Shown in pieces: positions 1 through 58,032 of a stretch of DNA of 58,032 bases. The position numbers and the translations under genes are program-made. Position 1 is the first letter of the stretch, and each line of letters starts with the position of its first letter. The notes below the pieces were generated by a model, which was given only the letters and a program-made list of their open reading frames with translations, was not told where the DNA came from and did not search any database. Source of the stretch: Candidatus Zixiibacteriota bacterium (GTDB taxonomy: Bacteria; Zixibacteria; MSB-5A5; GN15; FEB-12); NCBI GenBank assembly GCA_034439475.1, contig JAWXAN010000016.1, positions 1-58,032 of the forward strand, read 5' to 3'.

Positions 1-61
1 GCGGGACGTACACCAGCCACGAAACAATTTGACATGCGATTACAATGTGAAAGAAGTAAGA

Positions 62-84
62 GTCAGGATCACGAGGATCCTGAC
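62..84. repeat. Perfect palindrome, 9-bp arms
   Basis: GTCAGGATC (62-70) and GATCCTGAC (76-84) are exact reverse complements around a 5-base loop. There is no T-tract on either side, so it is not a typical intrinsic terminator. It lies 22 bases from a second palindrome whose arm also begins with GTCAG. Confidence 0.7.
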
Positions 85-106
85 CTACTACCTTGATGCC
101 CCGTAG

Positions 107-130
107 GTCAGTCCGCCTGGGCGGACTGAC
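107..130. repeat. Perfect palindrome, 11-bp arms
   Basis: GTCAGTCCGCC (107-117) and GGCGGACTGAC (120-130) pair exactly around a 2-base centre. Together with the hairpin at 62-84 it forms a double-palindrome unit, as in REP-type dispersed elements. There is no T-run and no adjacent gene end to support a terminator. Confidence 0.7.
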
Positions 131-506
131 GTCCCCTCAGCGCCATCCATGAACATCTTCGCGTGGCCCGCCACGCCTGCCCGCTGTGGTGAGACAGGCT
201 GTCGCGCGCCGAGGGGTATTTGTGTAAGCAAAGAAAAGCTGGTGCACGAGGTTCTCAGGTCCGCCGTGGCGGGACGCGAGAAGTCTTGGAGGGGAGTTCC
301 GAGTTCGGGTGGTTCACATTCTTGGCTGACACCTCAGTTTGTCTTGGAGAAACTTACATAGCAGTTGGATTGCCTTTGATTTGATCTGAATATCATCGTC
401 ATGGTTCTTCGTGCGGAACACCGGCGACCGTGATTGAAGAAGCCCAGCCGCCTTACTCCGTTTCTGGAGATTAATAAATGAGACATCATCTAAAGCGTTT
501 GTAGAG

Positions 507-1325
507 TTAAAATTGTTTGGCTGAATCTTTCAATGATTCCATGTTCGATTCTTCCAAATAAAGTGAATCTATGTCTTGAAACCATCCGTGAGGTCCGCGT
601 ATCGATATATTTTCCAATGTTCCTGCACCGCCTTGAGGTATATTTCTAGCTAGGTCTCTTAAACTATCCTGAAAAAAGCCTTTCTTTGGAATAATAATAA
701 TGGGAAAAACTGGTGAACTAGAGCTCTCATTAAATATTCGGAGATATTCATTGCCATCACTATCAAAATACGAAAAGAAAAAACTATACTTTGAACCAAA
801 GACACCGAAAGCCTCGGATGTGGGATTTTGCATGAACTCGAATATAACCTCTTCTCTTGAGTCAATATGGTCTTGAACATCATAGTCACCGATTCTCTGA
901 ACTGCGTCAGATGCCCTTCTTTTTCTGAGAAGAGCGGTGTCTTTATTGACACCAAGTGGAAAACAAAAATAAGCGATGTCGCTTAATATGGTGTCTTGGT
1001 GAATGATGAGACGTATGTCTAAGGCAGGGCCGGCGCCGATATTTTTGATTCTAAGAGATATCCAAGTCTTGTCACTATTCGGCTGCGCTTCGACAAACTC
1101 TAGGATGGGTTGAATTTGAAGCCTGCGAGACTGCTTATGTAAGTCGTTGTTCTTATTGTAGACATCTATTGAGATGTAAGAGAACCAACTCGTTACAAGT
1201 ACCATTAAGAAGTTTGTTACTAATTGTCCGATATTCACTGCGCTATCGAATCGACGATCAATTAAGGGGCGGCTTCTGATCTTGGTATCGGAATTCGCTA
1301 TAAGATGCGGTTTGATTTCGTTCAA
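507..1325 (-). CDS. Membrane-anchored protein of unknown function
   Basis: The 272-residue protein has one clear hydrophobic segment at about residues 32-55, followed by a soluble domain. The sequence IKNIGAGPALDI at about residues 93-104 matches a motif (N-x-G-x-GPA) that recurs in many uncharacterised proteins with one or two N-terminal membrane helices and a beta-rich soluble domain. I do not recognise a more specific family. The start is a TTG codon with only a weak purine run upstream, so the true start is uncertain. The gene lies downstream of, and in the same direction as, the rRNA operon, separated from it by the operon terminator. Function unknown; the gene call rests on length and plausible codon use. 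Confidence 0.6.
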   Translation of the reverse strand: MNEIKPHLIANSDTKIRSRPLIDRRFDSAVNIGQLVTNFLMVLVTSWFSYISIDVYNKNNDLHKQSRRLQIQPILEFVEAQPNSDKTWISLRIKNIGAGPALDIRLIIHQDTILSDIAYFCFPLGVNKDTALLRKRRASDAVQRIGDYDVQDHIDSREEVIFEFMQNPTSEAFGVFGSKYSFFFSYFDSDGNEYLRIFNESSSSPVFPIIIIPKKGFFQDSLRDLARNIPQGGAGTLENISIRGPHGWFQDIDSLYLEESNMESLKDSAKQF

Positions 1326-1399
1326 TGGATATCTTCTAATAGATCACCTACCTAGTTTTGATTAGCAATAAGAGATTTTTAAAGCTATTTGACAATCAC

Positions 1400-1436
1400 A
1401 AATAAATAAACCCCTCTCGCTTATCCGCAAGAGGGG
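1400..1436 (-). terminator. rRNA operon terminator
   Basis: Read on the minus strand, CCCCTCTTGC and GCGAGAGGGG form a stem with one mismatch around a 6-base loop, followed by TTTATTTATTT. It lies just past the 3' end of 5S rRNA, as expected for the intrinsic terminator of the operon. Confidence 0.85.
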
Positions 1437-1448
1437 TTTTACAATTAC

Positions 1449-1563
1449 CCCGGCAGCTTTCTACTCTCCCACGCAGTCTCCCACGCAGTACCATCGACGT
1501 TGATCGGCTTAACTTCTGTGTTCGGGATGGGAACAGGTGTGACCCGATCGCTATTGCCACCGA
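1449..1563 (-). rRNA. rrf: 5S ribosomal RNA
   Basis: The sequence shows the conserved 5S core on the minus strand; its plus-strand complement includes TTCGGGATGGGAACAGGTGT. Length is about 115 bases. It follows 23S by about 105 bases and is followed by a terminator. Ends are estimated to within several bases. Confidence 0.92.
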
Positions 1564-1667
1564 GAATATTTTCATACCGTATTTGTAAAGGCGTAACGTA
1601 TCGCCCAATAGGTTGCGCAGGAGCGCAGACAATTGGTTAAGATACACTCGTAGGTAAATTTTACGAT

Positions 1668-4670
<3,003 letters not shown>

Positions 4671-4768
4671 ATTCACCTAAGAGCATACATTATATAAAAT
4701 TGGTGCGCATTCACTGCGCAGCCTATTGGAAGATACTCGTTACGCATCTTTACTATACGATATGAAGT

Positions 4769-4785
4769 TGTCAAAGAACCGTTGG
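4769..4785 (-). promoter_or_regulatory. boxA-like antitermination site in the 16S-23S spacer
   Basis: On the minus strand AACGGTTCTTTGACAACT lies between tRNA-Ala and 23S. The core GGTTCTTTGA is identical to the one upstream of 16S and resembles boxA-type GTTCTTTGAAAACT sites that load Nus factors onto rRNA transcripts. That it acts this way is inferred from the repeated, conserved placement. Confidence 0.6.
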
Positions 4786-4892
4786 TCTCGTTTCCGAAAC
4801 CGGTCAATCATTGCTGACTGACTAAAAATTTGTTTCCCACATTCTCTGTGAGAGGGCCAGCTGTATCTCTACAACAAACCAAGTACTTCATC

Positions 4893-4965
4893 TGGAGATG
4901 ACCGGGATCGAACCGGTGACCTACGGCTTGCAAAGCCGCCGCTCTCCCAACTGAGCTACATCCCC
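4893..4965 (-). tRNA. tRNA-Ala (TGC)
   Basis: A full cloverleaf can be folded: acceptor GGGGATG/CATCTCC, anticodon loop centred on TGC, T-arm with GTTCGATC, discriminator A. The 3' CCA is not encoded. It lies in the usual 16S-Ile-Ala-23S order. Confidence 0.95.
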
Positions 4966-4975
4966 GAAATCTTAC

Positions 4976-5049
4976 TGGGCCTAAGTGGAGTTGAACCACT
5001 GACCTCGCGCTTATCAGGCGCGCGCTCTAACCAACTGAGCTATAGGCCC
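4976..5049 (-). tRNA. tRNA-Ile (GAT)
   Basis: The acceptor stem GGGCCTA/TAGGCCC is perfect, the anticodon is GAT and the discriminator is A. It lies between 16S and tRNA-Ala, 10 bases from the latter. The 3' CCA is not encoded. Confidence 0.95.
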
Positions 5050-5190
5050 GAGAGTTAATTTAGAAACGTTCGCCTATAAGCGAAAATTTATAATAAACAG
5101 CCACGGAAAGACGAAACAATGTTCCTGCCCGAGACGCTCGACCTAGATGTGTCCTCGACCGTAACGATCGGGACGCACACCGTACTCCTT

Positions 5191-6743
<1,553 letters not shown>

Positions 6744-6896
6744 AATATTAAATATTTACATTCGTGATCCATGACACGTACAAACGTACGCATCGTTCTG
6801 ATTTATCTATCAAAAATGATCTCAAGATTCCAAAGAATCTATAGACCCGCGTCTTGCGGACAGAATCTATTGTTTCTGTCTTATCACGTGGCTATT

Positions 6897-6915
6897 TAGT
6901 TTTCAAAGAACCGTT
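6897..6915 (-). promoter_or_regulatory. boxA-like antitermination site in the 16S leader
   Basis: On the minus strand the leader contains AACGGTTCTTTGAAAACT, the classic spacing and sequence of rRNA leader boxA sites. It shares its core with the site at 4769-4785. It lies about 155 bases before mature 16S and downstream of promoter P2. Confidence 0.65.
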
Positions 6916-6956
6916 ATCGAAAAAAAGTGCCAAGCATTTCTGCTGGGCAGATTTGC

Positions 6957-6986
6957 AGTATATCTAACTGACTACTTTGATGTCAA
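6957..6986 (-). promoter_or_regulatory. rRNA promoter P2
   Basis: On the minus strand TTGACA (6986-6981) is followed after 18 bases by TATACT (6962-6957). Upstream is a strongly A-rich stretch (AAAAAAAGTTC and beyond) that could act as an UP element for RNA polymerase alpha subunits. Confidence 0.8.
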
Positions 6987-7125
6987 GAACTTTTTTTAGA
7001 CTTACTAACTTTTTTTTATATCCCTGCTTTTACCCGCTGTTTTCCGCCTTTAGTAAGCGTATTTACAACAGGTTCACACTCTAAATGTTCCAACCAACTA
7101 AATCCTTTAACTTGGCTGGGATTCG

Positions 7126-7154
7126 ATAATATATCAGCCGCGCACCCGTGTCAA
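7126..7154 (-). promoter_or_regulatory. rRNA promoter P1
   Basis: On the minus strand TTGACA (7154-7149) is followed after exactly 17 bases by TATTAT (7131-7126). The sequence upstream of the -35 box is A/T-rich. Two tandem promoters before an rRNA operon is a common bacterial arrangement. Confidence 0.75.
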
Positions 7155-7250
7155 GTCATCTCTTAATATTTATTTTATTGCCAATTCCCCGCTTCGGCGT
7201 GTGACGGAGCTAAACAAACGTGTCCAACAAAGCACATTTCAAAAATTATC

Positions 7251-7278
7251 TTGTCAATCCGGCCTTTGTTTGTATATT
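7251..7278 (+). promoter_or_regulatory. Promoter for the secreted protein at 7451
   Basis: TTGTCA and TATATT are separated by 16 bases. The predicted start of transcription gives a leader of about 165 bases before the ATG. I see no riboswitch fold in that leader. Confidence 0.6.
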
Positions 7279-7450
7279 GGTTCCACAGACTTCTTGGACA
7301 CGCTTAAATAGCAATTGGTCGGCCTGTGGCATAATATTGATCTCATAATTGCCCATCCCGATGAGTTACAGCGCACGTAAAGGAAATTGAAATCGTAATT
7401 ACCATCGAATCTACACGTTTTTTGCATCCACAAAACACAGGAGGAAACCG

Positions 7451-9013
7451 ATGACTCTCTCTAATGTCCACATCCCCAAAGGGATAAGCAAAACGCTGAC
7501 GGGACTGCTCTGCGCAGTATTGTTAAATGGAGTAATTCTGAACACAGCTTTTGCTGTGACTCCTTCGACTCCGCACCTTGTCAATTACCAGGGTAGATTG
7601 ACCGATGCCGGCGGGATAGTTGTCCCCAATGGTCCTCAAACCGTCACGTTTAGAGTCTGGAACGATGCGGTTGCCTCGGCCCCAGCAAATCTGATATGGA
7701 ACAGCGGAGCCGTGAGTGTGACTACAACAAGTGGCCTCTTCACTGTCGCGCTTGGCCAAACTCCCATGGCTCCTATCGACCCAACCGATTTTCTCGATTC
7801 CAGTCGATGGTTAGGGATAACGGTCGGCGCTGATCCGGAGATTTCCCCCTGTAGTAAGTTAACTTCTGTTCCGTATGCCTGGACTGCTTCATCGGCGTAT
7901 TCAGCCATCGAAGCTGGAACGGCAATATTCGCACCAGACTATCTGCCCTTGTCTGGCGGGGCAATGACAGGAAACACCAGCCATCTGGATGCAAGTAGCC
8001 AGTGGCAATTTTCTGCTCAGCCGTGGATGGAAATAAATCCCGGGATTCAATTTTGCGTCGGATATGGCTCCGACGGATTGGAGCAATTCCGCATTTGGGG
8101 TTCGACTTGGGGAGAACTCATATTGAACGATTTATCCGGCAACAATACCACTGCCTATCTTTCGGCAAACTTGGACGGCGGCGGATTGCTTGAGCTCAAT
8201 AAAGAAACCGGGAGTCCCGGGATGCGATTTTCCGGAGGTACTACATCAACAGCTTCGACTCTCACTATGAGAAATTCCGCTGGAACAGTCTCTGCCTCAA
8301 TTGATGCTGGATTAACTGGGAATGGAGCCGTTCTTCTGCCATCAAGCTCGATAAGCGCAGGGGAAATGTTTGATGAGCCGGGTGTAGCTAATACAGTGAC
8401 GAGTTTCTCTTTCCCCTTTGCCGCGATCAGTTCGTACACGCTTGACTCAGTGGATATCACTATCCCAGCAGCGGGGTATGTGGAGGTCACGGCGGGCGGC
8501 TACGTAGTCCTTAGTCACGTCATCGGAACATACACAGAAGTATATTTCACAGTAGATAAAACAGCCAGCAACGCCGCCTTTGGCATTCCGGGTTCAAGTG
8601 TCCATCGCGTAGGGAGTGCTTCGCCGACGGACGGGTCCATTGAACCGATTTCATGTGCACGCCTCTTTTCAGAAGGGGCGGGGACGCATCGATACTACTA
8701 CAACGCCCGAAAGTCCTCGGGTCTTGGTACCCCGTCTGTTAATATACGCTGGATTCGCGCAAAGTATTTCCCGACCGCCTACGGGACAGTTGATCTGACC
8801 ATACCCGCGATCTCCCCTGTACCCGGCGATGCCGCGAATCCTTCGCTCGTATCTCTCGACCGTAAAGTCATTACTGTCGAGGAACACAACGCGCGAGTTG
8901 AAGCCGAACTTGCCGCACAACGGGCTGAGATAGGGGAGCGCATGGCGAAACTCGAAGCCGAAATGAAGGCAATGCGTGACCAACAAGCGCAGACTACGAG
9001 TCCCAAGCAGTAA
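7451..9013 (+). CDS. Secreted YQGRLTD-type protein with C-terminal coiled coil
   Basis: The 520-residue protein starts after a strong GGAGG site. It has a signal peptide of about 36 residues ending AFA, then NYQGRLTDAGG near residue 45. That motif is typical of a family of secreted bacterial proteins of unknown function with an Ig-like N-terminal domain. The middle is glycine-, serine- and threonine-rich beta sequence with a tail-fibre-like look, and residues about 485-515 form a charged heptad-type coiled coil (rich in Glu, Ala, Arg) that could trimerise the chain. It has no dockerin-like or YPNPFNP tail, unlike its neighbours. The gene is transcribed divergently from the rRNA operon from its own promoter. 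A surface adhesin or fibre role is inferred only from architecture. Confidence 0.8.
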   Translation: MTLSNVHIPKGISKTLTGLLCAVLLNGVILNTAFAVTPSTPHLVNYQGRLTDAGGIVVPNGPQTVTFRVWNDAVASAPANLIWNSGAVSVTTTSGLFTVALGQTPMAPIDPTDFLDSSRWLGITVGADPEISPCSKLTSVPYAWTASSAYSAIEAGTAIFAPDYLPLSGGAMTGNTSHLDASSQWQFSAQPWMEINPGIQFCVGYGSDGLEQFRIWGSTWGELILNDLSGNNTTAYLSANLDGGGLLELNKETGSPGMRFSGGTTSTASTLTMRNSAGTVSASIDAGLTGNGAVLLPSSSISAGEMFDEPGVANTVTSFSFPFAAISSYTLDSVDITIPAAGYVEVTAGGYVVLSHVIGTYTEVYFTVDKTASNAAFGIPGSSVHRVGSASPTDGSIEPISCARLFSEGAGTHRYYYNARKSSGLGTPSVNIRWIRAKYFPTAYGTVDLTIPAISPVPGDAANPSLVSLDRKVITVEEHNARVEAELAAQRAEIGERMAKLEAEMKAMRDQQAQTTSPKQ

Positions 9014-9118
9014 GTTGATATTTGTGAAAGGTTGTGCGAATAAATTTGTTGACGAAAGCCCAAAAAGGCATATTTATAAAGTATAATTCAGACTTTTCAG
9101 GATAAGGGAATTGAACCT

Positions 9119-9769
9119 ATGAGAAAAAGTATTATAAAAACACTGTTGCTTGGATGTTGCGCCTTACTGTTCGTAGGTACAGTCAATGGAGCAGACACCA
9201 AGAAATCAACATCCAAGCCAAAACCTGTTTCGGTTGTTGCGCCGGTGGAGTCATCGCCCCGAACTGGTTCGAGCACTTCAACTGCGGTCGCGCTGGTCCC
9301 TGTCACATCGACCCCACCTGTGACCGCTGTAGAAAACGGTTCTGGAACGCCTTCGATTTTCCGATCAGCGAGCCAAACAGGCGAACAGATAAAATGGCAG
9401 GTCATTTCAAGCGGCGGAAACCGCGGAACATCGCCAAGTTATATTCTGAGCAGCACAGTCGGACAGACGGCAGTCGGACCGAGCACATCGCCAAGCTTCA
9501 AACTCAATAGCGGCTTCTGGCAGAATTTCGGCCCGGCAAGCTGCTGTATAAACCTGACTGGGAATACCGATGGCAGTCTCGACGATCTTGTCGATATTTC
9601 TGACCTGACAGCATTAATCGATCATCTCTTTATAGCGCTCACTCCGCTGGCATGTGATCCCGAAGGGAACACCGACGGTTCGATTGATGGTCTGGTCGAT
9701 ATTTCGGATTTGACGAATATGATTGATCATCTTTTCATTTCGCTGGCTCCGACAGCAACCTGTATGTAG
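9119..9769 (+). CDS. Secreted protein with dockerin-like pair
   Basis: The 216-residue chain has a signal peptide of about 24 residues and a low-complexity Ser/Thr/Pro/Val linker to about residue 80. Next comes a short domain with SSTVGQTAVG and SGFWQNF, a pattern seen in secreted FCB-group proteins. From about residue 147 to 212 there are two copies of a dockerin-like unit of the form GNTDGS-x-VDISDLT-x-LIDHLFI. The acidic residues at spaced positions resemble the calcium loop of type I dockerins. A terminator follows at 9795. It is likely a small accessory protein bound to or displayed on the surface; no enzyme domain is visible. Confidence 0.8.
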   Translation: MRKSIIKTLLLGCCALLFVGTVNGADTKKSTSKPKPVSVVAPVESSPRTGSSTSTAVALVPVTSTPPVTAVENGSGTPSIFRSASQTGEQIKWQVISSGGNRGTSPSYILSSTVGQTAVGPSTSPSFKLNSGFWQNFGPASCCINLTGNTDGSLDDLVDISDLTALIDHLFIALTPLACDPEGNTDGSIDGLVDISDLTNMIDHLFISLAPTATCM

Positions 9770-9794
9770 AATTTCGTGTTAAATTATCGGATAT

Positions 9795-9830
9795 ACCGCA
9801 GGCTCAGCAAATGGCCTGCGGTTTTTTATT
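9795..9830 (+). terminator. Intrinsic terminator
   Basis: ACCGCAGGC (9795-9803) and GCCTGCGGT (9814-9822) form a perfect 9-bp stem with a 10-base loop, followed by TTTTTATT. It ends the transcript of the gene at 9119. Confidence 0.9.
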
Positions 9831-9887
9831 GAAGCTCTGATAAGGTGACGACAAGCAAAATTTAAGAGGATTCGCCAAATCTCGGTC

Positions 9888-9915
9888 TTGACGAATTGCT
9901 GAATTCAGGTATACT
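9888..9915 (+). promoter_or_regulatory. Promoter for the gene at 9974
   Basis: TTGACG (9888-9893) and TATACT (9910-9915) are spaced by 16 bases. The leader to the ATG is about 50 bases. Confidence 0.65.
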
Positions 9916-9973
9916 GTTCTGGATAGGTATGACGTTTCTATTGACACTCCTGCATTGAAGTTTTGCACAGAAG

Positions 9974-10774
9974 ATGTTTAGTTCAAGAATCATAGCTAAA
10001 ACGCTGATAGCTCTTGTATGCGTGTCCCTTGCGGTCTCGGGCCTTCTCTACGCAACAGCGGCAAATCCTCCCAACGGCCTTACCGGTGCGCCCGGTGAAA
10101 GCAGTTGCGGAATAGGACTGTGCCACGGCAATCTCAACACCGGGACTGGCGGTATTTTTTTTGTCTCATCCCCGAGATACCGTGCAGGCGATACATTGGA
10201 TATCGATCTCACCGTTGCGCACAGCGGCCAGCAGAGATGGGGTTTTGAAATGACTGTGCTTGATTCATTGGGAAGGCCCATCGGAACACTTCTGGCAACC
10301 GATACGATCAGGACCCAAAAATCCGTTTCAAATAATGGAAGGCAGTACCTCAAGCAAACATTCCACGGTACTGATATTGGGAAAAGCGACACCTCGTTTA
10401 GCTGGACTATGAAATGGGTCGCCCCTTCAACTCCAGCGGGAATAATTACATTTTACGCTGCGGGTAACGCCGCCAACGGTGATTCTATAAACTCAGGCGA
10501 TTACATTTACACGAAATCGTGGCAGGTGAAACCCGCCGGATGTTGTACTGGCTTTGCGGACAATGTCGACTGTGATGGGCAGGATGTTGTCGACGTAGCC
10601 GACCTGACAGCGCTTATGGATCATCTTTTTATCTCACTTACCGACCCCTGTTGTCTTGAAGAGGCGAATATGGATGGGAGTTTGGATCGTATAGTTGATA
10701 TCAGCGACCTCACGGCTCTCATAGATTTTCTTTTCATCACGACTAATCCATTGCCGGTCTGTAATGAACTGTGA
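9974..10774 (+). CDS. Choice-of-anchor V type secreted protein with dockerin-like pair
   Basis: The 266-residue protein has a signal peptide of about 28 residues, then GLTGAPGESSCGIGLCHG, the characteristic start of choice-of-anchor V (Reeler-like) domains. The usual form of this site is a CxxCH-like cytochrome signature; here the spacing is CxxxxCH. A beta-sandwich follows (about residues 50-185), including a GFEMTVLD segment typical of the family. Residues about 190-264 hold two dockerin-like repeats with VDVADLTALMDHLFISL and VDISDLTALIDFLFI. It has its own promoter and lies upstream of a related set of secreted proteins. Haem binding at the variant motif is possible but unproven. Confidence 0.82.
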   Translation: MFSSRIIAKTLIALVCVSLAVSGLLYATAANPPNGLTGAPGESSCGIGLCHGNLNTGTGGIFFVSSPRYRAGDTLDIDLTVAHSGQQRWGFEMTVLDSLGRPIGTLLATDTIRTQKSVSNNGRQYLKQTFHGTDIGKSDTSFSWTMKWVAPSTPAGIITFYAAGNAANGDSINSGDYIYTKSWQVKPAGCCTGFADNVDCDGQDVVDVADLTALMDHLFISLTDPCCLEEANMDGSLDRIVDISDLTALIDFLFITTNPLPVCNEL

Positions 10775-10776
10775 GA

Positions 10777-10923
10777 ATGACAGGACCTGACGCACAATCG
10801 GCCAGATCGTCCAAATGGAAATGGCGTCTCTTTTATATTGTTCTGTGGACGTTTCCTGCGGTATTGGTGGCAGGTCTGAGTCATGCCCGTACAACACATC
10901 TCGGTCAGCCGTCATCGTTTTGA
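10777..10923 (+). pseudogene. Possible N-terminal remnant of a LytS-type histidine kinase
   Basis: A 48-codon frame starts three bases after the preceding stop. It encodes one hydrophobic helix (about residues 17-36) and ends with THLGQPSSF. That pattern, a membrane helix followed by GQP and an aromatic residue, resembles the start of LytS/YehU-type sensor kinases, where a second helix and the kinase domain normally follow. Nothing convincing follows here before the next gene at 11069, so this is either a decayed remnant or a chance frame. Recognition is weak. Confidence 0.3.
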
Positions 10924-11068
10924 TATGAGGGTCGGGTGCGGTAATCTGTGCGGAGTTTAGTTATGGCTCCCACAATTTTCTTGCATCCGCCGTCTTTTGT
11001 CCTATCTTAAGAAGACTCATGGCAACTCAGGCTGGCCAATCTTTTTGATGTCGATGACAGGAGGCGTT

Positions 11069-12268
11069 ATGTTGAGCGGAGCTATCCAAAGTATCTTAGT
11101 CACAATCATCTGTGTGGGCGGGTCATTCTCACACGCCGCAAACTGCGACAGCACATCAAAAGGTTTCATTCCGCTTACCGAGCTTACCGGAACTTACAAA
11201 GGACAGCCTGGTGGGCTATACCCGGGGGGAATCAACCAGCCGCCAATTTGGCATCATAATAATGGCATATCGCTCGCACAAAGTTTTGTTCCGCTCAATA
11301 CCTCAGGTCTGCCAGATACGGTCAATGGATCATGGGTTCTGCTTTCAGTCGGCATGTCGAATACAACCCAGGAATTCAGCCGTTTTGTCCTGGACATGCA
11401 GGGGGATACAACGCGACATCCGCAACTTCGCATTGTTGACGGCGCACAGGGCGGTCAGACCGCAGCTAAAATTGTTTATGACACGGCTGCATTCTGGACC
11501 GTCATTAATAACAGACTCACCACTCAAGGCCTATCATCAAAACAGGTGCGAGCTGTCTGGCTTAAGGAGGCGAATGCAGGGCCCACTAATCCCTTCCCTG
11601 GGCATGCAATCTCTTTAAGGGATAATCTTCGCGATGTAGTGCGTCTTTTGAAGGTGAAATATCCCAATATCCTTCAGGTATTTGTCTCATCGCGAATCTA
11701 CGCCGGTTACGCGTCAACAACGCTCAATCCTGAACCTTTTTCGTATGAGGCCGGGTTTTCTTACCGCTGGCTCATCGAATCTCAGCTCACAGGAAACGAT
11801 TCTCTTAACTATCTCAGTGACTCAGGCGCGGTCAAAGCACCGTGGCTCGCTTGGGGCCCGTACTTATGGGCGGACGGGGTCATACCACGTCAGATCGACG
11901 GACTTACGTGGCTTTGTTCGGATCTCGTTTCTGATGGGACACATCCTTCAGACTCGGGGCGGGTAAAAGTTGCTTCGATGCTTGAAGAGTTTTTCAAAAC
12001 CTCACCATATACTGGCGCTTGGTTTTTGAAAGATTTTATCACGCCTTGTTGTCTTGCCGCGACAGGCAATGTCGACTGTGATCTTGGAGATGTCGCCGAT
12101 ATATCCGATCTGACCGCATTAATTGACAATCTCTTCATTTCCCTCTCTCCGTTGTGTTGTCCGAACGAAGCCAACACCGATGGAACAGGAGCGGTCGACA
12201 TTTCGGACCTGACGGCCCTAATCGACCATCTGTTTATTAGTTTGGCTTCAACGACAGACTGTCCTTAA
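11069..12268 (+). CDS. SGNH-hydrolase-like secreted protein with dockerin-like pair
   Basis: I choose the ATG at 11069 because it follows AGGAGG and is at once followed by a good signal peptide (about 24 residues ending SHAA). An in-frame ATG at 10997 would bury that signal. The 399-residue product shows GMSNTT near residue 92 (candidate nucleophile Ser), DGAQGGQTA near 122 and DGTHPS near 288 (Asp-x-x-His). These correspond to blocks I, II and V of SGNH/GDSL esterases. From about residue 328 two dockerin-like repeats follow with ADISDLTALIDNLFISL and VDISDLTALIDHLFISL. An extracellular esterase or carbohydrate deacetylase is a reasonable guess; the substrate is unknown. Confidence 0.75.
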   Translation: MLSGAIQSILVTIICVGGSFSHAANCDSTSKGFIPLTELTGTYKGQPGGLYPGGINQPPIWHHNNGISLAQSFVPLNTSGLPDTVNGSWVLLSVGMSNTTQEFSRFVLDMQGDTTRHPQLRIVDGAQGGQTAAKIVYDTAAFWTVINNRLTTQGLSSKQVRAVWLKEANAGPTNPFPGHAISLRDNLRDVVRLLKVKYPNILQVFVSSRIYAGYASTTLNPEPFSYEAGFSYRWLIESQLTGNDSLNYLSDSGAVKAPWLAWGPYLWADGVIPRQIDGLTWLCSDLVSDGTHPSDSGRVKVASMLEEFFKTSPYTGAWFLKDFITPCCLAATGNVDCDLGDVADISDLTALIDNLFISLSPLCCPNEANTDGTGAVDISDLTALIDHLFISLASTTDCP

Positions 12269-12359
12269 CTAATCCCGCCTCCGTTTATTTTTAATCGATT
12301 ATCGGGAGTGTTCGCTATATTACCTTCCGATTGGACTGTGCTTCGATGAAGGGATACTA

Positions 12360-12689
12360 ATGTTGCAAATATCCGACAAAGCTGGCGAAGAACTCAAGAA
12401 AGTGATGCTCTCTCCTCAGGGTAAGGGAAACAAACTCGTCATCTATTTTCAAGGACATGGCTGAGGCGGGCCGAGTCTTGGTCTGGCTCTGGATGAGTCA
12501 GTTGAAAGTTTAGAGCTGCTTGAGGATAAGGGTGTGACTGTCTATATCGAGCCGGGTCTCAAAGAATACCTTGAGCGGTTTGGCGGGGTAAATATCGACT
12601 ATGTTTCACGGGGAAGCACAACCGGCGGCTATCATGTTTCAGTGGGATCGGGGCCGTCCAATAAATCCAAAAGCGGTGACTGTGAATAG
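12360..12689 (+). CDS. HesB-like selenoprotein (UGA-encoded selenocysteine)
   Basis: Reading through one in-frame TGA (12462-12464) gives a continuous 109-residue protein. It starts at an ATG seven bases after GAAGG and ends at TAG. The residue at TGA is position 35 in GHGUGGPSLGLALDE. Known HesB-like selenoproteins have the same context, with U followed by GGP-x-LG and then LALDE, and cysteine homologues have C there. The rest fits the small HesB/IscA-like fold: N-terminal helix, beta strand KLVIYF, second strand VTVYIEPGL, and a Gly-rich C-terminus with one Cys near the end. A SECIS-like hairpin lies directly after the TGA. Standard gene calling would break the gene in two and miss it. The role is probably redox or metal handling, not established for the family. 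The selenium machinery (selA, selB, selC, selD) is not in the window. Confidence 0.88.
12471..12492 (+). promoter_or_regulatory. Bacterial SECIS-like hairpin
   Basis: Six bases after the TGA, CCGAGTC (12471-12477) pairs with GGCTCTGG (12485-12492), leaving one bulged T on the 3' arm. The apical loop is TTGGTCT. The loop contains GGTCT, as in the E. coli fdhF SECIS, whose loop G-U pair contacts SelB. The distance from UGA to the loop (13 bases) is close to that of known bacterial SECIS elements. The bulge position differs from fdhF, so function is inferred. Confidence 0.7.
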
Positions 12690-12752
12690 ATCAATCTTAA
12701 TTTAGATGTTTTGAGCTTTTAAGCAGGCTCTAAAACCCTGTCGGCAATTCTC

Positions 12753-12784
12753 TTGACATACTGCTCCAATTATATAGCTTATGG
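12753..12784 (+). promoter_or_regulatory. Candidate promoter for tRNA-His
   Basis: TTGACA at 12753-12758 is a consensus -35 box. No single -10 hexamer is clearly best; the A/T-rich TATATAGCTTATG at 12771-12783 contains several imperfect ones. It lies immediately before the tRNA. Confidence 0.45.
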
Positions 12785-12795
12785 CTTCTCGTAAT

Positions 12796-12869
12796 GCCGG
12801 GGTAGCTCAGCTGGTTAGAGCACCTGCCTGTGGAGCAGGGGGTCGGCAGTTCGAACCTGCCCCTCGGTA
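12796..12869 (+). tRNA. tRNA-His (GTG)
   Basis: The cloverleaf folds well: acceptor GCCGGGG/CCTCGGT (with G-U pairs), D-arm GCTC/GAGC, anticodon stem CCTGC/GCAGG with loop CTGTGGA (anticodon GTG), T-arm GGCAG/CTGCC with TTCGAAC. Unusually, position -1 is T and the discriminator 73 is A, so the G-1:C73 pair normal in bacterial tRNA-His is not encoded. The CCA end is also not encoded. Confidence 0.92.
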
Positions 12870-13027
12870 TTAATTGATTTTCGAACGAAATCCTAAACCC
12901 GAATTCCGCCTCAGACACCACGAAGGACGCAAAAACTGCGCATAATATTAATTTCCTATTGGTTCGGGTTTAAGGCGTTCTTCTCCGGTAAACTTTGAAG
13001 CGAAAGCATCTTATGTGCAAAAAATCC

Positions 13028-13056
13028 TTGCCGAAACGCCTAATAGAGCCTATATT
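13028..13056 (+). promoter_or_regulatory. Promoter for the M43 protease pair
   Basis: TTGCCG and TATATT are spaced by exactly 17 bases. The leader to the chosen ATG at 13162 is about 100 bases. Confidence 0.6.
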
Positions 13057-13161
13057 AACAGGTACTAATTTTGATTCATTTTGACACGGATTACACTTCT
13101 ACAGCTCCCGCCAATTGACTTTTTTTGCGCTGGACATGAAAGGATACAGGAGAGGATGCTC

Positions 13162-15009
13162 ATGAGCGTTAAATTACGTCTGTTTTTTGCAATTCTTACA
13201 GTTTCTTCAACAATAGCGCTCGTGCCACGCAGCGGTTCGGCTGAAGACGCCTCAGACCAATCTGTTTCGCGCGCGGGAAACTGGTGTGGAACTCAGATCG
13301 TCTGGGATGAAAAAGCTCAACATAACCCAAACCTCCGGCAATCTGCCGCCTGTATATTACAAGGATCGTGTGATAACCCCGCGACACGTAATCTTTCTAT
13401 TCCCGACTCAACGAGCCCTATCGTTTATATCCGTCTGATGTTCCATGTTTTTGCCAACAGTGACGGAAGCGGGCAAACGGCATCTGCTACTGATGTCGCC
13501 AATGCCGTTACCTTTATCAATCAGGATTTCCTTCCCCGCCGCATTCAATTTGAATATAAAATGCGGGTAGTCAAATCCACCACCTATCGTTCTCTGAGCG
13601 AAGGTGAAATCTTCGGGATGAAAAATCTCTACGCCGTCAGTCCTGATTCACAATTGAATATTTATGTGCCTGACCCTGAGTTCTCATATTCGTTCGGCAC
13701 ATTTCCTTGGGATAGCGATGCTCTCGGTAAGCAGGGTGGTATTGTACTGCTTCACCCTGTGCACTTTCCGCCGATAGATAACGGAGGAACAATTTCCCAT
13801 GAGATCGGCCACTGTCTTGGATTATGGCATACTTTTCATGGTGTTGATGAAACTGAATCCTGCGGGCCGTGCTATGAGTTGGCAAACTCCCCCGACGGCG
13901 ATCTGACCGGAGATTTGTGTGAGGATACCCCCCCGACTCCGACGAACCAAGGCTCATGCGGAAATCCTGGCGGCACAGATTGTGGCGGGACTGCATGGGG
14001 TGCAACCCCCTTCCGCAACTATATGGGCTACGCACCTGCTAACTGTTATGATAATTTCACACCCCAACAGGCCGGTCGTATTCACTGCTGGACAAATACT
14101 GTCTTATCCGGATGGATAGCGAATGCCCGAGTTACGGCAGCTCCGACTTTTGGACCGTTGCCACTCGTTGTCGACTTTACCGGGTCGTCCTCTAAAACAG
14201 TGAGCCAATGGACATGGGCTTTCGGGGATGGTGACAGTTCAAACACTCAATCGCCTCAGCACACCTACACCACTGCCGGACGGCAGACTGTGTTATTGAA
14301 CATTGAGACACCGCAGGGCCCGTATACCAATACTGAAAAAGGATTGATTTGGATTCATGCCGATACCGTTGACGGCGCGGATGTTCTTGGAACTCCATCA
14401 CAAAAAATTAAGGTCGATATTTTTGCGAGAAATTATCTTCCACTCACATCGCTCACAATTCCGATAACGTGGTCAGGTCCATTCGCACTGCCTCTTGATT
14501 CGATCCGAACTACTGGTCTTCGCTCCTCTGCTATGGATGTCGACACACTCTTCACCGATCCGCCCACCAAGCGATTAGTATTGACCATGACCGCTTTAGG
14601 GACAGATTCGCTTGCTCCCGGAACAAGTCCAATCCTTAGCTTGTGGTTCCGTCTGCCTCCCTTTAATGTCGCAGGAGTAAATAATATCTCACTGAGTACC
14701 GTCGCTCTATGGAGCGCTCAGTTTACTGCAATACCTGGCTCGTATTCACCAGTCGTCTTTGGCGGCTCTGTCAGCATGTCCTGCTGTAAGGTCCGCGCTG
14801 GCAACGTCGACAACGACCCTTCTGATATAACAGACATTTCCGATATTACTGCTCTGATCGATCATCTCTTCATAAGCCTTGCTCCTTTGGCTTGTAAAGC
14901 AGAAGCAAACTGTGATGGCGATGGAGGCGGTTTGGTTGATATCTCAGACCTGACAGCGCTAATTGACAATCTCTTTATCTCACTGGCACAGCTGTCCGTC
15001 TGCCAGTAG
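13162..15009 (+). CDS. M43-type metalloprotease with PKD, cohesin-like and dockerin-like modules
   Basis: The ATG at 13162 is preferred: AGGAG lies 9 bases upstream and the chain then starts directly with a signal peptide (to about residue 27). Earlier in-frame starts add an unlikely N-terminal stretch. The 615-residue protein has HEIGHCLGLWH at about residues 213-223 (zinc ligands H213, H217, H223; catalytic E214) and FRNYMGY further on, the Met-turn region. This is the pattern of pappalysin-like M43 metzincins. A PKD domain follows (about 325-395, WAFGDGDSS). Next is a beta-rich module (about 400-540) whose alternating strands and LAPGTSPILSLWFRLP segment resemble a cohesin. Two dockerin-like repeats end the chain. 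It is the first of a tandem duplicate pair. It is likely an extracellular protease held in an assembly or at the surface. Confidence 0.85.
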   Translation: MSVKLRLFFAILTVSSTIALVPRSGSAEDASDQSVSRAGNWCGTQIVWDEKAQHNPNLRQSAACILQGSCDNPATRNLSIPDSTSPIVYIRLMFHVFANSDGSGQTASATDVANAVTFINQDFLPRRIQFEYKMRVVKSTTYRSLSEGEIFGMKNLYAVSPDSQLNIYVPDPEFSYSFGTFPWDSDALGKQGGIVLLHPVHFPPIDNGGTISHEIGHCLGLWHTFHGVDETESCGPCYELANSPDGDLTGDLCEDTPPTPTNQGSCGNPGGTDCGGTAWGATPFRNYMGYAPANCYDNFTPQQAGRIHCWTNTVLSGWIANARVTAAPTFGPLPLVVDFTGSSSKTVSQWTWAFGDGDSSNTQSPQHTYTTAGRQTVLLNIETPQGPYTNTEKGLIWIHADTVDGADVLGTPSQKIKVDIFARNYLPLTSLTIPITWSGPFALPLDSIRTTGLRSSAMDVDTLFTDPPTKRLVLTMTALGTDSLAPGTSPILSLWFRLPPFNVAGVNNISLSTVALWSAQFTAIPGSYSPVVFGGSVSMSCCKVRAGNVDNDPSDITDISDITALIDHLFISLAPLACKAEANCDGDGGGLVDISDLTALIDNLFISLAQLSVCQ

Positions 15010-15071
15010 ACGTTGGCGAATAGGATAGCGTTCTGTATTAAAGTGCTTCGATAGAAAGAGTACGTAACAAA

Positions 15072-16922
15072 ATGGTTGGTGTGGTAAATAGGACTTCTCT
15101 CCTGAAATTGATTCACAGTTCGATTCTTATATTTCTATTGGTAAGCTCGGCATCGCCTCAGAACAGAGTCGTCTCCGGCACACTTAAGACTGACTGGTGC
15201 GGAACTCCGGCTGTGAACGAAGCCATTATGAGTCGTCTCGACCGCTCGCCGAATGCCTGCCCACAAGACGGCATGTGCGATAATGCGCTGACCAGAAACG
15301 GCTATATACCCGGTGTCAATCCTCCGATATTAACCATTCGCATGTACATTCATGTTTTTCGAAATACCGATGGAACCAATGCTGCTGCCACAGCCGCTGA
15401 TGTGACCAATCAGATGAATCAGTTGAATTCGGATTTTTTGCCGTCAGGGATTCAGTTTGAATATGATTGGCGCTTTGTCAACTCGACGACCTATCGAAAT
15501 CTTACCAACGCTGAAGATAATCCGATGAAGAATACCTACGCCATTTCCCCCGATTCGCAGCTCAATGTCTTTGTGGTCTCGCTTGCCTCCCAGGGACTCC
15601 TCGGATACGCCTATCTTCCCTGGTCGCCCAACTCACTTCAGACAACTGGCGGTTGTGTTGTCACGGATGCAGCCAATGGCGGTTTCGGAGCCGGCCGTAA
15701 GACAATGACCCACGAGGTCGGACATAACCTTGGGCTGCACCATACCCAGCGCGGTGTGAGCGAGGTTAACGCGTGTGATGCATGCTACGAAAGCCCGGGC
15801 GCAGCCGATACGGATCTGACCGGCGATCTTTGCGCCGATACCCGCCCTACCCCGACTAATTTTAACTGCTCTGATCCTGCTGGTACGAGTCCATGCAATG
15901 GCGCAACTTGGGCGCCGAGTTCCTTCAGAAACTACATGGGATATGCAAGCGATGCTTGCTACACTAATTTCTCTCTCCAGCAGATGGGAAGAATGCGCTG
16001 CTGGATTCAGGACGCGCTCGCGACCTGGCTCTCGGGTGTAACATTTAGTTCGTCTCCGAATTTTGGTCCCGCGCCTCTCAGTGTAAATTTTGTCGGTCAG
16101 ACCGCGAAAGTGGTCTCACTTTGGGATTGGGATTTTGGCGATGAAAATGGATCAAGCGATCAATCACCGAACCACATCTATCAAACGCCCGGCTTGCGCG
16201 ATGTTTCAGTAACTATAACAACGGCATCGGGTAATTATAGCGCTGAACAGCCCGATTTGATCTACGTCCATGCCGATACGATCGATGCTGCCGAAGTTAC
16301 CGGAGGGCCTTCACAAAAGATTAAAGTAGACATAAGCGCGCAGAACTATATTCCTTTAGGCAATCTCATAGTACCAATCACCTGGTCTGGCCCGTTATCC
16401 CTTCCTCTTGATTCTATTCGGACGACAGGTCTTCGCTCCGCTCCTATGGATGTGGACACACTTTTCACCGATCCGGCGAACAAACGTTTAGTGCTCACTA
16501 TTTCAGGTATAGCGGGAGCCACCCTTGCGCCCGGAAGCGGTCCAATCCTTAGCTTGTGGTTTCGTCTGCCTCCTTTCAATTTGGCTGGAGTGAATAATAT
16601 TTCATTGAACACTGTCGCTCTGTGGAGCGTTCAATTTACCGCCCAACCTGGCTTATATTCCCCGGCTGTCTTTGGCGGCTCGGTCAGTATGTCCTGCTGT
16701 AAGGTCCGAACCGGTAATATTGATAATGACGCCTCTGATATTACCGATATTGCAGATATCACGGCCCTTATCGATCATCTCTTCATTAGCCTTACTCCTT
16801 TGGCTTGTAAAGCAGAAGCAAACTGTGATGGCGATGCAGGCGGAACAGTTGATATTGCCGATCTGACCCAGCTTATAGATCATCTCTTTATCACTCTGGC
16901 TCAACTGCCTCTCTGTCAGTAA
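15072..16922 (+). CDS. M43-type metalloprotease, tandem paralog
   Basis: The 616-residue chain has the same order of parts as the gene 62 bases upstream: signal peptide (about 1-28), M43 catalytic domain with HEVGHNLGLHH at 214-224 and FRNYMGY, PKD domain with WDFGDENGSS, cohesin-like module, and two dockerin-like repeats (ADITALIDHLFISL and ADLTQLIDHLFITL). The last 500 bases are nearly identical in long patches to the upstream copy, while the protease domains differ more, which suggests recent exchange in the tail. No terminator is visible between the two genes, so they are probably co-transcribed. The proteases may differ in specificity and share an attachment partner. Confidence 0.85.
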   Translation: MVGVVNRTSLLKLIHSSILIFLLVSSASPQNRVVSGTLKTDWCGTPAVNEAIMSRLDRSPNACPQDGMCDNALTRNGYIPGVNPPILTIRMYIHVFRNTDGTNAAATAADVTNQMNQLNSDFLPSGIQFEYDWRFVNSTTYRNLTNAEDNPMKNTYAISPDSQLNVFVVSLASQGLLGYAYLPWSPNSLQTTGGCVVTDAANGGFGAGRKTMTHEVGHNLGLHHTQRGVSEVNACDACYESPGAADTDLTGDLCADTRPTPTNFNCSDPAGTSPCNGATWAPSSFRNYMGYASDACYTNFSLQQMGRMRCWIQDALATWLSGVTFSSSPNFGPAPLSVNFVGQTAKVVSLWDWDFGDENGSSDQSPNHIYQTPGLRDVSVTITTASGNYSAEQPDLIYVHADTIDAAEVTGGPSQKIKVDISAQNYIPLGNLIVPITWSGPLSLPLDSIRTTGLRSAPMDVDTLFTDPANKRLVLTISGIAGATLAPGSGPILSLWFRLPPFNLAGVNNISLNTVALWSVQFTAQPGLYSPAVFGGSVSMSCCKVRTGNIDNDASDITDIADITALIDHLFISLTPLACKAEANCDGDAGGTVDIADLTQLIDHLFITLAQLPLCQ

Positions 16923-16979
16923 AGGTATTACCATGCCTCACCGTCTGGTATTGCTTTTCGCGACCCATTCACTGCGGTA

Positions 16980-17007
16980 TTGACCTTCAGCTATCTTTAG
17001 GTATATT
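16980..17007 (+). promoter_or_regulatory. Promoter for the subtilase at 17096
   Basis: TTGACC (16980-16985) and TATATT (17002-17007) are spaced by 16 bases. The leader to the GTG start is about 80 bases. Confidence 0.65.
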
Positions 17008-17095
17008 ACATGTCAGATTGAACAGTCGCAGGTACTGTTACGTCATTTAGTAGCATCTCTCACTTCAGATAAACCGTCGTAACTATGAGGTTGTA

Positions 17096-20000
17096 GTGAC
17101 ATTAAGAACCGTGGCCAGACACGCATTCAACAGTTCTGCCGTTCAAATTTTGTTAGGCGCAACCATTCTCAGTATTGTTGCTTCTGTTACTTCAGCTTCT
17201 GCGATAATTCCGGGACGGTTTATTGTTAAGGTAAAATCAGAAGCGTCCATCGGAAGAATCCGAAGCGCCCTTTCCACTGGCCAGGCGCTGAATTCAATAT
17301 CACGGCTCAATATCAAAAACACCATTAAAGGTCGCGATGCATGGAACAGATATCTGCTCCTCGAGACTGATGATTCGACGTTGACTAAAACTGGTGTTGT
17401 CTCAATTTTGGGCAGCGCCAATATCGAATTTGTCGAGCAGGATCGAACAATAGAGTTTTTTGATTATCCGACCGAACCGCTATTTGGAGAGCAATGGTAT
17501 TTGCACAACTCTGGTCAGACATACATGGGAATAAATCGACTGGCGGGAGACTTCAATGACCAAGTCGTGCTGAAATCAGGATTGGCCGGAATTGATGTCC
17601 GCAAAGAATCCTTGTACCAGACTCCTCCCGCAGAAAACACCAAAGTGGTGGTGGCTATTATTGATTCCGGGACCGACCTACTCCACCCGGAACTTCAGGG
17701 ACAGATGTGGAAAAATCCCGATGAGATCCCATACAATGGCGTTGACGATGACCACAATGGATTTATAGATGACACACTTGGATACGACGTGTCAGGAGAC
17801 ATCCAGACCTTCGGCAAGATCACTGGTGACAATAACCCTAGCGACATCGTGGGGCATGGGACCTATATTGCCGGTATTATTGCCGCACGTGGTGATAGCA
17901 CTGGAATTATAGGTGTTGCGCCTACTGCGCAAATTATGACTGTCAAGATTCGTCCCAACGCCACAAATGCGGTAGGGGCGGCAGGAATTATGTACGCCGT
18001 CAATGCCGGCGCTCAGGTCATCAATCTGAGTTGGGGAACCCCCTACGAGTCGCTCATTCTCCGCGAAGCAGTTTCCATCGCGCGGCAGAACGGCGTTTTT
18101 GTGGTCATTGCCGCTGGTAACAGCGGCTCCAATCAACGATTCTACCCGGCTGCCTTCGATTCTGCCTTTGCGGTTGGAGCGCTCGCATCAAACGGCTACA
18201 TGACGACATTTTCGACGTGGGGCGCGATAATTGATTTAGTCGCTCCCGGTCAGGACATTTTATCGCTTCGCGCCTCCGGAACGGACCTCTACTCAGCTAT
18301 CAATGAATCAGGTGTTCACATAATTGGGCCAGACTCGCTTTATTATCTCGCCGATGGAACATCAATGGCCGCGCCTCTTGTCGCAGGCGCGGCTGCCCTG
18401 CTACTTTCAATTCGGCCTGACCTTACGCTCAATGAACTCGAGACGATCCTCAGACTCGGAGCCACTGATATGGTCGACCCCCACAACACCAGCAAATTCT
18501 ATCCTGGACCGGACACGGTATCCGGTTACGGCATGTTGAATGTAGACAACGCCCTTGAACTCATTACGAGCGGCGGTATCTTCCTCACACAACCGATTTC
18601 AAACGTTAGATATACAGATAGTCTCTATATAAAAGGGTCTCAGTTTGCAGATTATACAGGGGGTTGGAAATTAGAATATGCTCTTGACGACACCGCATTC
18701 AATTGGCAGCTTATGGCGCAAGGCTCAAACTTTCCGACGAATTCAACGCTCTTTTTCCTCAATGATACTTCTTTGAGCGGAATCATGCACCTCCGTCTCT
18801 CAAATGATGTTGGCGGATCAAAGATTACGAGATTTACTTACGTCAATAGCTCCCACCTGCGAATTGAGTCGCCAGTCACGGGGAATGAATATAAATATTC
18901 GATTCCGATAATCGGCTCAGCATTTGGAAGAGATTACGACTCGGTTCAACTATTTTACTCATCGCCAACAGTTTCTCGAACCGCCATTTTTAGCTCTACC
19001 CGCGAATATTTTAATTCGCTCATCTACACATGGGACGTGTCTGGAGTTCCGGCCGATACCTATACCGTTCATTTGCACGGATACTACCAATCCCTGCTTG
19101 TTCGTGATAGCGTTCGGATAGTTATCACCTCGGCCTTTGCGGCGGGATGGCCGCAACAGATTACTGGGCATGGGGCACTGAGCGCGGTGAGCGCGGACCT
19201 TGATGGTGATCAGTACAAGGAGATCATCGTCGGCGCAACAAATGGACTCTTTGCCTTTCGCTTTGACGGACAACTCCTGCCCGGATTTCCCGTGATGCCT
19301 AATAATGATATGCGCTCGATTCCAGCCATTTACGATATTGATCGCGATGGGAGTCAGGAAATTATCTGCCTCAACGAGGACGGGATACTCAGCTTTGAGA
19401 TGGATGGTTCTATGACTTCAGGCTGGCCACAACCATGCGCGACCGGCCTAACATCCTATGGCTTTCCGCACCCGTCAATAGCAAGACTTGGGACATTTGA
19501 GGATTCGGCAATAATCACAATAAATGGCTCAGGACAGATACTTGCGTATGAATTCAACGGCGACCCGTATTTCTATTCTCTCGATGGATGGTTTGCGTCA
19601 TTCAATTCCGAACAGTCATTATCCTATATCTATGGTGGGAATTCTGTAAGCGCTGCGGATCTGGATGGCGACGGTCATAACGAAGTCATCGCTACTTACT
19701 CGACAAATGGCCCTTTAGCGGGAGTTGCAGTCTTTGAGGGACGAACAGGCCAGCCGGCATTTGACCGACCGCTACCGCAGGTTATCGAGATGAATATTTG
19801 TTATGGAACGGTAATGACAGATATCAATGGCGATAACCTGCCTGATATTGTCAGCTGTGGCGTCGATTCATTTGGAAATCGCATTGTCTATGCTAAAACG
19901 CACGGAGTGACTAACCTGCCTGGCTGGCCGATTATTCTTCCACAGGTGGCAGGATGGCGCGGTAGTTTTCCCACAGCGGCCGATTTGGATTTGGATGGCA

Positions 20001-20785
20001 GGCCGGAGATTATCCTTACGTTTTTTGAACTCGACGTCGGCGCGCTGTATATATTTAAGTCCGATGGAACACCGTATATTGAACGCGAAGGGCGGCCATA
20101 CGGAGAAGCCTACAGACTGCCTCTTACGTTCGGCACTCCGATAGTTGCCGATCTTACCGGAGACAGCCATCCGGAAATTGTGATACGATCCGGTTATATT
20201 TTCCCGGGTACTGGTACAGAAAAAGTACATATTCTTGATTTCACAATTTCACCAATTGCGGGATGGCCTGTTAGCACACCCGCCCCGCCTCTGCAGGTCT
20301 TTTCTACAATCTTCGCGCCGCTTGTCGATGATATTGATAATGATGGCCTTGTGGAACTTGTTCTTGTCAGCGAAACGGGCGCAATTTATATCTGGGATTT
20401 TGATGCTTCCTCCCGGGATGGAAAAAACAGCGGCAGGCTGTTCGCAGACAATCGGAACAGCGGTTTCATTCCCGCAGGACAGGTTGTCACAGATGTAGAA
20501 GAGCCCAATCCGCTTCTGCCGAAGAAATTTGAATTGTGGCAGAATTATCCAAATCCATTTAATCCGACCACAAGTATCGTCTTTGATCTGCCTACAAAGT
20601 CTAATGTAACACTTGAGATATTCAACGTACTCGGCCAGCAGGTAACGATTTTAATCGATAAGCAATTGACCGCCGGAAGGTACTCGGTACCCTTTGATGC
20701 ATCTGCGTATAGCTCAGGTTTCTATTTCTACACACTAAGCGCAGGTGATTTCACTGCATCAAGGAAGATGGTGTTTGTCAAATGA
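17096..20785 (+). CDS. Secreted subtilase (S8) with VCBS-type repeats and YPNPFNP tail
   Basis: The 1229-residue protein starts at GTG, three bases after GAGGTT. It has a signal peptide (to about residue 36), an inhibitor-like propeptide (about 37-125, RFIVKVK), and an S8 domain with catalytic D190 (AIIDSGT), H254 (GHGTYIAGI) and S423 (GTSMAAP). Insertions carry acidic DDDHNGFIDD loops, probably calcium sites. Two beta domains follow, then FG-GAP/VCBS-type propeller repeats from about 690 to 1110 (DLDGDQYKEI, DIDRDGSQEI, DLDGDGHNEV). The last 90 residues hold YPNPFNPTT and FNVLGQQV, the FlgD-like/type IX-like C-terminal sorting domain. It overlaps the next gene by four bases, so the two are translationally coupled. 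It is probably a cell-surface or released protease. Confidence 0.9.
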   Translation: MTLRTVARHAFNSSAVQILLGATILSIVASVTSASAIIPGRFIVKVKSEASIGRIRSALSTGQALNSISRLNIKNTIKGRDAWNRYLLLETDDSTLTKTGVVSILGSANIEFVEQDRTIEFFDYPTEPLFGEQWYLHNSGQTYMGINRLAGDFNDQVVLKSGLAGIDVRKESLYQTPPAENTKVVVAIIDSGTDLLHPELQGQMWKNPDEIPYNGVDDDHNGFIDDTLGYDVSGDIQTFGKITGDNNPSDIVGHGTYIAGIIAARGDSTGIIGVAPTAQIMTVKIRPNATNAVGAAGIMYAVNAGAQVINLSWGTPYESLILREAVSIARQNGVFVVIAAGNSGSNQRFYPAAFDSAFAVGALASNGYMTTFSTWGAIIDLVAPGQDILSLRASGTDLYSAINESGVHIIGPDSLYYLADGTSMAAPLVAGAAALLLSIRPDLTLNELETILRLGATDMVDPHNTSKFYPGPDTVSGYGMLNVDNALELITSGGIFLTQPISNVRYTDSLYIKGSQFADYTGGWKLEYALDDTAFNWQLMAQGSNFPTNSTLFFLNDTSLSGIMHLRLSNDVGGSKITRFTYVNSSHLRIESPVTGNEYKYSIPIIGSAFGRDYDSVQLFYSSPTVSRTAIFSSTREYFNSLIYTWDVSGVPADTYTVHLHGYYQSLLVRDSVRIVITSAFAAGWPQQITGHGALSAVSADLDGDQYKEIIVGATNGLFAFRFDGQLLPGFPVMPNNDMRSIPAIYDIDRDGSQEIICLNEDGILSFEMDGSMTSGWPQPCATGLTSYGFPHPSIARLGTFEDSAIITINGSGQILAYEFNGDPYFYSLDGWFASFNSEQSLSYIYGGNSVSAADLDGDGHNEVIATYSTNGPLAGVAVFEGRTGQPAFDRPLPQVIEMNICYGTVMTDINGDNLPDIVSCGVDSFGNRIVYAKTHGVTNLPGWPIILPQVAGWRGSFPTAADLDLDGRPEIILTFFELDVGALYIFKSDGTPYIEREGRPYGEAYRLPLTFGTPIVADLTGDSHPEIVIRSGYIFPGTGTEKVHILDFTISPIAGWPVSTPAPPLQVFSTIFAPLVDDIDNDGLVELVLVSETGAIYIWDFDASSRDGKNSGRLFADNRNSGFIPAGQVVTDVEEPNPLLPKKFELWQNYPNPFNPTTSIVFDLPTKSNVTLEIFNVLGQQVTILIDKQLTAGRYSVPFDASAYSSGFYFYTLSAGDFTASRKMVFVK

Positions 20786-22986
20786 GAAATGTACTTTTAA
20801 CCTTTCTCTTTGGCCTTGCCTTAGGTCAACCATTGTTCGCTGATATTCCCACCACTCCTGATCAGACACTGCTGTGGAATCATTTCAATTCTGTCACGAT
20901 CATCAAGAGGGGCTTAACGACTTTCGCACTGGCTACCTCTCGTGACGGAATCTCAGTGATGATAGAACGGGACTACAGCCCGGAGTTTTTTGCGATCAGA
21001 CATCTCTTTCTTTCCTCAGAACCGATCGAAGCCAAGTTGGACGGGAGTATTCTTGTGCTCCGAAGCTCAATTGATATTCTCTATTTTATTGACGTCTCCA
21101 ATCTGCCGGAGATTTATTTGATTGGCGAAGTCGATGTCGATGAGCCGTTCGAAGATTACCTCTTACACGGCAGAGACCTCTATCTCGCGCACGGATTCGA
21201 AGGATTATGGAGATATTCAGTCGATGACATAGCCAATCCTCAGTTTCTCGACTCAAGCATGCTTGGAATCCATTACACGCAGCTTGAACGAGTAGGCGAA
21301 ACGCTCTTTGCCCTCGATGATTACAATGGTATACTTTTGTATGATATCGCCGGATCGGGATTTGGGGATTTTTTAGATTATCTCTTCGTGCCGTTTCAAG
21401 TTTCCACATTTGCGGCGAACGCCGAATACATAATCGTCGGGACTCTCGCAAATTCTGTCCTCAAGTGCACATACACCAACAATGATCCCCAAATTCGAAG
21501 TACTGTTACTCTCACACATTCAGTTGACCAGCTGATGCTGTCAAATCAGTACGCGCTTGCTCTGCCGCGAGGCCAACCTCTTGCAACTCCAATTCAATTA
21601 AATGTCTTTGTGCCGAGTGTGATAGTTTTCGAGGAATCTTTTGACTCACGACTTAACGGCTTTACGCTATTCACCGATAATGTCACATTTCAGGACACTC
21701 GTGTTTACTTTCCTTCTGCAGGTGGAGGGATTATTTCACACAGCCTGGACACCTGGAGGCTGACTGATTCGCCTCTTCGTCACTATCGTCGCACCGGTCC
21801 AATCAATGATATTGTTATCGATGGTGACTACCTTTACACCGGAGGCACTGCAAATCCACTGGAAGTCTATCGTTTTTCCACAAGCGGAAAGGCAAATCGA
21901 GACACGGTCTTAAATGACGGAATAAATCACATCAAAGACATCGAGTCAGTCGGGGACACTGTCCTTGTTCTTTATCCTCAACTTGAGTCAATATTAGGAT
22001 ACCGTGTTGCCAGCGGTACGTTTCCCATCGTCACGCAGTTTCCGGCAGATTCTGTAGACATTGCCCGAGTAAAGTACCTCCCTCTCGATAATGACACCAT
22101 GCAGGCGTTGGTCACGATAGGCCAGGCTTCGGTAAATATCTTCTCACTCCAAGATACCCTCGCACCCGTTCTCAGGAAAAGAGTTACATTCATCGGAAGA
22201 GTGCTCGATGTTGAACTTGTCGATTCCTTGCTTGTGGTTTCCACGTCCAAAAAAGAATTGTGGGTCTACCGGCTTCTCAGCGATCTGAAGACAGAGTTCC
22301 GTTCGCGCATTCTCCTCTCCCAAATGGCAACTGATCTCATTGTTATTAAGAATCCCGTCAATGCCGGCGATTCTACGGCTGAGAGATTGTTCGCTCTCGG
22401 GGGATCAACCATACTTCGTTTTGATCTTACATTACCGTCGCAGGCAAGAGTCGACTCAACGCTCTTGCTCCCCTTTGATATAGTCAGTTCCGCAGTCACC
22501 TCAGACACGCTTTTCACAGTAGGCGCGTCAGGCATCGGAATGTTTGATATAAGCGGAGGAAACCCGGTGTTGATCGATTTTGGTGGACGGGGGGGAAGTA
22601 TGATCGCGGCCGGATCAGGGCGGGTCGCGGTATCCGACGGACGGGCTATCAATATATTTTTGCTAAATGCGAACGGCGCACAGGTCCCGGTCGAAGATAG
22701 CGGAGAATCTTCACCAGTTCTTCTTCAAAACTTCCCGAATCCGTTTAATCCTACCACTACCATATCCTTTAGCCTTTCGCATACATCAGCAGTCCGACTT
22801 TTTGTCTTAAATATACTGGGTCAGACAGTAGCGACACTGGTAGACGAACAGCGGCCAGCCGGCAGCAACTCTGCAACATGGGATGGCCGCTCAGACAGTG
22901 GAGAGCATGTTGCAAGCGGCCTGTATTTCTATAGACTCACCGTTGGAAATCTGCATGAATCACGCAAGATGCTTTTGATACGTTAA
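20782..22986 (+). CDS. Secreted beta-propeller protein with YPNPFNP-type tail
   Basis: The ATG overlaps the stop of the preceding subtilase (ATGA), so the gene is almost certainly in the same operon. The 734-residue chain has a signal peptide (about 1-20). It then carries many 40-50-residue beta repeats in which a strand such as ILYFIDVSNLPEI or LLYDI recurs, as in LVIVD-type propellers. No catalytic site is visible. The C-terminal 85 residues hold FPNPFNPTTTI, NILGQTVATL and GLYFYRL, the FlgD-like sorting tail shared with its neighbours. A binding or scaffolding partner for the coupled protease is a reasonable inference from gene order. Confidence 0.8.
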   Translation: MRNVLLTFLFGLALGQPLFADIPTTPDQTLLWNHFNSVTIIKRGLTTFALATSRDGISVMIERDYSPEFFAIRHLFLSSEPIEAKLDGSILVLRSSIDILYFIDVSNLPEIYLIGEVDVDEPFEDYLLHGRDLYLAHGFEGLWRYSVDDIANPQFLDSSMLGIHYTQLERVGETLFALDDYNGILLYDIAGSGFGDFLDYLFVPFQVSTFAANAEYIIVGTLANSVLKCTYTNNDPQIRSTVTLTHSVDQLMLSNQYALALPRGQPLATPIQLNVFVPSVIVFEESFDSRLNGFTLFTDNVTFQDTRVYFPSAGGGIISHSLDTWRLTDSPLRHYRRTGPINDIVIDGDYLYTGGTANPLEVYRFSTSGKANRDTVLNDGINHIKDIESVGDTVLVLYPQLESILGYRVASGTFPIVTQFPADSVDIARVKYLPLDNDTMQALVTIGQASVNIFSLQDTLAPVLRKRVTFIGRVLDVELVDSLLVVSTSKKELWVYRLLSDLKTEFRSRILLSQMATDLIVIKNPVNAGDSTAERLFALGGSTILRFDLTLPSQARVDSTLLLPFDIVSSAVTSDTLFTVGASGIGMFDISGGNPVLIDFGGRGGSMIAAGSGRVAVSDGRAINIFLLNANGAQVPVEDSGESSPVLLQNFPNPFNPTTTISFSLSHTSAVRLFVLNILGQTVATLVDEQRPAGSNSATWDGRSDSGEHVASGLYFYRLTVGNLHESRKMLLIR

Positions 22987-23026
22987 GCGCGTTTACGCTC
23001 ATAAAGAACCAGATTGGACAACTGTT

Positions 23027-25627
23027 TTGTCGCATCGTAACCTCACAATCCTTTTGCTTGCAGTCCTTGTAGTTTCACTGCAGACTTCACGTGTCTTCTC
23101 TAAAACATTCTATGTGACAAACAACCTCGAGAGACACGAGGTGGTTGTCGGCGATGCCCTCTGCGGCGACTCGCTTGGATGCAGCCTTCGACAGGCAATC
23201 GAGGAGACCAACGCGCTTCCTGACAGTGACACCATCATTATCTCCCAGACGATTACGGTTGTGCGACTCTACTTTGGTCCGCTGAGGGTCACTGGCAACA
23301 GGCTCATTCTCATGGGCGAAAGCGGGCAGCCAATAATTGACGGTCTCGGCAATCCTTATGCGTCTCACACGCTATCGTTGGAATCCGATAGTAACAGAAT
23401 CTCAAATCTTACGTTTCGTCGCTCACGCGGCAACGCTATTAATATATCAAGCTCCTTTAACATTCTCGGTGATACCGGAATCAACTCCACGACTGTTTTC
23501 ACTGACAATGGTCTCGACCTCGAAAAGACAGCCGCGATTACAATTTCTGGCACTCAAGCGGCTTATAATGCAATAATTAATTGTCATATTGGCGTCGACC
23601 ACTCAGGACTTTCCAAGCGCCCAAATAAAATAGGGGTGTCGCTCGAGTCAGGCGCGCATAATAACTTTGTCGGGGGTGACGGTGATGCCAAACGGAATAT
23701 CATCTCAGGTAACAGTAAGTATGGAATTGCAATTTCAACCGGCGCCTTAAACAACCAAATAAGCGGCAACTATATCGGAACCTCAATAACTGGAATCACT
23801 GCTCTCGGAAACACTCTCGGAGGAATCTTACTTTCCGATGGAGCGAAAGCGAACACGATTGGAGGAGATAGTATTGCTAATCGTAATGTCATCTCAGGAA
23901 ACGAAGGTGATGGAGTACTCCTGCGTGATGTCAATACCACTGGAAATTATATCTTTGGCAATTATATCGGCCTCGACAGAACAGGACGTCTCCCCCGCGG
24001 CAATGGAGGGAACGGGATAGTCGTTACTGACGGCGCTTCACAGAATTTCATCGGAGACAGTTATTCGCCTGCCCGCAATGTCATTTCAGGCAATGACAGA
24101 AATGGCATTTATATTTCAGGGGTGACCACACAGAAGAATGTTGTTCAAAACAATCTTGTAGGTACCGAGTACAGGGGGGTTGGGCCAATGACGAATGGCA
24201 CAGTCGACGGTGACGGAGTTGTCATAACCGACGGTGCGAGATTACATCAAATTGGCGGTCTTGGCATCCGGGATATAAATGTCATCTCAGGCAATAATAG
24301 AATCGGACTGGTGATTGAGAAGCATGCCCGAGAAAATATTGTCGAGGGCAATTTTATTGGCGTCAATATCAGCGGAAATTCCTCGCTCTTGAATGGCACA
24401 GGTGTAATGATTCGCGGCGAGGCAAGTTCCAACCGCATCGGAGGGGAGACACTTGCTCACGGAAACCTCATCTCAGGCAATCGAGCCGATCAGTATCCTT
24501 ATGGCGCGGGAGTCATTCTTTATGACGAAGGAACCACCGATAACCATATCGCAGGAAATTATATCGGCACTGATTTGAGCGGGACTCGCGCACTTAGAAA
24601 TGGGAGCGCGGGAATCATTATTGGCAATGGCGCATCGTACAATATTATCGGTGGGGCTACTGCCGAGGCTGGAAATCTTATCTCCGGAAACGGGGCCGAC
24701 AGCTATACAAACGGTTTGGGCAGGGGAATTCACATTGAAGGTTTAGGAACAGATTACAATCAAATTACCGGCAATCGTATAGGCACCACGGCAAACGGGT
24801 CAGGCCAACTGCCGAATCGGGGCCACGGCATCGGGGTCTTTGGCGGAGCGAAGCATAACCAAATTGGAGCCATAAATGGCTACAAAAACCTAATTGCGAA
24901 TAATGATGGCTTTGGAATCTATTTCAGCGATGTCGAGACGCTCGCCAATCCCGTAATAAACACGAGCTTTCTCAATAATGATAGCCTTGGGATTGTACTG
25001 CGTGGCGGTGCGCAGAGAAATCTTCTTCCACCGGTTATATTGTCAGCTTCTGATTCGACAGTCACCGGAGAGGGATTATCGTCATCGGGAACTATTACTC
25101 TGTACAAGGCGGCCCCTGATCCCTCGGATTCGGGCGAAGGCGAAATCGAGATTGGCGGGACACTCATATTGAATGGCAACGGCAGTTTCACTTTTTCAAT
25201 AGACCAAACTTATGGAGCCCTTCTTAATATAGGTGATCTTCTCACGGCTTTTACCACTGATTCAGAAGGTAACAGTTCGGCTTTTTCACAAAACATCACT
25301 GTCGATGCTGCTACAGACAGTCCGCATGACACGCAGCCCCTTCCCTTCAGTTTCTCTCTGGCACAGAACTACCCCAATCCATTCAATCCAAGCACGACAA
25401 TTAACTTTTCGCTGTCTAAAGTCTCGCAGGTCTACTTGGTTGTCTATAATCTGCTCGGACAAAGAACAAAAACATTGCTCTCGGCAACTCTACTTGGAGC
25501 AGGAAATCATTCGATCAAATGGAATGGAGACACCGATTTAGGCCATTCAGCCGCATCTGGAGTTTATATGTATCGCCTGATAGCAGGCAAAGAAGTCGCC
25601 GTCCGAAAACTCTCCCTCATCAAATAG
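23027..25627 (+). CDS. Secreted right-handed beta-helix protein with YPNPFNP tail
   Basis: The 866-residue chain starts at TTG with a weak ribosome site; no better start precedes the signal peptide (about 1-25). Residues 48-60 read CGDSLGCSLRQAI, the CSLREA-type motif found at the start of many secreted beta-helix proteins. From about residue 110 to 650 there are repeated N-x-ISGN and NYIGT units at regular spacing, the ladder of a PbH1 parallel beta-helix similar to pectate-lyase folds. I cannot place catalytic residues. The C-terminus has YPNPFNPSTTI, NLLGQRTKTL and GVYMYRL, the sorting tail. It follows the propeller gene by 40 bases, so it is likely in the same operon. It may be a polysaccharide-binding or adhesin protein. 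Confidence 0.82.
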   Translation: MSHRNLTILLLAVLVVSLQTSRVFSKTFYVTNNLERHEVVVGDALCGDSLGCSLRQAIEETNALPDSDTIIISQTITVVRLYFGPLRVTGNRLILMGESGQPIIDGLGNPYASHTLSLESDSNRISNLTFRRSRGNAINISSSFNILGDTGINSTTVFTDNGLDLEKTAAITISGTQAAYNAIINCHIGVDHSGLSKRPNKIGVSLESGAHNNFVGGDGDAKRNIISGNSKYGIAISTGALNNQISGNYIGTSITGITALGNTLGGILLSDGAKANTIGGDSIANRNVISGNEGDGVLLRDVNTTGNYIFGNYIGLDRTGRLPRGNGGNGIVVTDGASQNFIGDSYSPARNVISGNDRNGIYISGVTTQKNVVQNNLVGTEYRGVGPMTNGTVDGDGVVITDGARLHQIGGLGIRDINVISGNNRIGLVIEKHARENIVEGNFIGVNISGNSSLLNGTGVMIRGEASSNRIGGETLAHGNLISGNRADQYPYGAGVILYDEGTTDNHIAGNYIGTDLSGTRALRNGSAGIIIGNGASYNIIGGATAEAGNLISGNGADSYTNGLGRGIHIEGLGTDYNQITGNRIGTTANGSGQLPNRGHGIGVFGGAKHNQIGAINGYKNLIANNDGFGIYFSDVETLANPVINTSFLNNDSLGIVLRGGAQRNLLPPVILSASDSTVTGEGLSSSGTITLYKAAPDPSDSGEGEIEIGGTLILNGNGSFTFSIDQTYGALLNIGDLLTAFTTDSEGNSSAFSQNITVDAATDSPHDTQPLPFSFSLAQNYPNPFNPSTTINFSLSKVSQVYLVVYNLLGQRTKTLLSATLLGAGNHSIKWNGDTDLGHSAASGVYMYRLIAGKEVAVRKLSLIK

Positions 25628-25635
25628 CTTTCTGT

Positions 25636-26112
25636 TTATTTGAGCTTCTTTGCATACTGCAAAATAATTTCCCATTCCTCAGGCCGAACAGGCTGAATCG
25701 AGAGCCGACTTCCGCGCTGAGTCACAACCATGTCTTCCAGCCCGGGCATTCCTTTCAGTTCGGCGAGTGAAATTACTCGTGGGAATTTTTTGACAAACGA
25801 AACATCGACCATATACCAGATTGGATTGTCAGGCGAGGCTTTAGGGTCATAATGCTGTCCATTAATATCCCAGCCAGTATGGTCAGGATATCCGCCTTTT
25901 GACACAGAACAGACTCCGGATATTCCCAGCGGATCAGAACTGCTGTAGTAGAAAAATACCTCATCATTGACCGAGATTTCGTCTCTGAGCATATTTCGCG
26001 CCTGATAATTGCGTACCCCGTCCCATGACGCAGTCGAGTTATCGGCTGCCTTGAGGTGGTCAATCGAAAAACAGTCGGGTTCGGACTTAAAAAGCCAGTA
26101 TCGTTTTGCCAT
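25636..26112 (-). CDS. EVE-domain (THYN1-like) protein
   Basis: The 158-residue protein is the length of a lone EVE domain. It contains YWLFKSEPDCFS at the N-terminus, WDGVRNYQARN near residue 30, EVFFYYSS and MVVTQRGSRLSIQPV near the end, all hallmarks of the family. EVE domains share the PUA-like/YTH fold and bind modified bases in DNA or RNA; the bacterial role is not settled. The start is well supported by AAAGGAG six bases upstream. It is convergent with the beta-helix gene (8-base gap) and divergent from the next subtilase. It is cytoplasmic and unrelated to the surrounding secretome. Confidence 0.93.
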   Translation of the reverse strand: MAKRYWLFKSEPDCFSIDHLKAADNSTASWDGVRNYQARNMLRDEISVNDEVFFYYSSSDPLGISGVCSVSKGGYPDHTGWDINGQHYDPKASPDNPIWYMVDVSFVKKFPRVISLAELKGMPGLEDMVVTQRGSRLSIQPVRPEEWEIILQYAKKLK

Positions 26113-26252
26113 CTTTTACTCCTTTACACTTAGATTATTAAACCGATAATGGTAACACAAGCAGTTTCTGCGACGGATTAAGATGAGAGTTTTGAGTGAG
26201 TCCTGTACGAAGTCTCAAACTGCGAAACTCTGTGCTGCAAAAGGGTTTCGTA

Positions 26253-26281
26253 TTGACTTCCCTCGGTCTAAAGCTTATATT
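26253..26281 (+). promoter_or_regulatory. Promoter for the subtilase at 26356
   Basis: TTGACT (26253-26258) and TATATT (26276-26281) are spaced by exactly 17 bases. The leader to the ATG is about 70 bases. Confidence 0.72.
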
Positions 26282-26355
26282 GCGGTGTTGAATCCCTGCA
26301 TTTTGTACTGCGGTATTGCAGATTAACTTCTCCTCACGGAATTGGAATTATTTGA

Positions 26356-29300
26356 ATGACCTACATTTGGCACTCTTTCAAACGTTTTGTCTCTCTTTCT
26401 GCGGCATCTCTGCTGATCATGAACTCTGCGTTTTCAGCCGATCTTGATTTTGCGGTGAAACTAACCACGGGAGAGTTCACTCCCCAGCCTGTCAAAACTG
26501 TACCTTCGGCAATCGCGGCTTCGGCCTCCGGAAAGCATCTGCTCATCCAGTTTGAACGCGCCCTTGATGAACAGGATAAAATTCAGTTAGAAGCGCAAGG
26601 CATAGTATTGCTTGACTATGTGCCTAATTTCGCCTTTACCGCTGTGTTAACTCGTTCACTAAGCCAAAGGGACGTTGAGTCAAACGACATTCGCTGGATT
26701 GGCGAGATTCAACCCATTCAAAAAATATCCCCGCTCATTTCGGAAAATCAAATTCCCCAACAAGCCCGCCGTGGCGGCGATTCGCTGCAATTCGCAATCG
26801 TGCTTCACCGCGACCAAAATCTTCAACAGTGGTCAGCAAAATTTGAGCAGGAGTTCGGAGCGCAGATTCTCGGAGTCGAAAGCTCCACCAATGTCATTGA
26901 ACTTGTCCTCCCTGAGCAGGCCATCTACAGATTATCTGAACTTGATGAAGTTCTTTGGATAGAGCCGGCTATGCCAGAACCACAGGAACACAACGACGGA
27001 GTGCGAACAAATCTTGGCGCTTCGGTTACCCAGGCTTCGCCTTACAATTTGACTGGCGCCGGAGTCATGCTTGCCGAGTGGGATGGCGGCCGTGCCGATG
27101 TTTCTCATGCTGATTTTGCCGGGCGGGTCATATCCGCCGACGGTGCAGCCTTTGCCACCCATGCCACCCATGTCGCTGGAACAGTGCTTGGTTCCGGTCA
27201 GCAATCTGGCGGGGCATATAAAGGAGTAGCTCCCGGCGCGCAGATGCTCACTCAGCTTTGGTGGAACTCTGCGTCGGAGGCAAGCAACGAGTATAGTGAT
27301 GCTATTCTTAGTAATGGAGCAGAGATATCCACAAATTCCTGGGGTTATGGTGTGAGTGATCCCGCCACAGAAAGCTCATGTCAAAATACACTCGGAAACT
27401 ACTTCAGTGTCAGCTCAACTATCGATAACATTGTAAGAGGCTCATCCGGCGCTCCGATATCTATCTGCTGGTCAGCAGGGAACATGAGGGGCACTTCAAC
27501 GCAGTATTGCGGTTCGATCGGATGGACGTACAATACTGTTTCGCCTCCGGGTACCGGGAAAAATCTCATCACAGTCGGGGCCATCAACTCCAACAGTAGC
27601 AGTATGACCAGTTTTTCATCGTGGGGGCCTTGTGACGATGGCCGTATTAAACCGGATGTGGTTGGTCCGGGCTGTCAAAGCAATGGCGATGGCGGCGTTA
27701 CCAGCACAAGCTTGGGAAACGGCTACGCCACTCTCTGCGGGACTTCGATGTCTGCCCCTGCCGTCGCTGGAATGCTGGCCTTGATGAAAGAGCAGTGGAA
27801 TATAAAGATCGGAAGCGGTACCATATTGCCCTCTACCATCAAGGGAATCCTCATTAACACCGCTATCGATCTTGGTTCAGTCGGGCCGGATTTTCAGAAC
27901 GGACATGGAAAAGTTGACGGCGTCAAGGCTGTTAACAAGATCGGCATCGGAAGCCCTTCGTATGTTGAAGGACAAATATCTACAGGCGTCACAAACCTCT
28001 ACGACCTAACTGTGCCATCAGGAACTGCGAAACTCAAAGTTACCATTGTCTGGGACGATCCGGGTGGCTCGGGATTCGCCGGCAAAAATCTAATCAATGA
28101 CTTAGACCTGACCTTATTGAGTCCATCGAATGCTGCCACGCAGTCATGGATTCTAAATCCGGCAATCCCCTCCACCGCCGCCACCCGCGGCATAGACCGG
28201 ACAAATAACGTCGAAACTGTCGAAATCAATAACCCCGCCCCCGGACTGTGGAAGGCCAAAATTGACGGCTTTAATATTCCCACCGGCCCGCAAAAGTACT
28301 CGCTAATCTTTACACCTGACAGCATTCACACTCCCGGGAGCTTGAGTGCTGTTGAAGTTTTTGATGCTGGCGACCTCTCAGCCAATCCGGGAGCCACCGG
28401 CACAGCGCAATTCTGGGTGAAAAATATTGGGGCATCGCCGGACTCTGTTCGAGTGCGTATTAGCGATAACCTAAACTGGTCTGCGGCAGTTGTTGACTCT
28501 GTTATTTTGCTGTCGCCTTTTGATTCTTCGTTGTTTGGACAACTTATTAATATCCCGCCCGGGACCTTGGCAGGAACCGGATCAACAGTGACTTGCCGGG
28601 CAAATAGTCTCAGCGATACTCTGGTACAGGCTCAGCGCCAGACACTGGTTTCTGCAAATGCAGTCTATTCACTTCTGCTTTCAGAGGAGCCAGCCGAAGA
28701 TACTACGACTTCGCCTTCGAGCTTCCCGTTTACAATAAAATTGCAAAACATATCGAACTCCTCGGATAATATCACTGTCACTCCATCCGTCATCGCCGGA
28801 TGGAGTTTTGCGCCACCTTCGCGAATTATCCAGCTTGGAATTAACGCTGATTCTATTGTGAGTTTTACAGCCCAAGTACCGCCCGAGGTCTCGCATCTAA
28901 GCAGTAACCAAATTACTATTATCGCAACATCTTCTGATAATTCTGCCGCCGATAGCGCAAGTTTCTCACTGGTGGTTACAAATCCGGTCTTCCCTCCTGT
29001 GCTTGAATCGCCTGATTCTACTATCTACACGAAAAATGGTGTCCAATCCTTTGCGTGGAGTGCTGCCGGAGATAATTACTCCCTCTACGTTGCAACCGAT
29101 AATCTCTTTAACAATACCGTCAGGACATACACCGGACTTGCGACAACAAATTTCTCAATGCCCTCGGTCGATTCGCTGTCCGACGGACATTACTTTTGGG
29201 GTGTGAGGACATTTGTCGGCCCTGACTCATCCTCACTTCAGGCTGTACCGCGGTCTCTGCATATTGATAACGTATCGCCTCTTTCAGCAAATACGGTCTC

Positions 29301-30102
29301 GCCGCCATCTGGCGCGGTCATCTCGACTTCGACTGTCAACTTGTCGTTTACGACGGCTACAGGCACTCCGCCGCCGCTAATAACGCCTGAGCATTTTAAA
29401 ATAGAGCTTTCTCAGAGTCCAGTATTTGATGCTGGTGTGACCACCATTGAGCCGGTTACGTCTACTTCCCAACTTGTGAATTCGCTTGGTCAGGGACTAT
29501 GGTACTGGCGTGTTAAACGGGTGGACCTTGCAGGAAATCAATCTGCTTTCTCGGCTGCGTCAACCTTCCTGCTTGACAGTGAAGTGCCTGTTATTCCGAC
29601 GCTGTCATTACCAGCTCATACAGCGACCATCGGAACGGACAGCATCACTTTTGATTGGAGTGGCACTCCGGATGACGGTGTTGCCACATCTAAAGAATAT
29701 TACTATCTGCACATTTCAAAATTAGCGAATTTCATCGATTTCAATACGTTCAGCGGATTTGTATATGCCGACAGCTTCGTATTCCCGACATCTCAGTTGA
29801 TTCAGTCCCAGACATATTACTGGCGTGTGAAAGGACTTGATTCGGCGGGCTTCGCTTCAAATTACAGCCCGGCATCGTCATTTCTTTTCAGAAGCTTTAT
29901 CTGCGGTGATGTGGATGGAAGCAACTCACCTCCGGATATTGCCGACCTTACCTACATGATTGAATACCTTTTCCTTGGCGGCCCAGCACCGGATCCATTT
30001 GGTTCGGGAGCCGTCGAGTGCGATGATATCATTGACATTTCAGATTTAACGGTCCTCATCGACTTCCTTTTCATCAGTCTTCAACCGCTTTGCTGCGATT
30101 AG
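26356..30102 (+). CDS. Secreted subtilase (S8) with Ig-like domains and dockerin-like pair
   Basis: The 1248-residue chain has a signal peptide (to about residue 28), a long propeptide (about 40-205) and an S8 domain with D243 (AEWDGG), H269 (THATHVAGT) and S464 (CGTSMSAP). The usual HGTH reads HATH here. After the catalytic domain comes a jelly-roll segment with VTIVWDDPGG and NDLDLTLLSP, as in kexin-like bacterial S8 proteases. Several Ig/FN3-like domains follow (about 680-1180). The last 65 residues form two dockerin-like repeats with PDIADLTYMIEYLFLGG and IDISDLTVLIDFLFISL. Unlike the subtilase at 17096 it carries the dockerin-like end, not the YPNPFNP tail. It has its own promoter and terminator. 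Confidence 0.9.
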   Translation: MTYIWHSFKRFVSLSAASLLIMNSAFSADLDFAVKLTTGEFTPQPVKTVPSAIAASASGKHLLIQFERALDEQDKIQLEAQGIVLLDYVPNFAFTAVLTRSLSQRDVESNDIRWIGEIQPIQKISPLISENQIPQQARRGGDSLQFAIVLHRDQNLQQWSAKFEQEFGAQILGVESSTNVIELVLPEQAIYRLSELDEVLWIEPAMPEPQEHNDGVRTNLGASVTQASPYNLTGAGVMLAEWDGGRADVSHADFAGRVISADGAAFATHATHVAGTVLGSGQQSGGAYKGVAPGAQMLTQLWWNSASEASNEYSDAILSNGAEISTNSWGYGVSDPATESSCQNTLGNYFSVSSTIDNIVRGSSGAPISICWSAGNMRGTSTQYCGSIGWTYNTVSPPGTGKNLITVGAINSNSSSMTSFSSWGPCDDGRIKPDVVGPGCQSNGDGGVTSTSLGNGYATLCGTSMSAPAVAGMLALMKEQWNIKIGSGTILPSTIKGILINTAIDLGSVGPDFQNGHGKVDGVKAVNKIGIGSPSYVEGQISTGVTNLYDLTVPSGTAKLKVTIVWDDPGGSGFAGKNLINDLDLTLLSPSNAATQSWILNPAIPSTAATRGIDRTNNVETVEINNPAPGLWKAKIDGFNIPTGPQKYSLIFTPDSIHTPGSLSAVEVFDAGDLSANPGATGTAQFWVKNIGASPDSVRVRISDNLNWSAAVVDSVILLSPFDSSLFGQLINIPPGTLAGTGSTVTCRANSLSDTLVQAQRQTLVSANAVYSLLLSEEPAEDTTTSPSSFPFTIKLQNISNSSDNITVTPSVIAGWSFAPPSRIIQLGINADSIVSFTAQVPPEVSHLSSNQITIIATSSDNSAADSASFSLVVTNPVFPPVLESPDSTIYTKNGVQSFAWSAAGDNYSLYVATDNLFNNTVRTYTGLATTNFSMPSVDSLSDGHYFWGVRTFVGPDSSSLQAVPRSLHIDNVSPLSANTVSPPSGAVISTSTVNLSFTTATGTPPPLITPEHFKIELSQSPVFDAGVTTIEPVTSTSQLVNSLGQGLWYWRVKRVDLAGNQSAFSAASTFLLDSEVPVIPTLSLPAHTATIGTDSITFDWSGTPDDGVATSKEYYYLHISKLANFIDFNTFSGFVYADSFVFPTSQLIQSQTYYWRVKGLDSAGFASNYSPASSFLFRSFICGDVDGSNSPPDIADLTYMIEYLFLGGPAPDPFGSGAVECDDIIDISDLTVLIDFLFISLQPLCCD

Positions 30103-30130
30103 AGCAGGCGTATCCCAGTTATAAGATACA

Positions 30131-30158
30131 AAAGACCGGCTAATGCCGGTCTTTTTTT
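30131..30158 (+). terminator. Intrinsic terminator
   Basis: AAAGACCGGC and GCCGGTCTTT form a perfect 10-bp stem with a TAAT loop and a following T-run. It ends the subtilase transcript. Confidence 0.92.
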
Positions 30159-30164
30159 ACCTGA

Positions 30165-30194
30165 TTTACGGAATAGCTAATTTCATTGTATAAT
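30165..30194 (+). promoter_or_regulatory. Candidate promoter for pcm
   Basis: TATAAT at 30189-30194 is a perfect -10 box, preceded at 18 bases by TTTACG. It lies between the upstream terminator and the pcm start. Confidence 0.5.
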
Positions 30195-30217
30195 TAAAAT
30201 AGCGATGAGGAAATGAG

Positions 30218-30889
30218 ATGACCGAGCACAATTTGACATTATCTGAATCAGAATATTTCGCGCGCCGGATGAAAATGATCGAAAATCAAATAATATCCCG
30301 TGGCGTTCAAGATCCAGATGTTCTGGCGGCGATGCGAACGGTGCCCCGCCATCTCTTTGTCCCGAATGATAACCGAGGCGAAGCCTATGCCGATTATCCT
30401 GTCGCAATTGGTCACGCTCAAACCATTTCACAGCCCTTTATCGTCGCCTCCATGACCGAGCATTTGAAATTAACGCATCGTAGCAGGGTTCTTGAAATTG
30501 GCACGGGCTGTGGTTACCAGACAGCAGTTCTGGCAGAGATAGCACGCGAAGTCTATACAGTTGAGATTATTCCGGAACTCTTTAGTGATGCAAGCAGACT
30601 CTTACGCCAGCTTGGATATACAAATGTGTTTACTCAACTGAGAGATGGCAACGAAGGGTGGCCTGATAAGGCCCCATTCGACGCGATAACGGTGGCCGCG
30701 GCTTCAAAAACTGTTCCATCGGCGCTGACAAATCAGCTTGGGAGTAATGGCCGAATGCTTATTCCACTGGTGTCGGATGAAGATGGGAAACAGGAGCTCA
30801 TTCTTCTTGAAAAAGGGGAATCTGGTATTTCGACCCGGGTTCTGTATGATGTTCGCTTCGTTCCGCTTCGCTCGAAAAGCGCTGAATGA
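30218..30889 (+). CDS. pcm: Protein-L-isoaspartate O-methyltransferase
   Basis: This SAM-dependent enzyme repairs isoaspartyl residues in aged proteins. The 223-residue length is typical. The family signature is clear: RHLFVP near residue 44, GHAQTISQPFIVA near 64-76, and the SAM-binding motif I VLEIGTGCGYQTAVLAE near 91-107, with VYTVEI after it. The start has GAGGAAATGAG directly before the ATG. It stands alone between a terminator and a 360-base gap, so it is probably a single-gene unit. It is cytoplasmic. Confidence 0.95.
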   Translation: MTEHNLTLSESEYFARRMKMIENQIISRGVQDPDVLAAMRTVPRHLFVPNDNRGEAYADYPVAIGHAQTISQPFIVASMTEHLKLTHRSRVLEIGTGCGYQTAVLAEIAREVYTVEIIPELFSDASRLLRQLGYTNVFTQLRDGNEGWPDKAPFDAITVAAASKTVPSALTNQLGSNGRMLIPLVSDEDGKQELILLEKGESGISTRVLYDVRFVPLRSKSAE

Positions 30890-31248
30890 GAGTCACTTTT
30901 CTCCCAGATACCGGCCAATTTAGCGCACCTTCAAAACATAATCCTCTCATTGTTTTAATAAATTGAACAATATGGGGTTGACAGTCGTAATATTGTCAGT
31001 ACTTTGTTGTGAGACAATGAGAAGAATGCACAATGATGAATGTTTAGTTTAGAGTGAGACGTAACCGTCATTAGTCCAAATAACCGCTCAAGCCTCTCAA
31101 ATCTGTCATTTGACCAACTGATCCCTGGCAGGTTGCTGTTTTTCTTTCGTCACACAAGACAGGTAATGTGGACTTTTGCAAACATGTTATTTCTAGTACA
31201 TTTCGAAAAGATAAATTCCTCGATTGAATTAATACCAAGGAGAACTGA
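30890..31248. other. Intergenic region before the metalloprotease pair
   Basis: There is no gene here. TTGACA at 30977-30982 could be a -35 box but lacks a clear partner. A second weak pair, TTTGCA and TACATT, near 31177-31204 is closer to the gene. AAGGAG at 31238-31243 is the ribosome site for the gene at 31249. Confidence 0.4.
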
Positions 31249-33930
31249 ATGACACACAGGAGTATGAAATTGGCGGCAAGCGTTTGTTTTCTGCTGATTT
31301 TTGGTCTCACGGGTTTGGCGCACGCAGGTTCAAATCATGCCCAGTCAGTCCGGACAAAAGAAAGGCCTTCCACAGCCGGTGCGGCAAAAAAGGGTGATGA
31401 GAAACCATTTGCCGAACTGGTAAAAACTCGGGTCAAAGTAGCTGGGCTATTTACCTTCTATGTTGACACAGTAGACAACAGCGTACTTATGGCAGTCAAA
31501 CCCGACCAACTCGGTCCCGTTTACCTCTGCGGTGAAACACGCACATCGGCTGAGGGCGCATTTTTTGATAACTCGAGTATGGGCAACACCTATCCTGTCT
31601 ATCTCAAGCGAGTAGGCAAATCAATAATGTTCCTCGAAAAAAATCTTAGAGTGCGAGCCGACAGCGCTTCGACAATGAAGGCGGCGATACCAACAGCGAT
31701 TTCCGATCACTTGGTTGGTTCCGCAACAGTCATGTCACTGCCGGAAGACTCAACGAAGGCGGTACTTGTTGATCCTTCCACCCTGTTCCTCCAAGATCCG
31801 GCCAATGCTGGCTTCTTTCTCAATGGTCCGACAGGTCCCGGGATCTCGTTTGATCAAAAGAACAGCTATTTTGAAACCGTGAAATCATTTCCGGAAAATT
31901 CAGAGATTTCGGTAAAGCTTCATTATAAGACTCCGCGCCCGCAAGGCGGAGCCACCATGCAGAATCCATATAGCTTTTTTCATGGCTATCACTATTCCAT
32001 ATCATCCCTCCCCAAAACTGATTATGTCCCCAGACTCGGAGATGACCGTATAGGATATTTCATGGATGTGTATCAGGACTATAGCGGTATAGAATCGGAA
32101 ACGCCTTATGTGCGGTATATCAATCGCTGGAATCTCAAGAAAAAAGACCCGACGGCATCAATGTCTGAACCGGTCGAGCCTATAGTATTCTGGATTGAGA
32201 ATACGGTTCCCAAAGAATATCGCGATGCATTCGCTGAAGCCATAGAGTTCTGGAATCCGGCTTTCGAAAAAATAGGCATCCGCGGAGCGGTTGTTGCTAA
32301 ACAGATGCCGGACGATGCCGACTGGGACCCTGCCGATGTCCGTTATAGTGTTGTGCGCTGGATGATCCAGCCCGGGGCCGCCTATGCTGTCGGCCCAAGC
32401 CGATCAAATCCGTACACCGGTCAAATCTACGATGCCGATATCCGCATGTCGGCCGACTGGCTTCGGTTCATGTACACCACCATGGCCAGTTATATCAAAC
32501 CTTCATCGACTTTTGATGGCTCGCCTTCTGAAGACGAGTCGTTTAACAAAGTTGACAATCATCAGCACTCGGTGAAAGGAATGACCTGTTTGCGCGGCGA
32601 AGAATCGCTATCTGATGCCGCATTTGTACTCGGCAATCTTGCCATGATGGCCGATCCACTTTCACGAGACTCGTTGACCAAAGAGTATGTCCATGCTTAC
32701 ACCGTCGAAGTTGTAGCCCATGAAATCGGACACACACTCGGTTTCAGACATAATTTTAAAGCTTCCACCATTTATACGCTTGACCAGCTTGCGGACCGTG
32801 ACTTTACCCGCAAACACAGCATGGGCGGCTCGGTCATGGATTACAACGGCCCCAACCTCGCTCTTCCCGGAACGCCACAAGGTGAATTCTATGCATCAGT
32901 ACCCGGCCCATATGACAAATGGGTTGTAGAATATGGCTATTCTGACTTTGGCGCAAAAACTCCGCAGGAGGAAGTTGTAAAACTAAAAGAGATTGCTTCG
33001 CGTTCAGGAGATCCACTGCTTGTCTATTCAACGGACGAAGACGGTTTCGGCTGGAATATTAAATCGGTTGATCCTCTGGTAAACCAGCATGAAATGGGAA
33101 GTGATCCTCTTGCATATAGCGAGAGAAAAATTGCCTTAACCAAAGCGCTCTGGACAAAAGGTGTCAATTCAGTTGAAAAAGCCGGCGATAGATACCAGAA
33201 AGTACTGGCGGCGTTTCAGTCGGGCTGGCGCGGATTTCGTGAGGGGGCTCTTGTCGCTCCGAAATATGTTGGCGGTCTCTATCACAACAAGAGCCATATC
33301 GGAGATAAAAACGCAAACCTTCCATTTACCCCGGTTTCCGCGGCTGACCAGCGCAGAGCAGTCGAATTCCTGAGTAAAAATATCTGGGCTGCGGATGCTT
33401 TCGATTTTCCGGCAGACCTCGCGAATAAATTACAGCCTGAGCAATTTCTTGATTTCGAGGGCTCCGCGTTTACTGCGGCCTCGATTGACTATCCCCTGCA
33501 CCAGCAAGTCTTGAGTATTCAAAATACCGCGCTTGACCGGCTCTACAGCCCCCATGTGCTCGGACGGCTCGTCAATAATATCGAGCGTTTTGCCGAAGGT
33601 CAGGACAAGTACACTATCTTTGACATGTTTACCCAAGTGAGAAAATCAATATGGAGCGAACTTGATTCCCCGCGGTCGATTAATTCCTATCGACGTCAGC
33701 TCCAGCTCTCACAGCTAAATGACATAATCACAATTTACCTGAGTCCCATAGGTCAGTATCCCTACGATGCCCGAAGTCTCGCATCGAATGACCTTGAGAT
33801 TATCGCCGCGTCCGCACGCCTGGCCGCTGGCTCGTCTGCGCTCGACGGAATCTCTCAGGCTCACTGCAAAGAAGTCAATCGTCAAATTCAGGCCGCACAG
33901 GAGACCAAAAGGAGTTACTCACAATGGTAA
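31249..33930 (+). CDS. Large secreted zinc metalloprotease (DUF5117/DUF4953-like)
   Basis: The 893-residue protein has a signal peptide (about 1-26), then a beta-rich N-terminal region with YVDTVDNSVLMAVKPDQ. The catalytic centre is HEIGHTLGFRHN at about 491-502 and the Met-turn VMDYNGPNL follows about 40 residues later, so it is a metzincin-type HExxHxxGxxH enzyme. The order and motifs match the DUF5117-DUF4953-DUF5118 family of zinc-dependent metalloproteases found mostly in Bacteroidetes and relatives. No C-terminal sorting tag is visible. It has a strong AAGGAG ribosome site. The next gene is a paralog 56 bases downstream, in the same operon. Confidence 0.88.
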   Translation: MTHRSMKLAASVCFLLIFGLTGLAHAGSNHAQSVRTKERPSTAGAAKKGDEKPFAELVKTRVKVAGLFTFYVDTVDNSVLMAVKPDQLGPVYLCGETRTSAEGAFFDNSSMGNTYPVYLKRVGKSIMFLEKNLRVRADSASTMKAAIPTAISDHLVGSATVMSLPEDSTKAVLVDPSTLFLQDPANAGFFLNGPTGPGISFDQKNSYFETVKSFPENSEISVKLHYKTPRPQGGATMQNPYSFFHGYHYSISSLPKTDYVPRLGDDRIGYFMDVYQDYSGIESETPYVRYINRWNLKKKDPTASMSEPVEPIVFWIENTVPKEYRDAFAEAIEFWNPAFEKIGIRGAVVAKQMPDDADWDPADVRYSVVRWMIQPGAAYAVGPSRSNPYTGQIYDADIRMSADWLRFMYTTMASYIKPSSTFDGSPSEDESFNKVDNHQHSVKGMTCLRGEESLSDAAFVLGNLAMMADPLSRDSLTKEYVHAYTVEVVAHEIGHTLGFRHNFKASTIYTLDQLADRDFTRKHSMGGSVMDYNGPNLALPGTPQGEFYASVPGPYDKWVVEYGYSDFGAKTPQEEVVKLKEIASRSGDPLLVYSTDEDGFGWNIKSVDPLVNQHEMGSDPLAYSERKIALTKALWTKGVNSVEKAGDRYQKVLAAFQSGWRGFREGALVAPKYVGGLYHNKSHIGDKNANLPFTPVSAADQRRAVEFLSKNIWAADAFDFPADLANKLQPEQFLDFEGSAFTAASIDYPLHQQVLSIQNTALDRLYSPHVLGRLVNNIERFAEGQDKYTIFDMFTQVRKSIWSELDSPRSINSYRRQLQLSQLNDIITIYLSPIGQYPYDARSLASNDLEIIAASARLAAGSSALDGISQAHCKEVNRQIQAAQETKRSYSQW

Positions 33931-33986
33931 CCCAGTCTCTTCCCGCAACACAGAATGAGAACAATAGCAATACACGAGGAAAGTAT

Positions 33987-36677
33987 ATGTCTTTAAAACA
34001 CTTAATTGTCATACTGAGTGTGACGGCGCTTATGGCTGCTTCGGCGCCTTCGGCTGGCGCCTTCACCGACCATTCCCAGATTAAGCGCCAGGGAAAATCA
34101 AAGACCTCGTCAAAGGGACCCGCGAAAAAGGAAGACGAAAAACCATTTTCAGAGATGATCAAGGACAAAGTGGCCATAAATGGATTATTCACTTTCTACT
34201 ATGACAGCACAGACAACTCAATGCTCATGGCTATTAATCCGGATCAATTTGACAAGGTATTCCTCTGCGGTGAGACAAGAACCGGTGGCGACGGCGAATT
34301 TGCCGAAGGAAGTCTAATGAATCAGACTTTTCCATTCTTTTTTAAAAGAGTCGGAAAATCTGTTATGCTCCTCGAAAAGAATGTCCGCTTTAGCGCCGAT
34401 AGCACGTCATCGATGAAACGTGCGCTCCAATCGGGCATCTCGGATGCCTTGGTTGCCTCAACAACTGTTAAATCCCTTCCGCAGGATTCTACCAATGCGA
34501 TTCTGATTGACCCTTCCCCGCTTTTTGTTCGTGATGCCGAGAACATTAATTTCTTTCTTGGTTCTGCCGGACAGACGGGAATTTCATTTGACCAGAAGAA
34601 TAGTTATTTTACCGGTGTGAGGTCGTTTCCAAAAAACACGGAAATCGGAGTGAAACTTCACTTTAAGACGTCGCGTCCTCAAGGCGGCGATGCGCTACAG
34701 AATCCATACAGCTTTTTCCATACATACAACTATTCGCTCAGCGAAATACTTAAGACTGACTATGTACCAAGGTTGGCCGATGACCGTGTGGGACATTTCA
34801 TGACCCTCATTCAGGACTATTCCAAAATCGAAACGGAAACACCCTATGTTCGCTATATCAATCGATGGAATCTCAAGAAAAAGAATCCCGAAGCTCGTAT
34901 CTCTGAGCCGGTCAACCAGATCGTCTACTGGATTGAAAATACAACGCCGGTTGAGTATCGCGACGCCATTGCTCGAGGTATTGAATACTGGAATCAATCC
35001 TTTGAAAAAATCGGCTTCCGTAACGCCATCGTGGCCAAAGTCATGCCCGATACCGCCACCTGGGATCCAGCTGATATCCGCTATAGCGTAGTTCGCTGGT
35101 CAATTACCAAGAACAGCCCGTATGCGGCCATTGGGCCCAGCCGAGCAAATCCGATGACCGGCGAGATATTCGACGCCGATATCAACTTGAATTCTGATTT
35201 TGTCAGAAATGCAATGCTCGGGGCTGCTCGACGGGTCAAACCGTTATCCTACGATGGCGTGTCGCTCGAAGAGCCGGCCATTGATTTGGCGAGCGCCATC
35301 AAAGCCCACATCAACGACCTTGGCCATCGCTGTGCTGCCGGTTCCGAAGGAGCGTTTGTCGCCTCTCATGGTTTGGCATATCTTATTGCAACTACCGATG
35401 AGAAGACCGACAAGGATTCTCTCTCTGACGCCTATGTCAAATCCTTCCTGACTTTCGTGGTTTCGCACGAGGTTGGCCATACTCTTGGCTTCAGGCATAA
35501 CTTTGAGTCATCAAGTATTTATACTTTCGATCAGATCAATGACCCGGCTTTCAGTTCAGTGCACGGCCAGCTCGGCACTGTGATGGACTATCCGGCTCCG
35601 AATATCGCAGGAGTAGGTACTAAGCAAGGCGACTTTTACACCTATGCCGCTGGTCCCTATGATGACTGGATTATTGCATATTCATATTCCGATCTTGGTT
35701 CAAAAACGCCTCAGGATGAAACTGACAAACTGAAAGAAATTGCCAATCGCGCTTCAGAGGCTGGAAATGTGTATGGCACCGACGAAGACGCCTTTGGTCT
35801 GTCGGCCAAAGGAATCGACCCCTATTGCAATATCTGGGATATCGGCTCTGACCCGATTGATTATTTTGAGCGAAGTGTCGCCATTACCCAGACGATTTGG
35901 ACCGATGCCATTAAGAAGTTCGAACAGCCGGGCAAACGTTACCAGGATATCCTCTTTGCCTTCCAGAACGGCTGGTCACCCTATCTATATGCAGCCGCTG
36001 TTGTTCCTAAATTTGTCGGCGGTATTCGCCATAGCAGAATGCATGTCGGCGATAAGGACGGCGAACTACCATTCACACCTATACCCGCAAAAGAACAGCG
36101 GCGCGCCATGGCATTTTTGAGAGATAAGATTTTCGCTGCCGATGCCTTTAATCTCTCGAACTATTTACTTAATAAGCTGCAACCCGAACAGTTCCAGGAC
36201 TTCTCATTCTCCGCCTTCTCTGTTCAACAAGTCGACTATCCGCTCCACCAGCAGGTACTCAGTGTCCAGAACAGCGCGCTCAATAAACTGTACCATCCTT
36301 TAACACTTGGCCGACTGCTCAACAATACCGAGAGGGTCAAATCAGGTGATGATATGTACACGATGTATGAAATGTTCAGCGACGTGCGCAAAGCAATCTG
36401 GAGCGAGGCGGAGAATAATAGAAATGTGAATTCCTTCCGCCGCCAGCTCCAGTTGAGCAATCTCAATCAGCTTATCGGCATTTACTTGAGCACTCCGGCT
36501 CAATATCCTTCAGATGCCCGCACCCTTGCAGGAAATGACCTCGATGCCATAAAGGCCTCAGCCACCCGCTCTGCCGGCTCAACGGCGGTCGATGGCATGT
36601 CACAGGCTCACTTCAAAGAAGTAGTCAGACAGATAAACGCCGCTCAGCAGGCAAGCCGCGAGTACGGATCGAATTAG
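33987..36677 (+). CDS. Large secreted zinc metalloprotease, tandem paralog
   Basis: I choose the ATG at 33987: GAGGA lies 6 bases upstream and the chain then begins with a signal peptide (about 1-25, ending SAGA). An earlier in-frame start at 33924 would overlap the upstream gene and bury the signal. The 896-residue chain is clearly a duplicate of its neighbour, with the same order and lengths. HEVGHTLGFRHN is at about 494-505 and VMDYPAPNI is the Met-turn. Long shared segments include RYINRWNLKKK and QKNSYF. Both copies keep all zinc ligands, so both are probably active. A terminator follows. Confidence 0.88.
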   Translation: MSLKHLIVILSVTALMAASAPSAGAFTDHSQIKRQGKSKTSSKGPAKKEDEKPFSEMIKDKVAINGLFTFYYDSTDNSMLMAINPDQFDKVFLCGETRTGGDGEFAEGSLMNQTFPFFFKRVGKSVMLLEKNVRFSADSTSSMKRALQSGISDALVASTTVKSLPQDSTNAILIDPSPLFVRDAENINFFLGSAGQTGISFDQKNSYFTGVRSFPKNTEIGVKLHFKTSRPQGGDALQNPYSFFHTYNYSLSEILKTDYVPRLADDRVGHFMTLIQDYSKIETETPYVRYINRWNLKKKNPEARISEPVNQIVYWIENTTPVEYRDAIARGIEYWNQSFEKIGFRNAIVAKVMPDTATWDPADIRYSVVRWSITKNSPYAAIGPSRANPMTGEIFDADINLNSDFVRNAMLGAARRVKPLSYDGVSLEEPAIDLASAIKAHINDLGHRCAAGSEGAFVASHGLAYLIATTDEKTDKDSLSDAYVKSFLTFVVSHEVGHTLGFRHNFESSSIYTFDQINDPAFSSVHGQLGTVMDYPAPNIAGVGTKQGDFYTYAAGPYDDWIIAYSYSDLGSKTPQDETDKLKEIANRASEAGNVYGTDEDAFGLSAKGIDPYCNIWDIGSDPIDYFERSVAITQTIWTDAIKKFEQPGKRYQDILFAFQNGWSPYLYAAAVVPKFVGGIRHSRMHVGDKDGELPFTPIPAKEQRRAMAFLRDKIFAADAFNLSNYLLNKLQPEQFQDFSFSAFSVQQVDYPLHQQVLSVQNSALNKLYHPLTLGRLLNNTERVKSGDDMYTMYEMFSDVRKAIWSEAENNRNVNSFRRQLQLSNLNQLIGIYLSTPAQYPSDARTLAGNDLDAIKASATRSAGSTAVDGMSQAHFKEVVRQINAAQQASREYGSN

Positions 36678-36724
36678 AAGTACTGCATGCGGGTGTTGAC
36701 CCTGCCTGTCGCATTGTTATATTT

Positions 36725-36757
36725 AGACCGGACTGATTTTCAGTCCGGTCTTTTTTT
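36725..36757 (+). terminator. Intrinsic terminator
   Basis: AGACCGGACTG and CAGTCCGGTCT form a perfect 11-bp stem with an ATTTT loop, followed by seven Ts. It ends the metalloprotease operon. Confidence 0.95.
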
Positions 36758-36783
36758 GTGTACTTGTTTTTTATGAGGGATAC

Positions 36784-37560
36784 ATGAACGAACTCTTGAG
36801 ACTACTTCAAAGCCACGCCTCGGTACGTCAGTTTACTGGCGAACAGATTACAAATGAACAAGAACGAATTATAATAGAGACAGCCCAGAGGTCGGCCACA
36901 TCGTCAAATCTCCAAGCGTACTCCATAATAGGTATTCGCAACCAGTCCACAAAGGATGAGCTGGCCAAATTAACCGGAGGGCAGAGTCATGTTGCGGAAT
37001 CGTCTCTCTTCCTCATTTTTTGCGCTGACCTGTACCGGTTAAGTCTCCTTAACAAGACACGCGAGTACCCATTTCATGGCGAATACACCGAGGTGTTCAT
37101 TGTCGCCACAGTCGATGCCGCCCTTGCCGCTGACAGGGCTTTAGTTGCGGCACAGGCATTGGGTCTCGGCGGTGTCATGGTGGGCGGGATCCGCAACAAC
37201 CCAGTCGAAGTCGGAAGGCTGGTCAATCTACCTGAGCTTGTCTATCCTGTCATGGGGATGTCATTGGGTTATCCTCCCAAGACACCGAAAGCGAAGCCAC
37301 GCTTGCCAATGGATGGAATATACCACCGCGAGACATATTCGTCCGAACAATTTGAATCAGTGGTAATGGAGTATGATAAAACAATCCACGAACTGGGATA
37401 CTTAAAAGGGCGCGAAGTAAATCGCGACAACTACAAAGATTTCGATGACCTGTATTCTTGGTCAGAGCACTCGGCACGCCGTATGGCGACCACCGACCAA
37501 GGAACGCTTCGGGGGCATATGCTCGGCTATCTTAAAGAGCGCGGTTTCCTCCGCAAATAG
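36784..37560 (+). CDS. NfsA-type NAD(P)H nitroreductase (FMN)
   Basis: The 258-residue protein matches the nitroreductase/FRP family. HASVRQFTGEQI at residues 11-22 is the family's phosphate-binding RxF/Y start. RSATSSNLQAYSII near 36-50 is the FMN-contact stretch, and LGLGGVMVGGIRNNP near 126-140 the core. The C-terminal extension (about 190-250) is the NfsA-like part. It reduces quinones, flavins or nitro compounds with NADPH, in the cytoplasm. Its ribosome site GAGGG lies 6 bases upstream. It is convergent with the LOG gene. Confidence 0.88.
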   Translation: MNELLRLLQSHASVRQFTGEQITNEQERIIIETAQRSATSSNLQAYSIIGIRNQSTKDELAKLTGGQSHVAESSLFLIFCADLYRLSLLNKTREYPFHGEYTEVFIVATVDAALAADRALVAAQALGLGGVMVGGIRNNPVEVGRLVNLPELVYPVMGMSLGYPPKTPKAKPRLPMDGIYHRETYSSEQFESVVMEYDKTIHELGYLKGREVNRDNYKDFDDLYSWSEHSARRMATTDQGTLRGHMLGYLKERGFLRK

Positions 37561-37575
37561 AAAAGTCAGTCATTG

Positions 37576-38508
37576 TCAAGTTCCGGGCTTCTTCTGCGAT
37601 TTCTTGGTGAGCTTGGCATGCTCAATCGCCATCTTGACCTTCTCCTTTTCGCTGGCCACCCGGTGAAATTTCTTGATGTATTCCCATGCTACTTCTGCTT
37701 TGTCGGCATAGACAAAAAGATTAAGATCGGCTTCGGCGATTGTCCCCTCGTCTACCAAGTGCTGAAAATTAATCAATCCGCGCCAGTACTTCTCGCCAAA
37801 AAGGACAATCGGCAGCGGAAGAACTTTCCCGGTCTGCACAAGTGTCAGCGCTTCAAACAGCTCATCAAGTGTTCCGTAACCGCCCGGAAAGGCGACAAGC
37901 GCTTTTGACCGCAGGAGAAAGTGCATTTTACGAATGGCAAAATAATGGAACTGTAAACAGAGTTCGGGAGAAATATAGGCGTTTGGCTCCTGCTCCAGGG
38001 GGAGCGTTATGTTCAGACCGATTGACTTCGCGCCGACATCGTAGGCCCCACGATTGGCCGCTTCCATTATACCAGGGCCGCCTCCAGTCACAATAACAAA
38101 TTCATGCTGGTCGGGTAAGGCTGTCTCAGTGGCCACAAGTTGCGCAAATCTCCGAGCTTCATCATAGTAGCCGGATTTAGCGACGATTGATTTTGCAACT
38201 GCAAGCTGCTTTTTACACTGGGCGTCTTGGGGATGCTTTTTGATGGCTCGTTCCAGTTCTTCTACCCGTTCTTTTGCATGCGCCGGTTCGAGGATACGGG
38301 TTCCTCCAAAGACAACAATGGTCGATTCAATGCCCAATTCGCGGAAAATGACTTCGGGCTTTAACAGTTCCAGCTGAAGTCGAGTCGGTCTTGCATAGGC
38401 TGAGCCGAGAAATTCAAGGTCTTCATAGGCGACACGATATGCCTTGGATCTCGTCAATTTGCCAATCATTCTGCGCTTTTTGGCTTCTAATTCTTTGTCT
38501 ACTTTCAA
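37576..38508 (-). CDS. LOG family protein
   Basis: I place the start at the TTG (38508-38506): AAGGA lies 7 bases upstream and it begins 11 bases after the stop of the beta-CASP gene. An in-frame ATG at 38568 lies inside that gene. The 310-residue product carries the two LOG signatures, GGGPGIMEA (about 142-150) and PGGYGTLDE (about 208-216). These form the nucleotide-binding and catalytic site of cytokinin-riboside 5'-monophosphate phosphoribohydrolases and related nucleotide phosphoribohydrolases once named lysine decarboxylases. The insertion before the Rossmann core (about 70-135) is longer than in the small LOG enzymes. It is translated from the same transcript as the RNase upstream. Confidence 0.88.
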   Translation of the reverse strand: MKVDKELEAKKRRMIGKLTRSKAYRVAYEDLEFLGSAYARPTRLQLELLKPEVIFRELGIESTIVVFGGTRILEPAHAKERVEELERAIKKHPQDAQCKKQLAVAKSIVAKSGYYDEARRFAQLVATETALPDQHEFVIVTGGGPGIMEAANRGAYDVGAKSIGLNITLPLEQEPNAYISPELCLQFHYFAIRKMHFLLRSKALVAFPGGYGTLDELFEALTLVQTGKVLPLPIVLFGEKYWRGLINFQHLVDEGTIAEADLNLFVYADKAEVAWEYIKKFHRVASEKEKVKMAIEHAKLTKKSQKKPGT

Positions 38509-38519
38509 AAGGTATTCCT

Positions 38520-39908
38520 TCAGTTTAATTCCACAACTTGATCCATAACCGGCACTAGGGTATTCCAACCCCGCACTGAACTGAGATGATCTGCCATCGC
38601 GGCGGCCATCGGCGGTTCGCCGTGAGTAAGAAACACTGTTCGCGGCGCAGTTGTCATGGGCTCAACCCAATGAAGCAACTCTTGGTAGTCGGCGTGTCCT
38701 GATAAACTCGATATTTTTACAATCTTTGCCTGTACATCTATTGGCGTTTTGTGAATATAAACAAGCTTTTCGCCATCAAGCAACTTTCTTCCCAAAGTTC
38801 CTTCTGGCATAAACCCGACAACAGCAATTGTGGTCGACGGGTTTCCGAGCCTATTCAGCAGATGGTGCATGATGCGTCCTCCGGTCATCATTCCGCTCGA
38901 CGAGATAATTATTGCTGGACCGGCCAGGTCATTGAGACTTTTTGAGGATTTTTTTGTACGGTGAAGTTTCACATGGTCGCCCTCAATTATTCCCTTCAGA
39001 CCACAAGGTAAACCAGCCTCGAGGCGATGATAACTCGAATATTTCGTGTAAATGTCCGTAGCAGTTATTGCCATTGGCGAGTCAACATGAATATCAATCG
39101 GCGGTATCCGGCCATGGATTATGAGATCGTTGACGAGATATACTATCTGCTGTGTTCTTCCAATCGCGAAGGCTGGAATCAGCAGTATGCTGCTGCGGCG
39201 AATAACGTCGTTAATTAGATCAGCCAGAATAGTATGCGGATCTTCTACCGGATGCATCTGTCCGCCGTATGTGGATTCACATATAAGATAATTGCATTGC
39301 GGCGGCTCGCTGGGGTCGATAGTTAGAAGATTGCCATAACGGCCGACATCGCCCGAGAACAAAAGCGTAATTGTTTTATTCCCATCATTCACTTCAATTT
39401 CCACACCTGCTGCACCGAGGAGATGTCCGGCCACATGATAGCGAAATTTAAATTCTTTGCCGATGTGCGTCCATGAACCAAATTGGACTGGCGACATAAG
39501 TTTGCCTACTTGTTCGACATCGTCAACGGTAAACAGCGGCAAAGCCGGGGCATGACGTGTGAGTTTCTTGCGGTTGCGATACTCGGCATCTTCTTCCTGA
39601 ATCTTTGCCGTGTCAAGAAGCGACACTGCTGATATATCGACAGTCGGTGGAGTAGCAAAAATCTTCCCATTAAAACCGAGACTGACTAAACGGGGCAGAT
39701 AACCGATATGATCTATATGGCCATGAGTGATTATTATTGCGGCAACATCTGTCGGATTGAAGGCCGGTTTGGACCAATTTCTTTCTTTCAGTTCACGGGA
39801 GCCTTGAAATAACCCACAATCAATAAGAATGCTTTTGTCATTTGCTTTGAGCAAATACTTTGAGCCGGTTACGGTCCCGGCAGCTCCATGAAATGAAAGT
39901 GAGATCAT
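38520..39908 (-). CDS. Beta-CASP metallo-beta-lactamase RNase
   Basis: The 462-residue protein has the metallo-beta-lactamase core HGHIDH at residues 62-67 (zinc ligands H62, H64, D66, H67), a later SGD near residue 185, and the beta-CASP segment with IPAFAIGRTQQ (motif A/B region) and SSSGMMTGGR. The C-terminal SGHAD and FLTHGEP are the remaining ligands. This is the CPSF73-like exonuclease/endonuclease family that processes RNA. It is cytoplasmic. It precedes the LOG gene on the same strand with an 11-base gap, so the pair is one operon. Confidence 0.92.
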   Translation of the reverse strand: MISLSFHGAAGTVTGSKYLLKANDKSILIDCGLFQGSRELKERNWSKPAFNPTDVAAIIITHGHIDHIGYLPRLVSLGFNGKIFATPPTVDISAVSLLDTAKIQEEDAEYRNRKKLTRHAPALPLFTVDDVEQVGKLMSPVQFGSWTHIGKEFKFRYHVAGHLLGAAGVEIEVNDGNKTITLLFSGDVGRYGNLLTIDPSEPPQCNYLICESTYGGQMHPVEDPHTILADLINDVIRRSSILLIPAFAIGRTQQIVYLVNDLIIHGRIPPIDIHVDSPMAITATDIYTKYSSYHRLEAGLPCGLKGIIEGDHVKLHRTKKSSKSLNDLAGPAIIISSSGMMTGGRIMHHLLNRLGNPSTTIAVVGFMPEGTLGRKLLDGEKLVYIHKTPIDVQAKIVKISSLSGHADYQELLHWVEPMTTAPRTVFLTHGEPPMAAAMADHLSSVRGWNTLVPVMDQVVELN

Positions 39909-40049
39909 CTAGTATGTTAACGTACACGATAATCTCATAAAATAAAATCTTTTTCTTTTACGCCGCGGCTCATCACTTTACTTGCAAATTGTGTCGGAGC
40001 GTGCGATATTTTCCATCGTAAAAGAGAATCGGCGGGTGCCTGCAAAGTA

Positions 40050-40079
40050 ATTGACAGATCTTCCGATACTTATGTACTA
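40050..40079 (+). promoter_or_regulatory. Candidate promoter for the phosphorylase
   Basis: TTGACA (40050-40055) and TACTAT (40074-40079) are spaced by 18 bases. Transcription would start about 10 bases before the GTG at 40097 but about 45 before the ATG at 40133, which slightly favours the latter start. Confidence 0.5.
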
Positions 40080-40096
40080 TGTAATGGTACAATTAT

Positions 40097-42712
40097 GTGA
40101 ACGGATTTACTAAGAAAGACTGGCTTTTAGACATGCGCGTAAGACATATCAAACAACTTCTGGTCTTCCCCGACCTTCCCCCTCGACTTGCTCCTCTTCA
40201 GGAAATGGCTCACAACCTTTGGTATTCATGGAATTGGGATATCGTGCGCCTGTTCATTCGCCTCGATGCCGAGATGTGGGAGCGCTGCAACCAGAATCCT
40301 GTTGAAATGCTGGCACGACTTGCCCAACATAAGCTTGAAAAAGCTGCCAACGACGACGGCTTCCTTTCAAGCCTCGACAAGGTTTACGAGAAGTACCAGG
40401 ATTATCTTAGCCGTAAGAAATGGTTTCACTTCAAATACGGCGATTTCGAAAAACAAACAATCGCCTATTTTTCATTAGAATACGGTCTTGATACTGGCTT
40501 GCCGGTTTATTCAGGCGGCCTGGGTGTACTCTCGGGCGATACCCTGAAATCAGCCTCGGACTTAGGTCTTCCGATGGTAGCCATCGGGCTACTGTATCGT
40601 GACGGTTACTTCAGGCAGTCACTCTCCAACGACGGCTGGCAGCTTGAACGATATGAGAAAAATGACTGGTATCACATGCCCGTAAAGTTGGTCGAAGGTC
40701 CGGACGGAACTCCAATCCGGATTGGACTAACGTTGGACGGCATGCCGGTACAAGTGCAAATATGGAAAGTTGTAGTCGGGCTAATGCCGCTCTACCTCCT
40801 CGATACAAACCTACAGGAAAATTCAGCCCGTGCGCGCGATATCACCTCGGTACTCTATGGCGGCGATAAAGACCTTCGCATTCGTCAGGAGATTGTCCTC
40901 GGTATAGGCGGAATCAAGGCTCTGCGGGCCTTAGATATCTCCCCTTCAATATACCACTCAAACGAAGGACACTCGTGGTTCCTGACCCTTGAGCGGATAC
41001 GCGGACTCATGGAGAGCCGCAAGCTTTCGTTCAAAGAGGCAAGCCACTTCGTGTGGTCGACGTCCATTTTTACGACTCACACTCCTGTCCCTGCTGGTAA
41101 CGAGAAATTCGATCCGGTATTGATAAACAGATATCTCAGTGAGACAGTTAAACAACTTGGAATCAGTTGGCAAGAATTTTTATCAATTGGCCGGGTGAAC
41201 CCAGAAGATGAGTCCGAGCATTTCGGGATGACCGTCGCTGCTCTAAAATTTTCCGCTTTCTGTAATGGCGTTTCGGAACTTCACGGTCAGGTCTCCCGAA
41301 AGATGTGGCACAATATTTGGCCCGATTTGCCCCGCGAGGAAATTCCGATAAAGTCTATTACAAACGGTGTGCATCCATCGTCGTGGATTTCCCATGATAT
41401 GAATGAGCTTTTTGAATCGTATTTTGGTCCCAAATTCACCGAAAGACCAGGCGCGCCTGAAATCTGGGAAAAAGCCCACAGGATTCCTGATATCGAATTG
41501 TGGCGAGTTCATAACAGACGCCGCGAGCGGCTTGTCTTCTTTGCAAGGAAACTTCTGAAAAAGCAGCTTGTGAGACGCGGCGCATCATACGCCGACCTCG
41601 AACAGGCCGATCAACTGCTTGACCCGCATGCCTTAACGATAGGCTTTGCCCGCAGATTCTCCACCTACAAACGAGGCGATCTTATATTTCACAATCTCGA
41701 GCGTTTGAATGCCATACTCAACAACGAAGAATTGCCGGTACAGGTAATTATCTCCGGAAAAGCGCACCCGCTTGACAACCCGGGAAAAGAAATCATTAAA
41801 GAAGTCATAGACAATTCGAGCGACCCGAGATTTCGTCAGCGGGTAATTTTCCTTGAAGATTACGACATCAATATCGCGCGATACCTTGTGCAGGGAGCCG
41901 ATGTCTGGCTAAACAATCCTCGCCGCCCGCAGGAAGCCTCGGGCACCTCCGGAATGAAAGCCGCACTCAATGGCGGTCTGAATCTTTCAATTCTGGACGG
42001 CTGGTGGGTTGAAGGCTATAGCGAACAAACTGGCTTCAAAATCGGAAATGGCGAAGAATATGACAATCTCGACGTGCAAGACAACCTTGACTCTGAATCG
42101 CTCTATAATACTCTTGAGCGTGAAATAATTCCGTTGTTCTACAACCGCAATGATTCCGATGTCCCAAAAGGCTGGGTGACAAAGATGAAAGCAGCAATTC
42201 ACATGGCTGGTCAGCGGTTCTCAGCGCAGAGAATGCTAATGGATTATACAAATCATTTTTACATTCCTGCATTGCGCGCCGAACAAAAGTTAACCGCACA
42301 GGAATTTTCCATGACAAAAGAAATTTCCTCATGGTTTGATCGCGTCAGTCATAGCTGGAACTCCATCGAAATCACCGATATAGATTTCCCTGCGATCGGC
42401 CCAACTGCCAGAGTCGGACAGAAAATTCCGATTACCCTCCATGTCCGCCTCGGAGCGATAAAGCCCGAAGATATTCGTGTGGAGATTGTCTCTGGTCCCA
42501 TTGACACTCAGGAAGAGTTTCTTGATATGGCCGCTGTCGGGGCAAATCTTAACGGGAGCGATCCTCAGCAGGTTACAAATGAGGGAATTTATTCCTATCA
42601 CGGGGAAATAACGTGTAAGGAGTCTGGCCGATTAGGTATTACCGCACGGGTAATACCGAGAAACGACAACATGCTCCACACGCGAAAGCCAAAACTCATC
42701 AGTTGGTGGTAA
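40097..42712 (+). CDS. glgP: Alpha-glucan (glycogen) phosphorylase, DUF3417 type
   Basis: This GT35 enzyme releases glucose-1-phosphate from glycogen or maltodextrin, using pyridoxal phosphate. The 871-residue chain begins with the DUF3417-type N-terminus (PLQEMAHNLWYSWNWD). YFSLEYGL and VYSGGLGVLSGD mark the start of the GT-B core, and ASGTSGMKAALNG holds the PLP lysine (K621 counting from GTG). The C-terminal 130 residues form the beta-domain usual in this subfamily. The start is uncertain between GTG 40097 and ATG 40133; neither has a good ribosome site. The family usually starts close to the second. It is a single-gene unit. Confidence 0.92.
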   Translation: MNGFTKKDWLLDMRVRHIKQLLVFPDLPPRLAPLQEMAHNLWYSWNWDIVRLFIRLDAEMWERCNQNPVEMLARLAQHKLEKAANDDGFLSSLDKVYEKYQDYLSRKKWFHFKYGDFEKQTIAYFSLEYGLDTGLPVYSGGLGVLSGDTLKSASDLGLPMVAIGLLYRDGYFRQSLSNDGWQLERYEKNDWYHMPVKLVEGPDGTPIRIGLTLDGMPVQVQIWKVVVGLMPLYLLDTNLQENSARARDITSVLYGGDKDLRIRQEIVLGIGGIKALRALDISPSIYHSNEGHSWFLTLERIRGLMESRKLSFKEASHFVWSTSIFTTHTPVPAGNEKFDPVLINRYLSETVKQLGISWQEFLSIGRVNPEDESEHFGMTVAALKFSAFCNGVSELHGQVSRKMWHNIWPDLPREEIPIKSITNGVHPSSWISHDMNELFESYFGPKFTERPGAPEIWEKAHRIPDIELWRVHNRRRERLVFFARKLLKKQLVRRGASYADLEQADQLLDPHALTIGFARRFSTYKRGDLIFHNLERLNAILNNEELPVQVIISGKAHPLDNPGKEIIKEVIDNSSDPRFRQRVIFLEDYDINIARYLVQGADVWLNNPRRPQEASGTSGMKAALNGGLNLSILDGWWVEGYSEQTGFKIGNGEEYDNLDVQDNLDSESLYNTLEREIIPLFYNRNDSDVPKGWVTKMKAAIHMAGQRFSAQRMLMDYTNHFYIPALRAEQKLTAQEFSMTKEISSWFDRVSHSWNSIEITDIDFPAIGPTARVGQKIPITLHVRLGAIKPEDIRVEIVSGPIDTQEEFLDMAAVGANLNGSDPQQVTNEGIYSYHGEITCKESGRLGITARVIPRNDNMLHTRKPKLISWW

Positions 42713-43071
42713 AGTCGACGGACCTACACCATACATTACTGTCGGCTGGCTCAGGTTAAAAGTTTTCGAGCGAATAGTCGCTGTCGCACGCAATGTTTTG
42801 CAGGTTCATACCACAGCCCTCTCCTTCCATCCAGTTCTCGGACTCATGGCTGGTATACCCACTGCATTAGTACTTATCAAAATTTATAATCTCCTCATTT
42901 TTTAGCAACTTTAAGCCGTTTTCGCGCACAATTTGGCCTAAAAAGCCAACTGGATATGCTTTAATCGAAACGATAGCTTTGGCAATGGGACTCGAACAGC
43001 TTGACATAGACCTAAATCCGGTATTAATTCTTGGCGTAAATAACTTAACTGGATAAACCATGGAGGTAGTG
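42713..43071. other. Intergenic region before the M16 pair
   Basis: This 359-base gap holds no convincing gene. Its right part contains the promoter listed at 43001-43029 and the GGAGG ribosome site at 43062-43066. A minus-strand open frame across 42867-43103 runs into the M16 gene and shows no family features. Confidence 0.45.
43001..43029 (+). promoter_or_regulatory. Promoter for the M16 operon
   Basis: TTGACA (43001-43006) is followed by TATTAATT. TTAATT gives a 17-base spacer and TATTAA a 15-base one. The leader to the ATG at 43072 is about 35 bases. Confidence 0.55.
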
Positions 43072-44577
43072 ATGAGATTGAGAACTCTTTGTCTGCTTGT
43101 CACAATAGCGGGCTTCTCAACTTTGACTGTGGGCTCGACGCACGGTTTTGATTTTTCGACACTCGAAAAAGGCGTCCACGAGCGGACCCTGAAAAATGGA
43201 CTGAAAGTCCTGGTGATGGAGCGTCACGATGCGCCTGTTGCTTCATTTGCAACATGGGCCAATGTCGGCTCGGTCGATGACCCCAAAGGATATACCGGCT
43301 TGGCCCATATGTTTGAGCACATGGCTTTTAAAGGAACAACCACTCTCGGGACCAAAGATATCAACCGCGAACTCAAAGCCATCAAAATCGAGGACTCGCT
43401 ATTTATGCTTCTTCGCTCCGAGCGCAACAAAGGGCGCTTCACCGACTCGACGAAAGTCCAGGCACTTAATGCCCGATATGATTCGGCCCGCGAAGCCTCG
43501 TACCAGCATGTCATCCCCAACGAGTTTGGAAATGTCGTCGAGCGCGAGGGCGGAGTTGGACTCAATGCCTTCACTTCCAACGATCAGACCGCATATTTTT
43601 TCAGTTTGCCATCAAATAAGGTGGAATTGTGGATGGCAATGGAATCTGAGCGATTCCTAAATCCGGTCTTCCGTGAAATGTACAAAGAGCGCGATGTTGT
43701 CGCCGAAGAGCGTCGCATGCGAACTGAGTCAAATCCGATTGGCCGTCTCATCGAAGAGTTCCTTGGCTTAGCCTTCAAGAGCCATCCTTATGGAGTCCCC
43801 GGTGTGGGACATATGTCCGATATTCAATATTATTCTCGCGCGGAAGCTGATGTTTTCTTTAAGAAATATTACAGTCCCTCTAACTTGATTGTCTGTGTTG
43901 TCGGAGATGTCCAGCCCGAGCAGGTCTTCAAACTCGCTGAAAAATATTGGGAGAGAATCCCCTATCGCCCCGCTCCTGAACGAATTGCCTCAGTTGAACC
44001 GCCTCAGTTGGGCGAGAGGAGAATGGAACTGGAAGACCCTTCACAGCCGGTCTATGTAGCTGGCTGGCATATCCCCGAAGGAACACATCCTGATCGAGCC
44101 GCCATTGATGCCATGCTTGACTATCTTGGTTCCGGCCGAACCTCGCTCCTCTACAAGAATCTTATCAAAGAGAAAAAGGCCGCAATTCAGATAGGAGCGC
44201 TCTCCGGCTTTCCTGGCGATAAATATCCTACCATGAGTTTGGTCTACGCCTTTCCGTCAAAGGGAAAAACCAATCAGGAATGCGAAAAGGAGATTTTCGC
44301 CGAGGTAGAAAAGCTCCGGAATACACTTCTCACTGAAAAAGAAGTAGGTGAGATCAAAGCTCGTGCAAAGGCCAGCTTTATTAATGAGCTTGATAATAAT
44401 CAAGGTCTTGGTTTACAACTTGCAACATTCCAACAGATCTGGGGCGACTGGAGAGAGCTTTTCCATCAGCTTGACCGCATTAATGCCGTGACCGCGGAAG
44501 ACATCCAGCGAGTCGCCAAAGAATATTTCACCAAAAACAATCGAGTGGTTGTTATGTCCAACCCCAGCCAGAGCTAA
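43072..44577 (+). CDS. M16 zinc protease, active subunit
   Basis: The ATG at 43072 is chosen because GGAGG lies 5 bases upstream and a signal peptide begins at once (about 1-26). The in-frame ATG at 43060 overlaps the ribosome site. The 501-residue chain has the inverted zinc motif HMFEH (H79, E82, H83) in GLAHMFEHMAFKG and a downstream VVAEERR (about 209-215) with the third ligand. The spacing between the two is longer than usual because of an inserted helical region (about 100-165). It lacks the Arg-Tyr substrate-binding pair in the C-terminal half. Together with the next gene it forms a typical bacterial M16 heterodimer. It is periplasmic or extracellular. Confidence 0.9.
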   Translation: MRLRTLCLLVTIAGFSTLTVGSTHGFDFSTLEKGVHERTLKNGLKVLVMERHDAPVASFATWANVGSVDDPKGYTGLAHMFEHMAFKGTTTLGTKDINRELKAIKIEDSLFMLLRSERNKGRFTDSTKVQALNARYDSAREASYQHVIPNEFGNVVEREGGVGLNAFTSNDQTAYFFSLPSNKVELWMAMESERFLNPVFREMYKERDVVAEERRMRTESNPIGRLIEEFLGLAFKSHPYGVPGVGHMSDIQYYSRAEADVFFKKYYSPSNLIVCVVGDVQPEQVFKLAEKYWERIPYRPAPERIASVEPPQLGERRMELEDPSQPVYVAGWHIPEGTHPDRAAIDAMLDYLGSGRTSLLYKNLIKEKKAAIQIGALSGFPGDKYPTMSLVYAFPSKGKTNQECEKEIFAEVEKLRNTLLTEKEVGEIKARAKASFINELDNNQGLGLQLATFQQIWGDWRELFHQLDRINAVTAEDIQRVAKEYFTKNNRVVVMSNPSQS

Positions 44578-44595
44578 TAGAAGGAGAGCATCAGA

Positions 44596-46731
44596 ATGAA
44601 AACAAATATGTTGAAGGCTTCATTTGGTCTGCTTGCGCTGGCTTTGGTTGCCGCCAGCCTTTCAGCCCAGGATGTGAAGAAAATAAAATTCCCGAAACTG
44701 AACGATATGGTCATTCCTCAGGTAGAACGAGTCACCCTCGACAACGGCATTCGCCTCTACCTGCTTGAAGATAAATCCCTACCGGTCGTTAACATGTCCG
44801 TGCGAGTCAACGCCGGCTCGTATCTTGAGCCTGCCGACAAAGTTGGCCTCGCAGGAATTTGTGGCGAAGTCCTTCGCACTGGCGGTACCAAAAAATGGAC
44901 AGGGGATGAAATCGATGCCGCGCTTGAAGCGGTTGGCGGAAGCGTCGAGACGGGCATCGGGCTCCTCTCAGGCAATGCCTCGGTCAATGTCCTGACTGAT
45001 TACACCGACTTGGGCCTCGAAGTCCTCTCTGAGGTTCTTCAGAGGCCAGTATTTGACGAAGATAAAATTGATCTGGCAAAGGTCAATAACCGTTCGGCAA
45101 TCTCACGGCGCAATGATGACCCGCAGGATATCGGATCAAGAGAATTCTCAAAACTTATCTATGGCGCTGAATCAGTTTACGCCCGTCAGACGGAATATGA
45201 GTCAATTTCAGCTATCACGCGTGACGATTTGGTTCAATTCCACGCGACATACTATAAGCCGGAAAATATCCAGATTGCAGTCTGGGGTGATATCAACAAG
45301 GCCGGGATGATTGATAAAATCAAACAGCATTTTGGCGCCTGGCAAAAGGGGAGCACACCTGTCCCGCCTCCGCCGACTGTTGACTATACCTACGAGAGCA
45401 AAGTGTATTATGTCAGCAAGGATGATGTCAATCAGTCCAACATATACATCGGTCATATCGGCGGACTTGTGTCCGACCCGGACTATGCCGCGCGCATAGT
45501 CATGAACAATATTCTGGGTGGTAGCTTCGGCAGCCGTCTATTTAATACCGTGCGTTCGAAAGAAGGACTCGCCTATTCAACCTTCGGTGTGTACACGGCG
45601 AATATCGCTTACCCGGGCGTCTTCTATAATTACGTCGGAACCAAATCGGAAACTACTGCCAAGGCCATCAAAGTTATGCTGCAAGAGATTAAAAGAATTC
45701 AAACCGATGCTCCAACCCCCGAAGAAATGGCGATGGGCAAAGACGGGTATCTCAATTCATTTGTCTTCAATTTTGATTCTAAAGGAGAAGTCATCAACCG
45801 CCTCATGACCTATGATTTCTATAAGCTTCCCGATGATCTGATTTTCAGACAAAAAGCCGAAGTCGAAAAAGTGACATCGGCCGATGTTATCGCGACGGCC
45901 AAGAAGAATCTTCGTACAGACGCAATGAATATCCTTGTCGTTGGAAAAGGGAAAGATTTCGAGATGCCCCTCGATCAACTTGGACTCGGAGCCATCACAA
46001 CATTAGATGTCACTATTCCGTCAGGCGAGGAAAAAAAAGAGTTGGCTGTTACTCCCGAGAATATGTCGAAAGGGAAAGAACTTCTTGATAAGGCTGTCAA
46101 GGCTCACGGCGGCCTTGATCAATTTAAAAAGATCAACTCTATTTCGATGAAGGGCACAGTTACCGTGACCACACCGCAAGGTGAAATACCGCTTGGGTTG
46201 GAATCGGTTGAAGTCTTCCCCGGCAAGAGCCGTCAGGTCGTAAGCGCTTTCGGACAGAAAATGTACGATGTCCGCAATGGCAACGCCGGCTGGCAGTCAT
46301 CACAGACTGGGCTCATGGCTAAAACAGAAGATGACCTGGTTAAAGATGATAAAGAGGAAGCCCGCAAAATTATAAATATCTTCCGCCAGTCCGACAATCC
46401 GTCATACCAGGCCGTTTACGATGGCTCAGGCAAAGTCGATGATTCGCCTGTTGACTACGTAACAATTTTGAGCAAGAGCGGCGAAACTATCTGCCGTCTC
46501 GGAGTAAGCCGGAGCAACAATCAAGTCATCGCCCGCTCCTATTGGGGTGAAACAATGATGGGTCCGGGACAGCTCGAAGAGACATATACACGAATCGGTG
46601 AATTTAATGGAGTCAAGATATTCGTGGGTTCGACAATAACCAAAGATGGTCAAAAGTACAGCAATATCGACATGTCCGATGTAGTCATAAACGGTCAAGT
46701 TCCGGCGAATTCATTCGAGAAGCCTGAATAA
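44596..46731 (+). CDS. M16 protease partner subunit with LolA-like extension
   Basis: The gene starts 18 bases after the first M16 gene with its own AAGGAG. The 711-residue chain has a signal peptide (about 1-24) and two M16 domains. The zinc motif is lost: the site reads GLAGICGEV (about 84-92) in place of HxxEH. It keeps R320 and Y327 (VRSKEGLAYS), the Arg-Tyr pair that binds substrate C-termini in the partner subunit of M16 heterodimers. Residues about 490-711 are an added beta-rich domain (KAHGGLDQFKKINSISMKG) resembling LolA/LolB-type lipoprotein-binding folds, not part of the usual family. A terminator follows. Confidence 0.88.
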   Translation: MKTNMLKASFGLLALALVAASLSAQDVKKIKFPKLNDMVIPQVERVTLDNGIRLYLLEDKSLPVVNMSVRVNAGSYLEPADKVGLAGICGEVLRTGGTKKWTGDEIDAALEAVGGSVETGIGLLSGNASVNVLTDYTDLGLEVLSEVLQRPVFDEDKIDLAKVNNRSAISRRNDDPQDIGSREFSKLIYGAESVYARQTEYESISAITRDDLVQFHATYYKPENIQIAVWGDINKAGMIDKIKQHFGAWQKGSTPVPPPPTVDYTYESKVYYVSKDDVNQSNIYIGHIGGLVSDPDYAARIVMNNILGGSFGSRLFNTVRSKEGLAYSTFGVYTANIAYPGVFYNYVGTKSETTAKAIKVMLQEIKRIQTDAPTPEEMAMGKDGYLNSFVFNFDSKGEVINRLMTYDFYKLPDDLIFRQKAEVEKVTSADVIATAKKNLRTDAMNILVVGKGKDFEMPLDQLGLGAITTLDVTIPSGEEKKELAVTPENMSKGKELLDKAVKAHGGLDQFKKINSISMKGTVTVTTPQGEIPLGLESVEVFPGKSRQVVSAFGQKMYDVRNGNAGWQSSQTGLMAKTEDDLVKDDKEEARKIINIFRQSDNPSYQAVYDGSGKVDDSPVDYVTILSKSGETICRLGVSRSNNQVIARSYWGETMMGPGQLEETYTRIGEFNGVKIFVGSTITKDGQKYSNIDMSDVVINGQVPANSFEKPE

Positions 46732-46757
46732 TTTTCCTTTTATTTTAGTTTATGTTC

Positions 46758-46792
46758 GACCGGCTGATTGAAATGTCAGCCGGTCTTTTTTT
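46758..46792 (+). terminator. Intrinsic terminator
   Basis: GACCGGCTGA and TCAGCCGGTC form a perfect 10-bp stem with an 8-base loop, followed by seven Ts. It closes the M16 operon. Confidence 0.94.
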
Positions 46793-46903
46793 GTCGACTT
46801 AGTTGGCTTATTTGCTCGTCAAATAGAAAGAGGCATGGACCAATATCGGCCGAAATCTATCCTCTTTTTGAACGCAGAATCTGCGACTCCGACAATGACG
46901 GCT

Positions 46904-47011
46904 TTATTGTGATTCTGAAGTGAATATAAAATCTGGACTACCGCGATAAGCCTCGTCTTCGTCAATCTCGAGTATATACTGGATTGCCCTGTATTGGCGA
47001 TCTGTCTTCAT
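46904..47011 (-). CDS. Possible 35-residue small protein
   Basis: The frame begins ATG AAG with TAGGG 4 bases upstream and encodes an acidic peptide with YRAIQYILEIDEDEAYRG in its middle. The composition looks protein-like, with an amphipathic helix. I recognise no family. It could be a real small gene or the stump of a larger one. Confidence 0.22.
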   Translation of the reverse strand: MKTDRQYRAIQYILEIDEDEAYRGSPDFIFTSESQ

Positions 47012-47064
47012 TCAGCCCTACCTGCCGAAATCGCTCACAAATTCACTTTTTTTTCGAACAATCC

Positions 47065-47093
47065 TTGACAGGAGTGCGTCAAAAAGATATACT
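47065..47093 (+). promoter_or_regulatory. Strong promoter for the secreted paralog at 47135
   Basis: TTGACA (47065-47070) and TATACT (47088-47093) are spaced by exactly 17 bases. The leader to the ATG is about 35 bases. This is one of the best sigma-70-type promoters in the window. Confidence 0.82.
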
Positions 47094-47134
47094 CAGATCG
47101 GCTGAAACATTATTATTTGAGGGTTGTTTAGAAT

Positions 47135-49801
47135 ATGCATAGAATAGAGTTACGTTTTCTGATAGCAAGCCTTGCTGTTGTATTGTGTTTTGGCAGTACT
47201 GCTTCCGGAAGAAATTCAGGCGAAATAACAGAAAGAGCACAACCATTTTCCGCTGCGGCCCCTGCGTATTGCGAAGCCGTTCACAATATTGGCAAGATTG
47301 CTCTGACAATAAATAACCATGGTAGTATTGGCAATGGGTATATAAAGGGATCGCGCAACGACTGTTTCACAGGACGGCAGCTTCCGTCATGTGAATATCC
47401 TAAGGGCTCGAACAACGAATATCTCTTCGCCGGCCTGTTGTGGATTGGCGCAATTTTGGGACGCGACACACTTGTCTCAACGGCAGCCGACGGATGGGCC
47501 GGGACTACGGAAGAATTTGCCCCCGAGTCACCTCCGCTTGGCAATCTGAAATTCAGATCAACCCTGGATCCCAGTAAAGCAGCCTTTAATGGGGCTGTGT
47601 CCGAGCAGGACTATATTGCGGTATATTACGACACCTGCGTGTCTTGCGGAGGCAGCGATCCAATAGATGCTCGTCCTCACCGTCCACTAAATATTGAAGT
47701 AATCCAGCGATCGTTCTCCTGGTCATACAGCTATGCCGAGGATATCGTATTATTTGATTATGCTATAAAGAATATTGGTACCCAGCGCCTTCGTAAGGTT
47801 TATATGGGTTATTATGTTGATGCCGATGTCGGCGGTCGAGGCGCTCCGCTTGGTGGCTCAGCCGATGATTTATGCGGATTTCTCGACACAATAAAGGCGC
47901 AATATGGAAACACCGACCTTTGCCCCGCCCTCGATACGGTGAATCTTGCCTTCATTCTTGACAACAACGGAGATTTCAATGAGTTGAGCCCTCCATCAGC
48001 GCCTGTGCCCCATGTTACCGCTTTGCGAGTAGTAAGAACGCCTTCCGATTCGTTGAACGTTTCTTTCAATTGGTGGGTTAGTAATGGTAATGCGCAGTTG
48101 GACTTTGGTCCACAGGGAAAGGCTACTTTCAGAGACCTGGGTCACGGAGGAACTGGGACTCCGGCAGGGGATCGAAATAAATATGCTCTCCTAAGTAACG
48201 GCGAATTTGATTACGACCAGGCGTTCACTGCCGATATTAGTCCATTGGATCCGATTTGGACCTATCCTCCGCCAGAAATTTCTGGTCCTGTATCTAAGGG
48301 ATTTGATACGCGCTATCTTCTCTCTTTCGGTCCTTTTGATATCGATCCGGGCCAGACCCTTCCCTTATCGCTTTCATACATGGCTGGTGAGAATATTCAT
48401 TATAAAGCGGATAATTATACTGAAAATCTTGACAACAGCTATAAACCTCAGGAATTCTATGAGAATCTCGATTTTTCAGATCTTGGATTAAATGCAACAT
48501 GGGCGTCTTGGATTTATGACAATCCCGGTTTTGATACCGATGGCGATAGCGTCTTCGGTAAATTCCGGGTTTGCCCGCTCGACTCGGTTTTTCTTGATTC
48601 TTTTTTTGTCATAGATACCTCGGCCAGTCCTGACACAGGTTACTATGTAGACAATTATGATTACACCAGACTTGACACAACGTGGTATGAAGGAGATGGC
48701 GTTCCTGATTTCAAGGGAGCATCGCCGCCCCCGGCTCCGTCGAAGCGTGTAGAGCCATTCTTTGGCCAGATTATCATCAGATTTAACGGCGCAGTCACGG
48801 AGAATGCCATTGATGTTTTCGCTAAGACCGCCGGAGGTTCCGGATTGGATTTTGAGGGATATCGAATTTACTATGGTCGGGATGATCGGTCATCCAGCTA
48901 CTCTCTTGTAGCTTCCTTCGACGTAGAAGATTATAATCGGTATGATTATGATGCAATTGTCGGCAATTACGTCCTCAAGGCTAATCCGTTTACCCTCGCT
49001 CAGCTCAGAACGCTTTACGCCCCAGACTCAAGCAGTGATTCAACTTGGCATCCACTTGACTATCCGAGAAACAACCCGTTCAGGTTTAACCATGGCGGCG
49101 TCGACTCCACAGTTTATTTTGTTGCCCAGGATTTCAATCAATCTGACCTCTCCAACCCTAATGGAATCCATAAGACGTATCCGAACGCGCCAAAACCGCC
49201 GAAGAATTATTTGATTATTGATTCCATCCCTAATAACGAGCGCGATCTGTACCTTACTAAGGACAATCTCTTCAAATTTTATGAATATGAATTCACCCTT
49301 AAAAATCTACAGTCATCTGTACCGTACTGGATTAATGTAACAGCGTTCGATTATGGATCTCCTAAGTCTGGACTTCCACCTCTTGAGACATCGATTACTC
49401 TGTCACCTGCCAATACCTATGCCTTCGGCGTTAACAATGCCAGTGATAGCTCCGGCAAGGTTTTTATTTACCCCAACCCCTACAGGGGAGACGGCGCCTA
49501 TCTTGATGATTACTACGAGCGTCAGAATACCTCTTCCGATGCGGTAGTGACTGATCGCCTCAGGATCATCAATTTCGCCAATCTTCCGTCCCGCTGTATC
49601 ATTAGAATCTTCTCTCTTGATGGCGATATGGTTCGTGAAATTAACCACAATATTGACATTTCCGATCCGCTCCATAACCACGACACATGGGACCTTATAT
49701 CCCGAAATACGCAAAAGGTGGCATCTGGGCTTTACTACTGGTCTGTTGAGAATCTCGAAACTGGTGATATGCAGCTCGGTAAACTCGTGATTATACTCTA
49801 A
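47135..49801 (+). CDS. Large secreted protein of unknown function, paralog 1 of 3
   Basis: The 888-residue chain has a signal peptide (about 1-25). Next is a conserved N-terminal module (NNHGSIGNGYI, YPKGSNNEYLFAGLLWIGAI, RDTLVST) and a beta module with RPHRPLNIEVIQRSFSWSY and FDYAIKNIGTQRLRKVY. A central part has DTRYLLSFGPFDIDPGQTLPLS and YDNPGFDTDGDS. An FN3-like domain follows (about 530-740, DFEGYRIYYGRDDRSS). The tail (about 775-888) has YPNPYRGDGAY, FANLPSRCIIRIFSLDGD and a final GKLVIIL, a variant of the FlgD-like sorting domain. It shares this plan with the next two genes. It is longer than they are by an insertion near 475-510. Function unknown; surface localisation is inferred. Confidence 0.78.
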   Translation: MHRIELRFLIASLAVVLCFGSTASGRNSGEITERAQPFSAAAPAYCEAVHNIGKIALTINNHGSIGNGYIKGSRNDCFTGRQLPSCEYPKGSNNEYLFAGLLWIGAILGRDTLVSTAADGWAGTTEEFAPESPPLGNLKFRSTLDPSKAAFNGAVSEQDYIAVYYDTCVSCGGSDPIDARPHRPLNIEVIQRSFSWSYSYAEDIVLFDYAIKNIGTQRLRKVYMGYYVDADVGGRGAPLGGSADDLCGFLDTIKAQYGNTDLCPALDTVNLAFILDNNGDFNELSPPSAPVPHVTALRVVRTPSDSLNVSFNWWVSNGNAQLDFGPQGKATFRDLGHGGTGTPAGDRNKYALLSNGEFDYDQAFTADISPLDPIWTYPPPEISGPVSKGFDTRYLLSFGPFDIDPGQTLPLSLSYMAGENIHYKADNYTENLDNSYKPQEFYENLDFSDLGLNATWASWIYDNPGFDTDGDSVFGKFRVCPLDSVFLDSFFVIDTSASPDTGYYVDNYDYTRLDTTWYEGDGVPDFKGASPPPAPSKRVEPFFGQIIIRFNGAVTENAIDVFAKTAGGSGLDFEGYRIYYGRDDRSSSYSLVASFDVEDYNRYDYDAIVGNYVLKANPFTLAQLRTLYAPDSSSDSTWHPLDYPRNNPFRFNHGGVDSTVYFVAQDFNQSDLSNPNGIHKTYPNAPKPPKNYLIIDSIPNNERDLYLTKDNLFKFYEYEFTLKNLQSSVPYWINVTAFDYGSPKSGLPPLETSITLSPANTYAFGVNNASDSSGKVFIYPNPYRGDGAYLDDYYERQNTSSDAVVTDRLRIINFANLPSRCIIRIFSLDGDMVREINHNIDISDPLHNHDTWDLISRNTQKVASGLYYWSVENLETGDMQLGKLVIIL

Positions 49802-49828
49802 GTTTTTTATCGCTGATTTTGTGATTTT

Positions 49829-49862
49829 AAGTGGTGACTGAAGATTCAGTCACCACTTTTTC
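49829..49862 (+). terminator. Intrinsic terminator
   Basis: AAGTGGTGACTGAA and TTCAGTCACCACTT form a perfect 14-bp stem with a GA loop, followed by a short T-run. It separates paralog 1 from paralogs 2 and 3. Confidence 0.9.
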
Positions 49863-50086
49863 ATTCAGTACTTGTGTTAGGACATTGGCCTGATTTGATT
49901 GCGAATACCCAATCTTTTGGATCGGCGTTTGTGCTTTCACCACTGAATCCCCTTGCAAATTTGCCTCACGATAGCTTAATTGTATGCACTACAATAGCCT
50001 GCTCAGTCTGTGGCCGCCTCGGGGGCTAACCTGAAGCCGACAAGGAGAGTTTTCGGATACTTCGTGAGGTATTCCAAATAATAATT

Positions 50087-52615
50087 ATGCGCGGATGGTC
50101 ATTTACATTTAAGGTTCTCTGTGTACTACTAATTCATATACTTGGGTATAGAAACGACGCTCTGGCCCAATCCAGAGAACCAATTGGGAACCCTAAGGTG
50201 TCAAAGAGACACATTCCGGCTATTTCTACCGCTGACCCCATTGTAATTACGACCGCTCACACACGGGGGAATATGCAGCTCGCCATTACTAATAATGGCA
50301 CAATCGGGACATTTGGCGAGACTTTCTTTGATCCGTTGACTCAGGAGCAAATCCTTTCCTGTGTGTATCCCAAAAACAGCGACGTCCTCTACCTCTATGT
50401 TGCTGCTTTCTGGATAGGGGCGGTAGTCGGACGTGATACCTTGGTTTCGGTAGGCTCTGAAGATTTCTACGTCAGCGATGAACTGCTTCCCGAAGTGGGT
50501 GGCCCGGGGATTATTTATCGTTCAATTGATTTGGCGAGTAATTACTACTCAGAGAAGGCGGTGTCGGAAGAGGATATCATATGTGCATACACCGACAAAA
50601 TTGACAATATCACGCTTGCAGGAATTGATCCATTTGACAATCGTCCTCACAAACCGCTCAACATCAAAGTCAATCAGCGATCTATGGCGTGGAGCTATGA
50701 ATACGCAGACGATTTTGTGCTTTTCGATTATGAAATCCAAAATATCGGACAGCAGCGCCTGAGAAAAGTGTATATGGGTATTTGGGTCGACGGCGACGTC
50801 TGGCATGCGACACGACAGGGACCAATCGGTTGGGATGACGACATGGTGGGTTTTTATCGCACCCATCCTTCTCCGGAAGGCTGCGGTTTCATTGACACAG
50901 TGAATATCGCCTGGACGGCAGATAACGACGGCGATCCGGAGAGTGGCGATTGGGATTTTCGCTCGGCAAGAAATGCCGTAGGTGTTCGGGTTGTACGAAC
51001 CCCGTCTGATTCAATTAATTACTCATTCAACTGGTGGATAACAAACTACACCGATGACAGGCTCGATTTTGGCCCCCGCCGTCTGGGTACAAGTGAAGAA
51101 CCATTCAGGAGCTTCGGAGGCCGGCTCGGAACTCCGACCGGGGACGCGAACAAATACTATATGATGCGAAAACAAGAATTCGACTACGATCTTCTCTTTA
51201 CCGGGAAGAATCATTTCTTCGACGGTTGGTCATACCCGCCCCCAGAGGCCAAGGATATGGCTGATGGCTTTGACACCCGTTATCTCCTCTCGTTTGGCCC
51301 GTTTGACATTGACCCGGGACAGTCTCTGCCACTGTCATTTGCATTCGTAGGTGGAACCAATCTTCATCAGAGTACCGCCGGCATCGCCAGCTTTAATCAC
51401 GAAAACCCACAGCCGTATTATAATGAACTTGATTTCTCAAATCTTGCGCTCAATTCTCGCTGGGCTTCATGGGTGTATGACAATCCGGGCATTGACACTG
51501 ATGGTGATCTCTATTCGGGGAAGTTTCGCATCTGCAATGAGACCGATACGTTTTGGTATGAGGGCGACGGAGTGCCCGATTTTAGAGGCGCCAGCCCGCC
51601 GCCTGCGCCGCGAGTGAGAGTAGTTCCACAGGAAGGCAAACTGACTGTCAGATGGAATGGATTCTACTCTGAAACAACAAAAGATGTGTTTTTGCAGGAG
51701 GTGGATTATGAGGGCTATCGAGTTTACGCAGGACTTGATGAGCGAAAGACAAGCCTATCGCTCAGGGCATCGTACGATGTCGAAGATTACAATCGCTTTC
51801 GCTGGCGGTTAGTCCGCCCTGATAGCGGCGCCTGGACACTTGAGGAAATACCGTTCACAATCGACTCCCTGCGGTTGCTCTATGCCGATTCGCTCTTTGA
51901 TCCTCTTGTCTATTCGCGGATTAACCCGCTTACTTCTAATGGAGAACTCTATTATTTTGCGGCTCAGGATTTCAATAGTTCGGCTCTTGATGATTCAACT
52001 GGGATTTATAGGGTATATCCTGCTGCCGTAAACCCGGGAGCAGATGCGAAGCTCTGGATGCCTGATGATATTACAACCGAATTCGGTGTTCCTCTGCCAA
52101 AATACTACACGTACGAAATAGTGCTGAGCGATCTCCTCGCTTCCATCCCCTATACTATCGCAGTGACCGCATTCGACTTTGGTTCACCGCTTGTTGGTCT
52201 TGCATCGCTGGAAACAAGTCCCACAACAAACTCGATTACCGAGTATCCACAGACATCAGCGGACACCGTCGAGGCATTGGATCTGGATGCGTATGTCTAC
52301 CCGAATCCATACCGAAGCGATGGCGGATATGTCGAGGACGGCTATGAAAGCAGACGCGTTAACCAAACTGGAGACAGGAGCGGCAGGCTTCATTTTGCTA
52401 ATCTGCCGAGTGTGTGCACCATTTCAATATTCTCGATAGACGGTGACCTCATACGCGAGATTGACCACAACTTTCCCGATGGCGGGCCGTCCTCGATGCA
52501 TGAAACCTGGGATATGGTCACGCGTAACACACAAAAAGTTGTATCCGGCATATATTATTTTGTCGTCGAATCCAGGGACAAACACCAAATCGGGAAATTC
52601 ACTATCATACGTTAA
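50087..52615 (+). CDS. Large secreted protein of unknown function, paralog 2 of 3
   Basis: The 842-residue chain has a signal peptide (about 1-28, ending ALAQ). The modules come in the same order as in paralog 1: NNGTIGTFGET and FWIGAVVGRDTLVSV, RPHKPLNIKVNQRSMAWSYEY, DTRYLLSFGPFDIDPGQSLPLS, YDNPGIDTDGD, and an FN3-like domain with DYEGYRVYAGLDERKTS. The tail has YPNPYRSDGGY, FANLPSVCTISIFSIDGD and GKFTIIR. It lacks the insertion of paralog 1. No enzyme site is visible. It is followed after 30 bases by paralog 3, so the two form an operon. No clear promoter stands out in the 285-base gap upstream. Confidence 0.78.
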   Translation: MRGWSFTFKVLCVLLIHILGYRNDALAQSREPIGNPKVSKRHIPAISTADPIVITTAHTRGNMQLAITNNGTIGTFGETFFDPLTQEQILSCVYPKNSDVLYLYVAAFWIGAVVGRDTLVSVGSEDFYVSDELLPEVGGPGIIYRSIDLASNYYSEKAVSEEDIICAYTDKIDNITLAGIDPFDNRPHKPLNIKVNQRSMAWSYEYADDFVLFDYEIQNIGQQRLRKVYMGIWVDGDVWHATRQGPIGWDDDMVGFYRTHPSPEGCGFIDTVNIAWTADNDGDPESGDWDFRSARNAVGVRVVRTPSDSINYSFNWWITNYTDDRLDFGPRRLGTSEEPFRSFGGRLGTPTGDANKYYMMRKQEFDYDLLFTGKNHFFDGWSYPPPEAKDMADGFDTRYLLSFGPFDIDPGQSLPLSFAFVGGTNLHQSTAGIASFNHENPQPYYNELDFSNLALNSRWASWVYDNPGIDTDGDLYSGKFRICNETDTFWYEGDGVPDFRGASPPPAPRVRVVPQEGKLTVRWNGFYSETTKDVFLQEVDYEGYRVYAGLDERKTSLSLRASYDVEDYNRFRWRLVRPDSGAWTLEEIPFTIDSLRLLYADSLFDPLVYSRINPLTSNGELYYFAAQDFNSSALDDSTGIYRVYPAAVNPGADAKLWMPDDITTEFGVPLPKYYTYEIVLSDLLASIPYTIAVTAFDFGSPLVGLASLETSPTTNSITEYPQTSADTVEALDLDAYVYPNPYRSDGGYVEDGYESRRVNQTGDRSGRLHFANLPSVCTISIFSIDGDLIREIDHNFPDGGPSSMHETWDMVTRNTQKVVSGIYYFVVESRDKHQIGKFTIIR

Positions 52616-52645
52616 CACTCCCTTACACCTCGGATATACACGACC

Positions 52646-55210
52646 ATGCACCAACGATTGTTCTCCCTTATTACGAAACTTATCCTTATGCTTTGTGTTT
52701 TCTCATTTACCTCTGCGCAAGAGCACGGAATGGATAATGAATATATTATTGAAGCTCCCATAGATACGATAGTATTTAATTCTGCGGTAGAAATTGTTCG
52801 TCAGCGATGGCAGTCTCAATCCAACGCTGCCGTTTTGCCAACTGTGCTTGCAACAGTCCATAACCAGAACAAAGTTCAGTTGACGCTTGACAATAGAGGC
52901 AATGTCGGGCTTGGCGAATTCTTTATTGTTCCATTCGGGCGGGGCATTACCATCAAGGATCCGTATACCGGGGAGAAAATAACGGGTGCGGTCTACCCAA
53001 AGGGAAGCGGCACACGGTTCATGCTCCAAGGGTCAATGCTTATCGGCGGCGTAGTAGGAGTCGACACACTGGTTACTCATACACGGTGGGAGACGCTTCC
53101 GGAGGAGGGCGCCCTCGGTCAATTCAAATATTTATCGACAGACGTGACTGACAGCCGGTTTTCGCCGGATGCTATCTCTGATCTCGATATTACCGCCACA
53201 TACACTGATACGTTTCCGGCCTTTTCCCCCGGCCCCTGGTTTGACATTCGCCCGCACGTTCCGCTTGGCATACGGGTCACCCAGAGGTCTCATACCTGGA
53301 GCGCTGGCCACCTTGATGACTTCATAATGATTGATTACACAATAGAAAATATTAGCGGCAAGAATATCAAGGACGCATTTGTCGGTTTCTATAATATTGG
53401 TATTGTCCAAACACTCAACATTCGGGTTGATTCGACAGAACTGAAATTCGATGACGCAGTCGGCTTCCTCAAATCGTATCCGGCGCCCGAGGGATGTGAT
53501 CTTCAGGACACGGTCAATATTGCGTATGCCATGGATATCGATGGCGATCCCAGTGGAAATTCATGGGGAATCAATGCCTCGCTGTCGGCTTTCGGAGTTA
53601 GTTTCCTCAAAAAGCCAACGGACAATTCGATTATTAACTACAACTGGTGGTCGTACGGATATGGCCCGAGATTGCGTGGAACACTGACAGAGCCATTCCG
53701 CGGGTTCCTTGTGCCATTCGATCGTTTTTCATCTAACGATGTAACTGCCTACTACTATCTCTCGCACAAAGAGCACGACTACGATCAACTCACAACATGG
53801 ATAAACAAGTCCTTCGAAGGATGGGAGCCCCCGCCCTCAAACGCCGCCCAGGTGACCGCTGGTGGACGCAATTATTATCTTGTCTCGGCTGGACCATTTA
53901 ACCTCCCACCTAGTTCTACGGCCTCGTTCACAATTGCTCTCGTCGGCGGCTCCAATGTTCACCAAAATCCGAACGATTACAAAAATTTCTTTGCCTTCAG
54001 TTATCCATGGACGTTTTATGAATCTTTGGATTTTTCTAATTTTGCGCTCAACGCTCGATGGGCGGAATGGGTGTATGACAACCCTGGCTATGATACCGAC
54101 AACGATGGTTATTTTGGCGAATATCGCATGTGCAACGATGATACGATGTGGTACAAGGGGGATGGTGTCGCCGACTTTCGTACCGATGGCCCGCCGCAGA
54201 AACCTTTTATTCATGTCGTGCCCAGCGACGGAAAGCTGACTATCCGCTGGAACGGTTACTACACTGAACAGATTGCCGATCCGCTTGCCGGTCTGATTGA
54301 TTTTGAAGGGTATCGCGTATATGCCGCTCTCGATGACCGCAACACAAGCTTTGCCTTGCTCAGTTCCTATGACCGAGAAAATTACAACCGTTTTCGGTTT
54401 GAACTGCTCTCGAATGGAGACCCTACATGGATTCAGGAAGGAAACCCGCGAAGCTTAGAAGTTTACAGAGCTGAATATAACGATTCCAATTTTAATCCAT
54501 TAGTGTATACCCGCGAAAACCCTTTAAATATCGGCGATGAATACTACTTCTTCGCCTCTCAGGATTATAACTCATCTGATTTGGGTTCAACTCAAGGCAT
54601 TCACAAAGTCTTTCCGGACGCACCGTTTCCCGGACTTGATCCGAATAAGTGGACTGAAGACGATGTCATCTATGACTACGACCGGCCACTACCCAAATAT
54701 TTTGAGTACCAATATGTGTACGACAGTATACTTCCGACAGTTCCCTATTATGTCGCCGTGACCGCATTCGATTTCGGCTCGGCCGCCAGTGGGGTTCCGT
54801 CGCTTGAAACCAAACCTGTCGACAATATGATCCGCGAATTTCCGCAGACATCATCGGACTCAGTCGTGGCATATTCACTTGATGCGTATGTGTACCCTAA
54901 TCCCTATCGTTCCGATGGCGAATATGCGGATGATGGATTCGAAAATCGCGGCCTCACACAGACCAAAGAGCGAAGCAGGCGAATTTATTTTGCAAACTTG
55001 CCGAGTGTTTGCACTATCAGAATCTTTTCACTTGACGGAGATTTGGTGAGAGAGCTGGACCACAACTTCCCCGATGGCGGACCGACCTCCCAACAGCACT
55101 CATGGGACCTTGTTACGCGAAACACTCAGGCCGTAAAGTCAGGTCTCTATTACTATAGCATCGAGTCCGAAGGTCGAAATCAGATTGGCAAATTTGTTAT
55201 TATTAAGTAG
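52646..55210 (+). CDS. Large secreted protein of unknown function, paralog 3 of 3
   Basis: The 854-residue chain has a signal peptide (about 1-25, ending TSAQ), then a charged spacer absent from the others (about 26-70). The common modules follow: NRGNVGLGEFF, YPKGSGTRFMLQGSMLIGG, DIRPHVPLGIRVTQRSHTWS, YLVSAGPFNLPPSST, YDNPGYDTDNDGY, and an FN3-like domain with DFEGYRVYAALDDRNTS. The tail matches paralog 2 closely (YPNPYRSDGEY, FANLPSVCTIRIFSLDGD, GKFVIIK). The middle region has diverged most. The conserved acidic DTDGD/DTDND site in all three looks like a calcium loop. Function unknown. Confidence 0.78.
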   Translation: MHQRLFSLITKLILMLCVFSFTSAQEHGMDNEYIIEAPIDTIVFNSAVEIVRQRWQSQSNAAVLPTVLATVHNQNKVQLTLDNRGNVGLGEFFIVPFGRGITIKDPYTGEKITGAVYPKGSGTRFMLQGSMLIGGVVGVDTLVTHTRWETLPEEGALGQFKYLSTDVTDSRFSPDAISDLDITATYTDTFPAFSPGPWFDIRPHVPLGIRVTQRSHTWSAGHLDDFIMIDYTIENISGKNIKDAFVGFYNIGIVQTLNIRVDSTELKFDDAVGFLKSYPAPEGCDLQDTVNIAYAMDIDGDPSGNSWGINASLSAFGVSFLKKPTDNSIINYNWWSYGYGPRLRGTLTEPFRGFLVPFDRFSSNDVTAYYYLSHKEHDYDQLTTWINKSFEGWEPPPSNAAQVTAGGRNYYLVSAGPFNLPPSSTASFTIALVGGSNVHQNPNDYKNFFAFSYPWTFYESLDFSNFALNARWAEWVYDNPGYDTDNDGYFGEYRMCNDDTMWYKGDGVADFRTDGPPQKPFIHVVPSDGKLTIRWNGYYTEQIADPLAGLIDFEGYRVYAALDDRNTSFALLSSYDRENYNRFRFELLSNGDPTWIQEGNPRSLEVYRAEYNDSNFNPLVYTRENPLNIGDEYYFFASQDYNSSDLGSTQGIHKVFPDAPFPGLDPNKWTEDDVIYDYDRPLPKYFEYQYVYDSILPTVPYYVAVTAFDFGSAASGVPSLETKPVDNMIREFPQTSSDSVVAYSLDAYVYPNPYRSDGEYADDGFENRGLTQTKERSRRIYFANLPSVCTIRIFSLDGDLVRELDHNFPDGGPTSQQHSWDLVTRNTQAVKSGLYYYSIESEGRNQIGKFVIIK

Positions 55211-55232
55211 CTGGCGTACGAATTTGTAGTTC

Positions 55233-55248
55233 GACGAAATAATTCGTC
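55233..55248. terminator. Possible bidirectional hairpin
   Basis: GACGAA and TTCGTC form a 6-bp stem with an ATAA loop between two convergent genes. There is no good T-run on either side, so this is a weak terminator at best. Confidence 0.3.
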
Positions 55249-55261
55249 AGATTGTTAATGG

Positions 55262-56443
55262 TCAGGTGTGTCGCTTTGTAAGACTCTGCGCGATACAGGA
55301 AAAGCCGTCTATTCGATCTCTGCCCCATCCGTTCTGTGACATTTCCAACAATCGCCCGCTTTGCCGAAAATCAGCCAGCATACTGCCAAAATCCGGCGCG
55401 GCAGTCTGATTGATGGCAATGCCGACACCGCGCGCTTCAGCAAGGGCGCGATTTAGAGGAGCAAACGAACCAATTGACGGTTCAAGCATGAATATGGGAA
55501 GCCCGAGCCCTATGCTCCAGTTTGTGCGCTCATGCGATGGCGCGACGAAATAGTCCAAATACGGGAACATGGATGCGACAAGTTCATTCTCTTCTTGGCG
55601 AGTTGTGTAAATGGCGAGAACAAGAGTCTCTTTTTCAGCCAATGTACTGTCAATATTGTGTTCCTCCTCGGATGACCCATGTATGACTTTGACCCTGCTT
55701 CCAAAGGTCTTCAACGCCGCTTTCTCCAGTTGTCCACCTCCTGTAGCGAATAATATCGCCCGTCCTCCAGCCGCTACCGAGGATTCAACGGCCGCAATAA
55801 GTGAGTGTACATGTTGCTTTGGTTCGGCCCCCGATGAGAAAAACCCTCCGGACAAATATTCTGTGTTCTTGATTCTCTCAATTCGTCTCGTAAACGCCCC
55901 TTTAGCTTGTTTAACAAGCGACAGCTCGATACAAAGTCCTGATACGAGTACTGAGGACAAGTCATAGCCGGCATCAATGAATCGCTGAGCGCATTCTGCT
56001 GTTGGAACTATTACCAACGACGCACCCCTGACACATGCTTCATCTGGCACCACAAGCTCTCCATGCTGGTAAATTGTGTTTTTGCGTCCCTTGAGAATGC
56101 CGACTAAAATTGGATGGTCGACAACAAGGGGAGTCGACGAATCTCGATATTGTGCCACAATGTCTCTGCTGAGCACTTTAAGCGCAGAGTTCGGATTATT
56201 GTAGTCTGAGGATTTTCTGAGCTTGGAATACACTTTCCCCAGAACTCCCCCGGACGAACCACGTGTATAGAGCACTCGGGCAAACCGCCATGCCAAACGG
56301 GATGTACCATGCGACACGGTAAACACATCACGAACCTCCCCGACGCTTTGTAAGTTAGACCCGGACTTTAGCGCTTCGATGATTTCATCCAGATAGAAGG
56401 CATGCCCGCGGCCTATATTTGAATAGAGAAAATCAATTGGCAT
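55262..56443 (-). CDS. GT-B-like glycosyltransferase
   Basis: The 393-residue protein begins with IDFLYSNIGRGHAFYLDEI, a glycine-rich GxGH loop as in MurG and MGDG-synthase-like enzymes. The C-terminal half contains ILFATGGGQLEKA (about 233-245) and YFVAPSHERTNWSIGLGLPIFMLEP (about 300-325), the usual position of the donor-binding loops in GT-B folds. No signal peptide is present. It would act in the cytoplasm, probably on a lipid or polysaccharide acceptor; the sugar and acceptor are not evident. It is convergent with the paralog cluster and divergent from the aminopeptidase. An intracellular sugar epimerase of the same fold cannot be ruled out. Confidence 0.6.
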   Translation of the reverse strand: MPIDFLYSNIGRGHAFYLDEIIEALKSGSNLQSVGEVRDVFTVSHGTSRLAWRFARVLYTRGSSGGVLGKVYSKLRKSSDYNNPNSALKVLSRDIVAQYRDSSTPLVVDHPILVGILKGRKNTIYQHGELVVPDEACVRGASLVIVPTAECAQRFIDAGYDLSSVLVSGLCIELSLVKQAKGAFTRRIERIKNTEYLSGGFFSSGAEPKQHVHSLIAAVESSVAAGGRAILFATGGGQLEKAALKTFGSRVKVIHGSSEEEHNIDSTLAEKETLVLAIYTTRQEENELVASMFPYLDYFVAPSHERTNWSIGLGLPIFMLEPSIGSFAPLNRALAEARGVGIAINQTAAPDFGSMLADFRQSGRLLEMSQNGWGRDRIDGFSCIAQSLTKRHT

Positions 56444-56563
56444 TAGTCACCACCAGCCATATTCGGCATTATCACACAGCCTACTTGCCAACCGTCTCGA
56501 CTCCTGCTATCTTCTGTGACAATATAAATCGCAAAAGACAGTTTAGTATTATGAGGCATGACA

Positions 56564-57703
56564 ATGAAAGATAAGCGAAACGAAATCCTTGCGAAACAGC
56601 TAGTTGATTATTCTCTTGAAATGAAGCCGCTCGAAACGTTGTACCTTGAGATTAAAGGAAAAGAAACGTTCGAACTGGGTAAACAGGTGATTCGCCATGC
56701 TACCGAGAAAGGTGTGGTCGTCTTTTGGTACTACAGCGATGAATCGATACTTCGTCAGTGGCTTCGCTCTGCCAAAGACGAGCAGTTCAAAAAGCAGGCC
56801 GATCTGCATATGCACATAATGCAGAAAGCAGACTGCTATATGGGCTTGCGCGGTTCAGACAACCCCTTTGACCTTGCCGACATTGATCCCAAACAAATGG
56901 ACAAGCACAACACCCTTTTCTACAAACCCGTCCATCTGGAAGAGCGTGTCAAACGCACGCGGTGGGTTGTTCTCAGATATCCTAATAATGCCATGGCCCA
57001 ACTTGCACAAACATCGCAGGAAGCATTCGAAGATTTCTATTTCGATGTCTGCTGCGCTGACTATGACAAAATGTCCAAAGCCCAGGACAAACTCCACGCC
57101 CTTATGACTGCCGCAGATAAAGTTCATATCAAATCACCCGGAACAGATTTGACTTTCTCGCTCAAAGGAATTGACTGCGTCAAATGCGATGGTCATCGCA
57201 ATATACCCGATGGCGAGGTATACACTGCCCCGGTGCGCGATTCCGTTAATGGTACTATCCGTTTCAATACGCCATCTCTCTATCAGGGAGTCGTATATAA
57301 TGACATTACCCTGACCTTCGAGAGCGGCAAAATTATCAAGGCACATGCCGATGCCAATGTCGATAAGCTGAACAAAGTTTTTGACACCGACGAAGGAGCC
57401 CGTTATATCGGCGAATTTGCCATCGGTGTGAATCCCTTTATTCTGCATCCGATGAAAGACACTCTTTTTGACGAGAAAATCGCAGGCTCATTCCATTTTA
57501 CCCCCGGCCAATGCTACGATGAAGCCTATAACGGCAACCAGTCCGCAATCCACTGGGATAATGTGCTCATCCAGCGCCCTGAATACGGCGGAGGTGAAAT
57601 CTGGTTTGACGGCAAGCTCATCAGAAAAGACGGGGTGTTCACCGATACCGAAATGGAACGGTCATTCTCGCGCGAAGCGCTAATGCCCGCTCAAGCGCGG
57701 TAG
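56564..57703 (+). CDS. Aminopeptidase, M29 family (AmpS/AmpT-like)
   Basis: The ATG at 56564 is preferred because GAGG lies 7 bases upstream; the in-frame ATG at 56558 is too close to it. The 379-residue length is typical. M29 metallo-aminopeptidases cut N-terminal residues from peptides and use a two-metal centre. Family marks are present: GTDLTFSLKG near 205, NIPDGEVYTAPVRDSVNG near 222-240 with the first metal Glu, GARYIGEFAIGVNP near 295 with the second, and the His- and Asp-bearing HFTPGQCYDE and HWDNV near the end. No signal peptide is present, so it is cytoplasmic and could finish peptides generated by the secreted proteases and imported. Confidence 0.92.
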   Translation: MKDKRNEILAKQLVDYSLEMKPLETLYLEIKGKETFELGKQVIRHATEKGVVVFWYYSDESILRQWLRSAKDEQFKKQADLHMHIMQKADCYMGLRGSDNPFDLADIDPKQMDKHNTLFYKPVHLEERVKRTRWVVLRYPNNAMAQLAQTSQEAFEDFYFDVCCADYDKMSKAQDKLHALMTAADKVHIKSPGTDLTFSLKGIDCVKCDGHRNIPDGEVYTAPVRDSVNGTIRFNTPSLYQGVVYNDITLTFESGKIIKAHADANVDKLNKVFDTDEGARYIGEFAIGVNPFILHPMKDTLFDEKIAGSFHFTPGQCYDEAYNGNQSAIHWDNVLIQRPEYGGGEIWFDGKLIRKDGVFTDTEMERSFSREALMPAQAR

Positions 57704-57771
57704 CAGGACGGTCATTGTCTCTAAGGAATATACCTTGTCGACCTCTGCATGTTAGTATTCATAAGTGATCT

Positions 57772-58032
57772 TGACCTGCCCCCGTTTGTTGTACCACTTC
57801 CAATGTTAGTCATGCAATAGCCAAAGTCAATGGGTTTGGGGGCTGGATCGCCTCCGGCGCTGGCGTCCGATAGCCCAGCGAACTGTGCGGACGGCGCTGG
57901 TTGTAATGCTTCCGCCAGCGTTCGATCAGGACTTGGGCTTCCGCCAAGGTGTAGAAGATCTCCCCATTCAAAAGCTCATCTCTCAGCTTACCATTGAACG
58001 ACTCGACATAGCCGTTCTCCCAGGGGGATCCC
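57772..58032 (-). mobile_element. IS3-family insertion sequence, right end (cut by window)
   Basis: The element end begins TGACCTGCCCCC, the form expected for IS3-family (IS407-like) terminal repeats. It is followed inward by the end of a transposase gene on the minus strand. The other end and any target duplication lie outside the window. The window edge may reflect an assembly break at a repeated IS. Confidence 0.8.
57810..58031 (-). CDS. IS3-family transposase OrfB, C-terminal part
   Basis: The last 73 codons of a DDE transposase are visible, open at the 5' end because the window stops. They show ENGYVESFNGKLRDELLN, with the catalytic Glu of the DDE triad in the VESFNG context, then HYNQRRPHSSLGYRTPAP, the standard end of IS3-family OrfB. 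The stop TGA lies 38 bases inside the element end. The gene appears intact as far as seen. Confidence 0.9.
   Translation of the reverse strand, partial: GSPWENGYVESFNGKLRDELLNGEIFYTLAEAQVLIERWRKHYNQRRPHSSLGYRTPAPEAIQPPNPLTLAIA

Follow-up and report, generated by a model that had tools for sequence, protein, structure and literature searches.

The window, the whole 58,032-nucleotide stretch of DNA that was analysed, carries at positions 12360-12689 (+) a coding sequence of 109 residues, which starts with ATG, ends with a TAG stop codon at 12687-12689 (+) and is interrupted by a single TGA, the frame being otherwise intact. From its translation, family match and homologues, the gene was assigned to the HesB-like selenoproteins, with the UGA at codon 35 read as selenocysteine (Sec). 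The in-frame TGA (12462-12464, +) lies in the motif GHG-U-GGPSLG; the translation thus contains U35-G-G-P38, a form of the UxGP motif listed for HesB-like selenoproteins (Table 1, PMC13188914). A Shine-Dalgarno-like AGGGA (12350-12354, +) is located 5 nt upstream of the ATG, and a similar motif precedes 69 of the 72 distinct copies found in the phylum. The frame with its single TGA, the ribosome site, the natural stop and the motif had all been proposed in the first-pass annotation and were confirmed. When TGA was counted as a stop, no ORF of at least 60 aa was called on the + strand across 12360-12689; standard gene calling would therefore yield fragments only, in line with the earlier expectation for ordinary annotation. 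A bacterial SECIS hairpin was predicted at 12483-12501 (+). The gene lies by itself, with a secreted-looking repeat protein upstream (ending at 12268) and tRNA-His (12795-12870) downstream. The Rfam scan of the locus gave no SECIS family match; its hits were confined to this tRNA-His and chance matches.

Several other features were observed in the window. Five secreted-looking proteins (9119-9769, 9974-10774, 10997-12268, 13081-15009, and 15072-16922) have dockerin-like repeats in common at the C-terminus (VDISDLTALIDHLFISL). The window contains 8 occurrences of a degenerate DNA pattern for the repeat core vs. 0.02 expected, and the Pfam scan of four of the five proteins revealed no dockerin match. 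Regions 13081-15009 and 15072-16922 lie side by side and encode M43 (pappalysin-type) metallopeptidases that resemble each other and carry PKD domains; the pair probably arose by tandem duplication. They are followed at 17096-20785 by a subtilase of 1229 aa that has FG-GAP repeats and ends of the Por_Secre_tail sorting type. At 4893-5049 (-), tRNA-Ala adjoins tRNA-Ile in an arrangement like that of an rRNA operon spacer.

Conservation of the gene and its internal TGA in the phylum

A homologue match was obtained in 86 of 132 genomes of the phylum, and a match with an internal TGA in 80 of 132; the other six genomes gave weak matches only (E 7.6e-5 or weaker), without a stop. Homologues that naturally end before the TGA had been named beforehand as evidence against a selenoprotein; instead, the 72 distinct copies, extended to their stop codons, run on to proteins of 101-124 residues. 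In the loci read, 74 phylum copies have an alignment that spans residue 35; the codon there is TGA in 70 of them and TGC in four. Two of the TGC loci (L051 and L057) overlap, leaving three distinct Cys copies, and each TGC copy lies in tandem with a TGA copy. In the alignment of 62 proteins (A1), in which U was read as C, column 35 is U or C throughout; A8, G32, G37, P38, G41, and G90 are invariant, and G34 and Cys108 are nearly so. The window copy has Ser (AGC) at codon 105 (12672-12674, +), a position at which at least 90% of the 62 homologues have Cys, the first of a C-terminal CxxC, and codon 108 (12681-12683, +) encodes its sole tail Cys.

The search for Cys homologues aligned at residue 35, proposed with the first-pass annotation, found Cys in the tandem paralogues, in solved IscA-type structures and in the distant IscA-type homologues L003 and L004. 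A scan of public genomes, aimed at close relatives, yielded just two distant IscA-type Cys homologues. In genomes G061, G062, and G082 (L024, L028, and L051/L057), and also in G063, HesB-like genes with Sec and with Cys lie in tandem or close together; the Sec and Cys copies within one genome are possibly selenium-responsive isoforms.

Two neighbours recur beside the phylum copies: a divergent gene in 20 loci, which judged by eye may encode a sugar-nucleotidyltransferase-like protein, and a downstream gene in 13 loci, which on the same basis may encode glutamate dehydrogenase. Neither was found beside the copy in the window, so its genomic context offers no functional clue.

SECIS hairpin and selenocysteine machinery

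The hairpin (CUGGCUC-UGGAU-GAGUCAG) has a 7-bp stem and a 5-nt loop and was identified by folding, codon freeze and compensatory changes. Its loop, UGGAU, begins 25 nt past the UGA and has G at the second position; the folding energy is -9.1 kcal/mol (z -3.8). Published descriptions of bacterial SECIS elements give an apical loop of 3-9 nt, a stem of 4-16 bp, a G within the first two loop positions, and a distance of 16-37 nt from the UGA (PMC13188914), and the window hairpin lies within all these limits. The conserved hairpin is an addition to the first-pass annotation.

In total, 69 distinct copies align gap-free after the TGA; counted from the T of this codon, the hairpin begins at 21 nt. 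Synonymous codon choice is frozen at codons 8, 9, 11, and 12 after the UGA: GCT in 50 of 51 Ala (vs. 19% in the rest of the genes), CTG in 68 of 69 Leu (vs. 31%), GAG in 67 of 68 Glu (vs. 31%), and TCA in 52 of 63 Ser (vs. 12%), with p-values that treat related sequences as independent and ignore shared ancestry. Over the seven pairs, pairing is kept in 85% of cells, compared with 18-52% when one side was slid by 1-3 bases. With the T of the TGA numbered 0, three of the pairs show exchanges that preserve pairing: C25-G35 to U-A (L067), U26-A34 to C-G (L025), and G24-U36 to A-U, G-C or U-A. The outermost pair is unconserved in most copies, and the sixth is conserved only partly. The hairpin lies within the minimum-energy fold of +15 to +45 in 68 of the 69 copies; the Cys paralogues are without the frozen codon set and have lost the hairpin.

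Folding energy against synonymous recoding is far less informative than codon freeze and pair preservation. After the UGA, its mean z across copies is only moderately low (-1.0), and that of the window copy is 0.12, i.e., not low. When the window copy was folded whole from the UGA, competing hairpins were favoured by 0.3-1 kcal/mol; the SECIS wins once the fold leaves out the bases immediately 3' of the UGA, where the ribosome would sit.

The presence of an internal TGA in 80 of the 132 genomes, the continuation of the protein beyond it and the frozen codons together indicate that the TGA is not due to chance. The window belongs to a contig of a draft assembly and TGA is one base away from the Cys codons TGT and TGC, as would suit a nonsense change or a sequencing error in an ordinary Cys-type HesB gene. 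Against such a pseudogene or error stand the conservation of the downstream protein in those 80 genomes, the synonymous codon freeze after the TGA and the full Sec machinery of the genome; the candidate was rejected on the independent TGA copies across many genera, and its probability is close to nil.

The genome assembly (2.66 Mb, 98.7% complete) encodes selA, selB, selD, and tRNA-Sec, all with scores over the cut-offs. On contig C22, selA is located at 9149-10486 (519 bits), selB at 7242-9098 (312 bits), and tRNA-Sec, with the anticodon TCA (UCA in RNA), at 21413-21505 (66.6 bits). On contig C4, selD occupies 17635-18561 (L019:1501-2427, -; 381 bits). The four genes had been named in advance as the ones to search for, and the absence of selenium genes as evidence against the reading; their presence supports the claim that the organism decodes UGA as Sec. 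The selD gene has a single in-frame TGA of its own, at residue 11 of the translated stretch, in the motif U-A-S-K, in agreement with the UxxK motif given for selenoprotein forms of SelD (PMC13188914); the SelD encoded here is thus a predicted selenoprotein too.

Across the phylum, selA scored over the cut-off in 69 of the 80 genomes with the TGA gene. Among the rest, some had an incomplete selA and others only tRNA-Sec; in five genomes with the TGA gene (G001, G054, G068, G094, and G097), all draft assemblies of 110-720 contigs, no strong selA match and no tRNA-Sec were found. Since nearly all genomes of the phylum match selA, its co-occurrence with the gene is non-discriminating.

Insertion of a standard residue such as Cys or Trp at the UGA, through a suppressor tRNA or an altered genetic code, would accord with the Cys found at position 35 in paralogues and distant homologues. 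We consider it very improbable, as the TCA-anticodon tRNA scores well above the tRNA-Sec cut-off, selA, selB and selD occur together in the genome, and the SECIS-type hairpin is kept in TGA copies and missing from Cys copies. Moreover, neither selA nor selB has a TGA within its frame, which makes a general reassignment of UGA unlikely.

Family assignment and predicted fold

The protein matched the NCBIfam models NF038090 (IscA_HesB_Se; E 1.2e-13) and TIGR01911 (HesB_rel_seleno; E 6.9e-12), in agreement with the HesB-like identity claimed earlier, with scores of 51.3 and 45.8 bits below the curated cut-offs of 85 and 66.35, respectively, which are annotation thresholds and not biological traits. 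The score for Pfam Fe-S_biosyn (22.7) was also below its cut-off (26.3). All 62 relatives match both NCBIfam models at E ≤ 0.001. The protein is filed as HesB-like by motif, SECIS and homology; it is uncertified for NF038090 and TIGR01911, since its scores fall below both curated cut-offs.

Eleven HesB-like selenoprotein genes were catalogued in 2006, with members in Geobacter, Desulfovibrio, and Symbiobacterium (PMC1794560), and a survey of 2016 counted 90 such proteins in 86 organisms (PMC5029168). Mutagenesis together with 75Se labelling revealed a HesB-like selenoprotein in Methanococcus maripaludis, and nitrogen fixation persisted in a disruption mutant, according to an unpublished observation quoted in the same paper (PMC11097638). 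The lineage of the window may be Zixibacteria, to judge by the secreted repeat proteins of that group. In the literature searched, a single paper combined Zixibacteria with selenoprotein or selenocysteine, and on this point it gives no more than the listing of a Zixibacteria genome bin. The window protein shares with the known HesB-like selenoproteins an IscA-type fold (predicted here) and Sec in UxGP, and, as in the bacterial members, the SECIS is located directly downstream. It differs in its scores below both curated cut-offs. The CxxC C-terminal tail is typical of the window's phylum (three tail cysteines in 63 of 72 copies, ending in this pattern), whereas the window copy (SGDCE, with one Cys) has Ser105 at the first Cys of the pattern.

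The AlphaFold2 model has a mean pLDDT of 83.6, with low confidence for the tail (98-109), and its nearest PDB structures are HI1723, IscA, SufA, and DsrR. DsrR of Allochromatium vinosum (2k4z), an IscA-fold protein, was at the top of the PDB search (TMq 0.71), the predicted fold being similar at 20% identity to the window protein. The predicted fold is the same as that of IscA, SufA, and ErpA (PF01521, TIGR00049), and in the profile alignment residue 35 falls on the first conserved Cys of the IscA-type proteins. However, Sec replaces Cys there, and the C-terminal CGC is absent: in the phylum, the CxxC tail takes its place, and the window copy keeps the last Cys only. The three-ligand set of IscA-type proteins (first Cys plus CGC) is thus incomplete, and the score is below the equivalog cut-offs.

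The shared fold and the position of Sec would suit a selenoprotein that does the same job as the housekeeping A-type carriers (IscA/ErpA/SufA), Sec then being one of its cluster ligands. In addition to the missing CGC (most relatives have a CxxC tail, this copy one Cys), the genome separately encodes a canonical carrier in which both GGCSG and CGC are present (C66:5822-6139), and no isc, suf or nif gene was recognised among the recurrent neighbours, whose sequences were judged by eye; a carrier role is therefore rather unlikely.

Putative function and significance

The window gene almost certainly encodes a bacterial selenoprotein of the HesB-like type, with an IscA fold. Computation supports the gene, the machinery, the SECIS and the fold. 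In the cell, Sec would be inserted at codon 35: the SECIS just 3' of the UGA would recruit SelB carrying selenocysteyl-tRNA(Sec) during translation, and the UGA would be decoded as selenocysteine, not as a stop. Residue 35 corresponds to the first of the cluster-ligand cysteines in IscA/SufA.

No function has been assigned to HesB-like selenoproteins in the selenoprotein surveys and the M. maripaludis literature. Judging from the predicted fold and the residues, there is about an even chance that Sec35 and the C-terminal Cys or cysteines form a metal- or Fe-S-binding site or a thiol-redox site in an accessory protein. This protein would be distinct from the separately encoded housekeeping A-type carrier. 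More tentatively, the proteins of the phylum might form a distinct subfamily of HesB-like selenoproteins, with Sec35 and the C-terminal CxxC acting together as a redox or metal-trafficking module and not as an Fe-S carrier, and with the Sec/Cys tandems of a few genomes perhaps selenium-switched, a proposal that we regard as rather doubtful.

The HesB-like type of selenoprotein was already known, and the window gene is a well-supported further case. Scoring below the curated cut-offs and having no ordinary ORF, the gene is probably missed by routine annotation in the phylum. HesB-like proteins count among the more frequent selenoproteins of bacteria (86 organisms, PMC5029168), and the present data indicate that they are widespread in one phylum, with the RNA signal intact. 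The approximately 70 sequences, with their tandem Sec/Cys pairs, provide a resource for testing the function of these proteins and the exchange between Sec and Cys.
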